Translations under genes and position numbers: made by a program
Source: Acidobacteriaceae bacterium KBS 83
GTDB taxonomy: Bacteria; Acidobacteriota; Terriglobia; Terriglobales; Acidobacteriaceae
NCBI GenBank assembly: GCA_000381585.1
Contig: KB906739.1
Location: forward strand, 124,001 to 188,000
Direction of reading: 5' to 3'
Length of the DNA: 64,000 bases
Shown here: positions 1 through 64,000 of the stretch, in pieces
Numbering within the stretch: the stretch's first letter is position 1
Layout of the letters: each line of letters opens with the position of its first letter
The notes under the pieces: model-generated
Told to the model about the DNA's origin: nothing
Seen by the model: only the letters and a program-made list of their open reading frames with translations
Database searches by the model: none

Positions 1-569
1 CCTTCTGCCAGCGAGAGATCTTCTCCCATTTGGGCATGAGCGCGAGTGGCTTCTGTCCAGACCCGATGCTCTGCGCCTCAATTCCGCCCACAGAGCACGA
101 CCGCGGCTTCCGGCATCGCATGATACAGGGTGAGGTGCACGATGAAAACGCCTCCGTAATGGGTGGGGTCGCCGGGCATGCGGGTCTCTTCTCGGACGCT
201 CTCGATCCTCTGCGCTTCGCCACATGCATCCTGGAAGATGGGGTGACGCCTTCCGGCAGCCAATTGTTCTCCACACAAACGATTGCTCAATTTGCAGAGC
301 CGGCTCGGCAGCCGGCAGGCACATCGCGAGCGCTCGGATGGGATACACCATCGACGCCGTCCTCTTCCGGAAACTTCTTCTCACGGCGATCCATCGGTCA
401 TCTTGGATTCACAGGCACCTCGCTTTGGATCGACCTGGATGCCGCTGTCGCCGTGACCCTCCTTACAAACCGAACCTGGCCGGACCGCTCCAATCAAGCC
501 ATTCGCGAGCTACGTCCTCACTTCCACGATGCCATCCGGCGTGAGCTCCGAACCGATCACATAATCTGA
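1..569 (+). CDS. Serine hydrolase of the beta-lactamase fold, AmiE/YbbE-like (3' end only)
   Basis: The reading frame is open at the left edge (first full codon at base 3), so only the C-terminal part is present. The stretch GEVHDENASVMGGVAGHAGL is the conserved segment of YbbE/AmiE-type serine hydrolases. A later GHLGFTGTS sits where class C beta-lactamase-like enzymes carry the KTG-like box. The SxxK nucleophile would lie upstream of the window. AmiE enzymes remove the peptide from N-acetylmuramate during cell-wall recycling, and the next gene is murQ, which acts on the released MurNAc-6-phosphate; this pairing supports a recycling role over a beta-lactamase. The first in-window ATG (base 30) is internal, because the preceding codons read family-like sequence. 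Assignment to the fold is firm; the exact substrate is inferred. Confidence 0.8.
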   Translation, partial: FCQREIFSHLGMSASGFCPDPMLCASIPPTEHDRGFRHRMIQGEVHDENASVMGGVAGHAGLFSDALDPLRFATCILEDGVTPSGSQLFSTQTIAQFAEPARQPAGTSRALGWDTPSTPSSSGNFFSRRSIGHLGFTGTSLWIDLDAAVAVTLLTNRTWPDRSNQAIRELRPHFHDAIRRELRTDHII

Positions 570-688
570 TCGCAATGTAGCGGCGGCCTCTCGCGGTCAT
601 AATTCCGGTAACCCCGATCTGCATTTTCCTGCATCGACGTTTTGACGCGCGCGGTAAAATACAGCTAAGGGACGTTTCCGAAAACCAC

Positions 689-1669
689 ATGGCTACCTTG
701 ACCCCCGCAACCCGCATGACCGGAACCGCAGAGGACGGGGCAATTCACACCCCAACCGAAAGTGAACTGCACGATCTGATGACGGAGAGCGTCAACTCCG
801 CATCGCAAGGGTTCGACACGAAATCCGCGCTCGAGATTGCACGGATCATCAATCACGAAGACAGCAAGGTTGCTGCTGCAGTTAAGAAGGCTCTTCCCGA
901 GATTGCGCTCGTTATCGACGCCGTAGCGCGCGCTCTACGAGACGGTGGCCGGCTGATTTATGTCGCTGCCGGATCGAGCGGCCGCATCGCTGCACTGGAC
1001 GCCTCGGAGTGTCCCCCCGCTTATTCCACTTCCCCGCAGTCCGTCCAATACATCGTTGCGGGTGGTCCCAAAGCTGTTGCATCGGCGGTGGAGGTGAATG
1101 AGGATTCCCCCGAGCTCGGCCAGCGTGATATAGCGCGTCGCCGCCCCACCCGCAAGGATGTCGTGATCGGCCTCTCCGCCTCCGGACGGACACCCTACGT
1201 CGTGGGTGCCGTGGAGTACGCGCGCAGCCGCGGAGCCCATACGGCAGCCATCACATGCAACCAGAACACCGCCCTTGCTGCGGCCGCGGAGATTACGATT
1301 GTCGCCGAAGTGGGCCCGGAGGTGATCTCCGGCTCTACCCGCATGAAGGCAGCGACTGCTCAGAAGATGATCACCAACATGATCACGACCGGCGCCATGA
1401 CACGGCTCGGTTATGTGTACGAGAACATGATGGTGAATGTGCACATGCACAATGCCAAGCTCGTAGAGCGTGGCATCGGAGTCCTGATGCGTGCCTGCAA
1501 CATCGATCGTGACACTGCCGTCCAGACCATCAAGTCTGCCGGGAAAAGCGTGCCAATTGCTCTCGTAATGCTCAAGGCGGGCGTTGACAAGCCAGAAGCA
1601 GTCCGGCGTTTGGCCAAAGCGGATGGAAACGTTCGACTGGCGATCGAGGACACCGTCCTCGAGCTATAG
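689..1669 (+). CDS. murQ: N-acetylmuramic acid 6-phosphate etherase MurQ
   Basis: The 326-residue protein cleaves the lactyl ether of MurNAc-6-phosphate to give GlcNAc-6-phosphate and D-lactate in cytoplasmic cell-wall recycling. The SIS fold signature GGRLIYVAAGSSGRIAALDA is followed by SECPPAY, whose Glu (about residue 107) matches the catalytic Glu of the family. LSASGRTPYVVGAVEYARS and EVISGSTRMKAATAQKMITN are further family blocks. It is about 28 residues longer than the E. coli enzyme, mostly at the N-terminus, so a start slightly downstream of 689 is possible; no strong Shine-Dalgarno sequence decides it. It follows an AmiE-like hydrolase by 119 bases and is followed by a hairpin terminator. 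Confidence 0.95.
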   Translation: MATLTPATRMTGTAEDGAIHTPTESELHDLMTESVNSASQGFDTKSALEIARIINHEDSKVAAAVKKALPEIALVIDAVARALRDGGRLIYVAAGSSGRIAALDASECPPAYSTSPQSVQYIVAGGPKAVASAVEVNEDSPELGQRDIARRRPTRKDVVIGLSASGRTPYVVGAVEYARSRGAHTAAITCNQNTALAAAAEITIVAEVGPEVISGSTRMKAATAQKMITNMITTGAMTRLGYVYENMMVNVHMHNAKLVERGIGVLMRACNIDRDTAVQTIKSAGKSVPIALVMLKAGVDKPEAVRRLAKADGNVRLAIEDTVLEL

Positions 1670-1692
1670 GCCTGCACTCTGGCATCCTCCTG

Positions 1693-1722
1693 TCGGCCTC
1701 CTCCGCGAGGCCGATACTTTTC
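1693..1722 (+). terminator. Hairpin terminator after murQ
   Basis: The arms TCGGCCTC and GAGGCCGA (8 bp) flank a 6-base loop and are followed by TACTTTTCC. The hairpin lies 23 bases after the murQ stop and separates murQ from murA. The T tract is short, so termination efficiency is uncertain. Confidence 0.6.
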
Positions 1723-1823
1723 CGATACACCGTCTACAACTTCCGTCGATTCCTAGCCCTCGTGGATTGACGCGGGCCTCGCCATCCGTACACTGAGGGG
1801 ACATAGCAGGAGTCCTCACGTTC

Positions 1824-3113
1824 ATGGAAAAATTCGTCATTCGCGGCGGCAATCCGCTGCTCGGTTCTATTCGCGTTTCAGGGGCGAAGAACTCTGCGCT
1901 GCCCTGCATGGCAGCAGCCATTCTTACCGAAGATGAGGTCATCCTCGAGAATATCCCCCAAGTCCGCGATATCGAAACAGAGCGCAAGCTGCTCGTCTCC
2001 ATGGGAGCGGAGGTAGAACTTGGCTACGGCCGCGCGCAGCATCGCACTTCTATCTCCTGTCGCGTGCTTTCCGACCCTGTCGCAAAATATGAGATCGTTA
2101 AGACCATGCGGGCATCGTCCCTTGTCCTGGGGCCGCTCATCGCTCGCACCGGACTTGCCCGGGTTGCAATGCCAGGCGGATGCGCGATCGGCGGGCGCCC
2201 GATCGATTTGCATATCAAGGGTCTGGAAGCAATGGGTGCGAACATCACCCAGGAACATGGATATCTCGAGGCGCGAACGGAACGTCTGAAGGGTGCGCAT
2301 ATCTTGTTCGACAAGATTACGGTCACCGGCACGGAAGACCTGCTGATGGCAGCCGTGCTCGCAGATGGCGAGACCGTGATGGAGAATTGCGCGAGAGAGC
2401 CGGAGGTAACCGATCTGGCGGCGATGCTTGTTTCCATGGGGGCAAAAATCGAGGGCGCCGGATCAAGCGTGATCCGCGTGCACGGTGTAGACAAACTACA
2501 TGGGACGCGGCACCGCATCAATCCGGACCGAATTGAAGCCGGTACATTTCTCGTGGCAGGTGCAATCACGGGAGGCGATCTTCGCGTGACGCAATGCAAC
2601 CCGGCACACCTGAGCTCGGTCGTTGCCAAGCTGCAGGAATGCGGTGTGCGCCTTGATATTGAGGGCGACTCGATCCGTGTGCGAAGCGAAGGGAACCTGC
2701 GCAGCGCGGATATATCAACCGAGGAATATCCCGGCTTCCCCACCGACATGCAGGCACAATACATGGCCCTTGCTACTCAGGCGGATGGAACATCTGTAGT
2801 CGTGGAGAACATATTTGAGAACCGCTTTATGCATGTCCAGGAACTGGCCAGAATGGGGGCGAACATCAAGGTAGACGGACGTACCGCTACGATCCGCGGC
2901 AAATCCCCTCTCTCTTCCGCAGCTGTCATGTGTTCCGACCTGCGCGCCTCTGCTTCACTGGTCTTGGCCGCCATGGTCGCCGAGGGCGAAACGATCCTTG
3001 ACCGCGTCTACCACATCGACCGTGGTTATGAGCGCATTGAGGAAAAACTGCGTAGTGTAGGCGCTGAGGTTCGCAGGCTTGGAAATATCTTCGCGAGCAA
3101 GCCGGCCGTCTAA
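1824..3113 (+). CDS. murA: UDP-N-acetylglucosamine 1-carboxyvinyltransferase MurA
   Basis: This enzyme transfers enolpyruvate from PEP to UDP-GlcNAc, the first committed step of peptidoglycan synthesis in the cytoplasm. Its 429 residues match the family length. The N-terminal block GGNPLLGSIRVSGAKNSALP carries the UDP-sugar-binding Lys-Asn pair. PGGCAIGGRPIDLHIKGL holds the catalytic Cys (about residue 120), the residue alkylated by fosfomycin, so the fosfomycin-sensitive form is expected. EEYPGFPTDMQAQYMAL is another hallmark. An AGGAG lies 11 bases before the ATG. The gene sits 154 bases after murQ, beyond the hairpin, so it probably has its own promoter. Confidence 0.97.
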   Translation: MEKFVIRGGNPLLGSIRVSGAKNSALPCMAAAILTEDEVILENIPQVRDIETERKLLVSMGAEVELGYGRAQHRTSISCRVLSDPVAKYEIVKTMRASSLVLGPLIARTGLARVAMPGGCAIGGRPIDLHIKGLEAMGANITQEHGYLEARTERLKGAHILFDKITVTGTEDLLMAAVLADGETVMENCAREPEVTDLAAMLVSMGAKIEGAGSSVIRVHGVDKLHGTRHRINPDRIEAGTFLVAGAITGGDLRVTQCNPAHLSSVVAKLQECGVRLDIEGDSIRVRSEGNLRSADISTEEYPGFPTDMQAQYMALATQADGTSVVVENIFENRFMHVQELARMGANIKVDGRTATIRGKSPLSSAAVMCSDLRASASLVLAAMVAEGETILDRVYHIDRGYERIEEKLRSVGAEVRRLGNIFASKPAV

Positions 3114-3170
3114 AGAAGCATCCGGAACGCCGTCTCCCCTCAGGTAACTGTAGAATCATCTGAGCACCGG

Positions 3171-4328
3171 ATGCCTCAGCTGCCGCCCATCGCCCCACCC
3201 AGCATCTTCAAGCCTCGACCACTCCGTGTGTGGCTGGTGATCGGCCTGTTTGTCGTTTATTTGATCGTCTCCTACTTGATCTTCTTTGAAGCTATCGCCC
3301 CAGTAGCAGATTTCTCAATACAGCCCGCCATCGCTGCCGATTCGGCGGCTTACTGGGACGCGAGCGGTGTCAGGACGATCAATGTTGCCGACCAGCAATA
3401 CGCGGGTCCCGATGCCGGGAGCAATCTGTTCGGTCCTGTGCTCGAGGCCGAGTTATTCCGCACAGATCTCAATGTTGCTCTCGCCAATTCCCTTCTGTTC
3501 ATTTTTTGCTTAATCCTCCTGCGCAGCATGCCCGAGTTTGACCGAGCTACTTTTTTGCTGCTGATGATGATCAATCCGCTTTTGATCGCGTCCTTGATCA
3601 CCTTGAACAAGGAGATCTTTGCCCTGTCGGGCATCATTGTTTTTATCCGTTATACGTCCGCAAAACGATTTCGCCTGTGGTGGCTCGCCCTTGCCATTTC
3701 GCTTTCATTCTTCGCGCGTTACCAGCAGGCGGTGGTGATGCTCATCTATGTAGCATTTGAGTCAAGGCTATCGCCGTGGCGAAGGCGTCCCCGCTGGGGA
3801 ACTGCAGTTGCGACAATCATCTTCACCGTCGGCTACGGCCTTGTCTATCACGTTGCTTCGTTCCTTATCAAAGGGTGGCTCGCTCAAGCTGAACAGGGTC
3901 GCACTATCCTTTTCCTCGACAACATTCAGGCGAATTTTGGCTTCCCACTCGTCGCCATACCCAAGATCATGATGAACTGCATGGGGCGTCTCGTCACACC
4001 CGCATACTACCTGACCGCCTACCCCTATGAAGACTTCACCAACTGGCGCGACATGATCTTCATGCAGATCCACACGCTGGTTTTGACCACGCTCTTCGCG
4101 GGAATGCTTTACTTCCGTAAGCTTCGCTTGAAGCACGCGCCGGTATATCTTCTGGTGCTCTATCTGCTCATGACAGCAGTGAACCCCATGGTGCAGCCCA
4201 GATACGAATACGCCGCCTACGTCCTGCTATGCCTGGAGGCGTCGCGGTACTTTCGACTTGGCTTGGATGGCGTGGCCACGGCTCCTGCACTCTCGCGGAA
4301 CAATGCCCTTTCTCCCTCACTTGGCTGA
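3171..4328 (+). CDS. Polytopic membrane protein of unknown function
   Basis: The protein has 385 residues and I do not recognise a family. It has many hydrophobic segments, for example around residues 20-42 (VWLVIGLFVVYLIVSYLIFF), 105-120, 125-145, 150-162, 168-182, 187-198, 208-225 and 310-345, so roughly 9-10 membrane helices. A loop after helix 1 (about residues 45-100) is predicted extracytoplasmic. The general layout, one long outer loop plus many helices, resembles polysaccharide polymerases or glycosyltransferase-C type proteins, but no catalytic motif was found. It starts 57 bases after murA and may be cotranscribed with it. The start codon is not supported by a strong ribosome-binding site. 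Confidence 0.7.
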   Translation: MPQLPPIAPPSIFKPRPLRVWLVIGLFVVYLIVSYLIFFEAIAPVADFSIQPAIAADSAAYWDASGVRTINVADQQYAGPDAGSNLFGPVLEAELFRTDLNVALANSLLFIFCLILLRSMPEFDRATFLLLMMINPLLIASLITLNKEIFALSGIIVFIRYTSAKRFRLWWLALAISLSFFARYQQAVVMLIYVAFESRLSPWRRRPRWGTAVATIIFTVGYGLVYHVASFLIKGWLAQAEQGRTILFLDNIQANFGFPLVAIPKIMMNCMGRLVTPAYYLTAYPYEDFTNWRDMIFMQIHTLVLTTLFAGMLYFRKLRLKHAPVYLLVLYLLMTAVNPMVQPRYEYAAYVLLCLEASRYFRLGLDGVATAPALSRNNALSPSLG

Positions 4329-4414
4329 CTTCATCGCACCTTCCCGTCCGCTGGGTGCATCGTATCCTTTAACGATCTGGGCGCAGAGCCAGTGGCCCGA
4401 TATGAAGGAACATA

Positions 4415-4903
4415 ATGGCGAAGACGGACGACGCAAACTTGAGACAACAATTGGTCGCACTGCTGAAGGGCGGCCAGGCGCACGCAACATTTTCAGACGC
4501 GGTCGAACGCTTCCCGGTGAGTCGTATCGGCGAGCGTCCCACCGGGCTCCCCTACTCGGCTTGGCAATTGGTGGAGCATATACGGATCACCCTTCACGAT
4601 CTGCTGGAATTCGCTACGAACTCCAACTACGTTGAGCTGGATTGGCCTAGTGGCTATTGGCCCAAAGACGCTACGCCAACTAAAGATGAGTCCTGGGATG
4701 CGACCGTGAAAGCCATTCATGCGGACTTGAAGAGTTTCGAAGCTCTCATCCATTCTGCGGACAGCAATCTTTACGCAACGATCCCCTGGGGGAAAAATAG
4801 TGAGACATTGCTGCGCGAAGTGCTGCTGGCTGCGGATCACACGAGCTATCACGTGGGCGAACTGGTGCTTTTGAGACGACTGCTCGGAATCTGGAAAGAC
4901 TAG
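4415..4903 (+). CDS. DinB-family four-helix-bundle protein
   Basis: The 162-residue cytoplasmic protein has the DinB_2/YfiT-like pattern. A first conserved His lies in AWQLVEHIRITLHDLLEF (about residue 54), and the paired motif ADHTSYHVGEL is near residue 144; together these are the usual three-His divalent metal site. The internal YVELDWPSGYWP is also typical of this subgroup. Some family members are thiol-dependent S-transferases, for example with bacillithiol as cofactor, which would fit the bacilliredoxin gene at 52438, but the substrate here is unknown. The ATG follows GAAGGAACATA, a reasonable ribosome-binding site. Confidence 0.85.
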   Translation: MAKTDDANLRQQLVALLKGGQAHATFSDAVERFPVSRIGERPTGLPYSAWQLVEHIRITLHDLLEFATNSNYVELDWPSGYWPKDATPTKDESWDATVKAIHADLKSFEALIHSADSNLYATIPWGKNSETLLREVLLAADHTSYHVGELVLLRRLLGIWKD

Positions 4904-4957
4904 GATTCGAAGAACGCTGAGTGTGCCGGTCTCCTTGCTTCTTCGCTCAAACGAACC

Positions 4958-5356
4958 CTAGCGCCAGCTCACAGCCAGTTGCCAGCGGAGATGACGTTGG
5001 GCGGTCTTGCGAAGGACCCGCTCGAACTCCTCTGTCTCTTTCAATACTTCTTGGGTCTCATTGCCTAACGCAAGAGGATGATCGCGCAGAAAATCGATCA
5101 GCGTGCAGACTGTGATGAGCCCGTCTTCGGCGGCAAACCATTGTGGAGGCGGAAGAGTCTTCGCCCATTCAGGATCCCCGGCTCCCTCTTCAAGAAGAAG
5201 GGCCATGGAATTCTCATCTGCAGAAAAGAAATCCAGAATCGGGCGTACTCCGAGACGATGCGCCAATTTCTCTAACGCATCTTCGTTTCTGGCCAGCGCA
5301 CGACCATTCACAAAGATGTCGTAACCGGGGTCTTCGCCTTCAACGACGATGTACAT
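4958..5356 (-). CDS. Conserved hypothetical protein
   Basis: About 132 residues from the ATG at 5356; the frame can be extended to a GTG at 5386, and neither start has a clear ribosome-binding site. The N-terminus MYIVVEGEDPGYDIFVNGRA is followed by LARNEDALEKLAHRLGVRP and FFSADENS. The protein is acidic, has no signal peptide or membrane helix, and looks like a small soluble alpha/beta protein. Similar short proteins of unknown function occur in several phyla from memory, but I cannot name a domain. It is convergent with the DinB gene. Confidence 0.65.
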   Translation of the reverse strand: MYIVVEGEDPGYDIFVNGRALARNEDALEKLAHRLGVRPILDFFSADENSMALLLEEGAGDPEWAKTLPPPQWFAAEDGLITVCTLIDFLRDHPLALGNETQEVLKETEEFERVLRKTAQRHLRWQLAVSWR

Positions 5357-5421
5357 GGACGCAGCCACGCGAGCAGTGTACTCCACGAATTGTGAGATGC
5401 GGAGCAGTGATTGCAGGTACG

Positions 5422-6327
5422 TTAGCTCCGAGTAATCTCAAATATTACTCCCCCGCTGTCGTCCCCATTCGAGAAACCCCGTGCTATCGCGATCACGATC
5501 AGAGTTGCTCCCAGAATCACGGTCCAATCGGGTCGAGTTGACATCAACAGAATAGATTCCGCAGTTGCCACAAGCGGCTGCGTCCACTGCAACATGCTCG
5601 CGCGACCGGCTCCTGATTTACTTAAGAACCAGTAAAAAAGAAGGTAACCGCACACGGTTGTAAAGGCAGCGCTGATGGCAAAACCGATCGCGGCCGCTGC
5701 CGACCAAATGACCGTTTCATGTTCGAGCAGCCGTGAGGCAACAAATAGGATCAGGGCGGACACAGTACATTGCCCAAACAAAGCTTCAATTATGGATATC
5801 GTTGGTAAATGCCTTTCGGCACCGGCTAGCGCCCATGCCAGCACTCCCGCAGCCGCGAGGGGAGGCAAGATCCACAATGATTGCCGAATGGAGATGTCGA
5901 GGTCGCGGTCAAGAAGAAAAAGTATGCCGGCCAGTCCGCCGACGGCAGTGCTGATCGCCAGCCGCCCGCTGACCGCGAGGAAAGTTGGCACCGTTGCCAA
6001 CACGGCAACGAAGATCGTCGGCGATAGCCTATCTTTACTGAAAAATATCAGCAACTGCGGGAGGCACAGAATGCCTATTCCGACAATGACCGCATTGACA
6101 ATGCCAAAAAGTGGCCTGCGCCAGAAACGTCGATGTATCGCCCATGGCAAAAGGACGGCTGCACTGATCCCGTACTGAATGGCGAGCGAGAGAAGTGGCG
6201 GTTGGGAAGGACCGGAGGCTCTCAGGACCCAACTGGAACCCCATAGCAGCGACAGGACCAGGAAGCCAGCCAACGGCAGATAGCGCATACGGTAAAGGCT
6301 ACGCCGATGGCGTAGCCCCTCCTCCAC
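5422..6327 (-). CDS. EamA (DMT superfamily) permease
   Basis: The 301-residue integral membrane protein has about ten hydrophobic segments in two EamA repeats. The first begins LAGFLVLSLLWGSSWVLRAS, where LLWGSSW is the usual first-helix signature. Substrates of such drug/metabolite transporters vary and cannot be read from sequence. The frame opens with GTG at 6327, but the stretch before the ATG at 6288 overlaps a perfect hairpin at 6297-6317 that looks like the pnp terminator, so the shorter start is plausible. It lies 33 bases downstream of pnp on the same strand. Confidence 0.85.
   Translation of the reverse strand: MEEGLRHRRSLYRMRYLPLAGFLVLSLLWGSSWVLRASGPSQPPLLSLAIQYGISAAVLLPWAIHRRFWRRPLFGIVNAVIVGIGILCLPQLLIFFSKDRLSPTIFVAVLATVPTFLAVSGRLAISTAVGGLAGILFLLDRDLDISIRQSLWILPPLAAAGVLAWALAGAERHLPTISIIEALFGQCTVSALILFVASRLLEHETVIWSAAAAIGFAISAAFTTVCGYLLFYWFLSKSGAGRASMLQWTQPLVATAESILLMSTRPDWTVILGATLIVIAIARGFSNGDDSGGVIFEITRS
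6297..6317 (-). terminator. Hairpin after pnp, possible terminator
   Basis: A perfect 9-bp stem, GGCTACGCC and GGCGTAGCC with a 3-base loop, is followed on the minus strand by TTTACCG. It lies 44 bases past the pnp stop. The T run is only three bases, and the hairpin overlaps the longest possible EamA reading frame, so it could also be a processing or attenuation element. Confidence 0.5.
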
Positions 6328-6360
6328 AACTACAGAGAACCTGCCGAGATCAGACGCTGC

Positions 6361-8778
6361 TTAGCGGCGACCGCCTCCAGTACCTGGTCCGCGGCCGGGA
6401 CGACCCCGGCGACGGCGACGCCGATTCGCATCGCCAGAACCGCCTCCGTTGCGTGCAGCGCCTGCCGGAACCGGGGCATCATCCGCACGATTGAAGTTAG
6501 GTTCGTTCTCCTCGTCGGTCGCCTCATCGGATTCCTCGAAGTCGTCTCCACCTTCGATCATGATCGTGCTTGCGTTCGAAGAAGGCTGGCGGTCCGAAAG
6601 GGGCTGCCGGTCTGGACGCTCCTGGCGGGGCGGCCGCGGTGCTGGTTCGCTTCCTCCGTCACCACCGGGCTCTGGCAGTCCAAGCTTCTGCCGCTGCTCC
6701 TTCAGGAGTGCCTTTCGGGAGAGCTTGATACGATTGCCCTCGATGCCGAGGACCTTCACCATCACCTGATCGCCCTCACGCAGTTCGTCCTTCACATCCT
6801 TCACGCGATGCTCGGCGATCTCGCTGATGTGCAGCAAGCCATCCGTGCCCGGGAAGAGTTCTACAAAGGCACCGAACTCCGCCAGCCGGACCACCTTGCC
6901 CAAATAGGTCTTCCCTACTTCGGGCACCGCCGTCAGGTCGTTGATCATGCCCAGCGCCTTGGTCAAGCCGACTTCGTCGCTGGAAGCCACGTTCACGCGA
7001 CCTGTATCGTCGACGTCGATCTTCACGCCCGTCGCCTCGATGATGCCGCGAATAACCTTGCCGCCCGGTCCGATCAGATCGCGGATCTTGTCGGTAGGAA
7101 TCTGCAATGTGTGAATGCGAGGAGCAAACTTCGAACGTGTCTCGCGTGCGCCCTCAAGTTCAGCATCCATCTTGTCCAGCAGAAATAGCCGGCCATGCCG
7201 CGCCTGCTCAAGCGCCTCGCGCATGATCTGGCCCGTGATGCCGCTAATCTTGATGTCCATCTGCAGAGCGGTAATGCCCTTGCGCGTGCCCGCCACCTTG
7301 AAGTCCATATCCCCGTAGTGGTCTTCCGCACCCGCAATGTCAGTCAGAACCGCATACTGCTCGCCTTCCTTCACCAGCCCCATCGCCACACCAGCGACGG
7401 CGCCCCGGAGTGTAACTCCTGCATCCATCAGTGCAAGGCTTGCACCGCAAACTGTAGCCATGGAAGAGGAGCCGTTCGACTCCAGAATGTCGGAGACGAT
7501 GCGGAAGGTATATGGTGACTCCTCCGCCGCCGGGAGGACCGCAGAGATCGCACGCTCAGCCAGAGCGCCGTGGCCCACTTCGCGACGCCCGACACCGGTC
7601 ATGCGTCCGGTTTCGCCAACTGAGAATGGTGGGAAGTTGTAGTGCAACATCAGGCGCTTCTTCTGCTCGCCTTCGTAGGTCTCCAGCCGCTGCTGGTCAT
7701 CGGTGGTGCCGAGTGTGACGGTGACTAGCGCTTGTGTCTCCCCACGAGTGAAGAGCGCTGAACCATGGGTGCGGGGCAATACACTGGTTTCGATCGTGAT
7801 CTGCCGAATTTCGTCAAACGAGCGGCGATCCGGGCGTATCCTCTGCTGCAACACCTGTTCACGGAAGATGCGCTCGCGCAGCGCTTCATAGTACTTGCCG
7901 AGCTTTTTCTTCGCCTCTGGCTGGTCGGCCGGCAACTCCTTCGCCAGGTCGTCCTTGATCGCCTTAACCAAGGCATAGCTTTCGGCCTTGGGATGCGCCT
8001 TGGTGTCGAGCGCGTCCTTGAGGCGTTCTCCAATCTTCGCCTCAAGCTCCGATGCATACGCGTGATCAATCTCAACTTCCTGCACCGCGCGCTTCGGCTT
8101 ACCGGACTTAGCCACCAGATCTTCAATCGCCGCGACAATCTTCTTGATCTCGCCGTGACCGAAGTCGATCGCGTCGACCACCACCTCTTCACTTACTTCC
8201 TTCGATCCGCTCTCGACCATCACGATGCCATCTTTCGTACCGACGACCATGATGTTCAAAGTGCTCTCGTGACGCTCCGCATATGTAGGATTGATCACGA
8301 ACTGATCGTTCACGCGGCCAACGCGAACTGCGCCAACCGGACCGCTGAATGGGATATCTGAAAGTGCGAGCGCAGCGCCCGCGCCATTGATTGCGATGAC
8401 GTCCGGGTCATTCTCCTTATCCGCCGACAGAACGAATGCGATGACCTGCGTTTCATTCCTGAATGCCTCAGGAAAAAGCGGCCGAATGGGGCGATCGATC
8501 TGACGCGAGGTCAGAATCTCTTTCTCGCTTGGCCGTCCCTCTCGCTTGATGAAGCCACCGGGAATGCGTCCCCCCGCATAGGTGTACTCGCGATAATCAA
8601 CGGTGAGAGGGAAAAAATCGATGCCTTCGCGTGGTTCCGGAGAAGCCACAGCCGTGACAAGCACGACGCTGTCTCCTTGCGATACCAGGGCGGCGCCGGG
8701 CGCCTGTTTGGCCATGCGGCCAGTTTCAAAGGTCAGTCGCTTGCCGCCGGCAAGCTCAACAGATACTTCTTGTTTCAT
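6361..8778 (-). CDS. pnp: Polynucleotide phosphorylase (polyribonucleotide nucleotidyltransferase)
   Basis: PNPase degrades RNA phosphorolytically from the 3' end in the degradosome. In order there are two RNase PH domains separated by an alpha-helical domain; the second contains GRREVGHGALAERA and KISGITGQIMREALEQA. A KH domain (IPTDKIRDLIGPGGKVIRGI) and an S1 domain (GKVVRLAEFGAFVELFPGTD) follow. The last ~100 residues are an unusual extension, acidic first and then a basic Arg/Gly tail ending in a run of Arg and Gly, probably disordered and RNA-binding. The ATG at 8778 is preferred because GAGGA lies 5 bases upstream; an in-frame extension to 8835 lacks similarity. It follows rpsO as in many bacteria. 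Confidence 0.97.
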   Translation of the reverse strand: MKQEVSVELAGGKRLTFETGRMAKQAPGAALVSQGDSVVLVTAVASPEPREGIDFFPLTVDYREYTYAGGRIPGGFIKREGRPSEKEILTSRQIDRPIRPLFPEAFRNETQVIAFVLSADKENDPDVIAINGAGAALALSDIPFSGPVGAVRVGRVNDQFVINPTYAERHESTLNIMVVGTKDGIVMVESGSKEVSEEVVVDAIDFGHGEIKKIVAAIEDLVAKSGKPKRAVQEVEIDHAYASELEAKIGERLKDALDTKAHPKAESYALVKAIKDDLAKELPADQPEAKKKLGKYYEALRERIFREQVLQQRIRPDRRSFDEIRQITIETSVLPRTHGSALFTRGETQALVTVTLGTTDDQQRLETYEGEQKKRLMLHYNFPPFSVGETGRMTGVGRREVGHGALAERAISAVLPAAEESPYTFRIVSDILESNGSSSMATVCGASLALMDAGVTLRGAVAGVAMGLVKEGEQYAVLTDIAGAEDHYGDMDFKVAGTRKGITALQMDIKISGITGQIMREALEQARHGRLFLLDKMDAELEGARETRSKFAPRIHTLQIPTDKIRDLIGPGGKVIRGIIEATGVKIDVDDTGRVNVASSDEVGLTKALGMINDLTAVPEVGKTYLGKVVRLAEFGAFVELFPGTDGLLHISEIAEHRVKDVKDELREGDQVMVKVLGIEGNRIKLSRKALLKEQRQKLGLPEPGGDGGSEPAPRPPRQERPDRQPLSDRQPSSNASTIMIEGGDDFEESDEATDEENEPNFNRADDAPVPAGAARNGGGSGDANRRRRRRGRPGRGPGTGGGRR

Positions 8779-9009
8779 GGAATCCTCGTTTTCTGTGCAG
8801 CGCAGGAGATTGTGTTGCTCCAGGCAGGAAGGCACGCAACACCGGAAAGCAATTCTCGGTGTGGGTTGTCGTTTGCGCGCGACCTCCTCTCAGCCATAGC
8901 GGCGAGTGGAAGGGTGCTAAGGCGACGTGCGGCGTCGGCACTGATATGCCGGAATCCCACGTCGCTCTCGCTGGAAGCGTGCAATAAAAGGGGCAAGGTC
9001 TGTACGGAC
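8779..9009 (-). other. rpsO-pnp intergenic leader
   Basis: 231 bases separate rpsO and pnp on the minus strand. In other bacteria this segment carries RNase III sites and the pnp autoregulatory leader. I see several short imperfect inverted repeats but no strong terminator or confident structure. Confidence 0.35.
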
Positions 9010-9276
9010 TTACTTACGAATGCCGAGCTTGCCAATAACGTCGCGGTAGCGGACAGAGTCGTTGGTCTTCAGGTAGTTCAAAAGACGACGACGCTTGCTT
9101 ACCAGCATCAGCAGACCACGCCGAGATGCGTGGTCCTTCTTGTGGGTCTTGAAATGTTCGGTCAGCTCGCCAATCCGTTCGCTAAGAATTGCGATCTGTA
9201 CCTCGGGACTTCCCGTATCCGAATCGTGTGTGCGGAAGCGGGAGATCACCTCTGTTTTCTTTTCTGTTGCCAGCAC
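9010..9276 (-). CDS. rpsO: 30S ribosomal protein S15
   Basis: The 88-residue protein binds 16S rRNA in the small-subunit platform. The core [19 protein letters not shown] followed by [19 protein letters not shown] and [13 protein letters not shown] is diagnostic of S15. The GTG at 9276 is chosen because GAGAGGT lies five bases upstream and it gives the normal S15 length; the frame stays open to 9366, but that extension is not S15-like. It precedes pnp on the same strand. Confidence 0.97.
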
Positions 9277-9378
9277 GCTTACCTCTCTATGCTCTTTATC
9301 GATTCCACTCTCTAAGTGTCTGCCATAAGAGTAACATAGAGTGCTTTTTTGAGAACAGCTGATCACGGCATTACTGCG

Positions 9379-10983
9379 TCAATGAACTGCGATCTCGGTC
9401 TTGCCTCCCTCTCTCGGGTTGTTCTTGTCGAGCAGGAAAGTCAGCAGGACCATAATCGCGGAGGCCGCAGCCAGCGCAAAGTACACATCCACATAGCCCA
9501 GCGCCGACGTCTGGGCCTGGACGCTGCTGTAGATTTGGGCAGCTGCGCCGCCCGCCGCATTCGATGGCCCCAGTCGAGTAGCGGAAAGCGCCCCCGTGAG
9601 CGACTGCAATCGCTGTTGATAAGCAGGATCGCCAGGATGCAGGTGCTGAAGGAAGTTGTTCTGGTGAAAGGCTGTGCTCTCGGTGACGAATGCGCCGGTG
9701 AGAGAGATCATGATCGACCCGCCTATATTGCGCGCAAAGTTGATCAGCCCCGAAACCTGGTTGTTAAGCTCACGCGGTAGACCGAAGTATGCCGCCGTCG
9801 TGACCGAGATGAAAACAAACGGAATCGAAACGACCTGCACGATGCGCAACCACGTAGCAAAGCCAAAACTCATTCCCAGGTTCAGGCGGATCCCCGAGTA
9901 GAAGAACGCACAGGTATAGAGGATGAAGCCGAAGGCGATGATATTGCGCGCGGGAAAGCGCGAGACTGCCTGTCCGGCAATCGGGAACATGAAAAGCAAA
10001 ACCACACCGCCGCCGGAGAGCGCCAAACCTGCAATCGTAGCCGTATATCCGAGCAACTGCTGGGTAAACTGCGGCTGCAACACTGTCGACGCATTCAGGA
10101 TGCCGCCTGTAATCATCATTAAAAAGGAACATACGGCAAAATTTCGGTATTTGTAGAGCCGCATCGCCATGACCGGCTCCTTCGCACCCGCCATCTCCCA
10201 CCAAACAAGCGCGACGATCGAGATCGCGAACGTAATCGCATAGAACCGGATCCAGGACGATCCAAACCAGTCCCACTCCTCGCCCTTGTCCAAAAAGATC
10301 TCGAGCGCCCCCATGGAGATCACGAGCAAAGCCACTCCGACATAGTCCAATCGCCACAGATTGGCCCGGTCAGGTTTCAAATATGGAGGATCTTCCACCA
10401 ACCGTTGCACCAGGACGAGCGCGAGAAGTCCGATCGGAATGTTTATGTAAAAGATCCAGTGCCAACTGTAGTTGTCGGTCAGCCAGCCGCCAACCGTTGG
10501 GCCAATAGATGGCGCAAGCACGGCAACAATGCCGTAAAGCGAGAACGCCAGGCCGCGCTTGCTGGGCTCGAACGAGTCCGCCATGATGGCCTGCGCCATC
10601 GGTTGGAGTCCACCACCTCCAGCGCCCTGGATCACGCGGAAGAGCAGCAACAACCCAATGGAGGGAGCAAGCCCGCATAGAAAGGAGGCTGCGGTAAAGA
10701 TCACGATGCAGAGCAGGAAGAAGTTCTTGCGCCCAATCACGCTCGACGCCCATCCGCCCATCGGCAACACCACCGCGTTTGCCACGAGATACGTCGTCAA
10801 TACCCAGGTGCTTTGATCACGGCTTGCGCCAAGCCCGCCTGCAATGTATGGCAGCGCCACGTTCGCGATGGAGGTGTCGAGCACCTCCATGAAAGCAGCC
10901 ATCGCGACGGTCACCGCTATCACCCACGGATTCGTCTTCGGCTTCCATATCGCCGTCGGCACTGCTGCTGCCGCTGCTGCCAT
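9379..10983 (-). CDS. DHA2-family MFS multidrug exporter (EmrB/QacA type)
   Basis: About 534 residues from the ATG at 10983, with 14 predicted membrane helices. The first helix contains FMEVLDTSIANVALPYIAGG, the DHA2 signature with its membrane-embedded Asp. Motif A appears as GGWASSVIGRKNFF, and motif C is in GIVAVLAPSIGPTVGGWL. Such proteins export drugs or lipophilic compounds by proton antiport and often work with an EmrA-type adaptor, but none is adjacent. An in-frame TTG at 11031 would add 16 residues; AGGAG lies 12 bases before the chosen ATG. Confidence 0.92.
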   Translation of the reverse strand: MAAAAAAVPTAIWKPKTNPWVIAVTVAMAAFMEVLDTSIANVALPYIAGGLGASRDQSTWVLTTYLVANAVVLPMGGWASSVIGRKNFFLLCIVIFTAASFLCGLAPSIGLLLLFRVIQGAGGGGLQPMAQAIMADSFEPSKRGLAFSLYGIVAVLAPSIGPTVGGWLTDNYSWHWIFYINIPIGLLALVLVQRLVEDPPYLKPDRANLWRLDYVGVALLVISMGALEIFLDKGEEWDWFGSSWIRFYAITFAISIVALVWWEMAGAKEPVMAMRLYKYRNFAVCSFLMMITGGILNASTVLQPQFTQQLLGYTATIAGLALSGGGVVLLFMFPIAGQAVSRFPARNIIAFGFILYTCAFFYSGIRLNLGMSFGFATWLRIVQVVSIPFVFISVTTAAYFGLPRELNNQVSGLINFARNIGGSIMISLTGAFVTESTAFHQNNFLQHLHPGDPAYQQRLQSLTGALSATRLGPSNAAGGAAAQIYSSVQAQTSALGYVDVYFALAAASAIMVLLTFLLDKNNPREGGKTEIAVH

Positions 10984-11031
10984 ATCTCTGCTCAGCTCCT
11001 GCCGGATGGGCTCGTCGTAGCGCAAGAACAA

Positions 11032-11170
11032 GGCAGAGCGGCGCGACCAAGCCTCAGTTTATTTGCTGAATAGATGCAAAACCCGCGGCAGCCGACTCGC
11101 AGATTGAGAAATACAGCGTTACCGGTTTGAGTTTTGAACAATTGCTCGGCAATCGGGTAATTTTGCAGAA
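11032..11170 (-). other. Intergenic region upstream of the DHA2 exporter
   Basis: 139 bases separate the small protein ending at 11171 from the exporter. Nothing beyond short A/T-rich tracts was recognised, and no regulator gene is next to it. Confidence 0.3.
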
Positions 11171-11389
11171 TTACTTACCGTCGTCCAGCCTGCCGGCCCA
11201 ATGCAGGAAACGGATCAACTGTCCCTTCTCCTGCCAAACAAAACGGAAAAAGTCTCCGGCGCCGATGGTCTTGGCCTCGCGTCCGGAATACGTCTCGATA
11301 CGCCAGCGAAGATAGTCGCTACGCCATGGCCGAAAACGATTTCCACGCGTTGCATTCCAAAGAAACCGCAGCGCATTTCTCATTACCAT
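11171..11389 (-). CDS. Small basic protein of unknown function
   Basis: 72 residues, or 70 if the second in-frame ATG at 11383 is used; GGAG lies 4 bases before the first and 10 before the second. It is rich in Arg and aromatic residues, with the blocks LRFLWNATRGNRFRPWRSDY and LRWRIETYSG. There is no signal peptide or membrane helix. I recall similar short proteins in Terriglobia genomes, but no function is known to me. It lies between the flagellar block and the exporter on the same strand. Confidence 0.6.
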   Translation of the reverse strand: MVMRNALRFLWNATRGNRFRPWRSDYLRWRIETYSGREAKTIGAGDFFRFVWQEKGQLIRFLHWAGRLDDGK

Positions 11390-11461
11390 CGAACTCCGGC
11401 ATCAGTATAGATGTGCGGAGATGGTTTGGCTGGGTCCCGCGCTATCGCGTCAATCCATCCC

Positions 11462-12358
11462 TTACATGCGATCGAAAAGCGTTCCCTGCTTCTCCATCGC
11501 CACAATTACGGACTCAAGTGCCGACTGTTGGGTCTCGTTGGCAGAAAGCTTCGTCGCTAAGGTTGGGAAATCCGCCTGCAGCAGATTGGTCTGGTTCCCC
11601 ATCATTTGCGTCCGTTCCTGGGACGCATACGAGGAAGCAGACTGAAATCGATTGATCGCCCCGTCCAGTGAAGCGCGTTGTGTGCTGACCTGCGAAAGAG
11701 CGGCGCTCAACTGGGACGTCAACGCAGTAGTGGTTGCTATGTTGCCGGTCGAAAAGCCCTGAATGAGCCCATTCAAAGTGCCGAGAAGATCTGCGCCGGC
11801 AGCCGTGAATATTTGTTGGCCGGGCAGGTTGGTAGCGATCGATTGGCCGCCGGGCGTGCTCAGGTAATTCACAATATCGTCACCTGAATAGACCACGTTC
11901 GCGGGGCTGGTTGACGTATCCAGCTGAAAAGGCGCCTCAGTACTCTGACTTCCTGAAAATAGATAGTTGCCGCTGTATGTAGTGTTGGCCAGGCCGAGAA
12001 TTTCATCACGGATGCTTGTGAGCTCCGCTGCGACACTGGACTGATCGCTGGCGTTATTGGTGCCGTTGTTTCCGGCGGTGGCGACAGAAATGGCCTGGTT
12101 GATTTGATCGACGACAGATCCAAGCGTTGAATCGACAACCTGCATCCTGGCCGTTGTCGTGGCCGCGGTCTGCGTGAAAGTGCTATCGGCAAGAATCTGC
12201 GCCGAAAACTGTACGTTCTGGGCAGCCGCAACCGGATCGTCGCCTAATCCGTTAAACCGCAGGCCGCTGGAAAGCTGGCTCGCGAGCATCTGCTGCTGCT
12301 CCGTGCTCCTCGAAAGCGCGGCGGTCAGCTGTTGGATGTAGTTCGGATTGACATTCAT
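11462..12358 (-). CDS. flgL: Flagellar hook-filament junction protein FlgL
   Basis: The 298-residue protein forms the second junction layer (HAP3) between hook and filament. The flagellin-like N-terminal heptad region contains LASQLSSGLRFNGLGDDPVA, a hallmark of FlgL/flagellin D0-D1. The C-terminal helix begins near LSAALSQVSTQRASLDGAIN. YSGNYLFSGSQSTEAPF is the typical start of the FlgL variable domain. AGGAG lies 7 bases before the ATG. It is the last flagellar gene of the run, 16 bases after flgK. Confidence 0.95.
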   Translation of the reverse strand: MNVNPNYIQQLTAALSRSTEQQQMLASQLSSGLRFNGLGDDPVAAAQNVQFSAQILADSTFTQTAATTTARMQVVDSTLGSVVDQINQAISVATAGNNGTNNASDQSSVAAELTSIRDEILGLANTTYSGNYLFSGSQSTEAPFQLDTSTSPANVVYSGDDIVNYLSTPGGQSIATNLPGQQIFTAAGADLLGTLNGLIQGFSTGNIATTTALTSQLSAALSQVSTQRASLDGAINRFQSASSYASQERTQMMGNQTNLLQADFPTLATKLSANETQQSALESVIVAMEKQGTLFDRM

Positions 12359-12374
12359 CGTTCGTCTCCTAGAC

Positions 12375-13796
12375 CTAGACCGATACGGCGGTCTCCGTGC
12401 CCAGATTGATAGCGCTTGTGATCACCGAATTCAAGATGGTGAAAACCTTGGCAGCTGCCTGATAGGACTGTTCGTAGGTCTGCAAGAGCGCTGCCTGGTC
12501 ATTCATGTCCACGGAGGACAGCGCGCTTTGCTGCGATTGAAGTTGCGTAAGGGAGGCGCTTTGCGACGCTTGGGCAATCGTTGCCTCGCTGACCTTAGTT
12601 CCGATGCTACCTACCAACGCGGCATAGGACACATTTGGCGGTTGGCCACCAACTATACCGGCAGACGCCAAGGCCGCCAACGCAGTCGCATTTGAGCCAT
12701 CCTGCGATCCAGCTCCCGATGCGGACGCCGCCACTCCGTTAGGGTCATTCAGAACCACGGAAATGGCGTTCGCTGCTCCGTTGGCGCTTCCACCTAAGCC
12801 GAATATCGGCGCGCCGCTGATACCGTTCGCGTCGATTCCGCTTGCCTGCTGAGTGTTCACGGCAGTGCCCACGCCCCAGGCCAGCTGGTCGATCGATGTG
12901 AGGGCGCTCGGAATATCGGAGTCCCTCGCCTCCAGTGCACCTCCGATTAGTCCGCCGCCATTGCTCAGAGCGGAAGTCTGGTCTGCTCCGCCGAGTAGCA
13001 GGTGGGTTACGCCACCCGAGCCCTGTGTCTCGATGTCCACGCTTTTGCTTCCAGAGACCAGCACAGCGCCTGAAACCGTCGTGACGGTCAGGCCGTTGTT
13101 CTCATTCATGATCTGATGGATGCCGATCAGCTGTGACAACTGTTGGAGATCGTACTGTCTCTGATCTTCGAGTGTTCCTGCGTCGGCGCTCGGACTGCCT
13201 TCGCTGATCTTTGCATTCAAGCTGGCGATATCGCTCGTCAGTGCGTTTACTTGGCTTGTGGCAGAAGCAATCGTTGCATCCAAACCTGCCTGTTGCTGTT
13301 CAAGGCCGTTTGATACTTGGTTAAAAGTAGCAGCGAGGCTCCTCGCCGCGGAGAGCACAGCGGTTCTTAGGCTTGCGTTCGAAGGATCAGCAGCCAGCGA
13401 CGAGAAACTCTGAAAAAACGCGGCCATCTGTTGGCCGATGTCGGCAGCCCCGCTGCTCGTAGCGCCCTCCGTCGGCGTGATGGCGCCGGAAAAGAGCGAT
13501 TGCAGATCGTTAAGCGCAGCAAGCCGCTCCGCCGTGGCGGACTGTTCTTGGGTTTGCTGATCGACGCGTTGATTTAGCAGCCGATCACGCTGCGACACGC
13601 CTCCCTGAAATATAACGCCGCTACCGAGTGACTGGCCGCTAACCGTCACCGTATCGCGAGATCCCCATTCCACGTTCTCAGTTGTATAGCCAGGTGTATT
13701 CGCGTTCGCGATGTTGCTGGCTACCACCGAGATCGCTGACTGGTCCGCCGCCAGTGCGCCAGTCGCAATGTTCCAAGCTTGATTGAGAGAAGCCAT
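12375..13796 (-). CDS. flgK: Flagellar hook-associated protein FlgK
   Basis: The 473-residue HAP1 joins hook to FlgL. The N-terminus has the axial-protein motif ALAADQSAISVVASNIANAN followed by TPGYTTENVEW. The C-terminus has MNDQAALLQTYEQSYQAAAK ending in KVFTILNSVI, the standard FlgK/FlgE C-terminal rod helix. It is secreted by the flagellar type III apparatus, so no signal peptide is expected. It is followed by flgL and preceded by the FlgN-position gene. Confidence 0.95.
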   Translation of the reverse strand: MASLNQAWNIATGALAADQSAISVVASNIANANTPGYTTENVEWGSRDTVTVSGQSLGSGVIFQGGVSQRDRLLNQRVDQQTQEQSATAERLAALNDLQSLFSGAITPTEGATSSGAADIGQQMAAFFQSFSSLAADPSNASLRTAVLSAARSLAATFNQVSNGLEQQQAGLDATIASATSQVNALTSDIASLNAKISEGSPSADAGTLEDQRQYDLQQLSQLIGIHQIMNENNGLTVTTVSGAVLVSGSKSVDIETQGSGGVTHLLLGGADQTSALSNGGGLIGGALEARDSDIPSALTSIDQLAWGVGTAVNTQQASGIDANGISGAPIFGLGGSANGAANAISVVLNDPNGVAASASGAGSQDGSNATALAALASAGIVGGQPPNVSYAALVGSIGTKVSEATIAQASQSASLTQLQSQQSALSSVDMNDQAALLQTYEQSYQAAAKVFTILNSVITSAINLGTETAVSV

Positions 13797-13802
13797 GTTT
13801 GT

Positions 13803-14114
13803 TCAACGCCCGACGAAAATTTGATAGCCCTCAGCGAATAAATGTTGTCGCGGAATGAGCCCAATCACATTGAGGTTGGTGCGCGTCTGGCGAAGAAGCC
13901 GATCAAGTAGGAGCAGCTTCCACGAGAGGCGTGCGTATATAGCATTTGAAACCGAGAGCCGCAGCCCTTTGGCCTCCCAATCGCGACAGACGTGGGAAAG
14001 TTGCATGAGGATCTCCGCATCCATCCTCAAGAGTCCATCGATCGATTGGTCGATGGCCCGCTCAATCTCGACACAGCGCAGGAAAGATGGTTCCTCTATA
14101 TCGTCGGTCCTCAT
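13803..14114 (-). CDS. Small protein in the FlgN chaperone position
   Basis: This 103-residue, largely helical soluble protein starts 11 bases after flgM and ends 6 bases before flgK. In many flagellar operons flgM-flgN-flgK is the order, FlgN being the FlgK/FlgL export chaperone. Here the sequence, with EIERAIDQSIDGLLRMDAEI and YARLSWKLLLLDRLLRQTRT, is not clearly FlgN by eye and the position is the main evidence. A divergent FlgN or a FliT-like helper are both possible. Confidence 0.6.
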   Translation of the reverse strand: MRTDDIEEPSFLRCVEIERAIDQSIDGLLRMDAEILMQLSHVCRDWEAKGLRLSVSNAIYARLSWKLLLLDRLLRQTRTNLNVIGLIPRQHLFAEGYQIFVGR

Positions 14115-14125
14115 GAACCATCCTT

Positions 14126-14419
14126 CTAGCCGGCCAAATTGCGTAACATGGCATCTGCTACTTGCTGAGGAGCTACTTGGTAACTTCCGCTGGCAATCCG
14201 CTGTTGGAGGCTCGCGACGCGATCCATTCGGATCTCCGGCATCTGCATAGCTTGCGAGGCGACCTGGGCTGCCGGGCTGAGGTCGCTCGAGTCCCTCGCC
14301 GAACCCATACCGCCGCTGGCCGAAGGAAAGGCGTGACCGTCCGCCCGCGGCGGCAACGGCATTTCAATCCCGAGGTTCTCCGGACCCGGTCCGTATGTGG
14401 AGCGATCGCGTACGTTCAT
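14126..14419 (-). CDS. flgM: Anti-sigma-28 factor FlgM
   Basis: The 97-residue protein inhibits FliA (encoded at 19975) until the hook is complete and FlgM is exported. The C-terminal half RVASLQQRIASGSYQVAPQQ followed by VADAMLRNLAG matches the conserved FlgM helix that wraps the sigma factor. The N-terminal half is Gly/Pro/Ser-rich and probably disordered, as in known FlgM. It is followed closely by the FlgN-position gene and flgK. Confidence 0.88.
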   Translation of the reverse strand: MNVRDRSTYGPGPENLGIEMPLPPRADGHAFPSASGGMGSARDSSDLSPAAQVASQAMQMPEIRMDRVASLQQRIASGSYQVAPQQVADAMLRNLAG

Positions 14420-14439
14420 GGATGGACCTCCTCTACAAG

Positions 14440-14817
14440 CTATATCGGCTGTGACCCGAAAAGCTTGAGCTCGGTCCGGAAGCGTTCCTGGCGAACTTTC
14501 GCGGTACCGCCCGCACTCGACGCCCCGAGCTGGTTGAGAATCCTATCCGCGATGCCGAATCCGCCTCGTTCCGAAATCGCACGGGCTAGCGATTCGGAGG
14601 CAAAGCCTGACAAGGCGCCTCCACTCCCTGCGCCACTGCCGCTGTCACTGTCCTCTCCGGTAAGGCCGTCGCCCGTCTGCAGTGGTTTCAATAACTCAGC
14701 CATCAGACTAGCCTCGAACTCGTGTGCGCAACGCTCAAGCCTGGGATTTTTTTGATGCCCGGCTTCCGATGCACTCTGCGACGACAGCTCCTGCGGTCCC
14801 ACCCCGGCAAGTTGCAC
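14440..14817 (-). CDS. flgJ: Rod-binding protein, FlgJ N-terminal domain only
   Basis: 125 residues carrying the rod-binding domain (FEASLMAELLKPL and SGFASESLARAISERGGFGI), which caps the growing rod in the periplasm. The muramidase domain found in enterobacterial FlgJ is absent, as in many other phyla; another enzyme must open the cell wall. The GTG start shares a base with the TAG stop of flgI, indicating translational coupling. Confidence 0.85.
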   Translation of the reverse strand: MQLAGVGPQELSSQSASEAGHQKNPRLERCAHEFEASLMAELLKPLQTGDGLTGEDSDSGSGAGSGGALSGFASESLARAISERGGFGIADRILNQLGASSAGGTAKVRQERFRTELKLFGSQPI

Positions 14818-15950
14818 TAAAGCACCTCCAGCTCGGCCTCAAGTGCTCCGGCCTCTTTCATCGCCTGGAGGATCGAAATCACATCTCGCGCGCTAGCGCC
14901 GATCCCCTGCAGCTCCTGGACGAGATCGTCGACCGTCGCACCACGTTTCAGCATGATCTGATTGACCGGCTTGTCTTGCGCCTGGATCCGGGTCTCCTGC
15001 ACCGTTTGCGTCGTGCCATTGCTGAACGGTCCGGGCTGGGAAACAGCAACATCGCTGATGACGTTGACAACCAAACCGCCGTGAAGAATCGAAACAGGCT
15101 GCAATCGTACGTCACCACCAATCACCACCGTCCCGGTACGTTCATTCACCACCACCTTGGCGCGGGGGAAGGTTTCAATTTCAACCGCTTCCACGCGAGC
15201 CAGCAACGCCGGTAGGTCCTCTCCTTGTTGAGGGTGCAGGCCAATACGCCGGCTATCCGTGGCATGCGCAAGAGGACGTTTAAATTCGTTGTTAATTGCG
15301 TCGGCCATGCGTTCGGCAGTTCGAAAATCGGCATCATTGAGCAATATGGACAGTGATGGCAATCGCGATAAGTCCAGCGGTACCGCTCGCTCGACCATTG
15401 CGCCTCCAGGGATTCGCCCCGTCGTCGGATGGTTGACCACCTTCGCATTCCCGTTGGCCGCCGCCGCATACCCGCCCAGCACGAGCGGCCCCTGAGCCTG
15501 CGCGTAGATTCGTCCGTCTGGGCCATACAGCGGTGTCATCAGCAGAAGTCCGCCATTAAGGCTGCGAGCATCGCCTGCGGAAGAGACGGTAACATCGAGC
15601 TTGGTGCCCGGTTCGGCAAAGGGCGGCAGAGTAGCGGCAATGAAGACGCCCGCCATATTCTGTACCCGCAGCGTATTCGCACTGCCTGTGGTTGGGACGT
15701 TCACTCCCATACGCTGCAGCGTGGAGATGAGCGTCTGCGCTGGGAAGACCGTCTGCTGACTATCCCCGGTTCCGCTAAGACCTACCACGATCCCATATCC
15801 AATCAGCTGGTTATCACGAATGCCTTCGATAGTAGCGACATCCTTAATCCGAACTCGGTGAACTGTCGCTTCATGTATCAACTGAGCTGATGTACAAAGG
15901 GGCGCACAAACCAGAGACAACACGAGCAGCCCGCGACACGCCCCACTCAC
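14817..15950 (-). CDS. flgI: Flagellar P-ring protein FlgI
   Basis: FlgI forms the periplasmic bushing of the rod in didermic bacteria. The block RVRIKDVATIEGIRDNQLIG followed by YGIVVGLSGTGDS is diagnostic, as are LPPFAEPGTKLDV and VNERTGTVVIGGDVRL. The GTG at 15950 gives 377 residues, a normal length, and a good signal peptide (LLVLSLVCAPLCTSAQ). The frame stays open upstream to an ATG at 16031 and a start at 16049, but both lie inside flgH, which ends at 15970. No strong ribosome-binding site was found, so coupling to flgH is possible. Confidence 0.93.
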   Translation of the reverse strand: MSGACRGLLVLSLVCAPLCTSAQLIHEATVHRVRIKDVATIEGIRDNQLIGYGIVVGLSGTGDSQQTVFPAQTLISTLQRMGVNVPTTGSANTLRVQNMAGVFIAATLPPFAEPGTKLDVTVSSAGDARSLNGGLLLMTPLYGPDGRIYAQAQGPLVLGGYAAAANGNAKVVNHPTTGRIPGGAMVERAVPLDLSRLPSLSILLNDADFRTAERMADAINNEFKRPLAHATDSRRIGLHPQQGEDLPALLARVEAVEIETFPRAKVVVNERTGTVVIGGDVRLQPVSILHGGLVVNVISDVAVSQPGPFSNGTTQTVQETRIQAQDKPVNQIMLKRGATVDDLVQELQGIGASARDVISILQAMKEAGALEAELEVL

Positions 15951-15969
15951 CCGTAAGCTGCAGGAACGG

Positions 15970-16713
15970 TTAGAAAATGACCAAACGTTCCAAAAGGCGA
16001 ACCAACGGGTTTTGGCGGTAGGTGTAATCATTGATAATTCCCTTTCCAACTACTTCCAATTCAAGGTCGGTAACGGCGGTCGACAGTACTTGATTGTTGG
16101 CATTTACGTCGCTGGGCCGCACTAATCCACGTAGACGGATCATCTGTGTTTGCTGATTGAATGCCACCTGCCTCTCAGCCTCGATTACGAGAATCCCGTT
16201 GGGGAGTACGCTTACCACCTGGCCCCCAACCGTTGTATTCAAGGTCGAATTGGTGACGCTCTGGCCTTGCGCAGCGAGCGCACTGGCGGAATTTTGCGAT
16301 AACAGGTTTTGCAGGCTGTTGCTCGGAGAGAGCTTCGCGAAGAGTGAGGTAATCTGCGAATTCGCGCTGGAACTTCTCGAATTCTTGACCGAACCGTCCG
16401 TCGACGCAGAAAGTGCCTCCACTACCACAATGGAAATCAGGTCGTGGGCATGCATCGCGCGCACATCGGATGCAAGGCGAGTAAAAGCACCGTCGTCGCT
16501 CCAGATCGAGCCCGCCGTGTGCGGCTCAGTCTCGCTCTGTTGGCGAACCCTTGCGATGTAATCGGAAAGTGCACGATCAGTCGCCCCTTGGATCGTATTG
16601 TTCTTGTTCGAGCTCGGCGTCGATCGCGCATGCGCCGTGCCGCAAGCACCAAACAGCAGCGCGCCGACTAATAGCATGGGGCCCCGAGCCAATCGCCAGG
16701 AAGCACTCACCAT
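15970..16713 (-). CDS. flgH: Flagellar L-ring lipoprotein FlgH
   Basis: The 247-residue outer-membrane ring protein has a signal sequence ending in a lipobox-like LLFGAC (Cys24). The family blocks SIWSDDGAFTRLASDVRAMH and DLISIVVVEALSAS, then GNGILV-like NGILVIEAERQVAFNQQTQM and IRLRGLVRPSDVNANNQVLS, are clear. FlgH with FlgI forms the LP ring and implies an outer membrane. Its ATG overlaps the flgA stop by 7 bases. Confidence 0.93.
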   Translation of the reverse strand: MVSASWRLARGPMLLVGALLFGACGTAHARSTPSSNKNNTIQGATDRALSDYIARVRQQSETEPHTAGSIWSDDGAFTRLASDVRAMHAHDLISIVVVEALSASTDGSVKNSRSSSANSQITSLFAKLSPSNSLQNLLSQNSASALAAQGQSVTNSTLNTTVGGQVVSVLPNGILVIEAERQVAFNQQTQMIRLRGLVRPSDVNANNQVLSTAVTDLELEVVGKGIINDYTYRQNPLVRLLERLVIF

Positions 16714-17144
16714 CCTGGACCTGCCTTTCCGCTCAGGACTCCCGCTCGCGCATCAAGTACGGTCATTTCAACCAGTGCTCCAGTTACGGCCACACGCGCT
16801 CGTACACGAGCACCACATGTTCCGTTCTCGAGTGCCGTCGCTTCCAGCGACATCTCGGAAAGGCCATTGGTATTCCCACGAAGCAACACATGATCGCCTG
16901 CCCGCACACAAACCATTGGTCGCGGACGCTGCTTACCCTTTTCTGACGGTTGATCGGAACCGCGCATCGGTGTCAATCGCGGCGGCGCGGCCGGGTGGTT
17001 CGGATCCGCCACTACTTGCCAGTGAAGACCTGAGATCGGATCTGCTTGCTCGGCATCGCGTGCGACGTGCGCAGCCGATGCTCCAGCCGCGCTGACGCAA
17101 AAGAGCGTAAGGAGACAGACAACGATATTTACGAAGAGGGTCAT
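16707..17144 (-). CDS. flgA: P-ring assembly chaperone FlgA
   Basis: The 145-residue secreted protein has an N-terminal signal sequence (FVNIVVCLLTLFCVSAAGAS). Its C-terminal SAF-type half, CVRAGDHVLLRGNTNGLSEM followed by GARVRARVAVTGALVEMTVL, matches the end of FlgA, the periplasmic chaperone for FlgI polymerisation. It is shorter than typical FlgA (about 220 residues) because the N-terminal domain is reduced. Position between flgG and flgH supports the call. Confidence 0.8.
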   Translation of the reverse strand: MTLFVNIVVCLLTLFCVSAAGASAAHVARDAEQADPISGLHWQVVADPNHPAAPPRLTPMRGSDQPSEKGKQRPRPMVCVRAGDHVLLRGNTNGLSEMSLEATALENGTCGARVRARVAVTGALVEMTVLDARAGVLSGKAGPGW

Positions 17145-17162
17145 GATTGTTCCATCGCGAAA

Positions 17163-17951
17163 TCAGCGGGACATGTTATTCACTTGCGAGTACATGTCAT
17201 CGGCAGCCTTAATGACTTTGGAGTTGCTCTCATAGGCGCGCTGCGCGAGTACCATCTCGACAAACTCGCTGACCACATCGACGTTCGATCCTTCGAGATA
17301 TCCCTGCTGAACCTGCCCCAGTCCCTGTGTGCCTCCCGGGTTGTCTGTGACCGGATCACCGGAGGATAGAGTTGCGCGAAACAGGTTGCCTCCGATAGCT
17401 TCCAGACCACCCGGGTTGGCAAAGGTCGCCAGTTGCAGTTGTCCCAGCTGTTGTGGATTCTGCTGTCCCGGAAGAGTCGCGTTCACCTGGCCGTATTGGG
17501 TAATCGTTACGGCTGTTGCATTCGGTGGAATTGTGATCGAAGGCTGCAGTAGATCGCCCGCTGTGGTTACGACGGTTCCTTGGTTGTTGAGATGGAAACT
17601 TCCAGCGCGTGTGTAGGCGGTTGTCCCATCCGGCCGCTGTACTTGAAAAAAGCCGGCGCCTTCGATCGCAATGTCCAGCGGATTGTTCGTTTGGCTGAGG
17701 TCACCTTGGGTCATGATCACTTCCGTTGCCGCCGACTTCGTGCCCAAGCCAATCTGCAAGCCCGCTGAGACAGTTTGCGCGCTTTGCGCCGCTCCGGGGG
17801 TCACCATGTTTTGATAAAGCATGTCCTGAAACTGCAATCGCGTCTGACGAAAACCCGCGGTTGAAGAATTGGCGAGGTTATTTGCGATCGTGTCCAGGTT
17901 GAGTTGCTGCGCGCTCATGCCGCTCGCTGCCGTGTAGAGTGCTCGTATCAT
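17163..17951 (-). CDS. flgG: Flagellar distal rod protein FlgG
   Basis: 262 residues with MIRALYTAASGMSAQQLNLD at the N-terminus and the axial motif IANNLANSSTAGFRQTRLQF. The C-terminus YLEGSNVDVVSEFVEMVLAQ and RAYESNSKVIKAADDMYSQV is diagnostic of FlgG. It forms the distal rod that crosses the LP ring. It is 46 bases downstream of flgF, which is normal order. Confidence 0.97.
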   Translation of the reverse strand: MIRALYTAASGMSAQQLNLDTIANNLANSSTAGFRQTRLQFQDMLYQNMVTPGAAQSAQTVSAGLQIGLGTKSAATEVIMTQGDLSQTNNPLDIAIEGAGFFQVQRPDGTTAYTRAGSFHLNNQGTVVTTAGDLLQPSITIPPNATAVTITQYGQVNATLPGQQNPQQLGQLQLATFANPGGLEAIGGNLFRATLSSGDPVTDNPGGTQGLGQVQQGYLEGSNVDVVSEFVEMVLAQRAYESNSKVIKAADDMYSQVNNMSR

Positions 17952-17997
17952 TTCTAACTATCTCCGTCGGGATCTTCGATATTTCAGAAACGTCTGC

Positions 17998-18732
17998 TTA
18001 GACCTTCGGCAAGTCTTCGCTTGCAGCGCGATCAAAATCGTTATGAAAGGCCGAAAGGGCCTTCTGCATCATCTCTGCCTGGCGCTGGATCAGCATCAAC
18101 TGAAGGCTTCCGTTTACGATGTTTTGATTCGATCCTTCGAGCTCACCCTGAGCGATTGAATAGTCCTGGCTCGGCTTGAGAGTACGAGCATCGTTTACAC
18201 GGTACTCGTCGGCGCCTTCCGGAATCAGCTGCGTTGCAGGGGCCACAAATACGCCAAGTTGATCAACGACTCCTCCATCTACCGAAACGGCGCCGTCCGT
18301 TCCGACCGCGATCGTCCCGTTGGGCATGGTAATCGGCTTATGAGCTGCGTCGAGAACAGGATCGCCAGCACCGTCCACCAACATTCCGTCCTTGCTCCGC
18401 TGGAACGAGCCATCACGCGTGTATCTCTCACCGTGAATCGTTTTGACCGCAAAGAACCCTTGGCCCTGGATCGCCACATCAGTCGCGTTTCCCGTTTTGA
18501 CCAGTGCGCCCTGGCCGAGATCGATCTGGTCGCCCCCAAGCACACCGTAGCGATTGACCGCGCCATTCAGCTGCGAGTCCGCTGCGCCTTCGCCGGTAAT
18601 CGCGTCTCGGAAATATTCACGTTGAGCGCGATATCCACTCGTATTTGCATTTGCCAGGTTGCTGGAGGCGGCATCCATTGCCTCAGTGCGTGCAAGCAAT
18701 GCGGAATAGGCTGCATAGTAACCGCTATCCAT
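17998..18732 (-). CDS. flgF: Flagellar proximal rod protein FlgF
   Basis: 244 residues starting at the ATG at 18732, where AGGAG lies 8 bases upstream; the frame can be extended to 18780 but the extra part is not family-like. The N-terminus MDSGYYAAYSALLARTEAMD followed by SSNLANANTSGYRAQREYF is typical. GFFAVKTIHGERYTRDGSFQ and EGSNQNIVNGSLQLMLIQRQ are the FlgE/F/G core and C-terminal motifs. A sigma-54 promoter match lies 27-42 bases upstream of the ATG. Confidence 0.92.
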   Translation of the reverse strand: MDSGYYAAYSALLARTEAMDAASSNLANANTSGYRAQREYFRDAITGEGAADSQLNGAVNRYGVLGGDQIDLGQGALVKTGNATDVAIQGQGFFAVKTIHGERYTRDGSFQRSKDGMLVDGAGDPVLDAAHKPITMPNGTIAVGTDGAVSVDGGVVDQLGVFVAPATQLIPEGADEYRVNDARTLKPSQDYSIAQGELEGSNQNIVNGSLQLMLIQRQAEMMQKALSAFHNDFDRAASEDLPKV

Positions 18733-18758
18733 GACCAACTCTCCTGCCGAATACTCCT

Positions 18759-18774
18759 TGCATCGAGAGGGCCA
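18759..18774 (-). promoter_or_regulatory. Sigma-54 promoter for flgF-flgG operon
   Basis: On the minus strand the sequence is TGGCCCTCTCGATGCA, which has the invariant GG-N10-GC spacing of sigma-54 promoters (consensus TGGCAC-N5-TTGCA). It would start transcripts about 16 bases before the flgF ribosome-binding region. The window encodes a sigma-54 activator at 36895. Confidence 0.65.
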
Positions 18775-18811
18775 TTTCAAAGCACGCTTCGAAAACCATT
18801 CTTAGCAGCGT

Positions 18812-19696
18812 CTAATTCAGTGGCTTCAGGGCCTCTTCCCCATCCTGGCCACGTAAAGAAATGACTATGTCACGTCTCTCCATGAGACGGCTTCCTCGTC
18901 CCGCAAGCCAGATCCGCAACCAGAGATGATCGTGCATGCGAACCAGGCCGGCATCGCTTGGCCGAGTCCGCTCGATCAATTCGCCGATACTGGCCACGAC
19001 GCCGTCACGACCTGGGACTAGCACCTCTGCCGTATCAGCGGTTTCAGCTTGCTCCTGGTGCCAGGTGCTGTCTTCTAAAAACGCCGCGTGTACGGGCTCG
19101 CGGAGCATATGTTCTATCGCTCGCGCCGCGGCGTGTTCCGCTCGGTCTTTTCCCGCCAGATACAAAGCGGCGTCCGGGCCTTGACGGAGAAGCGCAAGGC
19201 CATATCGCCTTCGCAAAAAAGCTGGGATGAGCGACGGTGCGAATTCCAGGCCCGGCATTCCGTGGGGCAATACAGCGCAGTTCCATTGAATTCCCAGGGC
19301 TTTTGCAATGGTTTCTTCCGAAACACCGTGGAGACGCCCTAGCCACTCTCCAATCCGGCCATTCCCAGATCGACGTTGTGCGGCGAGAGCCTCCTGGAGT
19401 TCCCCATGAGAGATCCAGCCTCGGCTGAGAAGTATCAGACCCAAAGGCATACGCAGCGCTCGTTCCGCATGAACCGGTTCCCAGCTTTCAATTTGGGAGC
19501 AGATCGCGTCAGTGAGAATGTGTTCCATGCATGCTGGACTGCATGCCCAGTTTCCTTCAAACCGGGGGGACGAGCGCCTTCTGAAGAGTTGCAACCAGCC
19601 GCTTGTGCAATCTCGATTACCGCAATGTTCGACCCAGCGACTCGCCCTGGCCGAGAAAGTGTTCTGGTGCCCCGTTGGCAGGGATATCTGCGTCAC
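18812..19696 (-). CDS. Uncharacterised flagellar-operon protein with a GspE-N-like segment
   Basis: 294 residues; I do not recognise a known flagellar protein. Residues about 83-150 (LGLILLSRGWISHGELQEAL, then RIGEWLGRLHGVSEETIAKA and LGIQWNCAVLP) resemble the N-terminal MshEN/GspE-N domain of type II/IV secretion ATPases, in some cases a nucleotide-binding module. Near the N-terminus Cys25, Cys30, Cys52 and Cys56 form a CX4C-CX3C pattern that could bind zinc. No ATPase domain follows. The GTG start overlaps the fliN stop by four bases (GTGA), so the two are probably translated together. A role in linking the motor switch to a signal is speculative. Confidence 0.75.
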   Translation of the reverse strand: MTQISLPTGHQNTFSARASRWVEHCGNRDCTSGWLQLFRRRSSPRFEGNWACSPACMEHILTDAICSQIESWEPVHAERALRMPLGLILLSRGWISHGELQEALAAQRRSGNGRIGEWLGRLHGVSEETIAKALGIQWNCAVLPHGMPGLEFAPSLIPAFLRRRYGLALLRQGPDAALYLAGKDRAEHAAARAIEHMLREPVHAAFLEDSTWHQEQAETADTAEVLVPGRDGVVASIGELIERTRPSDAGLVRMHDHLWLRIWLAGRGSRLMERRDIVISLRGQDGEEALKPLN

Positions 19697-19944
19697 CCGG
19701 AGACTACCTCCGTGACCCGTAATCCAAACTTGCCCTGAACCAGCACGACCTCACCCCGAGCAACAACCTTGTCGCCAATGATTAGGTCAACTGGATCTGT
19801 TATCTGCCGATCGAGCGGGATCACAGCTCCCGGCCCAATTTCCAGCAACTCAGCGAGGGACATCTCTCTCGCGCCGAATCGTATATTGGCCTCAAGTTCG
19901 ATATCCAGCAACCGACCCAAATCGCTACCTTCCAGCATGTCCAT
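19693..19944 (-). CDS. fliN: Flagellar motor switch protein FliN
   Basis: An 83-residue protein consisting of a single SpoA domain, with LLDIELEANIRFGAREMSLA followed by ELLEIGPGAVIPLDRQITDP and ARGEVVLVQGKFGLRVTEVV. FliN forms the lower C-ring and interacts with FliM and FliH. It is shorter than E. coli FliN because the N-terminal tail is missing. Another SpoA protein is encoded at 26361. AGGAG lies 10 bases before the ATG. Confidence 0.92.
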   Translation of the reverse strand: MDMLEGSDLGRLLDIELEANIRFGAREMSLAELLEIGPGAVIPLDRQITDPVDLIIGDKVVARGEVVLVQGKFGLRVTEVVSG

Positions 19945-19974
19945 CCCTCGGTAACTCCTATCCGTTTGTCTGTT

Positions 19975-20877
19975 TTATGCACGAGCGGCACAGGCAGGGG
20001 TTGAGGCGCCCAGTGCAACGCGCAACCGAGCCATGGCGGAAGAATGAAGCTGGGAGACCCGTGACTCTACCACGCCCATCGTCGCTCCGACTTCACGCAT
20101 GGTCAGTTCTTCGTAGTAGTAGAGGGTCAGAACCATACGTTCCTTTTCCGGAAGTTCCGCAATCGCCTCCGCAAGCAGCCGCCGCATCTCGCTGCTCTGG
20201 CACTGCAGAAAGGGATCATCCTCCGGACCTGCAGGAAGAAGCGTCAGCACCTCCATCCCGGAATCGTCGGAGGGAGATGCGTTGAGGCTGCTCAATTCGA
20301 GACCGGAGAGTTCGCCGAGAAGTTGCTGATAAGCGCTAAGGTCGAGTCCCATTTGCTTCGCGACTTCGCTCTCGGTCGGAGCTTTACCCATCGTCGCGCT
20401 CAGGGAGCGAATCGCCTCTTCAACAGCCCGCCCCTTCCGTCGTAGATCACGCGGCCCCCAGTCGAGCGCACGCAGGCTGTCCAACATCGCACCGCGTACG
20501 CGAAACTGCGCATAAGTACGAAACTGCACCTTCTTCTTTGGATCGAATTTCTGCAACGCGTCCATCAAACCAACGATTCCGGCGCTGATCAGGTCTTCCA
20601 TTTCGACTTGCTGGGGTAGGCGCTCACGAATCCGCAGTGCGAGAAAGCGCACCATCGGCAGATGCTCCCGAAGGAGATCTTCCGAGACAGGCAACGTTTC
20701 GTACGCCTGAGCCGGGAACGCACCCGCCTCGTGGCTGGCCGATTGGGTCGTTTTTTCCGATAGCGATGGCCCATCGTGTGCGGCCTGAAGTCGCGCAGCA
20801 GCCGAGTTCTTCTGCAGTGGATAAAGAGTGATTGGGAGTTGGCTTCCTTTGTGATCGGCGGACGTTCTCTGTTGCAT
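19975..20877 (-). CDS. fliA: Flagellar sigma factor FliA (sigma-28 / WhiG type)
   Basis: 300 residues from the ATG at 20877, with AGGAG 6 bases upstream; the frame is open to 20970, inside flhA. Region 2 contains HLPMVRFLALRIRERLPQQV, EMEDLISAGIVGLMDALQKF and VQFRTYAQFRVRGAMLDSLR. Regions 3 and 4 follow with WGPRDLRRKGRAVEEAIRSL and YYYEELTMREVGATMGVVES. It directs late flagellar genes and is restrained by FlgM. It has an unusually long N-terminal tail of about 70 residues before region 2. Confidence 0.93.
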   Translation of the reverse strand: MQQRTSADHKGSQLPITLYPLQKNSAAARLQAAHDGPSLSEKTTQSASHEAGAFPAQAYETLPVSEDLLREHLPMVRFLALRIRERLPQQVEMEDLISAGIVGLMDALQKFDPKKKVQFRTYAQFRVRGAMLDSLRALDWGPRDLRRKGRAVEEAIRSLSATMGKAPTESEVAKQMGLDLSAYQQLLGELSGLELSSLNASPSDDSGMEVLTLLPAGPEDDPFLQCQSSEMRRLLAEAIAELPEKERMVLTLYYYEELTMREVGATMGVVESRVSQLHSSAMARLRVALGASTPACAARA

Positions 20878-20920
20878 GCCTGCTCCTGGATAGATTCGCT
20901 TTCGCTCTCTTCGGCGCCGC

Positions 20921-23059
20921 TTAGCGGACGGTCCCGAGCGATCGGATTCGTATGTCAGCCGGGACCTCACTCGGCGCCAGTACCGTCACGCGAGGTACTG
21001 CCGGCTCAAGCCAGCGTCGAATGTGATATCGCGCCGGACTCTGACACAGAAGCACGGGCCATGCCGTTGCCCCCGCCCCGCCACTTAGCCTTTTCAAAGA
21101 ATCGGCAAGGCGCCGAATTACCGGGATCGACACGGCACCTCGATCACCGATGTTGCGGCTACCGTCACCGAAGCAGGACTGTAGTTCCTCGTCGATCGCT
21201 GGATCGAGCAGTAGAACCGGGAGTGTCCCGTCCGCATCGAGATGAGGCTGGACTAGACGTCGCCCCATCGCCTGGCGGCATAGCTCGACCAGGTGCGGCA
21301 ATGCCTTATTGGCGGGAGCCGCTTCCACCAATACTTCAAGGATCGTTCCAAGGTCGCGGATGGAAACCTGCTCCCGCAGAAGCTGTTGCAGGACACGCTG
21401 TACTTCGCCCAGCGTCATCACCTTGGGGATCAGCTCCTCGATCAGTTTGGGATGCGAGTCGTTCAACGTGTCTATCAGGCGCTTCGTCTCTGCCCGGCTG
21501 AGAAGGTCTTGCCCATGGCGTCGAACCAGCTCGGACAAGTGCATGGTGATGACAGTTGTCGGATCGACAACGGAGTAACCGGCCGCCAAGGCAGATTCTT
21601 CGAGCGCAGGCGCGATCCAGCGAGCATTCACGCCAAAGGCAGGCTCGCGAGTCTCCTTGCCGGGAAGGGCGCGTGCCTGGGGATCCGCGGAGACGGCCAG
21701 CAGTTGATTGCCTTCGGTCTGCCAGCGGCCGATCTCCATGCCCCGCAGCGAGATTACATATTCACGCGGCTTGAGACGCAGGTTGTCTGCAATGTGAACT
21801 GGTGGCACGATAAAGCCAAGTTCTGTCGCCAGATGCCGCCGCAATGTTCGGATGCGCGACAGCATCTGGCCGCCTTGCTTTTCGTCAACAAGGGAAATCA
21901 ACTGGAATCCGATCTCGAGCGAAAGTTCATCCATGCGAAGCAGCCCAGCCAGATTCTCACTTTGCGCCTTCCCTTCCTCTTTTTTCGCCGCATCCGCAAG
22001 ACCATCCGCAGCTTCAGCCGATGCGCGGCGCGATACCTGGCGCCCGGCAAGCAGCAACACTCCCGCGATTACGAGAAACGGCAGCTTCGGCAGCCCTGGA
22101 ACCAGGGCCATCATCCCCAACACGCCGCCGGACATGTACAGCGTCGCCGGCCGACCCAGAAGTTGGGAGCCGATCTCCGAACCCAGCGCATCGGCAGACG
22201 AGGCGCGTGTGAGGACCATGCCGCCCGCAACCGAAACCAGGAGCGAGGGAATCATCGTGACCAGCCCATCGCCTACTGTCAGAGTGGTATAGGTTTTCAG
22301 AGCATCACCCAGGGCCACGCCCTGCTGCAGAGTGCCGATCAGCAGTCCGGCGATGATATTGATCGCAGTGATCAGAATCGTCGCCATGGAGTCACGCTGG
22401 TTGAAGCGTGCGGCGCCATCCATCGCGCCGTAGAACTCCGCCTCGCGAGCCACCGCCTCACGTCTCCTGCGCGCTGCCGCTTCATCAATCAGACCGGCAT
22501 TCAGATCGGCATCGATGGCCATCTGTTTGCCCGGCAGAGCATCGAGCGTAAATCGCGCTGTCACTTCCGCGGTGCGCACCGCACCGTGGCTTACCACAAG
22601 AAATTGAATCGCGATCAGTGCCAGAAAGAGCACGAAGCCAACGACGTAGTTGCCCCCCACGACGAACTGCCCGAACGCTTCGATCACGCTGCCGGCCGCC
22701 GATGCGCCTTCGTTGCCATGAAGCAAAATGCGGCGGCTCGAAGCGATGTTCAGCGAGAGACGAAACAATGTGAGCAATAGCAAGACAGTCGGAAAAACAG
22801 AGAAGTCAACCGCTTTGCGCACCTGCACCGCGGACAAAAAGACCAGCACGGCTGCGGCAATCGACAGGCCGAGCAACAGATCCAGAATCAGCGATGGCAG
22901 CGGCACCAGCATTACGAAGACGATGCTGATCGCTGCGCCCGGCAACGCAAATTCGCGTGCGGCGTGGATCCAGGTAACCCAGGCAGACTGGCCTGAACTG
23001 TTCTTTGCAGCACTAGCCGAGTTCACAGCAGGTGCGGTCAATACGACAGGGGAGCTCAT
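20921..23059 (-). CDS. flhA: Flagellar export gate protein FlhA
   Basis: 712 residues. The N-terminal half has eight membrane helices with GGNYVVGFVLFLALIAIQFL and the conserved FHIPEP-region block VTARFTLDALPGKQMAIDAD followed by LNAGLIDEAAARRRREAVAR. The C-terminal half is the cytoplasmic substrate-docking domain. FlhA is the proton-coupled export gate of the flagellar type III system. Its ATG overlaps the flhB stop (ATGA). Confidence 0.97.
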   Translation of the reverse strand: MSSPVVLTAPAVNSASAAKNSSGQSAWVTWIHAAREFALPGAAISIVFVMLVPLPSLILDLLLGLSIAAAVLVFLSAVQVRKAVDFSVFPTVLLLLTLFRLSLNIASSRRILLHGNEGASAAGSVIEAFGQFVVGGNYVVGFVLFLALIAIQFLVVSHGAVRTAEVTARFTLDALPGKQMAIDADLNAGLIDEAAARRRREAVAREAEFYGAMDGAARFNQRDSMATILITAINIIAGLLIGTLQQGVALGDALKTYTTLTVGDGLVTMIPSLLVSVAGGMVLTRASSADALGSEIGSQLLGRPATLYMSGGVLGMMALVPGLPKLPFLVIAGVLLLAGRQVSRRASAEAADGLADAAKKEEGKAQSENLAGLLRMDELSLEIGFQLISLVDEKQGGQMLSRIRTLRRHLATELGFIVPPVHIADNLRLKPREYVISLRGMEIGRWQTEGNQLLAVSADPQARALPGKETREPAFGVNARWIAPALEESALAAGYSVVDPTTVITMHLSELVRRHGQDLLSRAETKRLIDTLNDSHPKLIEELIPKVMTLGEVQRVLQQLLREQVSIRDLGTILEVLVEAAPANKALPHLVELCRQAMGRRLVQPHLDADGTLPVLLLDPAIDEELQSCFGDGSRNIGDRGAVSIPVIRRLADSLKRLSGGAGATAWPVLLCQSPARYHIRRWLEPAVPRVTVLAPSEVPADIRIRSLGTVR

Positions 23060-24216
23060 TGTGCCTCCTGAGTTACGGCAGGCCCGAAGGGATTTTGTGG
23101 TGTAGCTGTCGGCGGAACAGCGCCAGTAGCATGTGAGTTCTCTCCGCGCCGCTGCTCATGCATGCGGCGCATTCGTTGCTCGGCCTCCTGGCGGAAGAGA
23201 TAGGCGAGAATCGCGGCGACCGCGGCATATAACTCGGTCGGGATGCTTTGTCCCGGCTCGACGGCACGATAAAGCGACCGGGCGAGAGGTGGATTTTCCA
23301 CTAGCGGTATACTTGCCCAGCGCGCCTCTTCCCTTATTTGCGCGGCAAGCAGATCGCGGCCCTTCGCAAGCACCTTTGGCGCTTCCATCGTGGCCATATC
23401 GAATGAGAGCGCCACCGCATAATGTGTCGGGTTGGTGATCACCACGCTCGCCTTCTTGACATCGGCTCGCAGCATGCGTCGGCGCATCTGGCGTCGCAGC
23501 GAACGAATTCGGCCCTTCATCTGCGGATTGCCTTCCGTCTCTTTGAATTCTTCTCGCATCTCCTGCTTGCTCATCTTCAGCCGACTCTCCCACTGGCGCC
23601 ATTCGACGACATAGTCCACGATGGACCACGCCAGCATGATCCAGGCTGTGTTTACCAACAGGTCGTAAGCGTCGGCGAAAACCTGCGGTAAACGCGCGAG
23701 ACTGAATACCGGCATTGTGGCTAGCGCTGTTACAAAACGAACAAGTTGTACCGCCAACAGAGCAACCGGAAGCAGCGACTTGCCGAGACGGACCAGCGCG
23801 CGTGTCGTGAAGAGGTGCTTTGCGTTTTGTACTGGATTCAGGCGCGACCACTTTGGTGCGATGCCTGCCGGTTTGAGACGCAGGCCGCGGTTCTGCGCCA
23901 TGGCGACGGCGAGGCTCGCGGCAGCGGCGGCCAGCATGACAAAGAGACACGGCGCAGCACCTGCAATGAGGGCATTCCGCATGGACATGCTCAGCGCATC
24001 ACCGCTCAAATTCGGAACGCACATCAGTGCTATCGTCTCTCGATAGACTCCGGCCCACGTCGGGATCCAGCTCCGCGCGCATGTGCCGAGGGTGAGACTC
24101 CCAGCAAGGAGTGCCGCGGCGGAGAGAAGCTCCCGGCTACGCGGGCGATCGCCTTCCTGTTCAGCTTTTTGCCTTCGTCGAGGAGTTGCCTTCTCTGTAC
24201 GCTCGCTACTCATCAA
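23056..24216 (-). CDS. flhB: Flagellar export switch protein FlhB
   Basis: 386 residues with N-terminal SSERTEKATPRRRQKAEQEG, four membrane helices and a cytoplasmic domain carrying the autocleavage motif NPTH (near residue 265, in VVITNPTHYAVALSFD). Cleavage there switches secretion from hook to filament substrates with FliK. The C-terminal tail is longer than usual. It is linked by a four-base overlap to flhA. Confidence 0.97.
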   Translation of the reverse strand: MMSSERTEKATPRRRQKAEQEGDRPRSRELLSAAALLAGSLTLGTCARSWIPTWAGVYRETIALMCVPNLSGDALSMSMRNALIAGAAPCLFVMLAAAAASLAVAMAQNRGLRLKPAGIAPKWSRLNPVQNAKHLFTTRALVRLGKSLLPVALLAVQLVRFVTALATMPVFSLARLPQVFADAYDLLVNTAWIMLAWSIVDYVVEWRQWESRLKMSKQEMREEFKETEGNPQMKGRIRSLRRQMRRRMLRADVKKASVVITNPTHYAVALSFDMATMEAPKVLAKGRDLLAAQIREEARWASIPLVENPPLARSLYRAVEPGQSIPTELYAAVAAILAYLFRQEAEQRMRRMHEQRRGENSHATGAVPPTATPQNPFGPAVTQEAQ

Positions 24217-24236
24217 GATCCTCTTTTGGCGCCTGA

Positions 24237-25028
24237 CTACGACGCATGTACCGCCAACGCCGGCAGAAATCGCTGCGCGTCGTTCAACAAACCAGCGAAG
24301 CGAGCCTCAAAGAACGCTGGCCACAATGCCAGCGAGGCAACCAGCACTACGTACCCCAGGACAGTCTTCGCCGGAATCGTCAAGGCGAGGACCGGAAGCT
24401 GCGGCGAAACACGAGACATCAGGGCAATCCCGACCTCAACCAGCAAAGTTGCAGCCATCACCGGCGCGGCAAGCTGAAGAGCAGCCAGGAAGACACCGCC
24501 CATCATGCCGACCAGGGGAAGGCCGATTCCGCGCGGTGCCAAACCGGAGCCAAGTGGAACTACGAGGAAGGTATGAAGCAATGCCGCGAGGATCGTCCGA
24601 TGCAAGCCTGCGGCAAGCAGCACTGTGATCTCTAGCAGGCCGAGCATCTGCGACAGAAGGGGCGTCTGCACTTCGCTGTTTGGATCGAGGAGATTCACGA
24701 GCGAAAAGCTGAACTGCATGCCCAGCAGTTGCCCTGCGAGGGAGGCCAGCTCATTCAACATGGCCAGCGATAAGCCCAGGAACGCGGCCACTCCAAGCTC
24801 GCTCAGAATGCTTGAGAGTCCCACCTCAACGTGCGAGCCCGGAAGCGCTGCGGCTGTTGGAGCCAACACGACCGTCAGGACGATTAGAAAAATGCTTTTG
24901 ATCTTGGTCGGCAGTGCCTGCGACGAAAAGACCGGCGCAAAGACGAACAGGCCGCTGACGCGGATACAGACCAGCAAGGCCGCCTTGAGCAGGTATTCCC
25001 AGTTGGTAGCTTCAGTCTGAAGGATCAT
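24237..25028 (-). CDS. fliR: Flagellar export protein FliR
   Basis: 263 residues from the ATG at 25028; the frame is open to 25106 but that would run into fliQ. Six or so membrane helices, with RVSGLFVFAPVFSSQALPTK and FSFSLVNLLDPNSEVQTPLL as family blocks. FliR builds the export gate core with FliP and FliQ. It starts 8 bases after fliQ. Confidence 0.95.
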   Translation of the reverse strand: MILQTEATNWEYLLKAALLVCIRVSGLFVFAPVFSSQALPTKIKSIFLIVLTVVLAPTAAALPGSHVEVGLSSILSELGVAAFLGLSLAMLNELASLAGQLLGMQFSFSLVNLLDPNSEVQTPLLSQMLGLLEITVLLAAGLHRTILAALLHTFLVVPLGSGLAPRGIGLPLVGMMGGVFLAALQLAAPVMAATLLVEVGIALMSRVSPQLPVLALTIPAKTVLGYVVLVASLALWPAFFEARFAGLLNDAQRFLPALAVHAS

Positions 25029-25036
25029 CGCTGAGC

Positions 25037-25306
25037 TCAATTCGCGAAGCGCTGCAGATCGTTCATGATCGAAGCGGTGAACCAGATGAGCCGGTGTAAG
25101 AACCACGGCATCCCGGCGAGAAGAACGGCAGAGACTATCAGCAGGCGCGGCACGGTGGAGAGCGTCTGGTCTTGTATGGATGTCAAGGTCTGCACCAGAC
25201 TGATCAACAGGCTCGAAATCCCTGCCACCACCAGGATGGGTGCGCTCAGCAGCAGCGCTTCGCGCAGTGTCATCCGCATAAGCTCAGCAACTTGGTCAGC
25301 AGTCAT
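25037..25306 (-). CDS. fliQ: Flagellar export protein FliQ
   Basis: 89 residues, the normal FliQ length, from MTADQVAELMRMTLREALLL through two membrane helices (LSAPILVVAGISSLLISLVQ and TVPRLLIVSAVLLAGMPWFL). The frame is open to 25369 inside fliP; the later start restores the family length. It is part of the FliPQR core. Confidence 0.95.
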   Translation of the reverse strand: MTADQVAELMRMTLREALLLSAPILVVAGISSLLISLVQTLTSIQDQTLSTVPRLLIVSAVLLAGMPWFLHRLIWFTASIMNDLQRFAN

Positions 25307-25326
25307 GGATTCTCCCCGACGTCTTG

Positions 25327-26031
25327 TTACGAGAAGCTCTTCAGCAGCGAGCCGGCCAGAAGGTTCCAACCATCGACCATCACAAAAAGCAGAATCTTCA
25401 GCGGCGTCGAAATGGTCACGGGTGGCAATTGGAGCATGCCGATGGAAGTCGTGATGGAAGCGACGACCAGATCGACAAGCAGGAACGGAAGAAAGAGGAT
25501 GGCGCCAATCTGAAAGCCGGCTTTCAGTTCAGAGAGCATGTACGCCGGGACCACGACGCGCATCGGCAGGTCCATCGGTGTCTTCGGGCGCGGCACTGAA
25601 CCGGCATTGACGAACAGGGCCAGGTCTTTTTCTCGTGCGTAATGCAGCATGAATCGTTTCGGCGGCTGGACACCGCTCTCGATAGCCTGCCAGCCAGATA
25701 TCTGCCCTTTCTGGAATGGCTGGATCGCCTGTTGATTCACGGCCACCATAACCGGCTGCATCAGGAACCAGGTCATCATGAGGCCAAGCCCCATCAGCGT
25801 CTGGTTGCTCGGTGCGGTCTGCGTGCCAAGAGCCTGGCGTAGAAAATGGAACACTACGAGCAGACGCACCATCGGCGTAATCGAAAGAACGATGGCGGGG
25901 AGCAACGTAAGCAGGGTGAGGACCCCAACAATCGTCCATGGCACCGAGTTGTTGTCTTTGACGGCGTTCAGCGCGTGAAGAGACGGCAATGAAGATGGCA
26001 CTACAACGAGGCATGCGAGGTGACGGCCCAT
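25327..26031 (-). CDS. fliP: Flagellar export protein FliP
   Basis: 234 residues with a signal-like N-terminus, then TIVGVLTLLTLLPAIVLSIT, TPMVRLLVVFHFLRQALGTQ and ALFVNAGSVPRP, and the C-terminal GAILFLPFLLVDLVVASI, all FliP hallmarks. FliP forms a pentamer with FliR and FliQ at the core of the export gate. Its ATG directly abuts the stop of the FliO-like gene. Confidence 0.95.
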   Translation of the reverse strand: MGRHLACLVVVPSSLPSLHALNAVKDNNSVPWTIVGVLTLLTLLPAIVLSITPMVRLLVVFHFLRQALGTQTAPSNQTLMGLGLMMTWFLMQPVMVAVNQQAIQPFQKGQISGWQAIESGVQPPKRFMLHYAREKDLALFVNAGSVPRPKTPMDLPMRVVVPAYMLSELKAGFQIGAILFLPFLLVDLVVASITTSIGMLQLPPVTISTPLKILLFVMVDGWNLLAGSLLKSFS

Positions 26032-26364
26032 CTAGCGCACCATCCTTGTTCCGCGCGATGTCCGTCTGGCGCGGGATGACCGCCGCGATGAAGAGAGGCT
26101 GCGAACCTTTTCGAACGCTGAGATCGAAGGTGTAGCGTCTTCACCCACTCCAACCAACACACGACGGCCATCGATGGAGATCAACAAAAGTGACTTTTTA
26201 CCGCCGAGCGACAAACGGTCGAGAACCTCTATCCGTGCGCGCATGTCGCCCTGTTTGCCGATGAAAGGGCGCCGCAGGGCTTTCATCCAAGCGGCCCAGG
26301 GGACAGCAGTATCAATGCGTACAGTGGCGCGCGGCTTGCTCAGCCAGGTCTGGAGGAACGTCAT
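26032..26364 (-). CDS. fliO: FliO-like protein lacking a membrane helix
   Basis: 110 residues from the ATG at 26364, which overlaps the previous stop as ATGA. The central block RIEVLDRLSLGGKKSLLLIS followed by IDGRRVLVGVGED is the conserved FliO cytoplasmic domain. FliO normally has an N-terminal membrane helix and assists FliP assembly; here residues 1-40 (LQTWLSKPRATVRI and PWAAWMKALRRP) are not hydrophobic enough. The C-terminus is Ser/Arg-rich. Position before fliP supports the call. Confidence 0.75.
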   Translation of the reverse strand: MTFLQTWLSKPRATVRIDTAVPWAAWMKALRRPFIGKQGDMRARIEVLDRLSLGGKKSLLLISIDGRRVLVGVGEDATPSISAFEKVRSLSSSRRSSRARRTSRGTRMVR

Positions 26365-26819
26365 GCCTTCCTCCGCCACTTGTGCCGCCACGCGAGACGC
26401 TTGACGCGCGCAGCCAGTTGCTGCTCCATTGCCTCCAGTTCGACCAAGAGCAAACGCTCGCCTGCAGCGGTAAGCACGAGGTCCCGAACGGATAGATGCT
26501 CTGTTGCCAGCAGAACGCCTGGTTTGAGCTGCTGCAGGTCGCGAAGGGTGAATCGCGACACCGGTACCCGCAGTTCAACCTGAAATGGGATCTGCCGGAG
26601 GTGTTCAGGTAAGGCGGCCGCTCCGGCCGCCGCGAATTCACCATCTGAGGAGATCTGCGTCCAAAATGAGGGCACGATCTCCGTGCATTCGGGATCCGGA
26701 GGGCTAATGTCAGTCTGTCTCTCTGGCGAGGACAGCGGAGACTGATGGACAGCCGCTACGCTGCTGTCACCAGGCGTGTGCTCCGGAACGCCTTCGACCT
26801 TATGGACCGTATTCTCCAT
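26361..26819 (-). CDS. FliM/FliN-family SpoA-domain protein
   Basis: 152 residues; about 75 N-terminal residues are low-complexity (Ser/Pro/Glu-rich) and the rest is one SpoA domain (IPFQVELRVPVSRFTLRDLQ, then LKPGVLLATEHLSVRD and ERLLLVELEAMEQQLAARVK). The FliM CheC-like middle domain is absent, so it is FliN-like. With fliN at 19693 the window has two SpoA proteins but no FliM. The listed ATG has no clear ribosome-binding site and lies within a few bases of a predicted sigma-54 transcription start, so the true start may be further in. Confidence 0.8.
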   Translation of the reverse strand: MENTVHKVEGVPEHTPGDSSVAAVHQSPLSSPERQTDISPPDPECTEIVPSFWTQISSDGEFAAAGAAALPEHLRQIPFQVELRVPVSRFTLRDLQQLKPGVLLATEHLSVRDLVLTAAGERLLLVELEAMEQQLAARVKRLAWRHKWRRKA

Positions 26820-26831
26820 GCCGAAGATGAT

Positions 26832-26847
26832 TGCATTCAGGGTGCCA
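26832..26847 (-). promoter_or_regulatory. Possible sigma-54 promoter for the fliN-like to flhA operon
   Basis: On the minus strand the sequence is TGGCACCCTGAATGCA, with the -24 TGGCAC perfect and GG-N10-GC spacing. The predicted start is only about 2-3 bases from the annotated ATG at 26819, so either the transcript is leaderless or the gene starts later. Confidence 0.55.
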
Positions 26848-26928
26848 TCCGGGGATGCGATGAGCTTAGAGATCTGTCAGAAAAGGAGGAACGCACGGGC
26901 AGAAGGACCGCGAATCGTCCGCTGTAAA

Positions 26929-26961
26929 GCGGAGCGTGAGGGGCCTAACCTAACGCTCCGC
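26929..26961 (-). terminator. Inverted repeat after flgE
   Basis: The arms GCGGAGCGT and ACGCTCCGC (9 bp) flank a 15-base loop, 13 bases past the flgE stop. On the minus strand the stem is followed by TTTACAG, a weak T tract. It separates flgE from the sigma-54 promoter of the next operon. Confidence 0.45.
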
Positions 26962-26974
26962 AAAGCAATTTCAC

Positions 26975-28195
26975 TTAGTGAATCATGTTGATGGCTGCCT
27001 GGGTGGCTTGATCAAAAGTAGTTACCGACTTCGAATTCGCTTCGAAAGCGCGCTGGGCGACGATGAGCGCCGAAAATTCAGTCGAGACGTCCACATTGGA
27101 AGACTCTAATGCTTTTCCTTCGATCGTCCCACGCCCGGCGTTCCCTGCCGTGCCAATTACCGCCGGCCCTGAAGCCAAGGTGGCCAGGTAAGCGGTATTA
27201 TTCGTCGCCTGCAATCCCTGCTGGTTCGCAACGGTCGCCACAGCTACCTGCCCGATGATCTCCTTCTGTCCGTTACTAAAGCTCGCCTCAACGACGCCAT
27301 CGCCGTCCACGCTGAAATCCTGATAGCTGCCGCTGGCGTAACCATCCTGCGTAGCACTCGCGACGTTTGAAGGCAAAGCAGTCTGCGTAATGGAGTTTCC
27401 TGCGGCTCCATTCAGGTTCCAGCCGAAACTCATATTCGATGCTCCGTCGCTCAAACCTGTGAAGGAGATTCCGCTGATCGTTCCCGTCGGGCTCGTCAGA
27501 TTGCCAGATCCATCGAACGTCAGCGTTCCCGTGGTTCCGGCGCTGGCAGTTGCCTCTCCGGCCGGCAACGCGATGTTGTAACTCCAGGTGTTCGCCGCCG
27601 TTTTCGTAAAGGTCACCGTCCCCTGGTGCGCCGCGCCAAGCGAGTCATAGAGCGTAACCGGCGCAGGGACGCTCGCACCAACCGCGGCAGACGCATCCAG
27701 GTTGGCCTGGATATTCATGGAGCCGGTCTGCCTGGCTGCAAGCGTCTGGCCGAGCGGCACGATGATAGGCTGCACACCGCTTCCAGGCGAGATACTGCCA
27801 TTCAAGGCCGGGTATCCCATTACAGAAGCCCCGCTCGTCGTCTGCAACGCGCCGTTCTGATTCAGAACAAAGTCTCCTGCACGTGTAAGCTCCTGCTGGC
27901 CATTGTCGTCGATTACAAAAAAGCCGGTGCCTTGGAGCGCCATATCCGTCGACTGTCCAGTACTCGTCGGCGCGCCACTCGAAAAATCGGTCTCCGTCGT
28001 GGCGACTTGCGTGCCCACGCCGACCTGCACCCCACCGTTCACCCCGCCGTTGAGCTGCTGATAGAAAAGCGTGCTGAACTGGTCGGTCTGGTCTTTGTAT
28101 CCGACAGTGTTCATATTCGCCAGATTATTGGCGATCGTGTTAAGTGCTGTGTTATTCGATTCCAGCCCGGAAAGGGCAGTAGCAAAGGACGGCAT
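26975..28195 (-). CDS. flgE: Flagellar hook protein FlgE
   Basis: 406 residues from the ATG at 28195, which has AGGAGG six bases upstream. The N-terminus has ALSGLESNNTALNTIANNLA followed by NMNTVGYKDQ, and the C-terminus has IEGKALESSNVDVSTEFSAL and RAFEANSKSVTTFDQATQAA. The middle is a hook D1/D2 region rich in Gly, Ser and Thr. It polymerises into the hook under the FlgD cap with length set by FliK. Confidence 0.95.
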   Translation of the reverse strand: MPSFATALSGLESNNTALNTIANNLANMNTVGYKDQTDQFSTLFYQQLNGGVNGGVQVGVGTQVATTETDFSSGAPTSTGQSTDMALQGTGFFVIDDNGQQELTRAGDFVLNQNGALQTTSGASVMGYPALNGSISPGSGVQPIIVPLGQTLAARQTGSMNIQANLDASAAVGASVPAPVTLYDSLGAAHQGTVTFTKTAANTWSYNIALPAGEATASAGTTGTLTFDGSGNLTSPTGTISGISFTGLSDGASNMSFGWNLNGAAGNSITQTALPSNVASATQDGYASGSYQDFSVDGDGVVEASFSNGQKEIIGQVAVATVANQQGLQATNNTAYLATLASGPAVIGTAGNAGRGTIEGKALESSNVDVSTEFSALIVAQRAFEANSKSVTTFDQATQAAINMIH

Positions 28196-28251
28196 CGTTT
28201 CCTCCTGGCCGCAGCGCGGCAACTTCTTGGTTTGTTGTAAGCGCCGCCCGG

Positions 28252-28518
28252 TTAAGCGCTGGAATCGGTCGTGGTGGGCGGGGCAATTGTGTTCTGGTTG
28301 ATCTGAATCAACTGTTGCAGGCTGTTCACCTGAACCAGTTGGTTGACGTATGCATTTGGATCTGTATTCGCCGTGGGGTCCTGGTTTTTCAACTCGGTCA
28401 CCAGCAGCGTGAGGAAGTCGTTTGCAGTGATCGTCGCGCTATTCTGATCATTGCTGCTGCCGTCCGTCGAATTGCTGCTTGTCGTCGCAGCCATAGGGAT
28501 AGTGCCGGGAATCTGCAT
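28252..28518 (-). CDS. flgD: Short hook-capping protein FlgD (N-terminal domain only)
   Basis: 88 residues from the ATG at 28518, preceded by GGAGAGAGG. The conserved FlgD_N block ANDFLTLLVTELKNQDPTAN followed by TDPNAYVNQLVQVNSLQQLI is complete. The C-terminal Ig/Tudor-like domains of usual FlgD proteins (about 220 residues) are absent; the protein ends shortly after, in a Thr/Pro tail. No frame continues after the stop. It lies between fliK and flgE as expected. Confidence 0.88.
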   Translation of the reverse strand: MQIPGTIPMAATTSSNSTDGSSNDQNSATITANDFLTLLVTELKNQDPTANTDPNAYVNQLVQVNSLQQLIQINQNTIAPPTTTDSSA

Positions 28519-28556
28519 TGCCTCTCTCCTTCCGGGCTGGCTTCGCCCGGTCTCAT

Positions 28557-30209
28557 TCAAGCTCGTACGCTTATGAAGGACACAGCCTCCGCGGGACGAT
28601 ACGGAAGCTCGTCATTCACCTGCTGTCGGGGTTCTCTGGCCTGGGTGGCGTTACCATTACGTTCTTCACCTTGTGCGGAACGCGAATCGCCCCGCGCACC
28701 GTCTCCGGTTCCGACACCTACCGAGAGTTCGCCCAGGAAGACAGAGTGGTCGCGGGCATAGTCAGCAATTTCTCGCGACTGACTCGCCAGCACATGGGCC
28801 GAGGAATCGTTTTGTACCTGCAGCGTTGCATCAACACGGCCGGATGCGGCGCTTGTTGCTCTTACCTCCACCCAACCAAGTGCTCCCGAAGAAACCCCGA
28901 CTTCGAGTCGCCGCGTCTCTGCACGCAACTGGATCGCGCCAAAGGGGGCGGCCATATCCATCCTCTGCAGCACCTGTGCTCCACTTACTTGTGGTCGATG
29001 GACGTCTATTGTTCTCTGAGGGGCATGGAACGCCGACTCAGGAACATGAGTCGCCGCTTGATGTTCGGTTATCGACGCTGGATTGACATGGCGCGAGCCA
29101 ATCGCCGCAATCTGGAGTTCCTGTTCGGCCCCGCTCTTTCTTTCGTTCGCTTTCTGAATGCGAGTATCCAATTGGCTCGCGTTGTTAACGAACGCTGCAT
29201 GGGTCGCCACTTCCGGATGGTGATCTTGACTTCCCGGCATTCCGGCTCCCGCAGACGCCTTTCCGGCTATTACGGGAACGAGTTGTTCATGTGTGGAATG
29301 CTCGGTCTTCTCGTTTGGACCGCTCGGTTCACTAAGCTTGTCGTTGATGGCTGCAACCATCAATTGAGGCTGCTTGACCATCGCGGATTCAGAAATGGTA
29401 TTCGGATCACCCTGAGAATCGCCACCGACGACTGCCGTTGATGAAGTAGAAGGCCGGTGGGATACATCGTAAAGGTCAACGTGACTGCTTTTGGCGTCGG
29501 AACTGCACGTCACAGGCGCCGGGTTCGATTCGCCGGGGTGGAATACAAGCATAGGAACTACGATAGAAACGCTTTGCGAAACCAGGGGTACATTGGATGA
29601 CGGATCATCGGTGACGGGATGACCTCTTCTTCCCTCCGCCTCCTCCGCCCTGTGTCGCGTTCGCGAGGATGCATCCTTGGTCGGTGGAGAGAGCTGCGAC
29701 TGTGTTCCTGCCGGCGGCCGCTGTGGCTCTTCGCCTCTGTCTAAGATCAAATGTTGCTGCCGAACGAGCGATGTCTGAACAAGGAGCTTTTCAGAAACCA
29801 GCCCCTGCCCCTGCGGCGCAGCAGATATTTCGTGTGTAGGCGCTGACGTATTCGTACACTCCGTCCCCTGGCCTTCATGCGGTTCGCTCGGGCCCATCAA
29901 TTCGTCAGGAGCCGCGAGCGGAATAGCCGTTCCAACTTGGGCCTCTTCTGGCGACACAAACACTTCTGTGCCTTGCGCGGCCAAGCCTTTACTTATTTTG
30001 TCGGGCTGCCCAGCCCCAGGGCTCTTTGCAACGCGCGACTGTATATCAGTAGAAAGCTGTGAGTTCCCATCGGGCGATGTCCTGGCGAATGGAAGCATCG
30101 CCATGCTCGCCTGCATCGTTGTGCCGAACTCACCCATGCCGGGCAGGCCAGCCGGACCAGGCTTTGCATTGGCTGTCGAAATAGAGGCCAGTTGAAGACT
30201 CAGCTTCAT
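28557..30209 (-). CDS. fliK: Hook-length control protein FliK (divergent)
   Basis: 550 residues, mostly low-complexity (Gln, Ser, Pro, Thr, His), with no signal peptide. The C-terminal part, RLEVGVSSGALGWVEVRATS then GRVDATLQVQNDSSAHVLAS, matches the Flg_hook domain that binds FlhB and switches export specificity. The long linker is typical of the molecular ruler. It follows fliJ by 2 bases and precedes flgD. Confidence 0.82.
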   Translation of the reverse strand: MKLSLQLASISTANAKPGPAGLPGMGEFGTTMQASMAMLPFARTSPDGNSQLSTDIQSRVAKSPGAGQPDKISKGLAAQGTEVFVSPEEAQVGTAIPLAAPDELMGPSEPHEGQGTECTNTSAPTHEISAAPQGQGLVSEKLLVQTSLVRQQHLILDRGEEPQRPPAGTQSQLSPPTKDASSRTRHRAEEAEGRRGHPVTDDPSSNVPLVSQSVSIVVPMLVFHPGESNPAPVTCSSDAKSSHVDLYDVSHRPSTSSTAVVGGDSQGDPNTISESAMVKQPQLMVAAINDKLSEPSGPNEKTEHSTHEQLVPVIAGKASAGAGMPGSQDHHPEVATHAAFVNNASQLDTRIQKANERKSGAEQELQIAAIGSRHVNPASITEHQAATHVPESAFHAPQRTIDVHRPQVSGAQVLQRMDMAAPFGAIQLRAETRRLEVGVSSGALGWVEVRATSAASGRVDATLQVQNDSSAHVLASQSREIADYARDHSVFLGELSVGVGTGDGARGDSRSAQGEERNGNATQAREPRQQVNDELPYRPAEAVSFISVRA

Positions 30210-30211
30210 TC

Positions 30212-30730
30212 TTAGAGAGTCGTTGCACGTGCGGCGCCATCGCTCTGTGCTGCGCCCGATACTTCTCTTTGAAAATTCTCATATGAGCGTGCCGCAGGCG
30301 ATTCGGCTCGAGACGTGAGGAACCATCCGTCGATTGTCTTTTGCTCGCGACTCTGTGCTTCTCTGCAAGAACGGGCCTCTTGCGCGTCCACTATGGTTTC
30401 GATTTGCAATCGGCGCACGCGAGAACTCTGCCATGCTGCAGAAGCCTTTTCGATCATTGAATCCAGTTGTGCAAGCCGCCGTTGCAAAGCGTGCCGCTCC
30501 AGTGGACCGCAGGCAAGCGCCATTTCGACGGAGATCGCTTCCGCGCGATCGCCAGTATCGAGGGCGGTGTGCAGGACTCGCAATGCGGCTACCTTCCTTG
30601 CCTCGGATGCCTCTAGCGCTTCAAGGCACACTTGCCTGAGCTGACGCTGCATGCGCAGTTCCGTTTGCTCACGCTGTTCCTCCATCACACGCAGCGCAAG
30701 CAGCCTCTTCATCGGCTTGCGCACGCTCAT
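30212..30730 (-). CDS. fliJ: FliJ-like export chaperone
   Basis: 172 residues, almost entirely helical and Arg/Gln/Glu/Ala-rich, predicted coiled coil (EQREQTELRMQRQLRQVCLE, LQRRLAQLDSMIEKASAAWQ). FliJ is a coiled-coil stalk of the FliHIJ ATPase. The family is poorly conserved, so the call rests on position (ATGA overlap with the fliI stop) and predicted structure. Confidence 0.75.
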   Translation of the reverse strand: MSVRKPMKRLLALRVMEEQREQTELRMQRQLRQVCLEALEASEARKVAALRVLHTALDTGDRAEAISVEMALACGPLERHALQRRLAQLDSMIEKASAAWQSSRVRRLQIETIVDAQEARSCREAQSREQKTIDGWFLTSRAESPAARSYENFQREVSGAAQSDGAARATTL

Positions 30731-32040
30731 TCCGGCTGCACCTGCAGCAAGGACTCTACCGCGGCTTCGAGAGACGTTCTTTGTTCAGCGTTCTGCGTCA
30801 ACAGAGTGCGGATCACGGGCTGCAAAGCAATGGCGTGATCCAGTTCCGCATCAGTGCCACTCTTGTATGCGCCGATACGAATGAGATCCGATGCCCGGTC
30901 ATAGAGCGCCATCGAACGGCGAAGTGCCCCTGCCGCTCGGAGGTGCTCGTTCGATGCGATGGCAGGCATGAGGCGGCTGATCGAGTCGAGCACATGGATC
31001 GGCGGGTACCATCCTTCCGACGCGAGCGATCTGGAGAGCATCACGTGACCATCCACAAAGGAGCGCACCGCATCCACAACTGGGTCCTGCTGATCGTCGC
31101 CTTCCATCAAGACCGTATAGAACGCCGTGATGCTGCCCTGCCGGAAACGCCCGGCACGCTCCACCAACTTTGCGACGCGATTGAAGACGGAGGGCGTGTA
31201 GCCCTTCGCTGTCGGTGGCTCGACGGCCGCCAACCCGACGTCACGCGCCGCCATCGCAAACCGTGTCAACGAATCAAGAACCAACAAAACGTCTTTTCCC
31301 TGGTCGGCGAAGTTCTCCGCAACACTGGTTGCCGCTAGCGCAGCCCGCATGCGTAAGAGCGGCGACTGGTCAGATGTCGACACAATCACGACCGCGCGCC
31401 GCCGACCCTCTTCGCCTAAGGCGTCCGTTAGAAATTCGCCCACCTCGCGACCGCGTTCTCCCACAAGACCAACCACCACCACATCGGCCGATGTATTGCG
31501 GGTCATCATGCCAATGAGGGTGCTTTTTCCCACGCCGGACCCACCGAAGATCCCAATGCGTTGGCCGAGACCGACAGTCAACATTGCGTCAAGAGCGCGC
31601 ACTCCGGTAGAGAGTGGTTGGCGGATAGGAACTCGGTTCATTGCCGAAGGGGGAGCGCGATGGATCGGTTCGCGGCCGGCAACGCGTAGCGGACCCTCAT
31701 TGTCCAAAGGACCACCAACGGCATCGAGCACCCGGCCGATGAGTCCTTCGCCGGCAGGAAAATCCGGTGTTCTTCCCAGACCGATAACCAAGTCGCCATG
31801 GCGAATGCCCTCGATTCCTTCAAGCGGCATCACGAGCACTCTCTGACCACGAAATCCGATCACCTCAGCCGCATATCGCTTGCCGCAGGCATCGACAATC
31901 TCGCAGCAGTCTCCGATGCTGCACACGGGGCCGGCGCACTCCATGCTCTGTCCAGACGCATCGAGCACATTGCCGCTCCACCGCCAGGCATGTTGCCTGC
32001 GCAAGTAACCGTCCATAGCATCTACCAGCTGTGGCGTCAT
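30727..32040 (-). CDS. fliI: Flagellar export ATPase FliI
   Basis: 437 residues of the F1-ATPase beta-like family. Walker A is GIFGGSGVGKST (near residue 165), followed by VVVGLVGERGREVGEFLTDA, the Walker B strand DVLLVLDSLTRFAMAARDVG, and EPPTAKGYTPSVFNRVAKLV. It powers or facilitates export of flagellar substrates. The start overlaps the fliH stop and the stop overlaps the fliJ start (ATGA in both). Confidence 0.97.
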   Translation of the reverse strand: MTPQLVDAMDGYLRRQHAWRWSGNVLDASGQSMECAGPVCSIGDCCEIVDACGKRYAAEVIGFRGQRVLVMPLEGIEGIRHGDLVIGLGRTPDFPAGEGLIGRVLDAVGGPLDNEGPLRVAGREPIHRAPPSAMNRVPIRQPLSTGVRALDAMLTVGLGQRIGIFGGSGVGKSTLIGMMTRNTSADVVVVGLVGERGREVGEFLTDALGEEGRRRAVVIVSTSDQSPLLRMRAALAATSVAENFADQGKDVLLVLDSLTRFAMAARDVGLAAVEPPTAKGYTPSVFNRVAKLVERAGRFRQGSITAFYTVLMEGDDQQDPVVDAVRSFVDGHVMLSRSLASEGWYPPIHVLDSISRLMPAIASNEHLRAAGALRRSMALYDRASDLIRIGAYKSGTDAELDHAIALQPVIRTLLTQNAEQRTSLEAAVESLLQVQPE

Positions 32041-32786
32041 CTCTCCTGCTTTGTCTCGACGTCGCCCGCAGGCGGACGACTCTGTAGAAGATCGAAAAAG
32101 CCGCGCTCGATTTCAGCCAGTTGACTATTGACGCTCAAATCAGCAGTGCTTGCCCCAATCTCCAGCCGACAATGCCCTGGAGCGGCATCATCCTTGGCAC
32201 GGATCTGCACACGCCCGAGTGCGCCGGCATCCGAAAGCCACCGGCCCCACTCCTCAGCCTTTTCTGGATGCACTTCCAGCACACATGCCGCGCTCTGCTG
32301 CATGTCCTCAAGCGCCACCCTCACGGCGCCTCGTAGCAGTAACGGATCCATTTGTGCTTCCCGATGTAATACCCGCCCGGCGATACTGAGTGCCAGTCGG
32401 ACAACTGCGACTTCGGCATCAGCGAAATACCGCTGCTGCGACTCCTGAAATACGGAGAGGGCCGCTTGGACGCTCCCCGCATGCTCCTGCTCCAATCTTT
32501 CTTTTTGCCCCTGCAATGCACTGGCAAGTTCTTCGGCAGCCTTCTGATGTGCGGCCGCAAGCACCTCCCGGTGGTGGCGATCGCTCTCTGTCCGCTCTCG
32601 TTCAAGCTCGATCACACGAGCTTGTAATCGCACATCCGTCATCTTCGCGCCTTGTTTGAGTAGTTCTTCTTTGGCCAACGGCGGCGGTAGCTGGCCGATG
32701 AACGATCCAACAGGCGGCGTTCCACTCCCGGTTTTGGAGCCGGCGAAGCGCGGCACGTACGTCAGTCTTCGAATCTCTGCTTCCAT
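32037..32786 (-). CDS. fliH: FliH, flagellar export ATPase regulator
   Basis: About 249 residues from the ATG at 32786 (AAGGAC upstream); a GTG at 32828 directly after the fliG stop would add 14. The middle is a long Gln/Glu/Ala-rich coiled coil and the C-terminal part (YFADAEVAVVRLALSIAGRV followed by LHREAQMDPLLLRGAVRVAL) is the conserved FliH/V-ATPase-E-like domain. It binds FliI and docks it to FliN. Confidence 0.88.
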   Translation of the reverse strand: MEAEIRRLTYVPRFAGSKTGSGTPPVGSFIGQLPPPLAKEELLKQGAKMTDVRLQARVIELERERTESDRHHREVLAAAHQKAAEELASALQGQKERLEQEHAGSVQAALSVFQESQQRYFADAEVAVVRLALSIAGRVLHREAQMDPLLLRGAVRVALEDMQQSAACVLEVHPEKAEEWGRWLSDAGALGRVQIRAKDDAAPGHCRLEIGASTADLSVNSQLAEIERGFFDLLQSRPPAGDVETKQER

Positions 32787-32828
32787 TCTTTGTCCTTCAT
32801 GCATATGGCGATCTAACCCTTGCGCCAC

Positions 32829-33911
32829 CTAAACCATCAGGCTGTCGCCCTGCTCCAGCTTGAGAATGATCTGGCCTGCTGCTTCCATGCGCCGCGCGAT
32901 CGCGAGGATGCTTTGCTGCGCCTGCATCACCTCGCGCGACCGTACCGGCCCCATCACTTCAATCTCCTCCTGCAGCATCTCTGCCGCGCGCGTCGACATG
33001 GCCTTGTAAATGTGAGCGCGTAACTCATCTTTTGTTCCCTTCATGGCCAGCGCCAATTGCCTCCTGTCGACGCCGGCTACAAGATCGCGCACGCTCGCTC
33101 CAGGAACGTTCAGCAGATCATCGAAGGTAAACATCAGGTTGCGCACGTGGATCGCCGTCTCGGGCGATTCCGTCTCAACCCGATCAAGTATCTTCTTCGA
33201 AGCCTCGGCCTCGAGCCCATTCAGAAGATCTGCAACGGCCTTGTAGCCGGAGTAAGAACGCTTTTGCGTATCGCCGATCGTCTGTAGCTGCTGGTTGAGT
33301 ATGCGTGCCACTTTCTGCGCCACTTCCGGAGAGAAGTGCCTCATCTCCGCTAGGCGCTGCACCGCCGCCACACGCTGCTCTTCACCAAGGCCAGCAAGTA
33401 CCTGAGAGCCACGCTGCAGGTCAAGATGTGCCAGGACTAGGGCCACGGTCTGCGGATGCTCATTCTCGAGCGACTTGCTGAGCTGCGTTGGATCAACTCT
33501 TTGCAGCATCGCGAGATTGCTGTCGTTCGCCTCTCTTGTCCGCTGTAATTGGAGCATCACGGCATCGGCTCGTGAACGTCCGAGCGCCCCGGTTAGTAGC
33601 CGGCTGGCGGAGGCGAGCCCGCCGCGCATCGTCTGCTGCTGCGTTGTCAGCATGGCCTCGAAGTCTTCGAGGACGCCGATCGTCAATTCTGGATCAACAT
33701 GATCAAGCGATGCGATCTCTGCCGCCACCGACTCGATCATCGGATCCGGAAGATCCTGGAGCAGCTCACGTGCTACGTCGTCGCCGAGCGCCATCAGCAG
33801 AATGGCCGCGCGTCGCCGCCCGCTCAGAGGAGCATGGCCTCTCGGGCCAGTCTGCGCGACAGTGCGCGCCGGTGCGGCATTCGTTGCACTTGTTGTGATT
33901 GCTTCAGGCAT
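32829..33911 (-). CDS. fliG: Flagellar motor switch protein FliG
   Basis: 360 residues from the ATG at 33911, with AGGA 6 bases upstream. The N-terminal domain (RRRAAILLMALGDDVARELL) binds FliF. The middle domain has EHPQTVALVLAHLDLQRGSQ. The C-terminal domain carries the torque helix (LFxFDD-like LMFTFDDLLNVPGASVRDLV, then ALAMKGTKDELRAHIYKAMS). The EHPQ motif is the FliM contact, although FliM itself is not encoded in this window. Confidence 0.96.
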   Translation of the reverse strand: MPEAITTSATNAAPARTVAQTGPRGHAPLSGRRRAAILLMALGDDVARELLQDLPDPMIESVAAEIASLDHVDPELTIGVLEDFEAMLTTQQQTMRGGLASASRLLTGALGRSRADAVMLQLQRTREANDSNLAMLQRVDPTQLSKSLENEHPQTVALVLAHLDLQRGSQVLAGLGEEQRVAAVQRLAEMRHFSPEVAQKVARILNQQLQTIGDTQKRSYSGYKAVADLLNGLEAEASKKILDRVETESPETAIHVRNLMFTFDDLLNVPGASVRDLVAGVDRRQLALAMKGTKDELRAHIYKAMSTRAAEMLQEEIEVMGPVRSREVMQAQQSILAIARRMEAAGQIILKLEQGDSLMV

Positions 33912-33937
33912 TCGTTTCCTCTGACTCCTGGGCTGAC

Positions 33938-35518
33938 CTAGTCGCTCTCGAGCCACATGTGCAACAGCCGGGCAGATTGAGCGGTATCCGCCGCCACGCT
34001 TGCGGAAACCCGCTGGAAGACTGTCTCGCGCGCGAGCCTCTCCGGGGCCGGAAGAGCCTGCGCGATCTCCTCCGGAAGTGCATCGGTAACCGATATCAAG
34101 CCACCCGGAGCCGGCAACGCACCGGATCTCAGGCTGCGAGTGACGGGACGAATCACTAGGAGGATCAGGGCGAGCAATCCAATCAGTGCCGCGCCGTACC
34201 TCGGCAAGTCCAGACTCCGCGCCGTGCTCAGCGCGCGATCAGCGATCGATTCTCTCGCATCCGGAGCGTTGTCGAAGGCGAGATTCTCCACCGAGATCAC
34301 GTCGCCACGGGAGGCGTCATAGCCTACCGCTGCCTGCGCCAGCTCCGTAATGCGCTTCATCTGGTCCGCAGTCCAGGGGACCTGAGAAGCTGTAATTCCA
34401 TGTCTCGTTTGCTGAGGACGGTCATTAATCAAAACTGCAATGGTTGCGCGCTTCAGTCGTCCCGGACCCTCGACGATATGGCGCGTCTTCTTGGATGCCC
34501 CGTAGGTACCGCTCTCTTCCTTCATGCTGGCAGCGCCAGCAGAACGTGATGGCGGTAGCAGGGGAGCCTGCGCGTTCGGAGCATTACTGACGGTGCCCGG
34601 CACGCCCCCTGTCGTTGGACGATCGCCGGTCTGCTGTTCCGATCGCTGCATCGACAGTGTCACGGTCCCGTTCGGATCGTAAATCTCGTCCGTTTCGTCC
34701 GCCGCTGTCGTGTCGTATTCCAGATGGACGGAGGCACGTACGTTTCCTTCCCCAGCGACGGGCTCTAGTGTCGCTACCAGACGGTCGGCGAGCCGCTGCT
34801 CTTCTCCGTTCGCTGCAGCGTCGGGATTCCTGACCCCCAGTTGCGCTCGGCCACTGGCATCTACCAGCGTGACGTTGCCAGGACTCAAATGATCGACAGC
34901 ACTTGCAACCAGATTGCGTATCGCGTCCACCTCATGTGGACTCAAATCCCGCTGCCTCAGCTTCAACAGCACTGAAGCCTTGGCGTCTTCCTGCCGTTCA
35001 ATGAAGAGAGACTCATGCGGTAACACAAGATGCACGTGAGCTGTCTTCACGGAGCCGAGACTTTCAATCGTGTGTTCAAGTTCGCCTTCAAGCGCGCGCT
35101 GAAAGTTCACTCGCTCGTCGAATTCCGACCCCACCCAGTTGGGCTTGTCGAAGAGTTCAAATCCGAGCCGTCCACTCTTCGGCCCTCCTTTGGCCGCCGT
35201 TTCCAAACGGGCCTTGTCCAACTGATCAGCCGGAACCTTCAGCGTTGTGCCGTCCGGAGTTACATCGAAGGGAATCTTTGCCGCGGCCAGCTGATCACCA
35301 AGCTCGCGCGCATCTGCCGGATCTAGATGCGCATAGAGCACGCGCCAGCTCGGCTGCATGACCAACGATGCAAAGATCCCGGCAGAGAAGATGACAGCCG
35401 CTCCCACCGCAAAAAGCGCCGTCCTGGTGCGCTTGGGGAGTGCCATCACCCGCTGCCACGAACGTGTCACCGGTGCAAGAAGCGCAAGGGACTGTGTTGA
35501 ATTGATTTGCGTGTCCAT
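33938..35518 (-). CDS. fliF: Flagellar MS-ring protein FliF
   Basis: 526 residues with two membrane helices, near residues 33-53 and at about 435-455 (YGAALIGLLALILLVI). The ring-building motifs include VLYAHLDPADARELGDQLAA and DKPNWVGSEFDERVNFQRAL. It forms the MS ring in the inner membrane and is the base on which the export gate and FliG assemble. The long periplasmic domain has a Pro/Ala-rich linker. Confidence 0.96.
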   Translation of the reverse strand: MDTQINSTQSLALLAPVTRSWQRVMALPKRTRTALFAVGAAVIFSAGIFASLVMQPSWRVLYAHLDPADARELGDQLAAAKIPFDVTPDGTTLKVPADQLDKARLETAAKGGPKSGRLGFELFDKPNWVGSEFDERVNFQRALEGELEHTIESLGSVKTAHVHLVLPHESLFIERQEDAKASVLLKLRQRDLSPHEVDAIRNLVASAVDHLSPGNVTLVDASGRAQLGVRNPDAAANGEEQRLADRLVATLEPVAGEGNVRASVHLEYDTTAADETDEIYDPNGTVTLSMQRSEQQTGDRPTTGGVPGTVSNAPNAQAPLLPPSRSAGAASMKEESGTYGASKKTRHIVEGPGRLKRATIAVLINDRPQQTRHGITASQVPWTADQMKRITELAQAAVGYDASRGDVISVENLAFDNAPDARESIADRALSTARSLDLPRYGAALIGLLALILLVIRPVTRSLRSGALPAPGGLISVTDALPEEIAQALPAPERLARETVFQRVSASVAADTAQSARLLHMWLESD

Positions 35519-35537
35519 TTTGTGATCAGGTGAATGA

Positions 35538-35840
35538 TTAGAACTGTGTGCTCATCAATTGCTGGTAAGCGCCCACTGCTTTGTTTCGAAACGCGAGAGC
35601 CATTTCAAAGGCCATATCCGCCTTCTGAGTAGCGATCATCGCCGTGTGGATGTCGGTCCCATTGCCGGCCATCAATCCGTCTACCGCTGTCGTGGCGTTG
35701 CTCTCAAGTGTCTGCATTTGCTGCATGGCGTTTCGCATCAGAGACGCAAACGGAGCACCCGGCTGAGCCGTGGGAGGCGTACCACCTAGTTGTGAAAGCT
35801 GGACAGGTGGCAAAGCGGCGGCGACGAGTGGGACAGACAT
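35538..35840 (-). CDS. fliE: Hook-basal body protein FliE
   Basis: 100 residues with the conserved C-terminus AMIATQKADMAFEMALAFRN followed by KAVGAYQQLMSTQF. The first 25 residues are Pro-rich and variable. FliE joins the MS ring to the rod. It lies 48 bases after flgC and 19 before fliF. Confidence 0.93.
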   Translation of the reverse strand: MSVPLVAAALPPVQLSQLGGTPPTAQPGAPFASLMRNAMQQMQTLESNATTAVDGLMAGNGTDIHTAMIATQKADMAFEMALAFRNKAVGAYQQLMSTQF

Positions 35841-35888
35841 AGGACTCCTCGTGGATTTCAGGTTCAGTGTTTCTGTAACAGTTCCGGA

Positions 35889-36395
35889 TTACTTCAGCAG
35901 ATCCAGCGAGGCACCGATCATGGACTTGGTCGCCTGCACGGCTGAGACATTCAACCCATAAGCACGCGTCGCGCCCATCAGATCGACCATCTCCGTCAAC
36001 GGATCGATGTCGGGATAGGTAACGTATCCGTCCTTATCTGCGTCAGGATGACCGGGATCGTAGCGTCTCAGTCCTTGGCTGTGGTCCGTGACCACGTCAG
36101 CGATTTCCACACCACCCTCGTCAGGAGTTCCCGTCGGCGATGCTCCATGCCATGCTGCATTGGTCAATTGGCTCTGAAACGTATTGGCAAAGCTGCCTCC
36201 CAGCATTCCTCCGGAGGTGACGTCATTGCTCACAGGACCGATGGACTGGAAGACAACATGCTGTCGTTGAAAGAGCTTCCCATCGGAGGTCCGAGTCGTC
36301 TCCGCATTGGCCATGTTCGAGGCCGTTATCTCTGCTCGTACGCGCTCCGCGGTTAGCGCCGATCCGCTCACTCCAAGAAGTCCAAAAAGATTCAT
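35889..36395 (-). CDS. flgC: Proximal rod protein FlgC
   Basis: 168 residues with the axial motif ITASNMANAETTRTSDGKLF near the start and the typical YVTYPDIDPLTEMVDLMGAT followed by RAYGLNVSAVQATKSMIGAS at the C-terminus. The variable middle is longer than in E. coli. It follows flgB by 24 bases. Confidence 0.95.
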   Translation of the reverse strand: MNLFGLLGVSGSALTAERVRAEITASNMANAETTRTSDGKLFQRQHVVFQSIGPVSNDVTSGGMLGGSFANTFQSQLTNAAWHGASPTGTPDEGGVEIADVVTDHSQGLRRYDPGHPDADKDGYVTYPDIDPLTEMVDLMGATRAYGLNVSAVQATKSMIGASLDLLK

Positions 36396-36419
36396 CTCCG
36401 CCGTCCTTCCGCATCACAC

Positions 36420-36782
36420 TCATTTACTGTCGGCATGTATCGCATCCATCACTCGCGTGTATTCGCGTTTCGCCAGTTCCACACCGGTGCGGAACTTGAG
36501 CTGCGCCTCCGCCATCGCGAGTCCCTCTCGGTCCATCGAAACGTTGTTGCCATCAGGCCGGGCAAGCAGACCGTCAACCTGCTGTAGCTGCGGAGAGCCC
36601 GATTCTCCCGGCATGCTTTGCCCGCTGAGAGCCCGCTTCATCTCGGCTTCGAAATCGAACCCGACCGTGCGGAATCCCGGCGTATCGACATTCGCCATGT
36701 TCGTGGCGGTCGCTTTCAATTGCGCCGCCGCGAGATCCATGTAGCGGGTAAGCTGATCGGCAAGTGGTGTCGTGATATTCAT
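36420..36782 (-). CDS. flgB: Proximal rod protein FlgB
   Basis: 120 residues from the ATG at 36782 (the frame is open to 36821). The N-terminal motif LAAAQLKATATNMANVDTPG and C-terminal KFRTGVELAKREYTRVMDAI are typical of FlgB. It is the first structural gene of the long flagellar run and is preceded by a strong sigma-54 promoter match. Confidence 0.94.
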   Translation of the reverse strand: MNITTPLADQLTRYMDLAAAQLKATATNMANVDTPGFRTVGFDFEAEMKRALSGQSMPGESGSPQLQQVDGLLARPDGNNVSMDREGLAMAEAQLKFRTGVELAKREYTRVMDAIHADSK

Positions 36783-36850
36783 CGCCAGGCATCCTGCACC
36801 GCGAAGATCCGGCATCCGCAATGCGTTGCAGATACGTTTGCCCTACTCGG

Positions 36851-36866
36851 TGCAATCGCCGTACCA
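36851..36866 (-). promoter_or_regulatory. Sigma-54 promoter upstream of flgB
   Basis: On the minus strand the sequence is TGGTACGGCGATTGCA, one substitution from the TGGCACG-N4-TTGCA consensus, with exact GG-N10-GC spacing. Transcription would start near 36840, about 58 bases before flgB. It lies directly after the sigma-54 activator gene. Confidence 0.75.
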
Positions 36867-36894
36867 GAGCAGCAACGGCGGCCCTTAGCGTTTT

Positions 36895-38139
36895 CTAAGG
36901 CAAATCGAGCTCAATCTCGGCCGCAGTGATCACCGGGCGGTCCTCTGCAAGGATGCTGGCACGCTCCAGAACATGTTGCAGCTCACGCACGTTACCAGGC
37001 CACGAATGGGCCGCCAGATGCCCAAAGGACTCCTCACTGAGTTGCTTTGTAACGCCATCGCCCGACGCCGACTTGAGGAAATGCTCGGTCAGTGCAGCCA
37101 TATCTTCAAGATGCTCGGCAAGAGCCGGCGTCTGGATCCGAAAGACCGCGAGCCGATAGAAGAGATCCGCCCGGAAGCTGCCCTCCTGCGCGCGACGCGC
37201 CAGCGGTTGATGCGTTGCCGCCACAATCCGAACGTCTACCCGCACGGTCTCATTCTCGCCCACGCGCTGCAGCTCCCCACTCTCGAGAAACCGCAGCAGC
37301 TTGGACTGAAGTGCCAGCGGCATCTCACCGATTTCATCCAGAAACAGTGTGCCGCCATTTGCCGCCTCAATACGGCCCGTCCTTCGCTGCACGGCGCCGG
37401 TGAATGCCCCGCGTGCATGCCCGAAAAGCTCAGCCTCCAGCAGCGCTTCGGGGATGGCTGCGCAGTTCAGCGCCACGAAGGGCCGATCGGAACGCGAGCT
37501 CAAACGATGAAGAGCGCGCGCGACCACCTCCTTTCCAGTTCCAGTCGGGCCCTGAATCAGAACGGTCGTCTTGCGCTTGGCGACCAGGCGGATGCGACGA
37601 CTTACCTCGAGCATCCGGTCTGAATCTCCAATCAATTCGGGCAGCCGCACCACCGAGCCCAGATCCAGAACAGGTGTCGTCTCAATGGCCGAAGAGAGAG
37701 AGGGCTTCTTTGTTGAAGCCGGTGGGATGACTGCGGGTGCTAGGGGAAACGGGATGTTCGTATCCGCTGTAGCGACCGATGGCGCTTCCTCGCACACCGA
37801 GCGCAAAACCTGGAGCAACTCCCCTCGGCGGGGACTCTTTGTTGCCCCGGTCATGCCGGCCAGAGCTCCGTCCAAGGCAATCAGGTCCATCGCCGGGTGG
37901 CTTGACAGCGCTTCCTCGGCAAAGTCCGCCAGATGCAGATCAGGCAGCGGCCCGTCCAGCAGCGTTGCCTGCGGCCGGGCCTGATCCATCAGTAGCAGGG
38001 CCGCAGCGCCTCCCTCCGCTTCATGAACCTCCCAGCGCTGCGCCGTTAGCGCCTTGCGCAGACGGGCACGCACCCCGGAATCCGCGCTTAATACCAGCAC
38101 AGATGCTGGACTTTTCGTCATGACGGAAGCTGTCGCCAT
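36895..38139 (-). CDS. Sigma-54-dependent flagellar activator without a DNA-binding domain
   Basis: 414 residues. The N-terminal 110 residues look like a degenerate receiver ([18 protein letters not shown]; candidate phospho-Asp62 in LLDGPLPD) that lacks a full acidic pair and the conserved Lys. The AAA+ domain is complete, with QGPTGTGKE (Walker A, 196-204) and GAFTGA (244-249, the sigma-54 contact), then [20 protein letters not shown]. The protein ends at [20 protein letters not shown] plus six residues, so the Fis-type helix-turn-helix is missing. H. pylori FlgR is a known HTH-less precedent. AGAGGA precedes the ATG. It probably activates the sigma-54 flagellar promoters. Confidence 0.9.
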
Positions 38140-38179
38140 CGCATCCTCTCTTATGGGTCAATTCGGGAAAATTGTGGGA

Positions 38180-38920
38180 TCAGACCAGGGCGGTCTGGTG
38201 GAATGCTGAGACCGGCGGAAGCATGGGAATCGACTGCGGCAGCTTGCCGGTTTCGACTCCCGCGATACGGTAACCCTGGCCGCGCACAGTTTCGATCAGC
38301 GAACCGCTTGAGCCGAGCTTGCGCCGCAGATAGTTGATGTACACGTCCACGACGTTGGTATTCCCCGCCTCACTGGAACTCCAGACCCGCTCAAGCAATG
38401 TGGCGCGTGAAACGCAACGGCCCCGATTCAACATGAGGTATTCGAGCAGACCGAACTCACGCCGGCTCAGCGTAATCGATTCATCCCCACGTTCGAGCGA
38501 CTGCTGCAGGCGATTCAGTTCCAGCCCCCCGCATCGAAGCACCGCGCCGCCATCCTGCCGACGCACCATCGCACGGCAGCGGGCCTTCAGTTCACGCATT
38601 GCGAATGGCTTCATCAGGCAGTCATCCCCGCCCCCTTCAAGGCAGGCAATCCGGGTCTCCAGCTCAGCGGCGTGGGCCGACAGAACCAGCACACGCATGC
38701 CGTTTCCCAACTGGCGCGCGACTTCCAGCACTCGCATGCCGATATCGCCTGGAAGGTCCAGATCCAGAAGGAACAGGTCGTAGTCCGCGCTGGCGATCGC
38801 TGTAGCGGCCGCCGCTCCGTCGCCTACCAACGTCACCGTGTGATCTTCCTTCTCGAGCGACCGCGTCACAAACATTCCAAGGGCAGTTTCATGTTCAGCA
38901 ATCAGGATTCTCAAGGCCAT
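38180..38920 (-). CDS. OmpR/PhoB-family response regulator (orphan)
   Basis: 246 residues. The receiver has LFLLDLDLPGDIGMRVLEVA (phospho-Asp about 53) and the conserved Lys in CLMKPFAMRELKAR. The winged-helix output domain ends VVDVYINYLRRKLGSSGSLI followed by ETVRGQGYRI. No histidine kinase is next to it. It lies 40 bases upstream of the sigma-54 activator gene on the same strand, so it may sit at the top of the flagellar hierarchy, but this is positional inference. Confidence 0.92.
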   Translation of the reverse strand: MALRILIAEHETALGMFVTRSLEKEDHTVTLVGDGAAAATAIASADYDLFLLDLDLPGDIGMRVLEVARQLGNGMRVLVLSAHAAELETRIACLEGGGDDCLMKPFAMRELKARCRAMVRRQDGGAVLRCGGLELNRLQQSLERGDESITLSRREFGLLEYLMLNRGRCVSRATLLERVWSSSEAGNTNVVDVYINYLRRKLGSSGSLIETVRGQGYRIAGVETGKLPQSIPMLPPVSAFHQTALV

Positions 38921-39008
38921 CCCTCGTCTCAGCGCCGGGTGGTCCCGGCTTGCAAAGACACCATCTCGTCAAATGGCCCTGCTTGGCAAGATATTGCTTT
39001 GATTTTTC

Positions 39009-39024
39009 TTCGCCTATATTTCGC
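39009..39024. promoter_or_regulatory. TTCGC direct repeat (distal), possible LexA site
   Basis: TTCGC occurs at 39009 and 39020, an 11-base repeat period. The same arrangement recurs next to the lexA start. It lies between the divergent response-regulator and lexA genes. Confidence 0.4.
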
Positions 39025-39074
39025 TTTTGGTACGCCTCCTAGGCCACGTTTCATTTTGGGAACCCTAAATCACT

Positions 39075-39114
39075 GTGGCGAAGATTTCTTCGCCACATTT
39101 CGCTATTTGTTCGC
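39075..39114 (+). promoter_or_regulatory. lexA promoter repeats: palindrome plus TTCGC direct repeats
   Basis: The perfect arms GTGGCGAAGA and TCTTCGCCAC, separated by TT, form a 22-bp palindrome at 39075-39096. TTCGC also occurs at 39089, 39099 and 39110, spaced 10 and 11 bases. The region ends 12 bases before the lexA ATG. LexA usually autoregulates, so these are candidate operators; the TTTC-N7-GTTC inside them resembles the direct-repeat box known in Alphaproteobacteria. Confidence 0.5.
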
Positions 39115-39126
39115 TAGAATAGCGGC

Positions 39127-39732
39127 ATGTCCGTCACACGCCGACAAAAAGAGGTAGTCGATTTCATCAGCGGCTTCGTGGAAGAGAATGGATACTCCCC
39201 CTCCTTCGACGAGATCGCCCGGGGGCTGAATCTCAAGTCTCTGGCCACCGTGCATAAGCACGTCACGAACTTGCAGAAGAAGGGGCTGTTGGAGCGCGCG
39301 CACAATCGTAGCCGTTCCATTGACATACTGCCGCCGAAGAGTAAGTCGCGTCAGCCCGAGCGTCTGCCACTGGTGGGCCGGATTGCTGCAGGTCTGCCGG
39401 TGGACGCGGCCGAGGCCTCAGAGTCCATTTCCCTGGGCGATATTGTGGGTAACAAAGACGTTTACGCTCTCGAAGTGCGAGGCGACTCGATGCGAGACGA
39501 GCACATCGTCCATGGTGATTATGTGCTGGTCGAGCGTGTGAAGACAGCGCGTCAAGGAGAGATTATCGTTGCGCTCGTTCGCGGTAGCGAGACTACCCTC
39601 AAGCGCTACTACATCGAAGGCGATCAGGTCCGCCTGCAGCCGTCGAACGTCGAGATGGCGCCGATCTACGTGCCGGCAGAGCAGCTGGCGATCCAGGGCC
39701 GTGTACTGGGGATATTGCGCAAATACGCCTGA
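39127..39732 (+). CDS. lexA: SOS repressor LexA
   Basis: 201 residues. The winged helix-turn-helix is RQKEVVDFISGFVEENGYSP followed by SFDEIARGLNLKS. The self-cleavage site is Ala88-Gly89 (GRIAAGLP). The Ser-Lys dyad is Ser121 (RGDSMRDEHI) with Lys near 159 (TTLKRYYIEGD). It represses DNA-damage genes until RecA-stimulated cleavage. Repeated TTCGC elements lie upstream. It is convergent with trxA, with a shared hairpin between them. Confidence 0.95.
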   Translation: MSVTRRQKEVVDFISGFVEENGYSPSFDEIARGLNLKSLATVHKHVTNLQKKGLLERAHNRSRSIDILPPKSKSRQPERLPLVGRIAAGLPVDAAEASESISLGDIVGNKDVYALEVRGDSMRDEHIVHGDYVLVERVKTARQGEIIVALVRGSETTLKRYYIEGDQVRLQPSNVEMAPIYVPAEQLAIQGRVLGILRKYA

Positions 39733-39760
39733 TTGAGTGGCAAATTCGGATTCGGCGGCG

Positions 39761-39794
39761 AAAAAGAAAAGCGGCCCGGCAAACTTGCCGGGCC
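39761..39794 (-). terminator. Terminator between lexA and trxA
   Basis: GGCCCGGCAA and TTGCCGGGCC form a perfect 10-bp stem with a 2-base loop. On the minus strand it is followed by GCTTTTCTTTTTCG, a good U-tract for trxA termination. The stem could also work for lexA in the other direction. Confidence 0.8.
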
Positions 39795-39820
39795 ACTCCG
39801 GTCTTTGACGATCGGTCGCG

Positions 39821-40165
39821 TTACGCGACGGTTGCGGCAAGCACCTTTGCGACGCTCTTGTCGATCGTTTCCTTGGGAACGTAGCCCACGATCTGCTCCG
39901 CCACCTTGCCGCCTTTGAAGAGCAGCAGGGCGGGAATGCCACGAATCCCATAACGAGCCGGGGTCGACGCGTTCCGGTCGACGTCCATTTTCATAACCTT
40001 GAGCTTGCCCTCGTAGGCAGTAGCCACCTCATCGACGATCGGGGCCAATGCGCGACAGGGGCCGCACCAAGCCGCCCAGAAGTCCACCAGGACCGGTTCA
40101 TTCGACTTCAGAACCTCCTGCTCGAATGTCGCGTCGTTGACCTCAGTGATTCCATGACCTGCCAT
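39821..40165 (-). CDS. trxA: Thioredoxin
   Basis: 114 residues with the active site WCGPC (Cys34, Cys37) in [20 protein letters not shown] and the cis-Pro motif [16 protein letters not shown]. It is a cytoplasmic dithiol reductant. It transcribes toward lexA and ends in a strong terminator. Confidence 0.96.
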
Positions 40166-40570
40166 TCATTCCTCCATCTGGACACCGAAAAAGGCTCCAG
40201 TTTGTGTCCGAAACCGGCCTTTACGGCACATTCCGGGGCTGTTTTGCTACCAAATGTGCTGCTAGAAGAGATGCAGCAAGGGGCGAAAAGTCGCACCGAG
40301 AGCCAACCCGCTCTCATCTTAGCTGCCCCGGGTCCATTCCGGCTGTGGAAAGTAAAGCGCCCGTGGCTCTCGTTGGAGCCACGGGCGCTAGAGCAGCCCT
40401 CCCCCAGAACTGCCCACGGGTGAAAAGTTAGGCGGCTGGACGGGGAAAGTAAACAAAACTTAGGTACTTTTGTGGTCATCGCGTTGCATATTACTAACCC
40501 CGTAATCTGGTTATGTAAGCCGACTTAATTTCACTCGCAAAACTAGAAAAAATCGTATACTTCACCCTAA
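40166..40570. other. 405-base intergenic region between trxA and the molybdate operon
   Basis: This holds the divergent promoters of trxA and the HTH-TOBE gene. Its main feature is the perfect inverted repeat at 40356-40389. Around 40480-40530 there are short A/T-rich inverted repeats (TTAC with GTAA), which may be operator sites for the downstream regulator. No coding gene was supported. Confidence 0.4.
40356..40389. repeat. Perfect long hairpin in the trxA-mod intergenic region
   Basis: The arms AGCGCCCGTGGCTC and GAGCCACGGGCGCT (14 bp) surround a 6-base loop. On the minus strand it is followed by TTTACTTTCC, so it could terminate minus-strand transcription, yet no minus-strand gene ends there. 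On the plus strand it lies about 180 bases before the HTH-TOBE start. It may be a terminator for an unseen short RNA or a leader element. Confidence 0.55.
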
Positions 40571-40972
40571 ATGGCTGACCTACTTTCTCCGCGTGAAGCC
40601 GCGCTCCGCCTCGGTATCTCGTATCCCACAATGAAACAGTGGCTTTATCGGGGCAAGCTGAAGGCAATCAAGACGCCCGGAGGTCACTACCGGATTCCTG
40701 AGGCAGAGCTCGACAGCCTCCTGCACAAGGCGCGTCGACCGGAGACGCCGAAGCGGCAGATGCTCAGGACGGTAAGCGGTCGCAATCAACTGGTAGGCCG
40801 CATCGTCGAGATCAAAATTGAGGGACTGCTGGCTCAGATCAAGCTCTCCATCGGCGGACAAATCATCACCTCGCTGATTACCGCCGATGCCGCACGCGAG
40901 TTGCAGCTCGAAGTGGGTGAAACAGCAGCGGCGCTGATCAAGTCGACAGAGGTTATGCTGCTCCGTGTTTAA
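40571..40972 (+). CDS. HTH-TOBE molybdate-responsive regulator (predicted)
   Basis: 133 residues. Residues 5-50 are an excisionase/MerR-like helix-turn-helix (SPREAALRLGISYPTMKQWL followed by YRGKLKAIKTPGGHYRIPEA). Residues 70-133 form a single TOBE (Mop) domain (NQLVGRIVEIKIEGLLAQIK), which binds molybdate or tungstate. It overlaps the modA start by 8 bases. By analogy with ModE it should sense molybdate and control the transporter, though its DNA-binding half is unrelated to ModE. Confidence 0.88.
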   Translation: MADLLSPREAALRLGISYPTMKQWLYRGKLKAIKTPGGHYRIPEAELDSLLHKARRPETPKRQMLRTVSGRNQLVGRIVEIKIEGLLAQIKLSIGGQIITSLITADAARELQLEVGETAAALIKSTEVMLLRV

Positions 40973-41753
40973 TCGACCGCGGAAGTGGCAATTTCTTGCA
41001 CTGCTTGCATTCACCATTCTGATCTTGCAGTGTGTGACGGCGTCTCGCGCGCAAACCCGTCCGCCGGTACGAATCGCCGCAGCTGCTGATCTCCAACCAG
41101 TGCTCCCCGAATTGCTCGTGAGCTACGAGCATCAGACCGGAGAGCACGTGGAGGCGTCCTTCGCCTCCTCGGCGACACTGGCTACTCAGATCGAGAACGG
41201 CGCGCCGTTCGATGTTTTTCTATCTGCAGACATGGGGCTCCCGGAGCGCATGGTGCACGATGGCTTCGCAGCGGCCGGCAGCGAGGCAGAACCTTATGCG
41301 CGCGGCACCCTGGTGCTTTGGACGCGGAACCAGAGCGACATCGGTTCGCTCGACATGCAGTTACTTCGATCGCCGCAGGTACGGAGCGTAGCCATCGCGA
41401 ATCCGCAAAGAGCGCCTTATGGCCGCGCCGCCATGCAGGCCCTTACCACTCTCGCCCTCATTCCGGCGGTTCAGCCCAAGCTGCGCACAGCGGAGAACAT
41501 CGCGCAGGCGGCGCAGTTCGCGAGCACGGGCAATGCGGATGTGGGACTCATCTCACTTACTTCGGCGCTCACACTTACCAAGCAAGGGCACTATGTCGAA
41601 GTTCCGACGGACGCATACCAGCCAATCCTGCAGGGTGCCGTTGCGCTGAAGGGCGGCGCGAATGCAAAAGGCGCGGCCGCATTCCTCAAATATCTCCACT
41701 CGGCTTCCGTTGCGCAGCAACTCGAGCGAGGTGGATTGGCACCCGTGCAATAA
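40965..41753 (+). CDS. modA: Molybdate ABC transporter substrate-binding protein ModA
   Basis: 262 residues beginning at a GTG coupled to the upstream stop. It has a signal peptide (LALLAFTILILQCVTASRAQ). The binding-protein motif VRIAAAADLQPVLPELLVSY and SFASSATLATQIENGAPFDV, with QRAPYGRAAMQAL later, are typical of ModA. It captures molybdate or tungstate in the periplasm. It is separated from modB by an oxidase gene. Confidence 0.92.
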   Translation: MFNRPRKWQFLALLAFTILILQCVTASRAQTRPPVRIAAAADLQPVLPELLVSYEHQTGEHVEASFASSATLATQIENGAPFDVFLSADMGLPERMVHDGFAAAGSEAEPYARGTLVLWTRNQSDIGSLDMQLLRSPQVRSVAIANPQRAPYGRAAMQALTTLALIPAVQPKLRTAENIAQAAQFASTGNADVGLISLTSALTLTKQGHYVEVPTDAYQPILQGAVALKGGANAKGAAAFLKYLHSASVAQQLERGGLAPVQ

Positions 41754-41989
41754 GACTGACTGCAAGTTGACGTCTAGACGCCCTTTGGATCTGGGGTCTG
41801 TCGGCGTACGCGATTTCAATCCGTTCTTCTGCACGAAATCATTCTTTCGACTTGACCGAACCGAAGCGGCGGCCAACCGACGAAACACTATGACGTTGCG
41901 ATGACAAGGCCGTGACATAACGCTTCTTCCGCCTGCTTCACACTCGAAGAGGGACCCCAAACACAATTTCACTGCACGGAGTACTCACC
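41754..41989. other. Intergenic region between modA and the oxidase gene
   Basis: 236 bases with no recognised gene or terminator. It is large for a position inside an operon and may hold a separate promoter for the oxidase. Confidence 0.3.
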
Positions 41990-43555
41990 ATGAGTGTGAC
42001 TCGACGCGTGTTCATCCAGCGCATGGCGCAGATCGGCGGATACTCCGCTGCGTTCAGCGCCATGCGAGCGCTCGGCCTCACCGCCGTTCCCGGTCCTTCT
42101 CCGCTGCCGCAGCTTGCAGCCGATTTCGGCAAAGGAAAGAGCGTCGTCATCCTGGGTGCCGGAATCGCGGGCCTTGTCTCGGCCTACGAACTGCGCAAAG
42201 CGGGTTTCGAATGCACGATCCTCGAAGCACGCAGCCGTCCGGGTGGCCGCAACTGGACCGTTCGCAAGGGCTGCAAAGTCGAGTTCACCGATGGTACGGT
42301 GCAGAGCTGCGATTGGGAGAACGGTGCCTATTTCAACGCTGGGCCGGGCCGAATCCCGTCCATCCATACTCATATGCTTGGATACTGCCGCGAGCTTGGT
42401 GTCCCCCTGGAAGTCGAGGTCAATGCTTCCCGCTCGGCTTTAATGCAGGCCGATGTTCTCAATGGCGGCAACGCCGTCCAACAGCGTCAGGTCGTCTACG
42501 ATACGCGTGGCTACATCGCCGAACTCCTCACCAAATCCATCAACAAACACACGCTCGACGACGCACTCTCGAATGAAGACTGTGTCCGGCTCCGCGACTT
42601 TCTCCGTGGCTTTGGAGATCTCAACAGCAGTGGCAATTACGTCGGCACCACCCGCGCAGGCTTCACCACATCGCGGGGAGCAGGCCTTGCACCATCCGCT
42701 CTACACCAGCCGCTGAAACTCAGTGAACTCCTCGCCGCAAACCTTTCCAAGGGAGAGTTCTACGAGGAGCAGATTGATTGGCAGGCCACGATGTTCCAAC
42801 CCATCGGCGGCATGGATCGCATCCCCTACGGTTTCGCCCAGTCTCTCGGCGACATCCTCCACTATGAATGCATAGTGAAAGAGATCACCACAAGCGACCA
42901 CAGCGTCACAGTGGCTTACACCAAGTCCAGCGCAGCCCTGACCGTCACAGCCGACTTCTGCATCTGCACCATACCCATCGCCATCCTTAGTCAGACAAAA
43001 AACAACTTCTCGCCAGAGACACAAACGGCCTTTACTGGCATGCCCATGACCGCCCAGTACAAAATCGCCTGGGAGTCGCCCCGTTTCTGGGAGAAGGAAA
43101 ACAACATTTACGGCGGCATCTCTTTTCTTAACGACACCGTCGACCTCATTTGGTATCCGACCGACAAGATGTTCTCTCCAACAGGAGTCTTGATCGCTGG
43201 TTTTAATATTGAGCGCGAGGACATCACGGACAAGATCACGCCTTTCGGTGCGCTCCCGTCGATCCAGGCCAAGCTCGACGCCTCCCGCGCTGCGGTGGAG
43301 AAGCTTCACCCGGGACGCTCCCGTTTGCTTACAAAACCTATCTACGTCGGTTGGAGCAGGATTCCCTACTCCCTCGGCGCCTTTGCCAATAATCGTCACG
43401 TCGAGTGCGATCCCGCCTACGCCCAGCTAGACAAACCGCAAGGCCGAACCTATTTCGCCGGAGACTATCTGTCGCATCTCGTGGGCTGGCAGGAAGGGGC
43501 AGCCCTCTCGGCTCACCACGCCATAGACCGCATCGCGCAGCAGATCCGCGCTTAG
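41990..43555 (+). CDS. Tat-exported FAD-dependent amine oxidase
   Basis: 521 residues. A twin-arginine signal (SVTRRVFIQRMA) leads a hydrophobic stretch (GGYSAAFSAMRALGL). The FAD dinucleotide-binding motif GAGIAGLVSAYELRKAG is followed by the typical ILEARSRPGGRNWTVRKG. The C-terminal FAD contact RTYFAGDYLSHLVGWQEGA is of the monoamine/L-amino-acid oxidase family. The substrate is unknown. It lies between modA and modB, although flavoprotein oxidases do not use molybdenum. Confidence 0.9.
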   Translation: MSVTRRVFIQRMAQIGGYSAAFSAMRALGLTAVPGPSPLPQLAADFGKGKSVVILGAGIAGLVSAYELRKAGFECTILEARSRPGGRNWTVRKGCKVEFTDGTVQSCDWENGAYFNAGPGRIPSIHTHMLGYCRELGVPLEVEVNASRSALMQADVLNGGNAVQQRQVVYDTRGYIAELLTKSINKHTLDDALSNEDCVRLRDFLRGFGDLNSSGNYVGTTRAGFTTSRGAGLAPSALHQPLKLSELLAANLSKGEFYEEQIDWQATMFQPIGGMDRIPYGFAQSLGDILHYECIVKEITTSDHSVTVAYTKSSAALTVTADFCICTIPIAILSQTKNNFSPETQTAFTGMPMTAQYKIAWESPRFWEKENNIYGGISFLNDTVDLIWYPTDKMFSPTGVLIAGFNIEREDITDKITPFGALPSIQAKLDASRAAVEKLHPGRSRLLTKPIYVGWSRIPYSLGAFANNRHVECDPAYAQLDKPQGRTYFAGDYLSHLVGWQEGAALSAHHAIDRIAQQIRA

Positions 43556-43611
43556 GTGAATTGGACGCAACGCACTCTGATCGCGTACCGGCAGCTTCCT
43601 TTGTGATCGCA

Positions 43612-44340
43612 ATGCATGATCTATCCGGCCCAGACGAGGCGCTTGAGCTAGTCTTTGAGGGCATGGACTTCCAAGCCTTCCTGCTTACAGTGCGACTGGC
43701 CACTGTAACCACGGCGATCCTATTGCCAGTTGCCCTTCTGCTCTCCGCGTGGCTGGCGCGGTCGCGCAGTTGGGCAGCGCACGCGGTGGAGGCGGGGGTG
43801 GGCTTGCCGCTGGTTCTTCCTCCCACAGTGCTCGGCTTTTATCTGCTGGTCCTGATGGGACCGGCCACTGCGCCCGGCCGGTTGCTGGTGCGCTTGGTAG
43901 GCCATCCGCTGGCGTTCACCTTCTGGGGACTGGTGATCGGGTCGATCGTCTACAGCCTGCCCTTCGCAGTACAGCCGGTTTTGGCTGGGTTCCGAGGCAT
44001 CGACACAGCGCTGATCGAGAGCGCAGACCTGTTGGGCGCCTCACGACTGCGCCTTCTGACACGTGTTCTGCTCCCGGGCGCGCGCGCCTCCGTGCTGGCT
44101 GCCGCAGTGCTGTGCTTCGCGCACACTGTGGGCGAGTTCGGCGTGGTGTTGATGCTAGGCGGATCGATTCCGCGCGTGACGCGCACGCTGTCGATCGCTC
44201 TCTATGATCAAGTGATGAACGGCAATTATGCAGCGTCGAATCGTATGGCACTGGCGCTGGTCGCGATTTCGCTGGCGGCGTTGCTGGTGGTCTACAGTGT
44301 GGCGCGTCCCGGCGCGCGGGGAGAGACAGGCGGTGCGTGA
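43612..44340 (+). CDS. modB: Molybdate ABC transporter permease ModB
   Basis: About 242 residues from the ATG at 43612; another ATG at 43663 (GAGGGC just before it) gives 225 residues and is also plausible. About five membrane helices, with VGLPLVLPPTVLGFYLLVLM and the ABC-permease EAA motif ESADLLGASRLRLLTRVLLP. HTVGEFGVVLMLGGSIPRVT is typical of ModB. It forms the inner-membrane channel and its stop overlaps the modC start. Confidence 0.93.
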   Translation: MHDLSGPDEALELVFEGMDFQAFLLTVRLATVTTAILLPVALLLSAWLARSRSWAAHAVEAGVGLPLVLPPTVLGFYLLVLMGPATAPGRLLVRLVGHPLAFTFWGLVIGSIVYSLPFAVQPVLAGFRGIDTALIESADLLGASRLRLLTRVLLPGARASVLAAAVLCFAHTVGEFGVVLMLGGSIPRVTRTLSIALYDQVMNGNYAASNRMALALVAISLAALLVVYSVARPGARGETGGA

Positions 44341-45157
44341 GGTGGCAGCGCAGCAGATCGGGCCGGAGAGCGGCGTGCCTCAACAGACTGCTCCGTGGCT
44401 CGCGTTCAGCATCCACCACGGCGCGCATGTGCACCTGCACGCGGCAGTAGACCGCAAGGCAGCCGAAGACCGGAAGAGCGGGCTGTCCCTTGCAGTGGAG
44501 GCTTCGCTTTCGGGATCGCTTGCGGTGCTGGTCGGGCCCTCGGGCGCAGGCAAGACCTCGCTGCTGCGCAGCATTGCCGGACTGATGCGGCCGCGGCATG
44601 GATACGTGACCGTGGGGGACAAGACCGTGTGGGACAGTGGCAGACATATCTGGCTTCGACCCGCCGAGCGGGGTTGCGGGCTGGTGATGCAGCGGTCCTC
44701 GCTCTTCCCGGCGATGACGGCGCGAGAGAACATCGCGTTTGGGCTGCATGCGTTGTCACGAGAGGAGCGCGAGCAGCGCGTGCGAGAGATGGCTGCGCTC
44801 TTCCGGCTGGAGCCGCTATTGTCCCGCAGGCCATCCCAGCTTTCCGGCGGCGAACAGCAGCGCGTGGCCGTGGCGCGCACCCTGGCTCCGCACCCGCGTG
44901 TGCTGCTGCTGGATGAGCCTTTTGCCGGACTGAACCCCGATTTGAAAGACGCCGTTCTGACCGATCTTGAGAGCTGGCTGGCCGAGACCCGCACACCCGT
45001 CCTGCATGTCACGCACGATGTGGCGGAGGCATGGCGGCTGGGCACGCGGCCGGACGCAGAAGTATTGCGTATCGAGGACGGGCGTATCGTCAGCCAGGGC
45101 ACTGCAGCCGTAGTGTTGGCGGCGGAGCGAGCGCAGTTGCTCAGCTCACTCGAATGA
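44333..45157 (+). CDS. modC: Molybdate ABC transporter ATPase ModC (without TOBE domain)
   Basis: 274 residues from a GTG that overlaps the modB stop by 8 bases. Walker A is GPSGAGKTS, the signature LSGGEQQRVAVARTLA, and Walker B VLLLDEPFAGLNP. It ends at the ABC domain (about 275 residues) where E. coli ModC continues with a TOBE domain. The missing TOBE sensor may be supplied by the HTH-TOBE protein. It powers molybdate uptake. Confidence 0.93.
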   Translation: MREVAAQQIGPESGVPQQTAPWLAFSIHHGAHVHLHAAVDRKAAEDRKSGLSLAVEASLSGSLAVLVGPSGAGKTSLLRSIAGLMRPRHGYVTVGDKTVWDSGRHIWLRPAERGCGLVMQRSSLFPAMTARENIAFGLHALSREEREQRVREMAALFRLEPLLSRRPSQLSGGEQQRVAVARTLAPHPRVLLLDEPFAGLNPDLKDAVLTDLESWLAETRTPVLHVTHDVAEAWRLGTRPDAEVLRIEDGRIVSQGTAAVVLAAERAQLLSSLE

Positions 45158-45705
45158 TCTTTACCGGACGGAACGGAAGTCTGAAATTACGACTTAGAGA
45201 TTCAGATATGCCCGCTGCACACGAGCGAAATACAACCGCACTCGCCGCACTTCGCATCTTTGTTGGCATCTTCTTTCTGTTCTTCGGCGAGTACAAGGTC
45301 TTCGGAACCGAGTTCACGCTGCATGGCGGCTTTGAAGATTCGATTCGCAGCTTCCTCGCGCAGGGCACATTTCCCTGGATGGCTCCGGTACTACGGGACG
45401 TTGTTTTGCCCCACGCGCATCTGTGTGCGTTCCTCACTGCATATGGCGAGCTGCTGATCGGGTTGGGGCTCGTCTTCGGCGTGCTGACGCGGCTTGCCAG
45501 CCTCTTCGGCATACTGCTGATGTTGTTGCTTTGGCTCTCTGCAGGGTATCCGGGACCGCACGTAGCTTTGTGGCGCTACTTTGGCGCGTCGCTCGACTGG
45601 TCCGTCTTCGCTGGATGTTTTGCGGCGTTTTTGATTGGCGAACCAGAGATGCGCTGGTCGCTGGCACCACGCCTCCGTGCGCGGAAGGGCGCTCCCCCCG
45701 CCTGA
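45154..45705 (+). CDS. DoxX-family membrane protein
   Basis: 183 residues from an ATG that overlaps the modC stop (ATGA); another ATG at 45208 gives 165 residues. Four membrane helices, the first in ALRIFVGIFFLFFGEYKVFG, with AYGELLIGLGLVFGVLTRLA as a typical DoxX block. Function is generally unknown. It is the last gene of the molybdate operon if cotranscribed. Confidence 0.82.
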   Translation: MIFTGRNGSLKLRLRDSDMPAAHERNTTALAALRIFVGIFFLFFGEYKVFGTEFTLHGGFEDSIRSFLAQGTFPWMAPVLRDVVLPHAHLCAFLTAYGELLIGLGLVFGVLTRLASLFGILLMLLLWLSAGYPGPHVALWRYFGASLDWSVFAGCFAAFLIGEPEMRWSLAPRLRARKGAPPA

Positions 45706-45747
45706 TATCCGTGCCCCGAAGAGAGCGTCTAATCGGGGGAGACGGCA

Positions 45748-46698
45748 GTGGGCGGACTGGAAGAACAGTCAAAACAGAATTCCGCCGCTGAGAGCATGGC
45801 GCGCGCGCTGGAGGCCCTTGCTGGACTCGCCGCGGGCGATGCGTTCGGCGGATGCTTCTTGGACCTTCACAATCGCGCGCCCGAAAATCGAGCGGCCCGC
45901 ATCTTGCCTCCTGGTCCCTGGCGCTTCACCGGTGACACGATCACGGCGGTTTCCGTCTGCGCCTGTCTCCACCGGCACGGAGGCATTGAACCGGAGTGGC
46001 TTGCAGAGAGCTTCGCTCGCCATTACGATCCGGAGCGCGCTTACGGCTCCTCGATGAATGCCCTGCTGATGCGCCTGACTGCAATCGGCGCCGCAAACTG
46101 GTTTGAGGAGGCCCAGGAGCTCTTCAACGGTGAGGGATCCTTTGGCAATGGCGCCGCGATTCGTGTAGTGCCTGTGGGAGCCCATTTCTCGTATGACCTG
46201 AACGTGGTCGCCGAGCATGCTGCACTCTCTGCAATTGCCACGCACTGCCATCCGGAGGGTTTGGCCGGCGCTGTTGCCGTTGCCCTCGCTGCTGCCCTCG
46301 CCTCGCGGGAACGCGACGCTGGCGCGCCGGTGGACGCGAAGGCGTTTCTGGATCGGGTGCGGAGGAATACGCCCGAGGGCATTGTGCGCGATAACATCGG
46401 GCGCGCGCTCGAGCTGCCCGACACGATGACGCCGCTCGATGCAGCGTTGACCATCGGCAACGGTTCGCACGGCACTGCCCAGGACACGGTGCCCTTCGCG
46501 TTGTGGAGCGCAGCGCGTTCGCTCGATAACTATGAACACGCTCTTTGGGAAACGGTGAGCGGCGGCGGGGGCATCGGTACCAACTGCGCGATTGTGGGCG
46601 GCATTGTCGCGACACGTACGGGGGCTCGCGCTATCCCGGCGGAATGGTTACAACGTCACGAGCCGCTGGCGCCTCTGCTGCAAGCCGCGATCAAATAG
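45748..46698 (+). CDS. ADP-ribosylglycohydrolase-family protein with degenerate metal sites
   Basis: 316 residues of the ADP-ribosylglycohydrolase (DraG/ARH) fold: GLAAGDAFGG near the start and GSFGNGAAIRVVPVGAHFSY in the middle. The metal-binding TDDT motif is replaced by FTGDT (about residues 60-64), and the C-terminal GGDTDTN motif by GGGIGTN (about 275), so three of the usual metal Asp residues are Gly. It may be a non-catalytic ligand-binding member. Neighbouring DoxX and murB genes give no functional clue. Confidence 0.82.
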   Translation: MGGLEEQSKQNSAAESMARALEALAGLAAGDAFGGCFLDLHNRAPENRAARILPPGPWRFTGDTITAVSVCACLHRHGGIEPEWLAESFARHYDPERAYGSSMNALLMRLTAIGAANWFEEAQELFNGEGSFGNGAAIRVVPVGAHFSYDLNVVAEHAALSAIATHCHPEGLAGAVAVALAAALASRERDAGAPVDAKAFLDRVRRNTPEGIVRDNIGRALELPDTMTPLDAALTIGNGSHGTAQDTVPFALWSAARSLDNYEHALWETVSGGGGIGTNCAIVGGIVATRTGARAIPAEWLQRHEPLAPLLQAAIK

Positions 46699-46700
46699 AC

Positions 46701-47738
46701 CTAGGCCACCCAGACGGGTTCCGGCTCCAGTGATATGCCGAACAGCTGGCGTACGCGGGCCTGGATGGCATCGCGCAGTGCGGCGATATCGGATGCGGTC
46801 GCTCCGCCCTGGTTTGTGAGCGCCAGTGTATGTCGGCTTGAGACCGCTGCCGCGCCCAGACGATAGCCTTTGATGAAGCCAGCCCGCTCCAATAGCCAGG
46901 CCGCCGGCAGCTTTACCGCTGCCGTACCGGCGGGATAACGCGGCACCTCCGCCTCCGGCACGTCCACGGCTGCGGCGATCCGCGGCAATTCCGACGAAGC
47001 TACGACAGGATTTTTGAAGAAGCTGCCGGCACTGCGACGTTCCGGATTCTGCGGGCTCACGACCATACCTTTGCCCAGCCGGATCTCGAGCACAGCGGCA
47101 CGGACCTGCTGAAGACACGGCTCGGCCGCGCCGCGATTCTTAAAGTAATGCTTTAAATCTGCATAAGTGACTGCTGCCGGCGCATTCTGCCCGAGTGCGT
47201 ACGTGACGCGGCTCACAATGAAGCGGTCGCGGTCTGCACCTTGATTGAATCGGCTCCGACGATACGCAAAGCCACAATCAGCGTTGCTGAGATCCACCCA
47301 TTTCCCGCTCGTTCGATCAAAGGCGCGGACGGTGCAAATGGTGCGGGAGACTTCCTGTCCGTATGCGCCAACGTTCTGCACCGGTGTTCCGCCGACGGTG
47401 CCGGGAATTCCGCTGAGGCACTCCAATCCACCGAGGCCTGCATCGACGCTGCGGGCGACTAGCGCGTCCCAGTCTTCGCCCGCCGCCGCAGAAAGCACGG
47501 CTCCGTCCACCTGAACACCGCGCAGGGCAATCCGGAGCACCAGTCCGTCAAATCCTGCGTCGGAGACGAGCAGGTTGCTACCGCCGCCCAGCACGAAGAG
47601 ACGCAGCTTGCGTTCTGCCGCGAAGTCAACCGCCGCTTCAACGTCGGCTTCGGTCGCGGCTTCGGCGAACCATCTGGCGGGGCCGCCAATTTCGAAGGTG
47701 GTGAAGGGTGCCAGAGAAACGTGCTGCCGGAACTCCAT
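46701..47738 (-). CDS. murB: UDP-N-acetylenolpyruvoylglucosamine reductase MurB
   Basis: 345 residues from the ATG at 47738. The FAD motif LFVLGGGSNLLVSDAGFDGL and GLECLSGIPGTVGGTPVQNV are diagnostic, the catalytic Ser lies in RRSAGSFFKNP, and Glu in the C-terminal SLEPEPVWVA. It makes UDP-MurNAc with NADPH in the step after MurA. It is convergent with the ADP-ribosylglycohydrolase-like gene. Confidence 0.95.
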   Translation of the reverse strand: MEFRQHVSLAPFTTFEIGGPARWFAEAATEADVEAAVDFAAERKLRLFVLGGGSNLLVSDAGFDGLVLRIALRGVQVDGAVLSAAAGEDWDALVARSVDAGLGGLECLSGIPGTVGGTPVQNVGAYGQEVSRTICTVRAFDRTSGKWVDLSNADCGFAYRRSRFNQGADRDRFIVSRVTYALGQNAPAAVTYADLKHYFKNRGAAEPCLQQVRAAVLEIRLGKGMVVSPQNPERRSAGSFFKNPVVASSELPRIAAAVDVPEAEVPRYPAGTAAVKLPAAWLLERAGFIKGYRLGAAAVSSRHTLALTNQGGATASDIAALRDAIQARVRQLFGISLEPEPVWVA

Positions 47739-47879
47739 GGTGGGAGGGTACACGACAGGGCGAAATCATCATTCCATACTTTTGTGGAAGGCACGCGAAC
47801 GATCCGCGCAGGTATGCAGATGCATACCTTGATGCAGACCCTTCGCTGCGCAAGATGACGAAGCAACAACCTGTCGGAA

Positions 47880-50525
47880 TTATTCGGCCCGGAGCGCCTG
47901 CACGGGATCGAGGCGTGACGCCGTCCACGCGGGTATGACACATGCAAGTGCCGCGACCCCGAGCAGCACCACGCCCACCACCACGTACACCACCAGATCG
48001 AGTGGTTTCGTGTTCACCAGCAGCGATTGCATATACCGCGTCACCGCCGCAGCCGCGAGCAGGCCCACCACCAGTCCGACAAGGGCGGGGCGCAGCCCGT
48101 CGAATAGAACCATGCGCAGCACCACACCTCGCCGCGCGCCCAGTGCAATGCGCACGCCAATTTCCGTCGTGCGCTGCGTGATCAGGAACGAGAGCACGCC
48201 AAAAAGGCCGACGGAAGCGAGCAGCAAAGATAACGCCGAAAAGGCAGCAAGCAGCGTTGCCTCGAAGCTGGTCTCCATCGCAGCCCGGCCTATGATCTCA
48301 TCCATTGTCATCACGTCCGCAACCGGCAGATTGCCGTCGATCGATGCGATGACCCGCTTAACCGGCTCAGCCATCGCAGCTAGATCGCCCGCTGTACGCA
48401 CGGTGAGGTAGATGGAGTTTTCCTCGCCGGAAAGCAGGGGGAAGTAGAACGTTGGAAATGGATCGGCGGCGGGCAGCGTGCGCGTGTCGGCGACGACACC
48501 GATGATCTCAAGGTTAGTGGGTGCAGGCGCGTATATCGATACGAGAAGGTGCTTCCCAATCGGGTCTTCGCCTTTGAACACCTCGCGCGCCATCTCCTGG
48601 CTGATGATGACCTTGTTGGCCCGGTCGAGTCGTTCCTCAGGGGTAAAGCTGCGGCCGGCAAGCAGAGGTATCTGCATAGCCTGGAAATAGCCCGGATCGA
48701 CAAAGCGCGTGATGGCGTCGAGAACCGCTCCCTTTGGTAGCGGCGGGTGCTCGCGGACGGTATAGACGTCGTCCCGGTTGCGGCCCTGACCCGGCAGGTC
48801 ACTCGCAGCAGCAGCAGCCGTAACCCCGGGCGTCTGCCGCACCCGCTCCAGCAGCACATCATAAAATGCGGCAAGCTGCGCCGGTGTCTTGATGTGCCGC
48901 GGCTGGCTGACGCTCATGGTCAGCACATCGTGCGTGGCGCAGCCGAGCTCTGAGGAGCGCATGGCGCGGTAGCTCTTCAGCAACAAACCCGCTGCGATGA
49001 GCAGCACGACCGTGAGACCGACCTCTGCCGTAAGCAGGAGACGTCGCATGCTCGCTCGGCCGCGGCCCCCACTGGTGGAGCGCGAGGACTCCTGCAGAGC
49101 ACCTACAAGGTTGCGATCACGAGCAGAAAGGGCGGGCACCATGCCCGCGACAATTCCGGATAGCAGGACGCAGCCTGCCGCGAAGAGGGCCGTGATGCCG
49201 TCGATGTGAATCGTGTCGACACGCGGCAGATCGGTGCGGATGCGGACCAGCCACTCGATGGCGCCATAAGCCAGCGCTACACCGAGGGCTCCGCCGGCGA
49301 GAGAAAGCAGCAGGCTTTCCACGACCTGCGCCCGCACCAGCGCCACGCGGCTGCCGCCGAGCGCGGTACGAATCGCCGTCTCCCGTCTGCGCGAGGCGGC
49401 ACGCGCCACCAGAAGATTTGCGATGTTCAGGCAGGCGATCAGCAATAGGCAGCCAGTAGCAGCAAGGAGCGCGTAGAGCCCGGCCTTTACATCGCGCACC
49501 TGCCCATCGAGTATCGGACGCAGGTTCACCGCGTCGTTCACCGGCCCGTCAGGATTTTGCTGACGGATCTGGCGTTGGATGGTGCTGACCTCGGCCGTAG
49601 CCTGCGCCATGGAGACACCGGGCCGCAGTTCGCCGACAACATCGAAGTTGTGAGAGGCGAACATCTGCATCATCTCGTGTGAGCGCTCGTGGTAGACGGG
49701 CACCCACAATTGCATGCGCGCCTCTGGATAGCGAAACCACTCAGGCAGGATGCCGACAACCGTATACGGCTTCAGATCCACCAGAATGTTGCGACCCAAA
49801 ATCGACGGATCGCCTCCGTAGCGGCGCTTCCAAAGCCCCCAGCCCAGGATGATGGTGGCATTCGCCTCAGGCCGGTCGTCGTCGCGGGTGAAGAGCCGCC
49901 CCAGTGCGGCGTGCACTCCGAGCATCGGCAGCGTATTCCAGGATGCCTGCTCCGCATGCACCACCTCGGGCATCTGTCCGCTGCCCGCCAGGTTGTATGT
50001 CGTCGCCTGCATGATGCCCATCTGGACAAAGCTGCGTGCCTGTTGCTGCCATCGCGCAAAGCATCCCCCGGCAACCACGTTGTCCTGAAAGCTTCCATTG
50101 CTCTTCGCTTCGTAGATACGCACCAGTCGGTCTGGATGAGCGACTGGCAGCGGCTTGAGCAGCACGGAATTCACAACCGTGAAGAGCGCGATATTCGCAC
50201 CGATGCCGAGCGCAAGAACCACGATTGCAGTAATCGCGAACGAGGGCGCACGCATTAGCCGGCGCGTTCCCTGACGAACGTCGCGCAACAGCGACTCGAG
50301 CCACTGCCAACTCCAGGTCTCGCGCGCATGGTCGCGCACGACGCTCGGATTGCCGAAAAGACGCAGCGCCGCATGGCGCGCCTCGATCTCGTTCATACCC
50401 GCTGCGCGATTTTCTGTGATCTGTTGTTCGAGATGGAAGCGCAGCTCGTCATCGAGCGCGGCTCCGGCAGAGTTGCGCTGGAAGAGGGAGCGGCAGATCA
50501 TTCGGAGTCGATCGAGCAGGCGCAT
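47880..50525 (-). CDS. ADOP-family duplicated ABC permease (MacB-like)
   Basis: 881 residues: an N-terminal soluble segment of about 90 residues (DELRFHLEQQITENRAAGMN), then two MacB_PCD/FtsX units with about 8 membrane helices in all. The first helix region is AITAIVVLALGIGANIALFT and the last units include LASVGLFGVLSFLITQRTTE followed by IGVRIALGARRGVVL. Such orphan duplicated permeases are expanded in Acidobacteria, usually without a matching ATPase beside them, and commonly sit next to a PadR repressor, as here (12 bases). Function is unknown. Confidence 0.92.
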   Translation of the reverse strand: MRLLDRLRMICRSLFQRNSAGAALDDELRFHLEQQITENRAAGMNEIEARHAALRLFGNPSVVRDHARETWSWQWLESLLRDVRQGTRRLMRAPSFAITAIVVLALGIGANIALFTVVNSVLLKPLPVAHPDRLVRIYEAKSNGSFQDNVVAGGCFARWQQQARSFVQMGIMQATTYNLAGSGQMPEVVHAEQASWNTLPMLGVHAALGRLFTRDDDRPEANATIILGWGLWKRRYGGDPSILGRNILVDLKPYTVVGILPEWFRYPEARMQLWVPVYHERSHEMMQMFASHNFDVVGELRPGVSMAQATAEVSTIQRQIRQQNPDGPVNDAVNLRPILDGQVRDVKAGLYALLAATGCLLLIACLNIANLLVARAASRRRETAIRTALGGSRVALVRAQVVESLLLSLAGGALGVALAYGAIEWLVRIRTDLPRVDTIHIDGITALFAAGCVLLSGIVAGMVPALSARDRNLVGALQESSRSTSGGRGRASMRRLLLTAEVGLTVVLLIAAGLLLKSYRAMRSSELGCATHDVLTMSVSQPRHIKTPAQLAAFYDVLLERVRQTPGVTAAAAASDLPGQGRNRDDVYTVREHPPLPKGAVLDAITRFVDPGYFQAMQIPLLAGRSFTPEERLDRANKVIISQEMAREVFKGEDPIGKHLLVSIYAPAPTNLEIIGVVADTRTLPAADPFPTFYFPLLSGEENSIYLTVRTAGDLAAMAEPVKRVIASIDGNLPVADVMTMDEIIGRAAMETSFEATLLAAFSALSLLLASVGLFGVLSFLITQRTTEIGVRIALGARRGVVLRMVLFDGLRPALVGLVVGLLAAAAVTRYMQSLLVNTKPLDLVVYVVVGVVLLGVAALACVIPAWTASRLDPVQALRAE

Positions 50526-50536
50526 CGCGGCTCTCC

Positions 50537-50866
50537 TTAACTCTCCTGGACCACGAGATTGATAGCACCGGAGAGCCGGTTCCAGTTCTCGGTCTCTGCG
50601 GCGAGCTGCGCGCGGCCAGCGGCGGTGAGCGAGTAGAACTTCGCGTTGCGCCCGGTTTCCGTCTCAGCCCACTTCGCACGGATCCAGCCCTGCTGTTCCA
50701 GCCGATGAAGTGCCGGATAGAGCGATCCCTGCTGCACCTGCAGCACCTCACCGGAGATCTGCTGAATGCGCTTGGCGATGGCCCAGCCGTGCTTCGGCTC
50801 AAGTGAGATGGTCTTCAGGATGAGCAGGTCGAGTGTTCCCTGCACAAGATCGCTTGGTTTCCCCAT
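50537..50866 (-). CDS. PadR-family transcriptional repressor
   Basis: 109 residues of the PadR winged helix: GTLDLLILKTISLEPKHGWA, then QVQQGSLYPALHRLEQQGWI and GRNAKFYSLTAAGRAQL. It is placed directly before the ADOP permease gene and likely regulates it and itself. A perfect palindrome ends 1 base before its ATG. The effector is unknown. Confidence 0.95.
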   Translation of the reverse strand: MGKPSDLVQGTLDLLILKTISLEPKHGWAIAKRIQQISGEVLQVQQGSLYPALHRLEQQGWIRAKWAETETGRNAKFYSLTAAGRAQLAAETENWNRLSGAINLVVQES

Positions 50867-50867
50867 A

Positions 50868-50905
50868 CCTTGACTATCTACAACGCTGATTGTAGATAGT
50901 CAAGG
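50868..50905 (-). promoter_or_regulatory. PadR operator/promoter palindrome
   Basis: Perfect 16-bp arms CCTTGACTATCTACAA and TTGTAGATAGTCAAGG around a 6-base spacer. On the minus strand they contain TTGACT and TAGATA 17 bases apart, which read as a -35 and a weak -10. PadR dimers bind such inverted repeats. The start codon is one base from the repeat. Confidence 0.75.
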
Positions 50906-50932
50906 GGTGCGATCGTCAGCGAATGCGACAGC

Positions 50933-52285
50933 TCAGTGGCCGGAAGGCTGATGACTGAGCCGTTCCATCAGAACTGCATTTCGCTTGCCCTGGGACAGTA
51001 GAGAGTCCAGGAAGATGGTTTCCCCTTCTGCGTGGGAGCCTTTGCCCAGAGCGCCAACCCCGACCAACCCAGGTATGTACGACGCGACAAAGGAGATGTC
51101 GCCCGCGCCGCGCGTCATCGGGCCGCCTTCCGTGACAGGACCCAGACCAAGCGCCTCACTGGCATCGCTCCACTGGCGCAGCAATTCCCTACCCGCCGGC
51201 GTCACCGCCATCGCGGGATAGCTCTCGATGAAGCTGATCTTCGCATCGGTCTTCGGCAGATGCTGGGCGACAATCGCGCGCATTTTGTCCTGGGCTCGAA
51301 CCGTCTGCTCATTGCTCACCGTACGCAGGTCGCCGTACGCAATTGCTGTCGGCGGAATCACGTTATCCTTGCCCGTAGCGTCTCCGCCGGTCTGATCGGC
51401 GTTCATCTTCGCGGTGGACCCGCCCAGAACCAGACCGACGTTGTAGGTAAGGCCGTCCTCCGGCAGTTGTGTGCGGAACGCGTCGAGAATGCGCGTGAGT
51501 TCGTAGATCGCTCCATAGCCGAATTGATTGCTGAATATTTGTGACGAGTGGCCGGAAAGCCCGGTGGCCTCGATGTGCCACATGGTGGAGCTTCGGCGGG
51601 CGATGCTGATGGTGTCCTGCCCATCGGCGCGGAGACTGGGCTCGAATTCCAGTGCGACATCACTCTCCTTGGCCGCCTCAATGAGATCGTGCCGCGCCTT
51701 CTCCAACGGATCTCCGGCGCGTTCTTCGTCTCCGCTCAGCACAATCTGTATTTCCGCAGTATTCAGCGCGCCCGCCTGCTTCATTGCGTTGAGTGCAGAG
51801 AGCATGATGACAAGGCCACCCTTCATGTCGGCGACGCCAGGGCCGGTCGCGGCCTTCCCTGCCGAGTCCAAGGGCGCGTAATGCTGGAAGGTACTCGACG
51901 GCTCAAAGACGGTGTCCATGTGACCGATCAGCAGAAGCCGCTTGCCGCAATGCCCTGTGCCCGATGGACACGGATGCTCGGCGACCAGATCGCCCGCGCG
52001 CCCGGTCACCGCTTCCATCGGCACCCAGCGCACATGAAAACCCAGGGTCCGCAAACGCGGAGCGAGGACGTCCTTCACCGCAACAACCCCCGGCAGATGC
52101 ATCGTGCCGCTGTTGATGTTGACAAGTTGTTCGAGCAGCGCGCGATCGGCAGCACCGTTGGCATCAATTGTCGTCGCCATTCGCGACTCCTGCGGAGTGA
52201 GCGCAGCGGTATTGGCCTGGTTCTGGGCGAAAGATACGGCTGCAGCGCCAATTGCGAAAAGAATCGCGGTTTTCAGGAACCTCAT
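50933..52285 (-). CDS. Secreted M20-family metallopeptidase
   Basis: 450 residues from the ATG at 52285, with a signal peptide (FLKTAILFAIGAAAVSFAQ). Zinc-site motifs are GHMDTV, GPGVADMKGG and SGDEERAGDP, and the dimerisation domain follows near ATGLSGHSSQIF. It resembles glutamate carboxypeptidase/acetylornithine-deacetylase-type enzymes and would act in the periplasm; substrate unknown. A GTG/TTG-type extension to 52309 lacks support. Confidence 0.9.
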   Translation of the reverse strand: MRFLKTAILFAIGAAAVSFAQNQANTAALTPQESRMATTIDANGAADRALLEQLVNINSGTMHLPGVVAVKDVLAPRLRTLGFHVRWVPMEAVTGRAGDLVAEHPCPSGTGHCGKRLLLIGHMDTVFEPSSTFQHYAPLDSAGKAATGPGVADMKGGLVIMLSALNAMKQAGALNTAEIQIVLSGDEERAGDPLEKARHDLIEAAKESDVALEFEPSLRADGQDTISIARRSSTMWHIEATGLSGHSSQIFSNQFGYGAIYELTRILDAFRTQLPEDGLTYNVGLVLGGSTAKMNADQTGGDATGKDNVIPPTAIAYGDLRTVSNEQTVRAQDKMRAIVAQHLPKTDAKISFIESYPAMAVTPAGRELLRQWSDASEALGLGPVTEGGPMTRGAGDISFVASYIPGLVGVGALGKGSHAEGETIFLDSLLSQGKRNAVLMERLSHQPSGH

Positions 52286-52437
52286 CGATGAACGCACCGA
52301 GAGCAGCATACTTGATCCGGGTACTCCGTCTGAGGTAACGCCCGGCGGCTGGCAATTGCTCTCTCCGCTCCATACAATGGTGATAGACAGAGACGGCGGG
52401 TAGTAACGCCGAAGTCGAGAGATAACAAGGAGCAGGC

Positions 52438-52866
52438 ATGTACCCAGAAATTATGGTGGTCCCGATGCGCGAGGAGCTGACGCGCGCGGGCATTCAGGAA
52501 ACACGCACGGCGGCCGAAGTGGATGCGGCGCTGGCCAAGCCAGGAACGACCATGGTGGTGGTCAATTCGATCTGCGGATGCGCCGCCGGCAAGATGCGAC
52601 CGGGCGTGCGACTGGCAATGCAGAATGCCGTCAAGCCGGACCAGAGCATCACGGTTTTTGCCGGGCAGGACCGCGAGGCCACCGAGCGTGCGCGTTCTTA
52701 CTTTGAAGGACAGCCGCCGACCTCGCCCGCGATCGCCATTTTGCGCGATGGGAAGCTGGTGTACCTGATGCAGCGTTTCGTGATCGAAGGAGCGACGGCA
52801 CAGCTCATCGGCCAGGAACTGGTGCGCGCCTTCAATGAGTATTGCGGCGCCCCGACAACTGCGTAA
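52438..52866 (+). CDS. Bacilliredoxin BrxA/BrxB family
   Basis: 142 residues with the family active site NSICGCAAGKMRPG (Cys46, Cys48) and C-terminal FVIEGATAQLIGQELVRAFN. Members remove bacillithiol from proteins after oxidative stress, so bacillithiol is probably made by the host. AGGAG lies 6 bases before the ATG. The 3' end is convergent with the lasso cyclase gene, with a terminator inside that gene's end. Confidence 0.93.
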   Translation: MYPEIMVVPMREELTRAGIQETRTAAEVDAALAKPGTTMVVVNSICGCAAGKMRPGVRLAMQNAVKPDQSITVFAGQDREATERARSYFEGQPPTSPAIAILRDGKLVYLMQRFVIEGATAQLIGQELVRAFNEYCGAPTTA

Positions 52867-52884
52867 TCGCGCAATACATATCAA

Positions 52885-54828
52885 TCAGGAGCCCGGCGTC
52901 GAGCCGGGCTTTTCTGTTGCTACGCCGTCCTCGCGGAGCATATCGGGATCGTATTGCGCGAGGAAGCTGCCTGCGGCAATACCGCGTGTGAGCGCCAGAT
53001 GCCAGGCATCGCTCACCCGCGAGGTGTGGTAGCCGGTCTCAGGCCACGTGTCGAGCAGTGAGCGTAGCCGCGTCGTATCCAGAACGTGACGAACCAGCGG
53101 TGAGCGTTCGATGCGTGTGAGTTCTGCGGAAAGCTGCGGACGCGCAGCCCCGACGGTCAGGTACCAGTCGGCCGCCTGCAGACCGCGCATTGTTCGCCGC
53201 AACGTCGATTCAGGAAGCCGGCCTTCCATGGCACGGCGAATAATCGAGCGGCTTTGGCCGCCCACCAGATATTGCTCGATCGGGATGCCGAAGCAGAACT
53301 CGAAGATGCGCTTGTCGAGCGTCGGGTCCCGCTGCTCGATCTGCCATCCGGCTGCGGCAGCCCCATTGTTCACCCCAGGATCGAAGTATTCATAGAAGCT
53401 GCGGCGTACAGAGGCAACGCTGCTCTCCACTCCATAAAACTCGGCGAGCGCTTTTTCTTCCAGCCGGTATTTGGCCGCAAGCTGCGGATGTACGGCGCTG
53501 AAAGTGAGTGTGAACCCGCGCATATCCGGATGGTAGAGGCGGCGCATCCACTGCGGCACGATCCAACCGGTGGCCCAAGATGCCGCGCCCCGCCATGACG
53601 TGTAGCCGCCAGCGCGCAACTCGTGTGTCAGGCGCACAAGCCGGATCCAGTGCCCGCGGCGAAAGAGCTCCGACAGGCCGATAAGGCCGCCGAAGCTGAT
53701 GGTCGCATTCCCGCCTGCTCCCTGCAGCAGCACATCGAGCCCACGGCTTCGTAAGCCGTCCAGAATGGCAATTACCCAGAGGAGGTTAGTGGGATTGAAG
53801 GTAGGCTGACCGGTGAGCCGTGCGTCACGCTCCGCGGTGGCGAGCAGATCGCGGCCGCTCGCGGTCACCCGCACGTGATCGATGTTCGGATAGAGCCCGG
53901 CAACCTCTGCCGCCAAGGGCCCTTCGTCGCCAAATCGGCCGGGCAGCGCAGAACCGTCATAGCCCTGGACTGGCACTGCGGTGAAGGAAGTGAGCCGCTG
54001 GCCCTTGGCCGCCATCAGTCGTGCAGCAGTGACTGTTACCGATGAGCTGTCCAGCCCGCCGCTCAATTGCGATGCAATGCCTTCGCTTCCGGCGAGCCGC
54101 ACTCCGACGGCACGATCGAAGCGTTCGCGAAAGTCGTCAATGTAGTCAGCGTCACGGCGGTAACGGATCGGGCGAGCATCGATCGGATGCCAGTATCGGC
54201 GTATCTCAATGCCATTTGGCGACAGCTTGAGCCAATGGGCTGGGGGCAGCCGCTCGACTCCTGCGAAGAACGTCTCCGTACTCGGCGTCTGCAATGCGGC
54301 AAGGAAATGCGCCATGCGCCCCACATCGATACGGTGACCAACCGACGGCAGCGCACACAATCCTGGGGGCATGGAGGCGAAGGCAAACGCGCCGTTCGGT
54401 CCGTGCGCACGGGTGAAATGCAGGGGGCGTTCTCCTGCGTGATCGCGCGCGAGAAAGAGAGTCTGCCGATGCGCATTCCAGCAGGCCAGAGCAAAACCGC
54501 CCATCAGGTGATCGACGACGTCGAAGCCCCATCGCGCCCAGGCGTGCGCGAATACCTCGTCGTCCGAAGCTATCTGCCCAAGTCCAAGCTCGCGCGCCAG
54601 ATCGTCGTGGTTGTCGATCCGCAGATCCGCGACAAATTCCGGGGAACCCGGAAAGGGTGCGGACGACGGCAAAGCTGGAGACGGACGATAGTCGCTGGAG
54701 CCAAGAAGCAGCCCTTGAGCCGATTGCCGGATCGCGGCCGGCAAGGGCGACATCGCGCGCAGCATGGACAGACAGCTTTCTGGAGGAAGCGGACCGCTCG
54801 AAGACCACAGGCCCGCGATGGCGCGCAT
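52885..54828 (-). CDS. Lasso peptide macrolactam synthetase (asparagine-synthetase-like, C protein)
   Basis: 647 residues from the ATG at 54828 (GGAG four bases upstream; the frame is open to 54855). The N-terminal class II glutamine amidotransferase-like domain (MRAIAGLWSS; RIDNHDDLAR) lacks the nucleophilic Cys at position 2. The C-terminal half is the ATP-pyrophosphatase domain with IASQLSGGLDSSSVTVTAAR (PPi loop, 256-263). Lasso cyclases of this family adenylate an Asp/Glu side chain of the core peptide and form the isopeptide ring. Neighbouring A, K, B1 and B2 genes establish the role. It ends within a terminator hairpin shared with the bacilliredoxin gene. Confidence 0.93.
   Translation of the reverse strand: MRAIAGLWSSSGPLPPESCLSMLRAMSPLPAAIRQSAQGLLLGSSDYRPSPALPSSAPFPGSPEFVADLRIDNHDDLARELGLGQIASDDEVFAHAWARWGFDVVDHLMGGFALACWNAHRQTLFLARDHAGERPLHFTRAHGPNGAFAFASMPPGLCALPSVGHRIDVGRMAHFLAALQTPSTETFFAGVERLPPAHWLKLSPNGIEIRRYWHPIDARPIRYRRDADYIDDFRERFDRAVGVRLAGSEGIASQLSGGLDSSSVTVTAARLMAAKGQRLTSFTAVPVQGYDGSALPGRFGDEGPLAAEVAGLYPNIDHVRVTASGRDLLATAERDARLTGQPTFNPTNLLWVIAILDGLRSRGLDVLLQGAGGNATISFGGLIGLSELFRRGHWIRLVRLTHELRAGGYTSWRGAASWATGWIVPQWMRRLYHPDMRGFTLTFSAVHPQLAAKYRLEEKALAEFYGVESSVASVRRSFYEYFDPGVNNGAAAAGWQIEQRDPTLDKRIFEFCFGIPIEQYLVGGQSRSIIRRAMEGRLPESTLRRTMRGLQAADWYLTVGAARPQLSAELTRIERSPLVRHVLDTTRLRSLLDTWPETGYHTSRVSDAWHLALTRGIAAGSFLAQYDPDMLREDGVATEKPGSTPGS
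52891..52915 (+). terminator. Terminator of the bacilliredoxin gene, inside the lasso cyclase 3' end
   Basis: GCCCGGC and GCCGGGC (7 bp) with a 5-base loop, then TTTTCT. It lies 24 bases after the bacilliredoxin stop and encodes the last residues of the convergent cyclase gene on the other strand. Confidence 0.75.
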
Positions 54829-54975
54829 TCGGCTCCGAAACTGGGCAGGCATCAAGCTATATGCGTGTTCCGGTCAAATCGCGAGGTGAACCTGCTGCCC
54901 GGAATAGAGACTGAGAAGATTCCTTTGTGTTGCCTTGGGTTGAAATCAACGAACGAACGAGGTAGAAGCGCAGGC

Positions 54976-55137
54976 TCAAGCAGATTTGTGCGAGTTGAGT
55001 CCATCATGCACGTGGCTCATGCCATGCTCCGCATCCTCGAGCGCCAGAATGTCGAGCACTGGCTTCTTCCACTCCCGTTTTTGCGGGACAGTGGCCGATG
55101 CCGGATGTTGGGCATTCATAGTGGGGGCGTTCGTCAT
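54976..55137 (-). CDS. Lasso peptide precursor (A)
   Basis: 53 residues from the ATG at 55137, with GGAGG four bases upstream. The leader contains EWKKPVLDIL, which matches the conserved aromatic-xx-Pro-x-Leu recognition motif bound by B1 proteins. After it come ALEDAEH and a likely core GMSHVHDGLNSHKSA. The only acidic residue after Glu37 is Asp45, so the ring must close there: Gly39-Asp45 would be a 7-residue ring, His38-Asp45 an 8-residue ring. The usual Thr at position -2 is not seen. The kinase suggests modification near the C-terminus, where Ser52 is the penultimate residue. The frame is open upstream to 55263 but lacks leader features. Identity as precursor rests on position and leader motif. 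Confidence 0.82.
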   Translation of the reverse strand: MTNAPTMNAQHPASATVPQKREWKKPVLDILALEDAEHGMSHVHDGLNSHKSA

Positions 55138-55511
55138 CCATCCTCCGAATGAAACACAGCTGCAAGCTGAATCGGTGCTCGTAGCGGCCTTTGGTCCAAC
55201 TACTGCTATTTGGAAGGTACGATGCAGAAATTCGTCCGCATTCGTTGCCTTAAAGCCGTTCATCCCTCTTTACTACTCGAACAAGGCAGCAGAACAGAGG
55301 CCCGATGCAAATCAAACGCTGCGCCTACACCATTGTCGAGGCAATACAAGGAACCGTCAATTCCATATTGTGTGAAACTCACGGCTGAGTAATATCTACC
55401 GTTACGCAGTCTTCTACTGCTGCAGATACTTGAAATGAAGACAGATGTCCTTGCATCCCCATCCGCTCCGATGACCTTGACCAGTATGCGCACAGCCTTC
55501 AGTGCAGGGGA
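55138..55511. other. 374-base intergenic region between lasso A and K genes
   Basis: This separates the minus-strand A-C genes from the plus-strand kinase gene and should hold their divergent promoters. The segment is noticeably A/T-richer than the flanking genes. No convincing promoter, second precursor or RNA was recognised. Open frames here are short and lack ribosome-binding sites. Confidence 0.4.
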
Positions 55512-56450
55512 ATGCACCTTCCGGGGTATGGAGGAGGCACGCCCCTGAACAGCTATCGCATCGGACCGTTCGTCTACGTAACTGACCTGTTACTGCCTGA
55601 GTTGCCGCCGGGGGCACCGGAGGCCGGCGAGCGGCCGGTCCATATTCGTTTGGGAAAGGCACCGGCGGCATTGCGTGCTCCCTTGGCGACCGCCAAAACT
55701 TTTCAAGCAAGTGACACTGAATTTCTTCTCCGCCTGCCTGGAGTGGCGACCTATTTTGTCCGCGATGGCGTGCATATTCTCGTGGATCGGGAGACTGGCG
55801 CCGCCGATCTAGACGTGCGGTCCTACCTCATGGGAAGCCTCTTCGCCGTCCTTTGCCATCAGCGGGGGCTGCTTCCATTGCATGCAAGCGCAATTGCCGG
55901 GCCGCAGGGCGCCGTCGCGTTCCTAGGCGCATCTGGTGCCGGCAAATCATCCATCGCCGCGTTTCTGTCGCGGCGCGGCCACCGCGTCCTGGCCGACGAT
56001 ATTTGTCTCGTCGATCCCGCCGCTCCCCGCGATCAGCGCGTGCTGCCGGTGGCGCCGTGGCTGAAACTATGGAGTACAACCCTGGATGCGATGGGCGAAT
56101 CGAACCGCGAACTCCCGCGCGTCTTCTCCGACGATGAAAAGTACCGCTATTCGCTCCAGCAGCACGAAGCGTCCACCCCACTCGCGGAAATCATTCTGCT
56201 CGAGCGCGCCGAGGACCAAGCTGCGGCAAGCTTCGAGCGGCTGGCGCCGGTCCATGCCCTCCACGCCGTGCTTGACCTCACGTACCAGTCGTGGCTGGTG
56301 CGCGCTATGGGTCGAACCGAACAGTATTTTCTGCGCTGCGGGAAAGCTCTCGATGGCGTTCGCGTGACGCGCATGCGGCGGCCATGGAGTTTTGATGCGA
56401 TGGAAAATACTCTATTGGTGCTCGAAGCGCATCTCGCGGAAAACTCGTGA
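55512..56450 (+). CDS. Lasso peptide kinase, HPr-kinase-like (K)
   Basis: 312 residues. The C-terminal half is the HPr kinase/phosphorylase fold: LPLHASAIAG (residues 122-130), Walker A GASGAGKSS (139-147) and ADDICLVD (161-168). The rest is a variable N-terminal region. In lasso clusters of the paeninodin type such kinases phosphorylate the C-terminal Ser of the precursor. It runs toward the nucleotidyltransferase-B2 gene and ends 5 bases from it. The start at 55512 has GGGG upstream but no strong ribosome-binding site. Confidence 0.88.
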   Translation: MHLPGYGGGTPLNSYRIGPFVYVTDLLLPELPPGAPEAGERPVHIRLGKAPAALRAPLATAKTFQASDTEFLLRLPGVATYFVRDGVHILVDRETGAADLDVRSYLMGSLFAVLCHQRGLLPLHASAIAGPQGAVAFLGASGAGKSSIAAFLSRRGHRVLADDICLVDPAAPRDQRVLPVAPWLKLWSTTLDAMGESNRELPRVFSDDEKYRYSLQQHEASTPLAEIILLERAEDQAAASFERLAPVHALHAVLDLTYQSWLVRAMGRTEQYFLRCGKALDGVRVTRMRRPWSFDAMENTLLVLEAHLAENS

Positions 56451-56455
56451 GGCAG

Positions 56456-58138
56456 CTAGGACTGCTCCCCCGTCGAACCCGCAGAGTGAATCGGCGCAAA
56501 GAGCAGTGCACTCTCACCACCGAGCAGCATGCGATGGTCGACTTCCAGCCAGGTATGCGCGCGCATCTTGCGATCCGCAGAACGGCGCACACCATAGTGC
56601 ATGATGCTGCTGATGCCGCGCCGGCGCAGCATGGCATGTGCTGCTAGCGCCTGCGGGAAGCACACAAACGAGATTGGTCCAAAGCGCGCAATGCTGAGCA
56701 CCGCCCAGCGAATGCGCTCCGCCATATCGGAGTTTGCCGATTCGGCGGCGTTGTGCAGTGGACGCTCAAGCCAGCGAAAGATCCATCGCACCGGCAGAAG
56801 CGCGAGGGAGCAACGCGCCGTAAGCAGCATCACGAAAGCCTCGAGCAGCAGCCGCTTCTTCGTCGCAGGCAGGGCACGCCAGCGGTCCCAGCGGCTGCGC
56901 CGGGCGTGTGTCGCCCCCACCTGTGCCGCCCTGCGATGGAAGAACGCCCACTCCACGGGACTGAGCACCGCGTAAAACGGAAACAGAAAATCCGGCAAAT
57001 CGAAGCGTTGCCACACACGTGGTCGCAGCAGAACACGCCGCAATATCTCAATGCGATAAGCAAAGCCCCGGCGCAAACCGAGCTCATAACGCTTCAGCGG
57101 CCAGCTTCCGGTTCCCTCCTGCGTTGGCTCAAACCGCTGCGCGAGATGCTGCGCTCGCGCATGCTGGAGTATCCACCGTGCCTCGCGTCTTCCGCTCTCG
57201 AGCTGCATCGCACTGTCGAGTACATCCGGCCTCAGCAACTCAAGCTCCTCTGCAAGCTTAAGCGCCGCAGCCAACTCAGGGAGAATGCCATACGTCACCG
57301 CCTCATCGGCGAGAGCATTTCTTTGCTCACTTCGAAAGCTGTCCCACAACACAGCTATATCTATGAGCGATTTGAATCGGGACCATCCCTCGAGCGCCCC
57401 ATGCACGCAGAGATAGAGGACGGTGCGATCGAGCGGCAGGACTGTCACCGCAGTCTCGCCCAGTTGCATTCGCTCGTTCGATGCTGAGCTCGCATCGGCC
57501 AGTGCGTTACCGGGCATGCGCGGATTGCGAAAGAGGCGCCAATGGAGATCGACTTCGAAGTCATTGTCGCCATTGGCGCGATACGTGTAGTCCTTACCGT
57601 GTTTGCGCCAGGACCGCCGGCGTCGCGGTGTGAGCCGGGCGTCTGGATCGTTGCGGCGGAAGCCGTCGGCAAGCAGAATGCGGTCGGCCACCTCCTCCAT
57701 GCCGGGCTCTATCAGCAGATCAATATCGCCCACGTCGCGCAGGGCAGGATCACCATAAACACGCTGCGACAGCGGAACTCCCTTCAGCACTCGGACAGTG
57801 ACTCCCGCCTGCTGCAGCAGGCCGCAGAGACGACGCGTCTCAGCGAGATAAGCAAAAGTGCTTATCGCGTTCTGTGTGGCTGCTCTCTTCAAAGTGCCAA
57901 TCGTGTCGGCCGGAAGTGTCGCACCGCTTGATGAAAGTGCACGAAAGACAAGCGGTGCAACACGATGATGGCCACAGAGCGAAAGGAAGTATTTCCAATC
58001 GATCTGCTCCTCGGCGGCAAACGTACGAACGGCCAGCCCGTCCTCCTTCACTAACGGCCAGCGCATACATCTCAGCAGCAGGCGCACCTCTGGCGTCAGA
58101 CGGCTGGGAGCGAAGACAGATTGAACGTTCTCGGCCAT
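56456..58138 (-). CDS. Fusion of a nucleotidyltransferase (NTP_transf_5) and a lasso B2 leader peptidase
   Basis: 560 residues from the ATG at 58138. Residues about 10-290 are an NTP_transf_5-type nucleotidyltransferase (VRVLKGVPLSQRVYGDPALR, DVGDIDLLIEP). Residues about 430-560 are a transglutaminase-like B2 domain with Cys493 (SFVCFPQALAAHAMLRRRGI), His528 (MRAHTWLEVD) and Asp534. B2 removes the lasso leader with B1; nucleotidyltransferases in pseudomycoidin-type clusters add sugars to the phosphorylated peptide. The fusion of the two in one chain is notable. Its start is 73 bases from the B1 start on the other strand. Confidence 0.88.
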   Translation of the reverse strand: MAENVQSVFAPSRLTPEVRLLLRCMRWPLVKEDGLAVRTFAAEEQIDWKYFLSLCGHHRVAPLVFRALSSSGATLPADTIGTLKRAATQNAISTFAYLAETRRLCGLLQQAGVTVRVLKGVPLSQRVYGDPALRDVGDIDLLIEPGMEEVADRILLADGFRRNDPDARLTPRRRRSWRKHGKDYTYRANGDNDFEVDLHWRLFRNPRMPGNALADASSASNERMQLGETAVTVLPLDRTVLYLCVHGALEGWSRFKSLIDIAVLWDSFRSEQRNALADEAVTYGILPELAAALKLAEELELLRPDVLDSAMQLESGRREARWILQHARAQHLAQRFEPTQEGTGSWPLKRYELGLRRGFAYRIEILRRVLLRPRVWQRFDLPDFLFPFYAVLSPVEWAFFHRRAAQVGATHARRSRWDRWRALPATKKRLLLEAFVMLLTARCSLALLPVRWIFRWLERPLHNAAESANSDMAERIRWAVLSIARFGPISFVCFPQALAAHAMLRRRGISSIMHYGVRRSADRKMRAHTWLEVDHRMLLGGESALLFAPIHSAGSTGEQS

Positions 58139-58211
58139 GAGCGAGGAAGTGTCAGTATCATATGCGAGGCGCCTGATTGTGGAACCACCAGGCCGGAGGA
58201 CAGCTTCGTTT

Positions 58212-58508
58212 ATGTCACGCGAGATTCCCATCACGGCGGAGAGCATCGTCGCCTGGAGCGAGGCGCCGGTTGCGACCGAAGTGGATCGCGAGGTTGTCCT
58301 GATGAGCGTCGGCCGAGGCCGCTGTTATGGACTCGGCGAAACGGGCAGTTCGGTCTGGCGACGACTGGGCTCGCCGATCCGCGTGGATGACCTGTGCCGC
58401 GAGCTCATGCTGGAATACCACGCCGATCTTGACGTACTCGTCAAAGACGTCATCGTCCTGCTGGAGCAGATGCAGCAGGAAGGACTGGTCAAGGTAATTG
58501 CGGAATGA
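58212..58508 (+). CDS. Lasso leader-binding protein, PqqD-like (B1)
   Basis: 98 residues from the ATG at 58212; the frame is open to 58137 but then overlaps the divergent gene. The PqqD winged-helix (RiPP recognition element) pattern is seen in VDREVVLMSVGRGRCYGLGE, TGSSVWRRLGSPIRVDDLCR and VKDVIVLLEQMQQEGLVKVI. B1 binds the Pro-containing leader motif and presents the precursor to B2 and C. GGAGG lies 12 bases before the ATG, rather far. Confidence 0.88.
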   Translation: MSREIPITAESIVAWSEAPVATEVDREVVLMSVGRGRCYGLGETGSSVWRRLGSPIRVDDLCRELMLEYHADLDVLVKDVIVLLEQMQQEGLVKVIAE

Positions 58509-58521
58509 GGCGGAGCTCGCA

Positions 58522-59592
58522 CTAAGTCCGGCGGCACACTAACGACACCGTGGCAGTCGAATTGCGCACCACAAAATCGGGCTTCACGATGAGTGTCGTC
58601 GGCATCTCCTTGCGCATCTGCGGTTCAATGTAAGTCAGCAATGCATTTGCGGCCGTCTCTCCCATGGAGCGTAACGGCTGGCGCACCGTCGTGAGACTCG
58701 GGTTGTTCGTGCGCGCGCTCGGGATATCGTCGAAGCCGACTACGGAAATGTCCGTCGGAATTTGAAAGCCCTGTTCCTTCAAGCGGGCGACGGCGCCGAT
58801 GGCCGAATGGTCATTGAATGCAAAGATCGCCGTAAACGGCGGGCACTGCTCTAGCAGCCGGCCCGTCGCCTGGTAGCCGGAATCGCTGCCCGCTTCGGTG
58901 CCCTCCAGTTGCACACATAGGCGTGGATCGATCGAGAGGCCAAGCTCCTGGCTGATCTGCTCGATCGCTGACCAGCGATAGTGCGTGTCGGAGCTGAACT
59001 CCTGCCCTTTGATAAACGCGATCTTTCGATGCCCCAGATCGAAGAGATGTGACAACGCCATCCGCACCGCCGTGGTGTGGTCCAGCTCGAGATTGGTGAC
59101 GTTCTCCATGCGCTGATGGCCAGAGACCGCAACCACCGGGATGGATAGATGCATTTCGAGCGGCGTGTCGATGGCAATCAAGCCCTCTATGCCCCGGGAA
59201 AGCAGCAGCCTCGGATACTCGCGTAGCAGGTCCTCGCGATGGTGATGGCTGACGACGAAATAAAAATAGCCGGACTGCAGGAGCGCGCTCTCGATGCCGC
59301 TTAGCACCGACGCGGAGTATCCCTCGCTGATCTCCGGTACCATCACGCCCATGGTGTAAGTCTTCTTGCGACGCAGCGCGCGGGCCAGGTGGTTCGGCTC
59401 ATATCGCATTGCCTCCGCCGCAGCCCACACGAGATCCTGTGTCCGCGTAGAGATGCGGTTGGCGGTCGCGGAGCGGCTCAAGACACGAGAGACCGTGGCG
59501 ACAGAGAGGCCCAGATGGTCGGCCACCTCCTTCAACCCGACCGGGCCGGCCGCCAGATCTGAACTCCGCACGCGATCCCGCCGCTCGGCCAT
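58522..59592 (-). CDS. LacI-family transcriptional regulator
   Basis: 356 residues from the ATG at 59592, with GGAGG four bases upstream. The helix-turn-helix and hinge are [20 protein letters not shown] then [20 protein letters not shown]. The periplasmic-binding-protein-like sensor domain ends [20 protein letters not shown]. It probably binds a sugar-like ligand and may control the divergent TonB-dependent receptor, as suggested by a LacI-type operator between them. It is convergent with B1. Confidence 0.94.
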
Positions 59593-59820
59593 CCTGCCTC
59601 CGTTTTCCAGCGGAATCATCATAACGTTGATGACACCGAAATCTTGACTGTGTTGAGCGCGGGGTGATATTCCTTCCCCGCTGGCGCAACCGTTTGCGCA
59701 CGGTAATCCTGGTGAGTCCTCCGCCGCCGTAAGCCGCGTCAGAGGCACCCCGCATGAAATATCGGGAATCACAACGGAATAGCAATTTACAGAAGCAGTA
59801 AGGGTCTTTTTGGGAGGCAT
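59593..59820. other. Divergent promoter region of the LacI regulator and TonB receptor
   Basis: 228 bases containing the LacI-type operator at 59684-59699. The receptor's ribosome-binding site GGGAGG is at its right end. No other element was recognised. Confidence 0.5.
59684..59699. promoter_or_regulatory. LacI-type operator
   Basis: GCGCAACCGTTTGCGC is a 16-bp palindrome with a central CG and one mismatched pair, the form bound by LacI-family dimers. It lies 92 bases from the LacI gene start and 121 bases from the receptor start. Confidence 0.65.
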
Positions 59821-62800
59821 ATGAAGCAGCATTTGAACCGGGCCCGCAGGGTGGGCCGAGAGATTGCGCTCGTTTTTGCCAGTGCCGCTCGCACTGGTGT
59901 CGTGATGGCCGGCATCGCCATGCTGGCCACCGTAGCTCAGGCACAGTACCGGGCATCACTTCGCGGAACGGTTACCGACCCGTCCGGTGCCGTGGTTCCG
60001 GACGCCACCGTCACCCTCACCAATACAGGCACGAACCAGGTCCTAACCGCCGTTTCCGACGCCAACGGGATCTACACCTTCAATGGCCTGCCACCTGACC
60101 GTTTTAGCGTGAAGGCGGAAAAGCAGGGATTTCAGACGACCAATATCGCCGAAGTCGTCCTCATTCCCGAGCAGCCCAATGCACTCAATATCAAAATGCA
60201 AATCGGTGGTGCCACACAGCAGGTGGTCGTCTCCGGCTCCGCTGCGCCGCTGCTCGACACGGATACCGCAACCGTAAGCGCGACCATCAGCAGCAATCAG
60301 ATTCAACACCTGCCCTCCTACAACCGCGATGTCTTTCAACTGGCGCAGCTGGCACCGGGTGTCTTTGGTGACGGATCACAGCAGAGCGGGGGCGGTTCCT
60401 ACACCAATCCCGGCAACCAGGGCCCGGGCGGCAGCGCCGGCGGGGCATCCGGCATTTTTCAAACCGAGAATGGGCCGCAGATCCAGGCCCGCGGCGGCCA
60501 GTACGAGACCAACGGAGTCTCGGTCGATGGCATCAGCACGGTGAGCGCGGTCTGGGGCGGAACTTCCATCATCACGCCGAGCGAAGACTCTGTCTCAGAC
60601 GTGAAGGTGGTTTCAAACAGCTATGACGCAGAAGTTGGTCGCTTCAGCGGTGGGCAGATTCAAGTCACCTCCAAGAGCGGTACCAATAACCTGCATGGCA
60701 GCCTGTTTTTCAAGGCCTCAAGACCAGGGCTCAACGCCTATCAAAGATGGAATGGAACCGGATCGAACAAGGCCGGCTCTCCCTCCGACCGTGGCGTGAA
60801 TCGAGATGAAAACCGCTTTAACAATTACGGTGGCAGTCTCGGCGGTCCCGTTTGGAAGAACAAGATTTTTGCGTTCTTCAACTATGAGACGAGCCCGCTC
60901 GCCGCGAGCACCACCGCTCAAGGCTGGTATAACACGCCAGAGTTCCTTGCCTCTGCTGCTCCGTCAGGGAGTATCGCCAACCAATACACCTCCTTCAAGG
61001 GCGAGGCTGTAGCTAGCACAGGCTTGGTACAACGCACCTGCGCAAACATTGGACTCACTGAAGGAGTGAATTGCGCGACGACTCGCAACGGCCTGGACGT
61101 CGGCTCGCCACTGAAGAACGGACTCGGCAAACAGGATCCCACCTATGGGGGGTCGTCGAGTGTTCCTGGTATTGGCGGCGGTCTTGACGGCATACCTGAC
61201 TTGGCGTTTTTCAACACAGTCAATCCCACGACCACGTCACAGACTCAGTGGAACGGACGCATGGATGCGGATGTGACTGCAAAGGACCACTTGAGTTTTG
61301 CCATTTACTGGGTACCAGTCACCAATACCGATTACAACGGTCCGGTGCGCGCGGCGAACTTCTGGCATCACTCACAGATCAACGATGCTTTTTCGATAAT
61401 TTGGAATCACACCTTCTCTCCCACTCTGCTGAATCAGGCGCGAGCCAATGCTGCAGGCTGGCGGTGGAATGAGGTTGACACCAATCCGCAGGCGCCATTC
61501 GGCCTACCTGGGAACAGCATCGACGACATCGGCACAATTGGCAACGAGGGCGGCTTTCAATACTTCGGGCCCCCTGGACCAAGCAATCTGAATCAGTGGA
61601 CTTACGACTACAACGACATTCTCACCAAGATACTCGGCCGCCACAGCATCAAGGCCGGAGGTGACTTTACCCGGCTCTACTATCTGAACAATCCTGTCTA
61701 TGCAGCACGCCCCACCTTTGCCTTCCGCAATCTATGGGACTTCGCGAATGACGCTCCATACAGCGAGAACGGCCAGTTCGATTCTGTTACGGGAATCCCC
61801 TTCGCCAATCGGCAGGACAACCGCGTCAATATCTGGGGCTTCTTTGTCCAGGACGACTTCAAGATGCGTCCGAACCTTACCATCAACGCGGGTCTGCGGT
61901 GGTCTTATTTCGGTGCGTTCTATTCCAAGCAGAACAACTTAGACGTGCTGCGAAGCCTCAATAACCTGGCCGCCCTGAATGTTCGCGTAGGTGGAAAGCT
62001 CTATACACCGCAGAAAACCAACTTCGGTCCACAACTCGGCTTCGCGTGGCAGCCGCTGAAGTCGGAGGGCAAGCTTGTCGTCCGCGGCGGCTTCGGCATC
62101 AATTACAACCAGAATGAGATTGCCATCACCGCAAATGGAAATGGCAACCCTCCTAACGCCGTGCATGCGAACTTCTGCTGCTCGACACCAACTAGCAACG
62201 CTTCGGGCATTCTTTACGAGACGGCGTCGAACATCAATTCCCTCTTTGGCTACGCGCCGAATCCCGCGACAATCACGCACTTTGGTGCCAACAATCTGCC
62301 CACGAACGGGCAACCCATCTCGGTCACCGGCTTTCCATCCGACCCGAAGAGCATCGTGAACTATCACTACTCACTGGATGCGCAGTATCAAATGCCCTTT
62401 GATCTGGTTGCCTCATTGGGTTATCAGGGGACTCAGTCCCGGCATCTGCTGGTCCAGTCAAACTACAACGTTATCGCCGGGGTGCATGGCATGCCGCTCA
62501 GTCCTTTCGCCAATTTCATCGATTACTACGCGAACACCGGAATGAGCAATTACAACGCGCTGATCGCAACCATTACCCATAACTTCGCTCACCACTTCCA
62601 GGTGGAAGGACAATATGCCTGGGCCAAGTCAATGGACGAAAACTCCGGACCATACACGGAGGATCCTTACCCCTACGATTCGCATGCGGCCTATGGCCGC
62701 TCCGACTATAACGTCGCCAATGGATTCAAATTGTTCGGCCTTTGGCAGCCGGTGATCTTCAGCGGATCGCATGGCTGGCTGGAGAAAGTCGCAGGCGGTT

Positions 62801-63375
62801 GGTCAGTCAGTGGAATACTTAACATCCATAGCGGCTTCCCCATTAATCCCGTATATAACGCTCAGACTTCTGGTGGCCTGTATTACAACGGCAGCGGTTA
62901 CACCCAGCTTCGTCCGGGCGGGATTCTCCAGGGTGCGGGCACGAGCACCGGCAACAAGACGTTCGAGGGACAAAACGCAACAGCTACGAATCCAAACTAT
63001 GGCGGCGACGGCGCAAAGTTCTTTACCCCACCGAACTTCGGGGACGGACCTGCGTTTCCGGCAGTAGCCGTTTCTGCGCTCCCCGGGATCCAGCGCAACA
63101 GCGTGAACGGCCCGGGTTACAACGACCTGGATGGCACTCTAACGAAAGCTTTCGGATTGCCAAAGATGCCAGTCCTGGGCGAGAGCGCGAGACTTGAATT
63201 TCGCGTCGATGCCTTCAATCTGTTCAACAAGACGAACATCAAGGCAGATTCGATCGACAACACCGTGGGTTCAGTCGGCACCGATGGATCGTTGAGTCCG
63301 AACTCTAACTTTGGTATCGCAGGAGCTGCACTCGGCAGCAGAACGATCCAGTTGCAAACCCGATTCAGCTTCTGA
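59821..63375 (+). CDS. Oar-like TonB-dependent receptor with carboxypeptidase-regulatory domain
   Basis: 1184 residues. A signal peptide (VVMAGIAMLATVAQAQ) is followed by a CarboxypepD_reg-like fold (RGTVTDPSGAVVPDATVTLT), a plug domain (about 120-260) and a 22-strand outer-membrane barrel ending in an aromatic residue (TIQLQTRFSF). Such proteins are numerous in Acidobacteria and import large substrates with TonB energy. GGGAGG lies three bases before the ATG. The LacI regulator is divergent, suggesting carbohydrate control. No SusD partner is adjacent. Confidence 0.93.
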   Translation: MKQHLNRARRVGREIALVFASAARTGVVMAGIAMLATVAQAQYRASLRGTVTDPSGAVVPDATVTLTNTGTNQVLTAVSDANGIYTFNGLPPDRFSVKAEKQGFQTTNIAEVVLIPEQPNALNIKMQIGGATQQVVVSGSAAPLLDTDTATVSATISSNQIQHLPSYNRDVFQLAQLAPGVFGDGSQQSGGGSYTNPGNQGPGGSAGGASGIFQTENGPQIQARGGQYETNGVSVDGISTVSAVWGGTSIITPSEDSVSDVKVVSNSYDAEVGRFSGGQIQVTSKSGTNNLHGSLFFKASRPGLNAYQRWNGTGSNKAGSPSDRGVNRDENRFNNYGGSLGGPVWKNKIFAFFNYETSPLAASTTAQGWYNTPEFLASAAPSGSIANQYTSFKGEAVASTGLVQRTCANIGLTEGVNCATTRNGLDVGSPLKNGLGKQDPTYGGSSSVPGIGGGLDGIPDLAFFNTVNPTTTSQTQWNGRMDADVTAKDHLSFAIYWVPVTNTDYNGPVRAANFWHHSQINDAFSIIWNHTFSPTLLNQARANAAGWRWNEVDTNPQAPFGLPGNSIDDIGTIGNEGGFQYFGPPGPSNLNQWTYDYNDILTKILGRHSIKAGGDFTRLYYLNNPVYAARPTFAFRNLWDFANDAPYSENGQFDSVTGIPFANRQDNRVNIWGFFVQDDFKMRPNLTINAGLRWSYFGAFYSKQNNLDVLRSLNNLAALNVRVGGKLYTPQKTNFGPQLGFAWQPLKSEGKLVVRGGFGINYNQNEIAITANGNGNPPNAVHANFCCSTPTSNASGILYETASNINSLFGYAPNPATITHFGANNLPTNGQPISVTGFPSDPKSIVNYHYSLDAQYQMPFDLVASLGYQGTQSRHLLVQSNYNVIAGVHGMPLSPFANFIDYYANTGMSNYNALIATITHNFAHHFQVEGQYAWAKSMDENSGPYTEDPYPYDSHAAYGRSDYNVANGFKLFGLWQPVIFSGSHGWLEKVAGGWSVSGILNIHSGFPINPVYNAQTSGGLYYNGSGYTQLRPGGILQGAGTSTGNKTFEGQNATATNPNYGGDGAKFFTPPNFGDGPAFPAVAVSALPGIQRNSVNGPGYNDLDGTLTKAFGLPKMPVLGESARLEFRVDAFNLFNKTNIKADSIDNTVGSVGTDGSLSPNSNFGIAGAALGSRTIQLQTRFSF

Positions 63376-63390
63376 TGATTTGAATTCACT

Positions 63391-63427
63391 GAAGAAGGAA
63401 GCCCCGCATGTGACGTCTTCCTTCTTC
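63391..63427. repeat. Inverted repeat after the TonB receptor gene
   Basis: GAAGAAGGAAG and CTTCCTTCTTC form an 11-bp stem with a 15-base loop 16 bases after the stop. No T tract follows, so it may protect the mRNA 3' end or work with the next hairpin. Confidence 0.5.
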
Positions 63428-63477
63428 CGGCACTTAGTTCATTTCAAAAGGTTGCCCCCTTGAATACATTCAACTTC

Positions 63478-63507
63478 GGCCTGTCCTTTGTGACAGGCCA
63501 TTTTTTT
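63478..63507 (+). terminator. Terminator after the TonB receptor gene
   Basis: GGCCTGTC and GACAGGCC (8 bp) with a 6-base loop are followed by ATTTTTTT. It is a canonical intrinsic terminator, about 100 bases past the stop. Confidence 0.85.
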
Positions 63508-63553
63508 CGCGCAAAATTTGCATCATAACCGGTGAAAGGATCCTTTTTCTCCG

Positions 63554-64000
63554 ATGAAGATATCTACCGCACTTACCTCTTCCATGCTGGGTGTTCTCTT
63601 TCTGCTTGGCTCAGGCTGTAATAAGAAGACAGAGTCAAACACGAACTATGAAGCCGCCATCAACGACTACTACAAGGCGCACCCAGCCTGCCTGTGGTCA
63701 CAACCCAAGAAGTTCCCCGTGCAGGCAGCAACCTCCGACGACGCGAAGACGCAGGGCTACGACGCACTGACGGACGCTGGCCTGCTGACGCGCACTACCG
63801 GCGAGAAAAAAGTTATGATCGTCGCGTCGAAGCAAGTGAATAACTACGACGTCTCCGACAAGGGCCGCAGCGCATGGACACAGGACCCGACGCAGCCAGG
63901 CTACGGGAACTTCTGCTACGGACATCGCGACGTTACGTCGGTCGACAATGTCACCACCGCTGCCGATAACTCCGGCAACAAGACGGCACAGGTGAGCTAT
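63554..64000 (+). CDS. Lipoprotein of unknown function (5' part; runs off the window)
   Basis: 149 codons are visible and the frame is open at the right edge. The N-terminus MKISTALTSSMLGVLFLLGS ends in a lipobox LGSGC (Cys22). The body begins NDYYKAHPACLWSQPKKFPV and continues AATSDDAKTQGYDALTDAGL, then a conserved Cys in GYGNFCYGHRDVTS. I recall related acidobacterial proteins of unknown function. No strong ribosome-binding site is visible; an AAAGGA lies too far upstream. Confidence 0.75.
   Translation, partial: MKISTALTSSMLGVLFLLGSGCNKKTESNTNYEAAINDYYKAHPACLWSQPKKFPVQAATSDDAKTQGYDALTDAGLLTRTTGEKKVMIVASKQVNNYDVSDKGRSAWTQDPTQPGYGNFCYGHRDVTSVDNVTTAADNSGNKTAQVSY

Follow-up and report, generated by a model that had tools for sequence, protein, structure and literature searches.

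The DNA analysed here, a 64,000 nucleotide stretch referred to as the window, lies on a 441 kb contig of a 6.25 Mb genome. Its host is a soil-type acidobacterium with a lasso-peptide locus: a search of open reading frames (ORFs) with Pfam and NCBIfam profiles located a five-gene lasso set, termed C, A, K, N-B2 and B1, at window positions 52885-58508. The strand order is C(-) A(-), K(+), N-B2(-), B1(+), and the set therefore forms four blocks separated by three strand switches (Table 1).

Table 1. Genes, domains and peptide segments of the lasso locus, in window coordinates
Feature	Position	Strand	Remarks
C, lasso cyclase (asparagine-synthetase-like)	52885..54828	-	SGGLDSSS; N-terminus MRAIAGLW without Cys; ORF opens at 54855 (TTG)
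A, precursor, 53 aa, MTNAPTMNAQHPASATVPQKREWKKPVLDILALEDAE+HGMSHVHDGLNSHKSA	54976..55137	-	leader motif; homologue in congener; GGAGG 4 nt 5' of ATG
Leader of A	55027..55137	-	W(-15)xxP(-12)xL(-10), Ala(-2) Glu(-1)
Core HGMSHVHDGLNSHKSA, predicted ring His1-Asp8	54979..55026	-	register alignment
K, HPr-kinase-like peptide kinase	55512..56450	+	LPLHAS / GASGAGKSS / LADD
N-B2, NTP_transf_5 nucleotidyltransferase + B2 leader peptidase	56456..58138	-	ORF opens at 58246
N domain (NTP_transf_5)	57242..58006	-	GDIDLLI DxD, EVDLHW motifs
B2 domain (Transglut_core3)	56489..56803	-	Cys529, His564 (ORF numbering)
B1, PqqD-like leader-recognition protein, 98 aa	58212..58508	+	ORF opens at 58137

Three of the frames open upstream of their probable start codons. 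The true start of C is probably M10, because its relatives begin with MSAIAG. N-B2 and B1 probably start at M37 and M26, respectively, and we infer that the head-to-head overlap of these two frames vanishes once the starts are shifted to these codons. Other B1 frames are 95-108 aa long in 8 of 13 cases, with longer open frames in the remaining five. The whole genome holds a single Transglut_core3 gene and a single PqqD gene above cut-off, both of them within the cluster. Neither Rfam families nor tRNAs were found in the window, where the frequencies of promoter-like sites (2 versus a shuffle mean of 1.6) and terminator-like sites (8 versus 5.6) do not rise above chance. The region between A and K is perhaps regulatory.

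A first-pass annotation of this DNA had described a cyclase carrying SGGLDSSS, a small peptide gene with a Pro-containing leader, an HPr-kinase-like protein and a PqqD-like protein, and all four are present. Among NCBIfam models, C scores highest against the lasso cyclase NF033535 (255 bits, under the curated cut-off of 525), compared with 147 for asparagine synthase. Precursor A, whose leader carries WxxPxL, scores 14.7 bits against the paeninodin family model NF033524, under the cut-off of 27. K scores 24.2 bits against Hpr_kinase_C, also under the cut-off (33.3), and in the alignment it retains the complete His/Walker-A/Asp-Asp motif. B1 passes the cut-off for PqqD (PF05402, 58.4 bits versus 23.4) and falls below that for NF033536 (59.6 bits versus 80). 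The annotation had also proposed a B2-type Cys-His-Asp domain joined to an NTP_transf_5 domain. The fusion is real and runs nucleotidyltransferase first, B2 last: the N half scores 171 bits against NTP_transf_5 (PF14907, cut-off 31.2) with DxD in 15 of 15 aligned rows, and the B2 half scores 74 bits against the lasso model NF033537, above the cut-off of 33. All 13 aligned B2 rows share Cys529 and His564; the putative catalytic 'Asp' column, in contrast, is not conserved. Against solved structures, N-B2 gave no sequence match at E 0.1, and K and C have remote relatives only. An AlphaFold model of N-B2 made from a two-row alignment was set aside (mean pLDDT 36).

The earlier view of this locus as a lasso cluster in an acidobacterium had been accompanied by a check for grouping of C and B2 with non-lasso families. 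Both proteins score best against lasso models, and the view stands. Since C, A and B1 all lie under the lasso-specific NCBIfam cut-offs, one might suppose that AsnB-like, PqqD and transglutaminase-like proteins serve a different RiPP here, but this is very improbable given that B2 exceeds its lasso-specific cut-off, that the lasso cyclase is the best model for C and that all 14 precursors share the spacing and a ring acid.

This precursor set, obtained by searching for the leader pattern near enzyme genes, comprises 13 full acidobacterial sequences and one partial sequence picked out by eye (G443). The pattern demanded Asp/Glu within core positions 6-13, and chance-looking matches were dropped by eye; some of the ring-acid regularity is therefore built into the search. 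Of the 581 ORFs in the window with a length of 30-110 aa, a single one fits the pattern, which was written after homologues had been seen; this is taken as more than a chance match. When the core is started 15 residues after the leader Trp, every one of the 14 precursors has Asp or Glu at position 7, 8 or 9. A register one later moves the acid to position 6 in G628, and a register one earlier moves it to position 10 in six precursors, such that the His1-Asp8 register is the only one with a ring acid at 7-9 in all 14 acidobacterial sequences. The same spacing, with Thr(-2), is found in an unannotated plasmid cluster of Paenibacillus cellulosilyticus (L118) that carries C, K, B1, B2, N and D. 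Among the acidobacterial precursors, leader position -2 is Ala in 12 of 14, including that of the window, and Thr in two (G249, G481).

Because of the ring acid at 7-9 in all 14 sequences and the matching Paenibacillus spacing, the core boundary is placed at His1, and the core is predicted to be HGMSHVHDGLNSHKSA with a His1-Asp8 ring. His is unusual at core position 1; it is found there also in G510, and the congener has Gly. An alternative is that the core starts at Gly2, which would give a 7-residue Gly-Asp ring and a leader ending in AEH. Lasso cores often start with Gly, which occupies this position in the window, the congener, G488, G510, G443 and G742. However, this start would leave a 6-residue ring in G628 and would lose the match both to the Paenibacillus precursor and to the Thr(-2) of G249 and G481, making it improbable.

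The congener, G427, is the one same-genus genome compared and is an 85% complete draft. All five genes recur there in an arrangement compatible in order and strand, divided over two contigs by a break in the A-K gap. Identity between the window and G427 is 70-79% for the five genes (A 79%, K 76%, C 75%, N-B2 70%). NG86 dN/dS ratios are 0.26 for A, 0.11 for C, about 0.12 for K, 0.20 for N-B2 and 0.24 for B1, where synonymous change approaches or exceeds one per site in C, K and N-B2, and where the frames of B1 and N-B2 include doubtful first codons. Judged from these ratios, all five genes are under purifying selection. By eye, the A-K intergenic stretch (55263-55512) seems to be kept in the congener, with frames at 55260-55517 corresponding to 6170-6418 of its stretch L069.

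The congener likewise retains the flanking genes (MacB/FtsX permease, PadR, M20 peptidase, bacilliredoxin, LacI, OMP barrel). Among 34 short stretches, their only match outside the congener is a 45% LacI in L052, and they were rejected as cluster members; we regard the flanks as neighbours because they are not kept in the other lasso loci compared. The M20 peptidase gene (window 50933-52309) adjoins the cluster and is found in the congener and not in the other lasso loci compared. For this last reason, an accessory role in which the M20 peptidase trims the final Ala to expose Ser15, conceivable in principle, was rejected.

Among the matches listed, the N-B2 query spans both halves in 4 of 398 family genomes, namely the host itself, G427 (70%), G488 (42%) and G510 (38%); in a phylum sample of 396, both halves are matched in the host genome only, again among the matches listed. 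Separate N and B2 genes occur approximately 8 kb apart with genes between them in G394 and G470, and as divergent neighbours in G742 and G714. The N gene of G443 reaches a contig end and was scored as neither fused nor split. On trees of N, B2 and C, the history of the fusion takes two to three changes, at least one of which is forced, and a single change is found in 0-4% of bootstrap trees. The acidobacterial fusions may descend from one gain with later splits. Fusion of these domains is not new in kind, since several cases in Firmicutes have been reported in a review (PMC8498205). Having the nucleotidyltransferase and the leader peptidase in one chain makes their order and coupling testable on a single protein, for which separately encoded N and B2 proteins of the same family could serve as controls. 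The chemistry of lasso nucleotidyltransferases is described as unsettled between glycosyl and nucleotidyl transfer, as is their action before versus after threading (PMC8498205).

The locus belongs to a known kind, that of paeninodin, pseudomycoidin and the bsf cluster. In common with the psm and pade clusters of Firmicutes it has A, C, K, B1 and B2, and psm also includes a nucleotidyltransferase (PMC8498205); the W..P leader and the 15-residue spacing seen in the Paenibacillus relative are further likenesses. In contrast to psm and pade, the window has a core without a C-terminal Ser, Ala rather than Thr at -2, no ortholog of the D exporter, A and C divergent from K, and a K protein 26% identical to the Paenibacillus kinase. 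The bsf cluster of Bradymonas sediminis (BsfK, BsfB1, BsfB2, BsfN) resembles the window in combining K with N, in its split B1 and B2, in a core end other than Ser and in a leader -2 residue other than Thr, whereas it has D, Ile(-2), a Y(-17) spacing and separate N and B2 (PMC10368454); K of the window is only 25% identical to BsfK. Seen against this kind as a whole, the departures read from the window are the missing C-terminal core Ser, the lack of a close D match in either congener and Ala(-2). Ile, Val or Ala at -2 is predicted for other precursors in the bsf report, which also describes Acidobacteriaceae lasso precursors with Ile/Val(-2), including that of strain TAA 166 (PMC10368454). 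Three lasso clusters from soil metagenomes (40.1, 482.1 and 44.1) have acidobacterial best matches (PMC9064862). Compared by their published descriptions, these clusters and TAA 166 share the family or phylum of our host and have separate B1, B2 and C; cluster 482.1 is listed with an aminoglycoside-phosphotransferase-type kinase, and the main text of that report does not use the word 'nucleotidyltransferase' (PMC9064862). The first-pass annotation did not recognise the peptide as one already described, and we likewise found no account of this exact peptide in paper searches of an open-licence library; the reports consulted include PMC8498205, PMC9266682, PMC13352647, PMC12670498 and PMC9064862.

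The peptide had further been proposed to be phosphorylated. The kinase motif is intact, but the core lacks the usual acceptor, and phosphorylation is putative. The C-terminal Ser is the site modified by the kinases of paeninodin, ThcoA, SyanA and pseudomycoidin, and in pseudomycoidin K phosphorylates this residue and N adds one or two hexoses (PMC8498205). A terminal Ser is present in nine of the 14 acidobacterial precursors; the others end in KSA (window), KSG (G427), Arg (G470 and G394) and Ala (G732), and a K homologue is present in all five of these genomes. Lacking a C-terminal Ser, the window peptide would therefore carry its phosphate elsewhere, for example on Ser15 or on ring Ser4, which are the only Ser residues common to the window and congener cores. 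Ser15 is most likely the site, with Ser4 next, because the likely acceptor of the relatives is at the tail end.

Modification of ring Ser4 instead of the tail would have a precedent in BsfK, which phosphorylates Ser3 of BsfA, a core ending in Asp (PMC10368454), and Ser4 is an in-ring residue kept in both congeners. We nevertheless consider Ser4 somewhat unlikely: most acidobacterial precursors end in Ser, G510 (HGGNLKFD...TKS) has K without any ring Ser, and K of the window resembles BsfK no more closely than it does the Paenibacillus kinase. The ring Ser of the window core is at position 4, that of BsfA at position 3. Mutagenesis of BsfK is reported to show that most residues of the His/Walker-A/Asp-Asp motif matter and that two glycines do not (PMC10368454). 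The displaced Ser also offers a test of how lasso kinases choose their site.

Taken together, the locus is likely to be a biosynthetic cluster for a class II (disulfide-free) lasso peptide of the kinase/nucleotidyltransferase type. The genes, their motifs, conservation and spacing are observed in the sequence; from the protein families we infer all enzymatic steps, phosphorylation and glycosylation included, as well as their order and the threading. B1 would bind the WxxPxL leader and present precursor A, and K would phosphorylate one core Ser while the leader is still attached. The B2 half of N-B2 would then cleave after Ala(-2)-Glu(-1), and C would activate Asp8 with ATP and close the His1-Asp8 lactam round the threaded tail. 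The N half would add a hexose or a nucleotidyl group to the phosphate, comparable to the presumed role of PsmN in pseudomycoidin. A more specific version, which is at best tentative and rather unlikely, holds that the lasso peptide is phosphorylated and phospho-glycosylated one residue inside its tail end (Ser15 of KSA) or in the His-rich ring, that the nucleotidyltransferase-peptidase fusion couples tagging to release, and that the product leaves by a route other than D or has an intracellular role. The ring segment MSHVHD (HSHVHD in the congener) could bind metal.

When the D exporter of G714 was used as a query, matches of 42-45% (E 2.3e-125 or lower) were found in G488, G510, G443, G470 and G394. 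A close match is absent from the host genome (G000; best 32%, 1.5e-53) and from G427 (best 29%, 9.6e-48), and the best exporter matches in both read as generic ABC proteins. This absence is firmer in G000 (99% complete, 21 contigs) than in G427 (85%). A bsf-like cluster, mmv, has been published as lacking D (PMC10368454). The absence of D in both genomes, the core without a C-terminal Ser and the promoter- and terminator-like sites that do not exceed shuffles might together indicate a decaying cluster with no exported product. Such decay is quite doubtful, however, as the frames are open in both congeners with low dN/dS (0.11-0.26, including the precursor) and the enzyme motifs are intact. Strand switches do not point to decay, given that A and C are divergent from K in other genera too.

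Of the 14 acidobacterial genomes with a precursor, 13 yielded a K homologue, all but the draft G443, and lasso B2 above cut-off is found in 88 of 300 family genomes. Loss of A, B1 or B2 in relatives was an earlier concern. All 10 genomes tested have PqqD genes above cut-off, some of them on other contigs; B2 above cut-off was not found in the drafts G443 (83% complete) and G732 (90%), both of which have A, C, N and PqqD, and these cases may be draft gaps. Elsewhere, the only trace of C in G742 is a fragment of 41 residues at the edge of a contig, C is split over two frames in G628, and a close C was not found in G249. Missing genes mean little in these relatives because several of them are fragmented drafts. 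N is not a lasso marker by itself, since it also occurs away from lasso genes (without another clear cluster gene in 9 of 26 stretches compared). A Priestia plasmid nucleotidyltransferase locus (L119), whose annotation names no lasso genes, and L063 of G744, with B2 and no other clear cluster gene, were set aside.

The layout of the relatives varies. In G394 and G470 (L053, L052), a B2-K-A-C-D group is separated by about 8 kb from B1 and N, and by eye the genes in the gap resemble an AI-2E-type transporter and PLP enzymes. In G488, G510 and G443 (L106, L107, L108), B1 is divergent from D on a contig apart from that of C-A-K-NB2. Finally, directly upstream of an Asn-synthase cyclase in G514 (L120:3614-6022) is a gene for an 802-aa protein in which Peptidase_S9_N and Peptidase_S9 domains are followed by a C-terminal Transglut_core3 (B2) domain, and which perhaps joins an isopeptidase-like enzyme to a leader peptidase.
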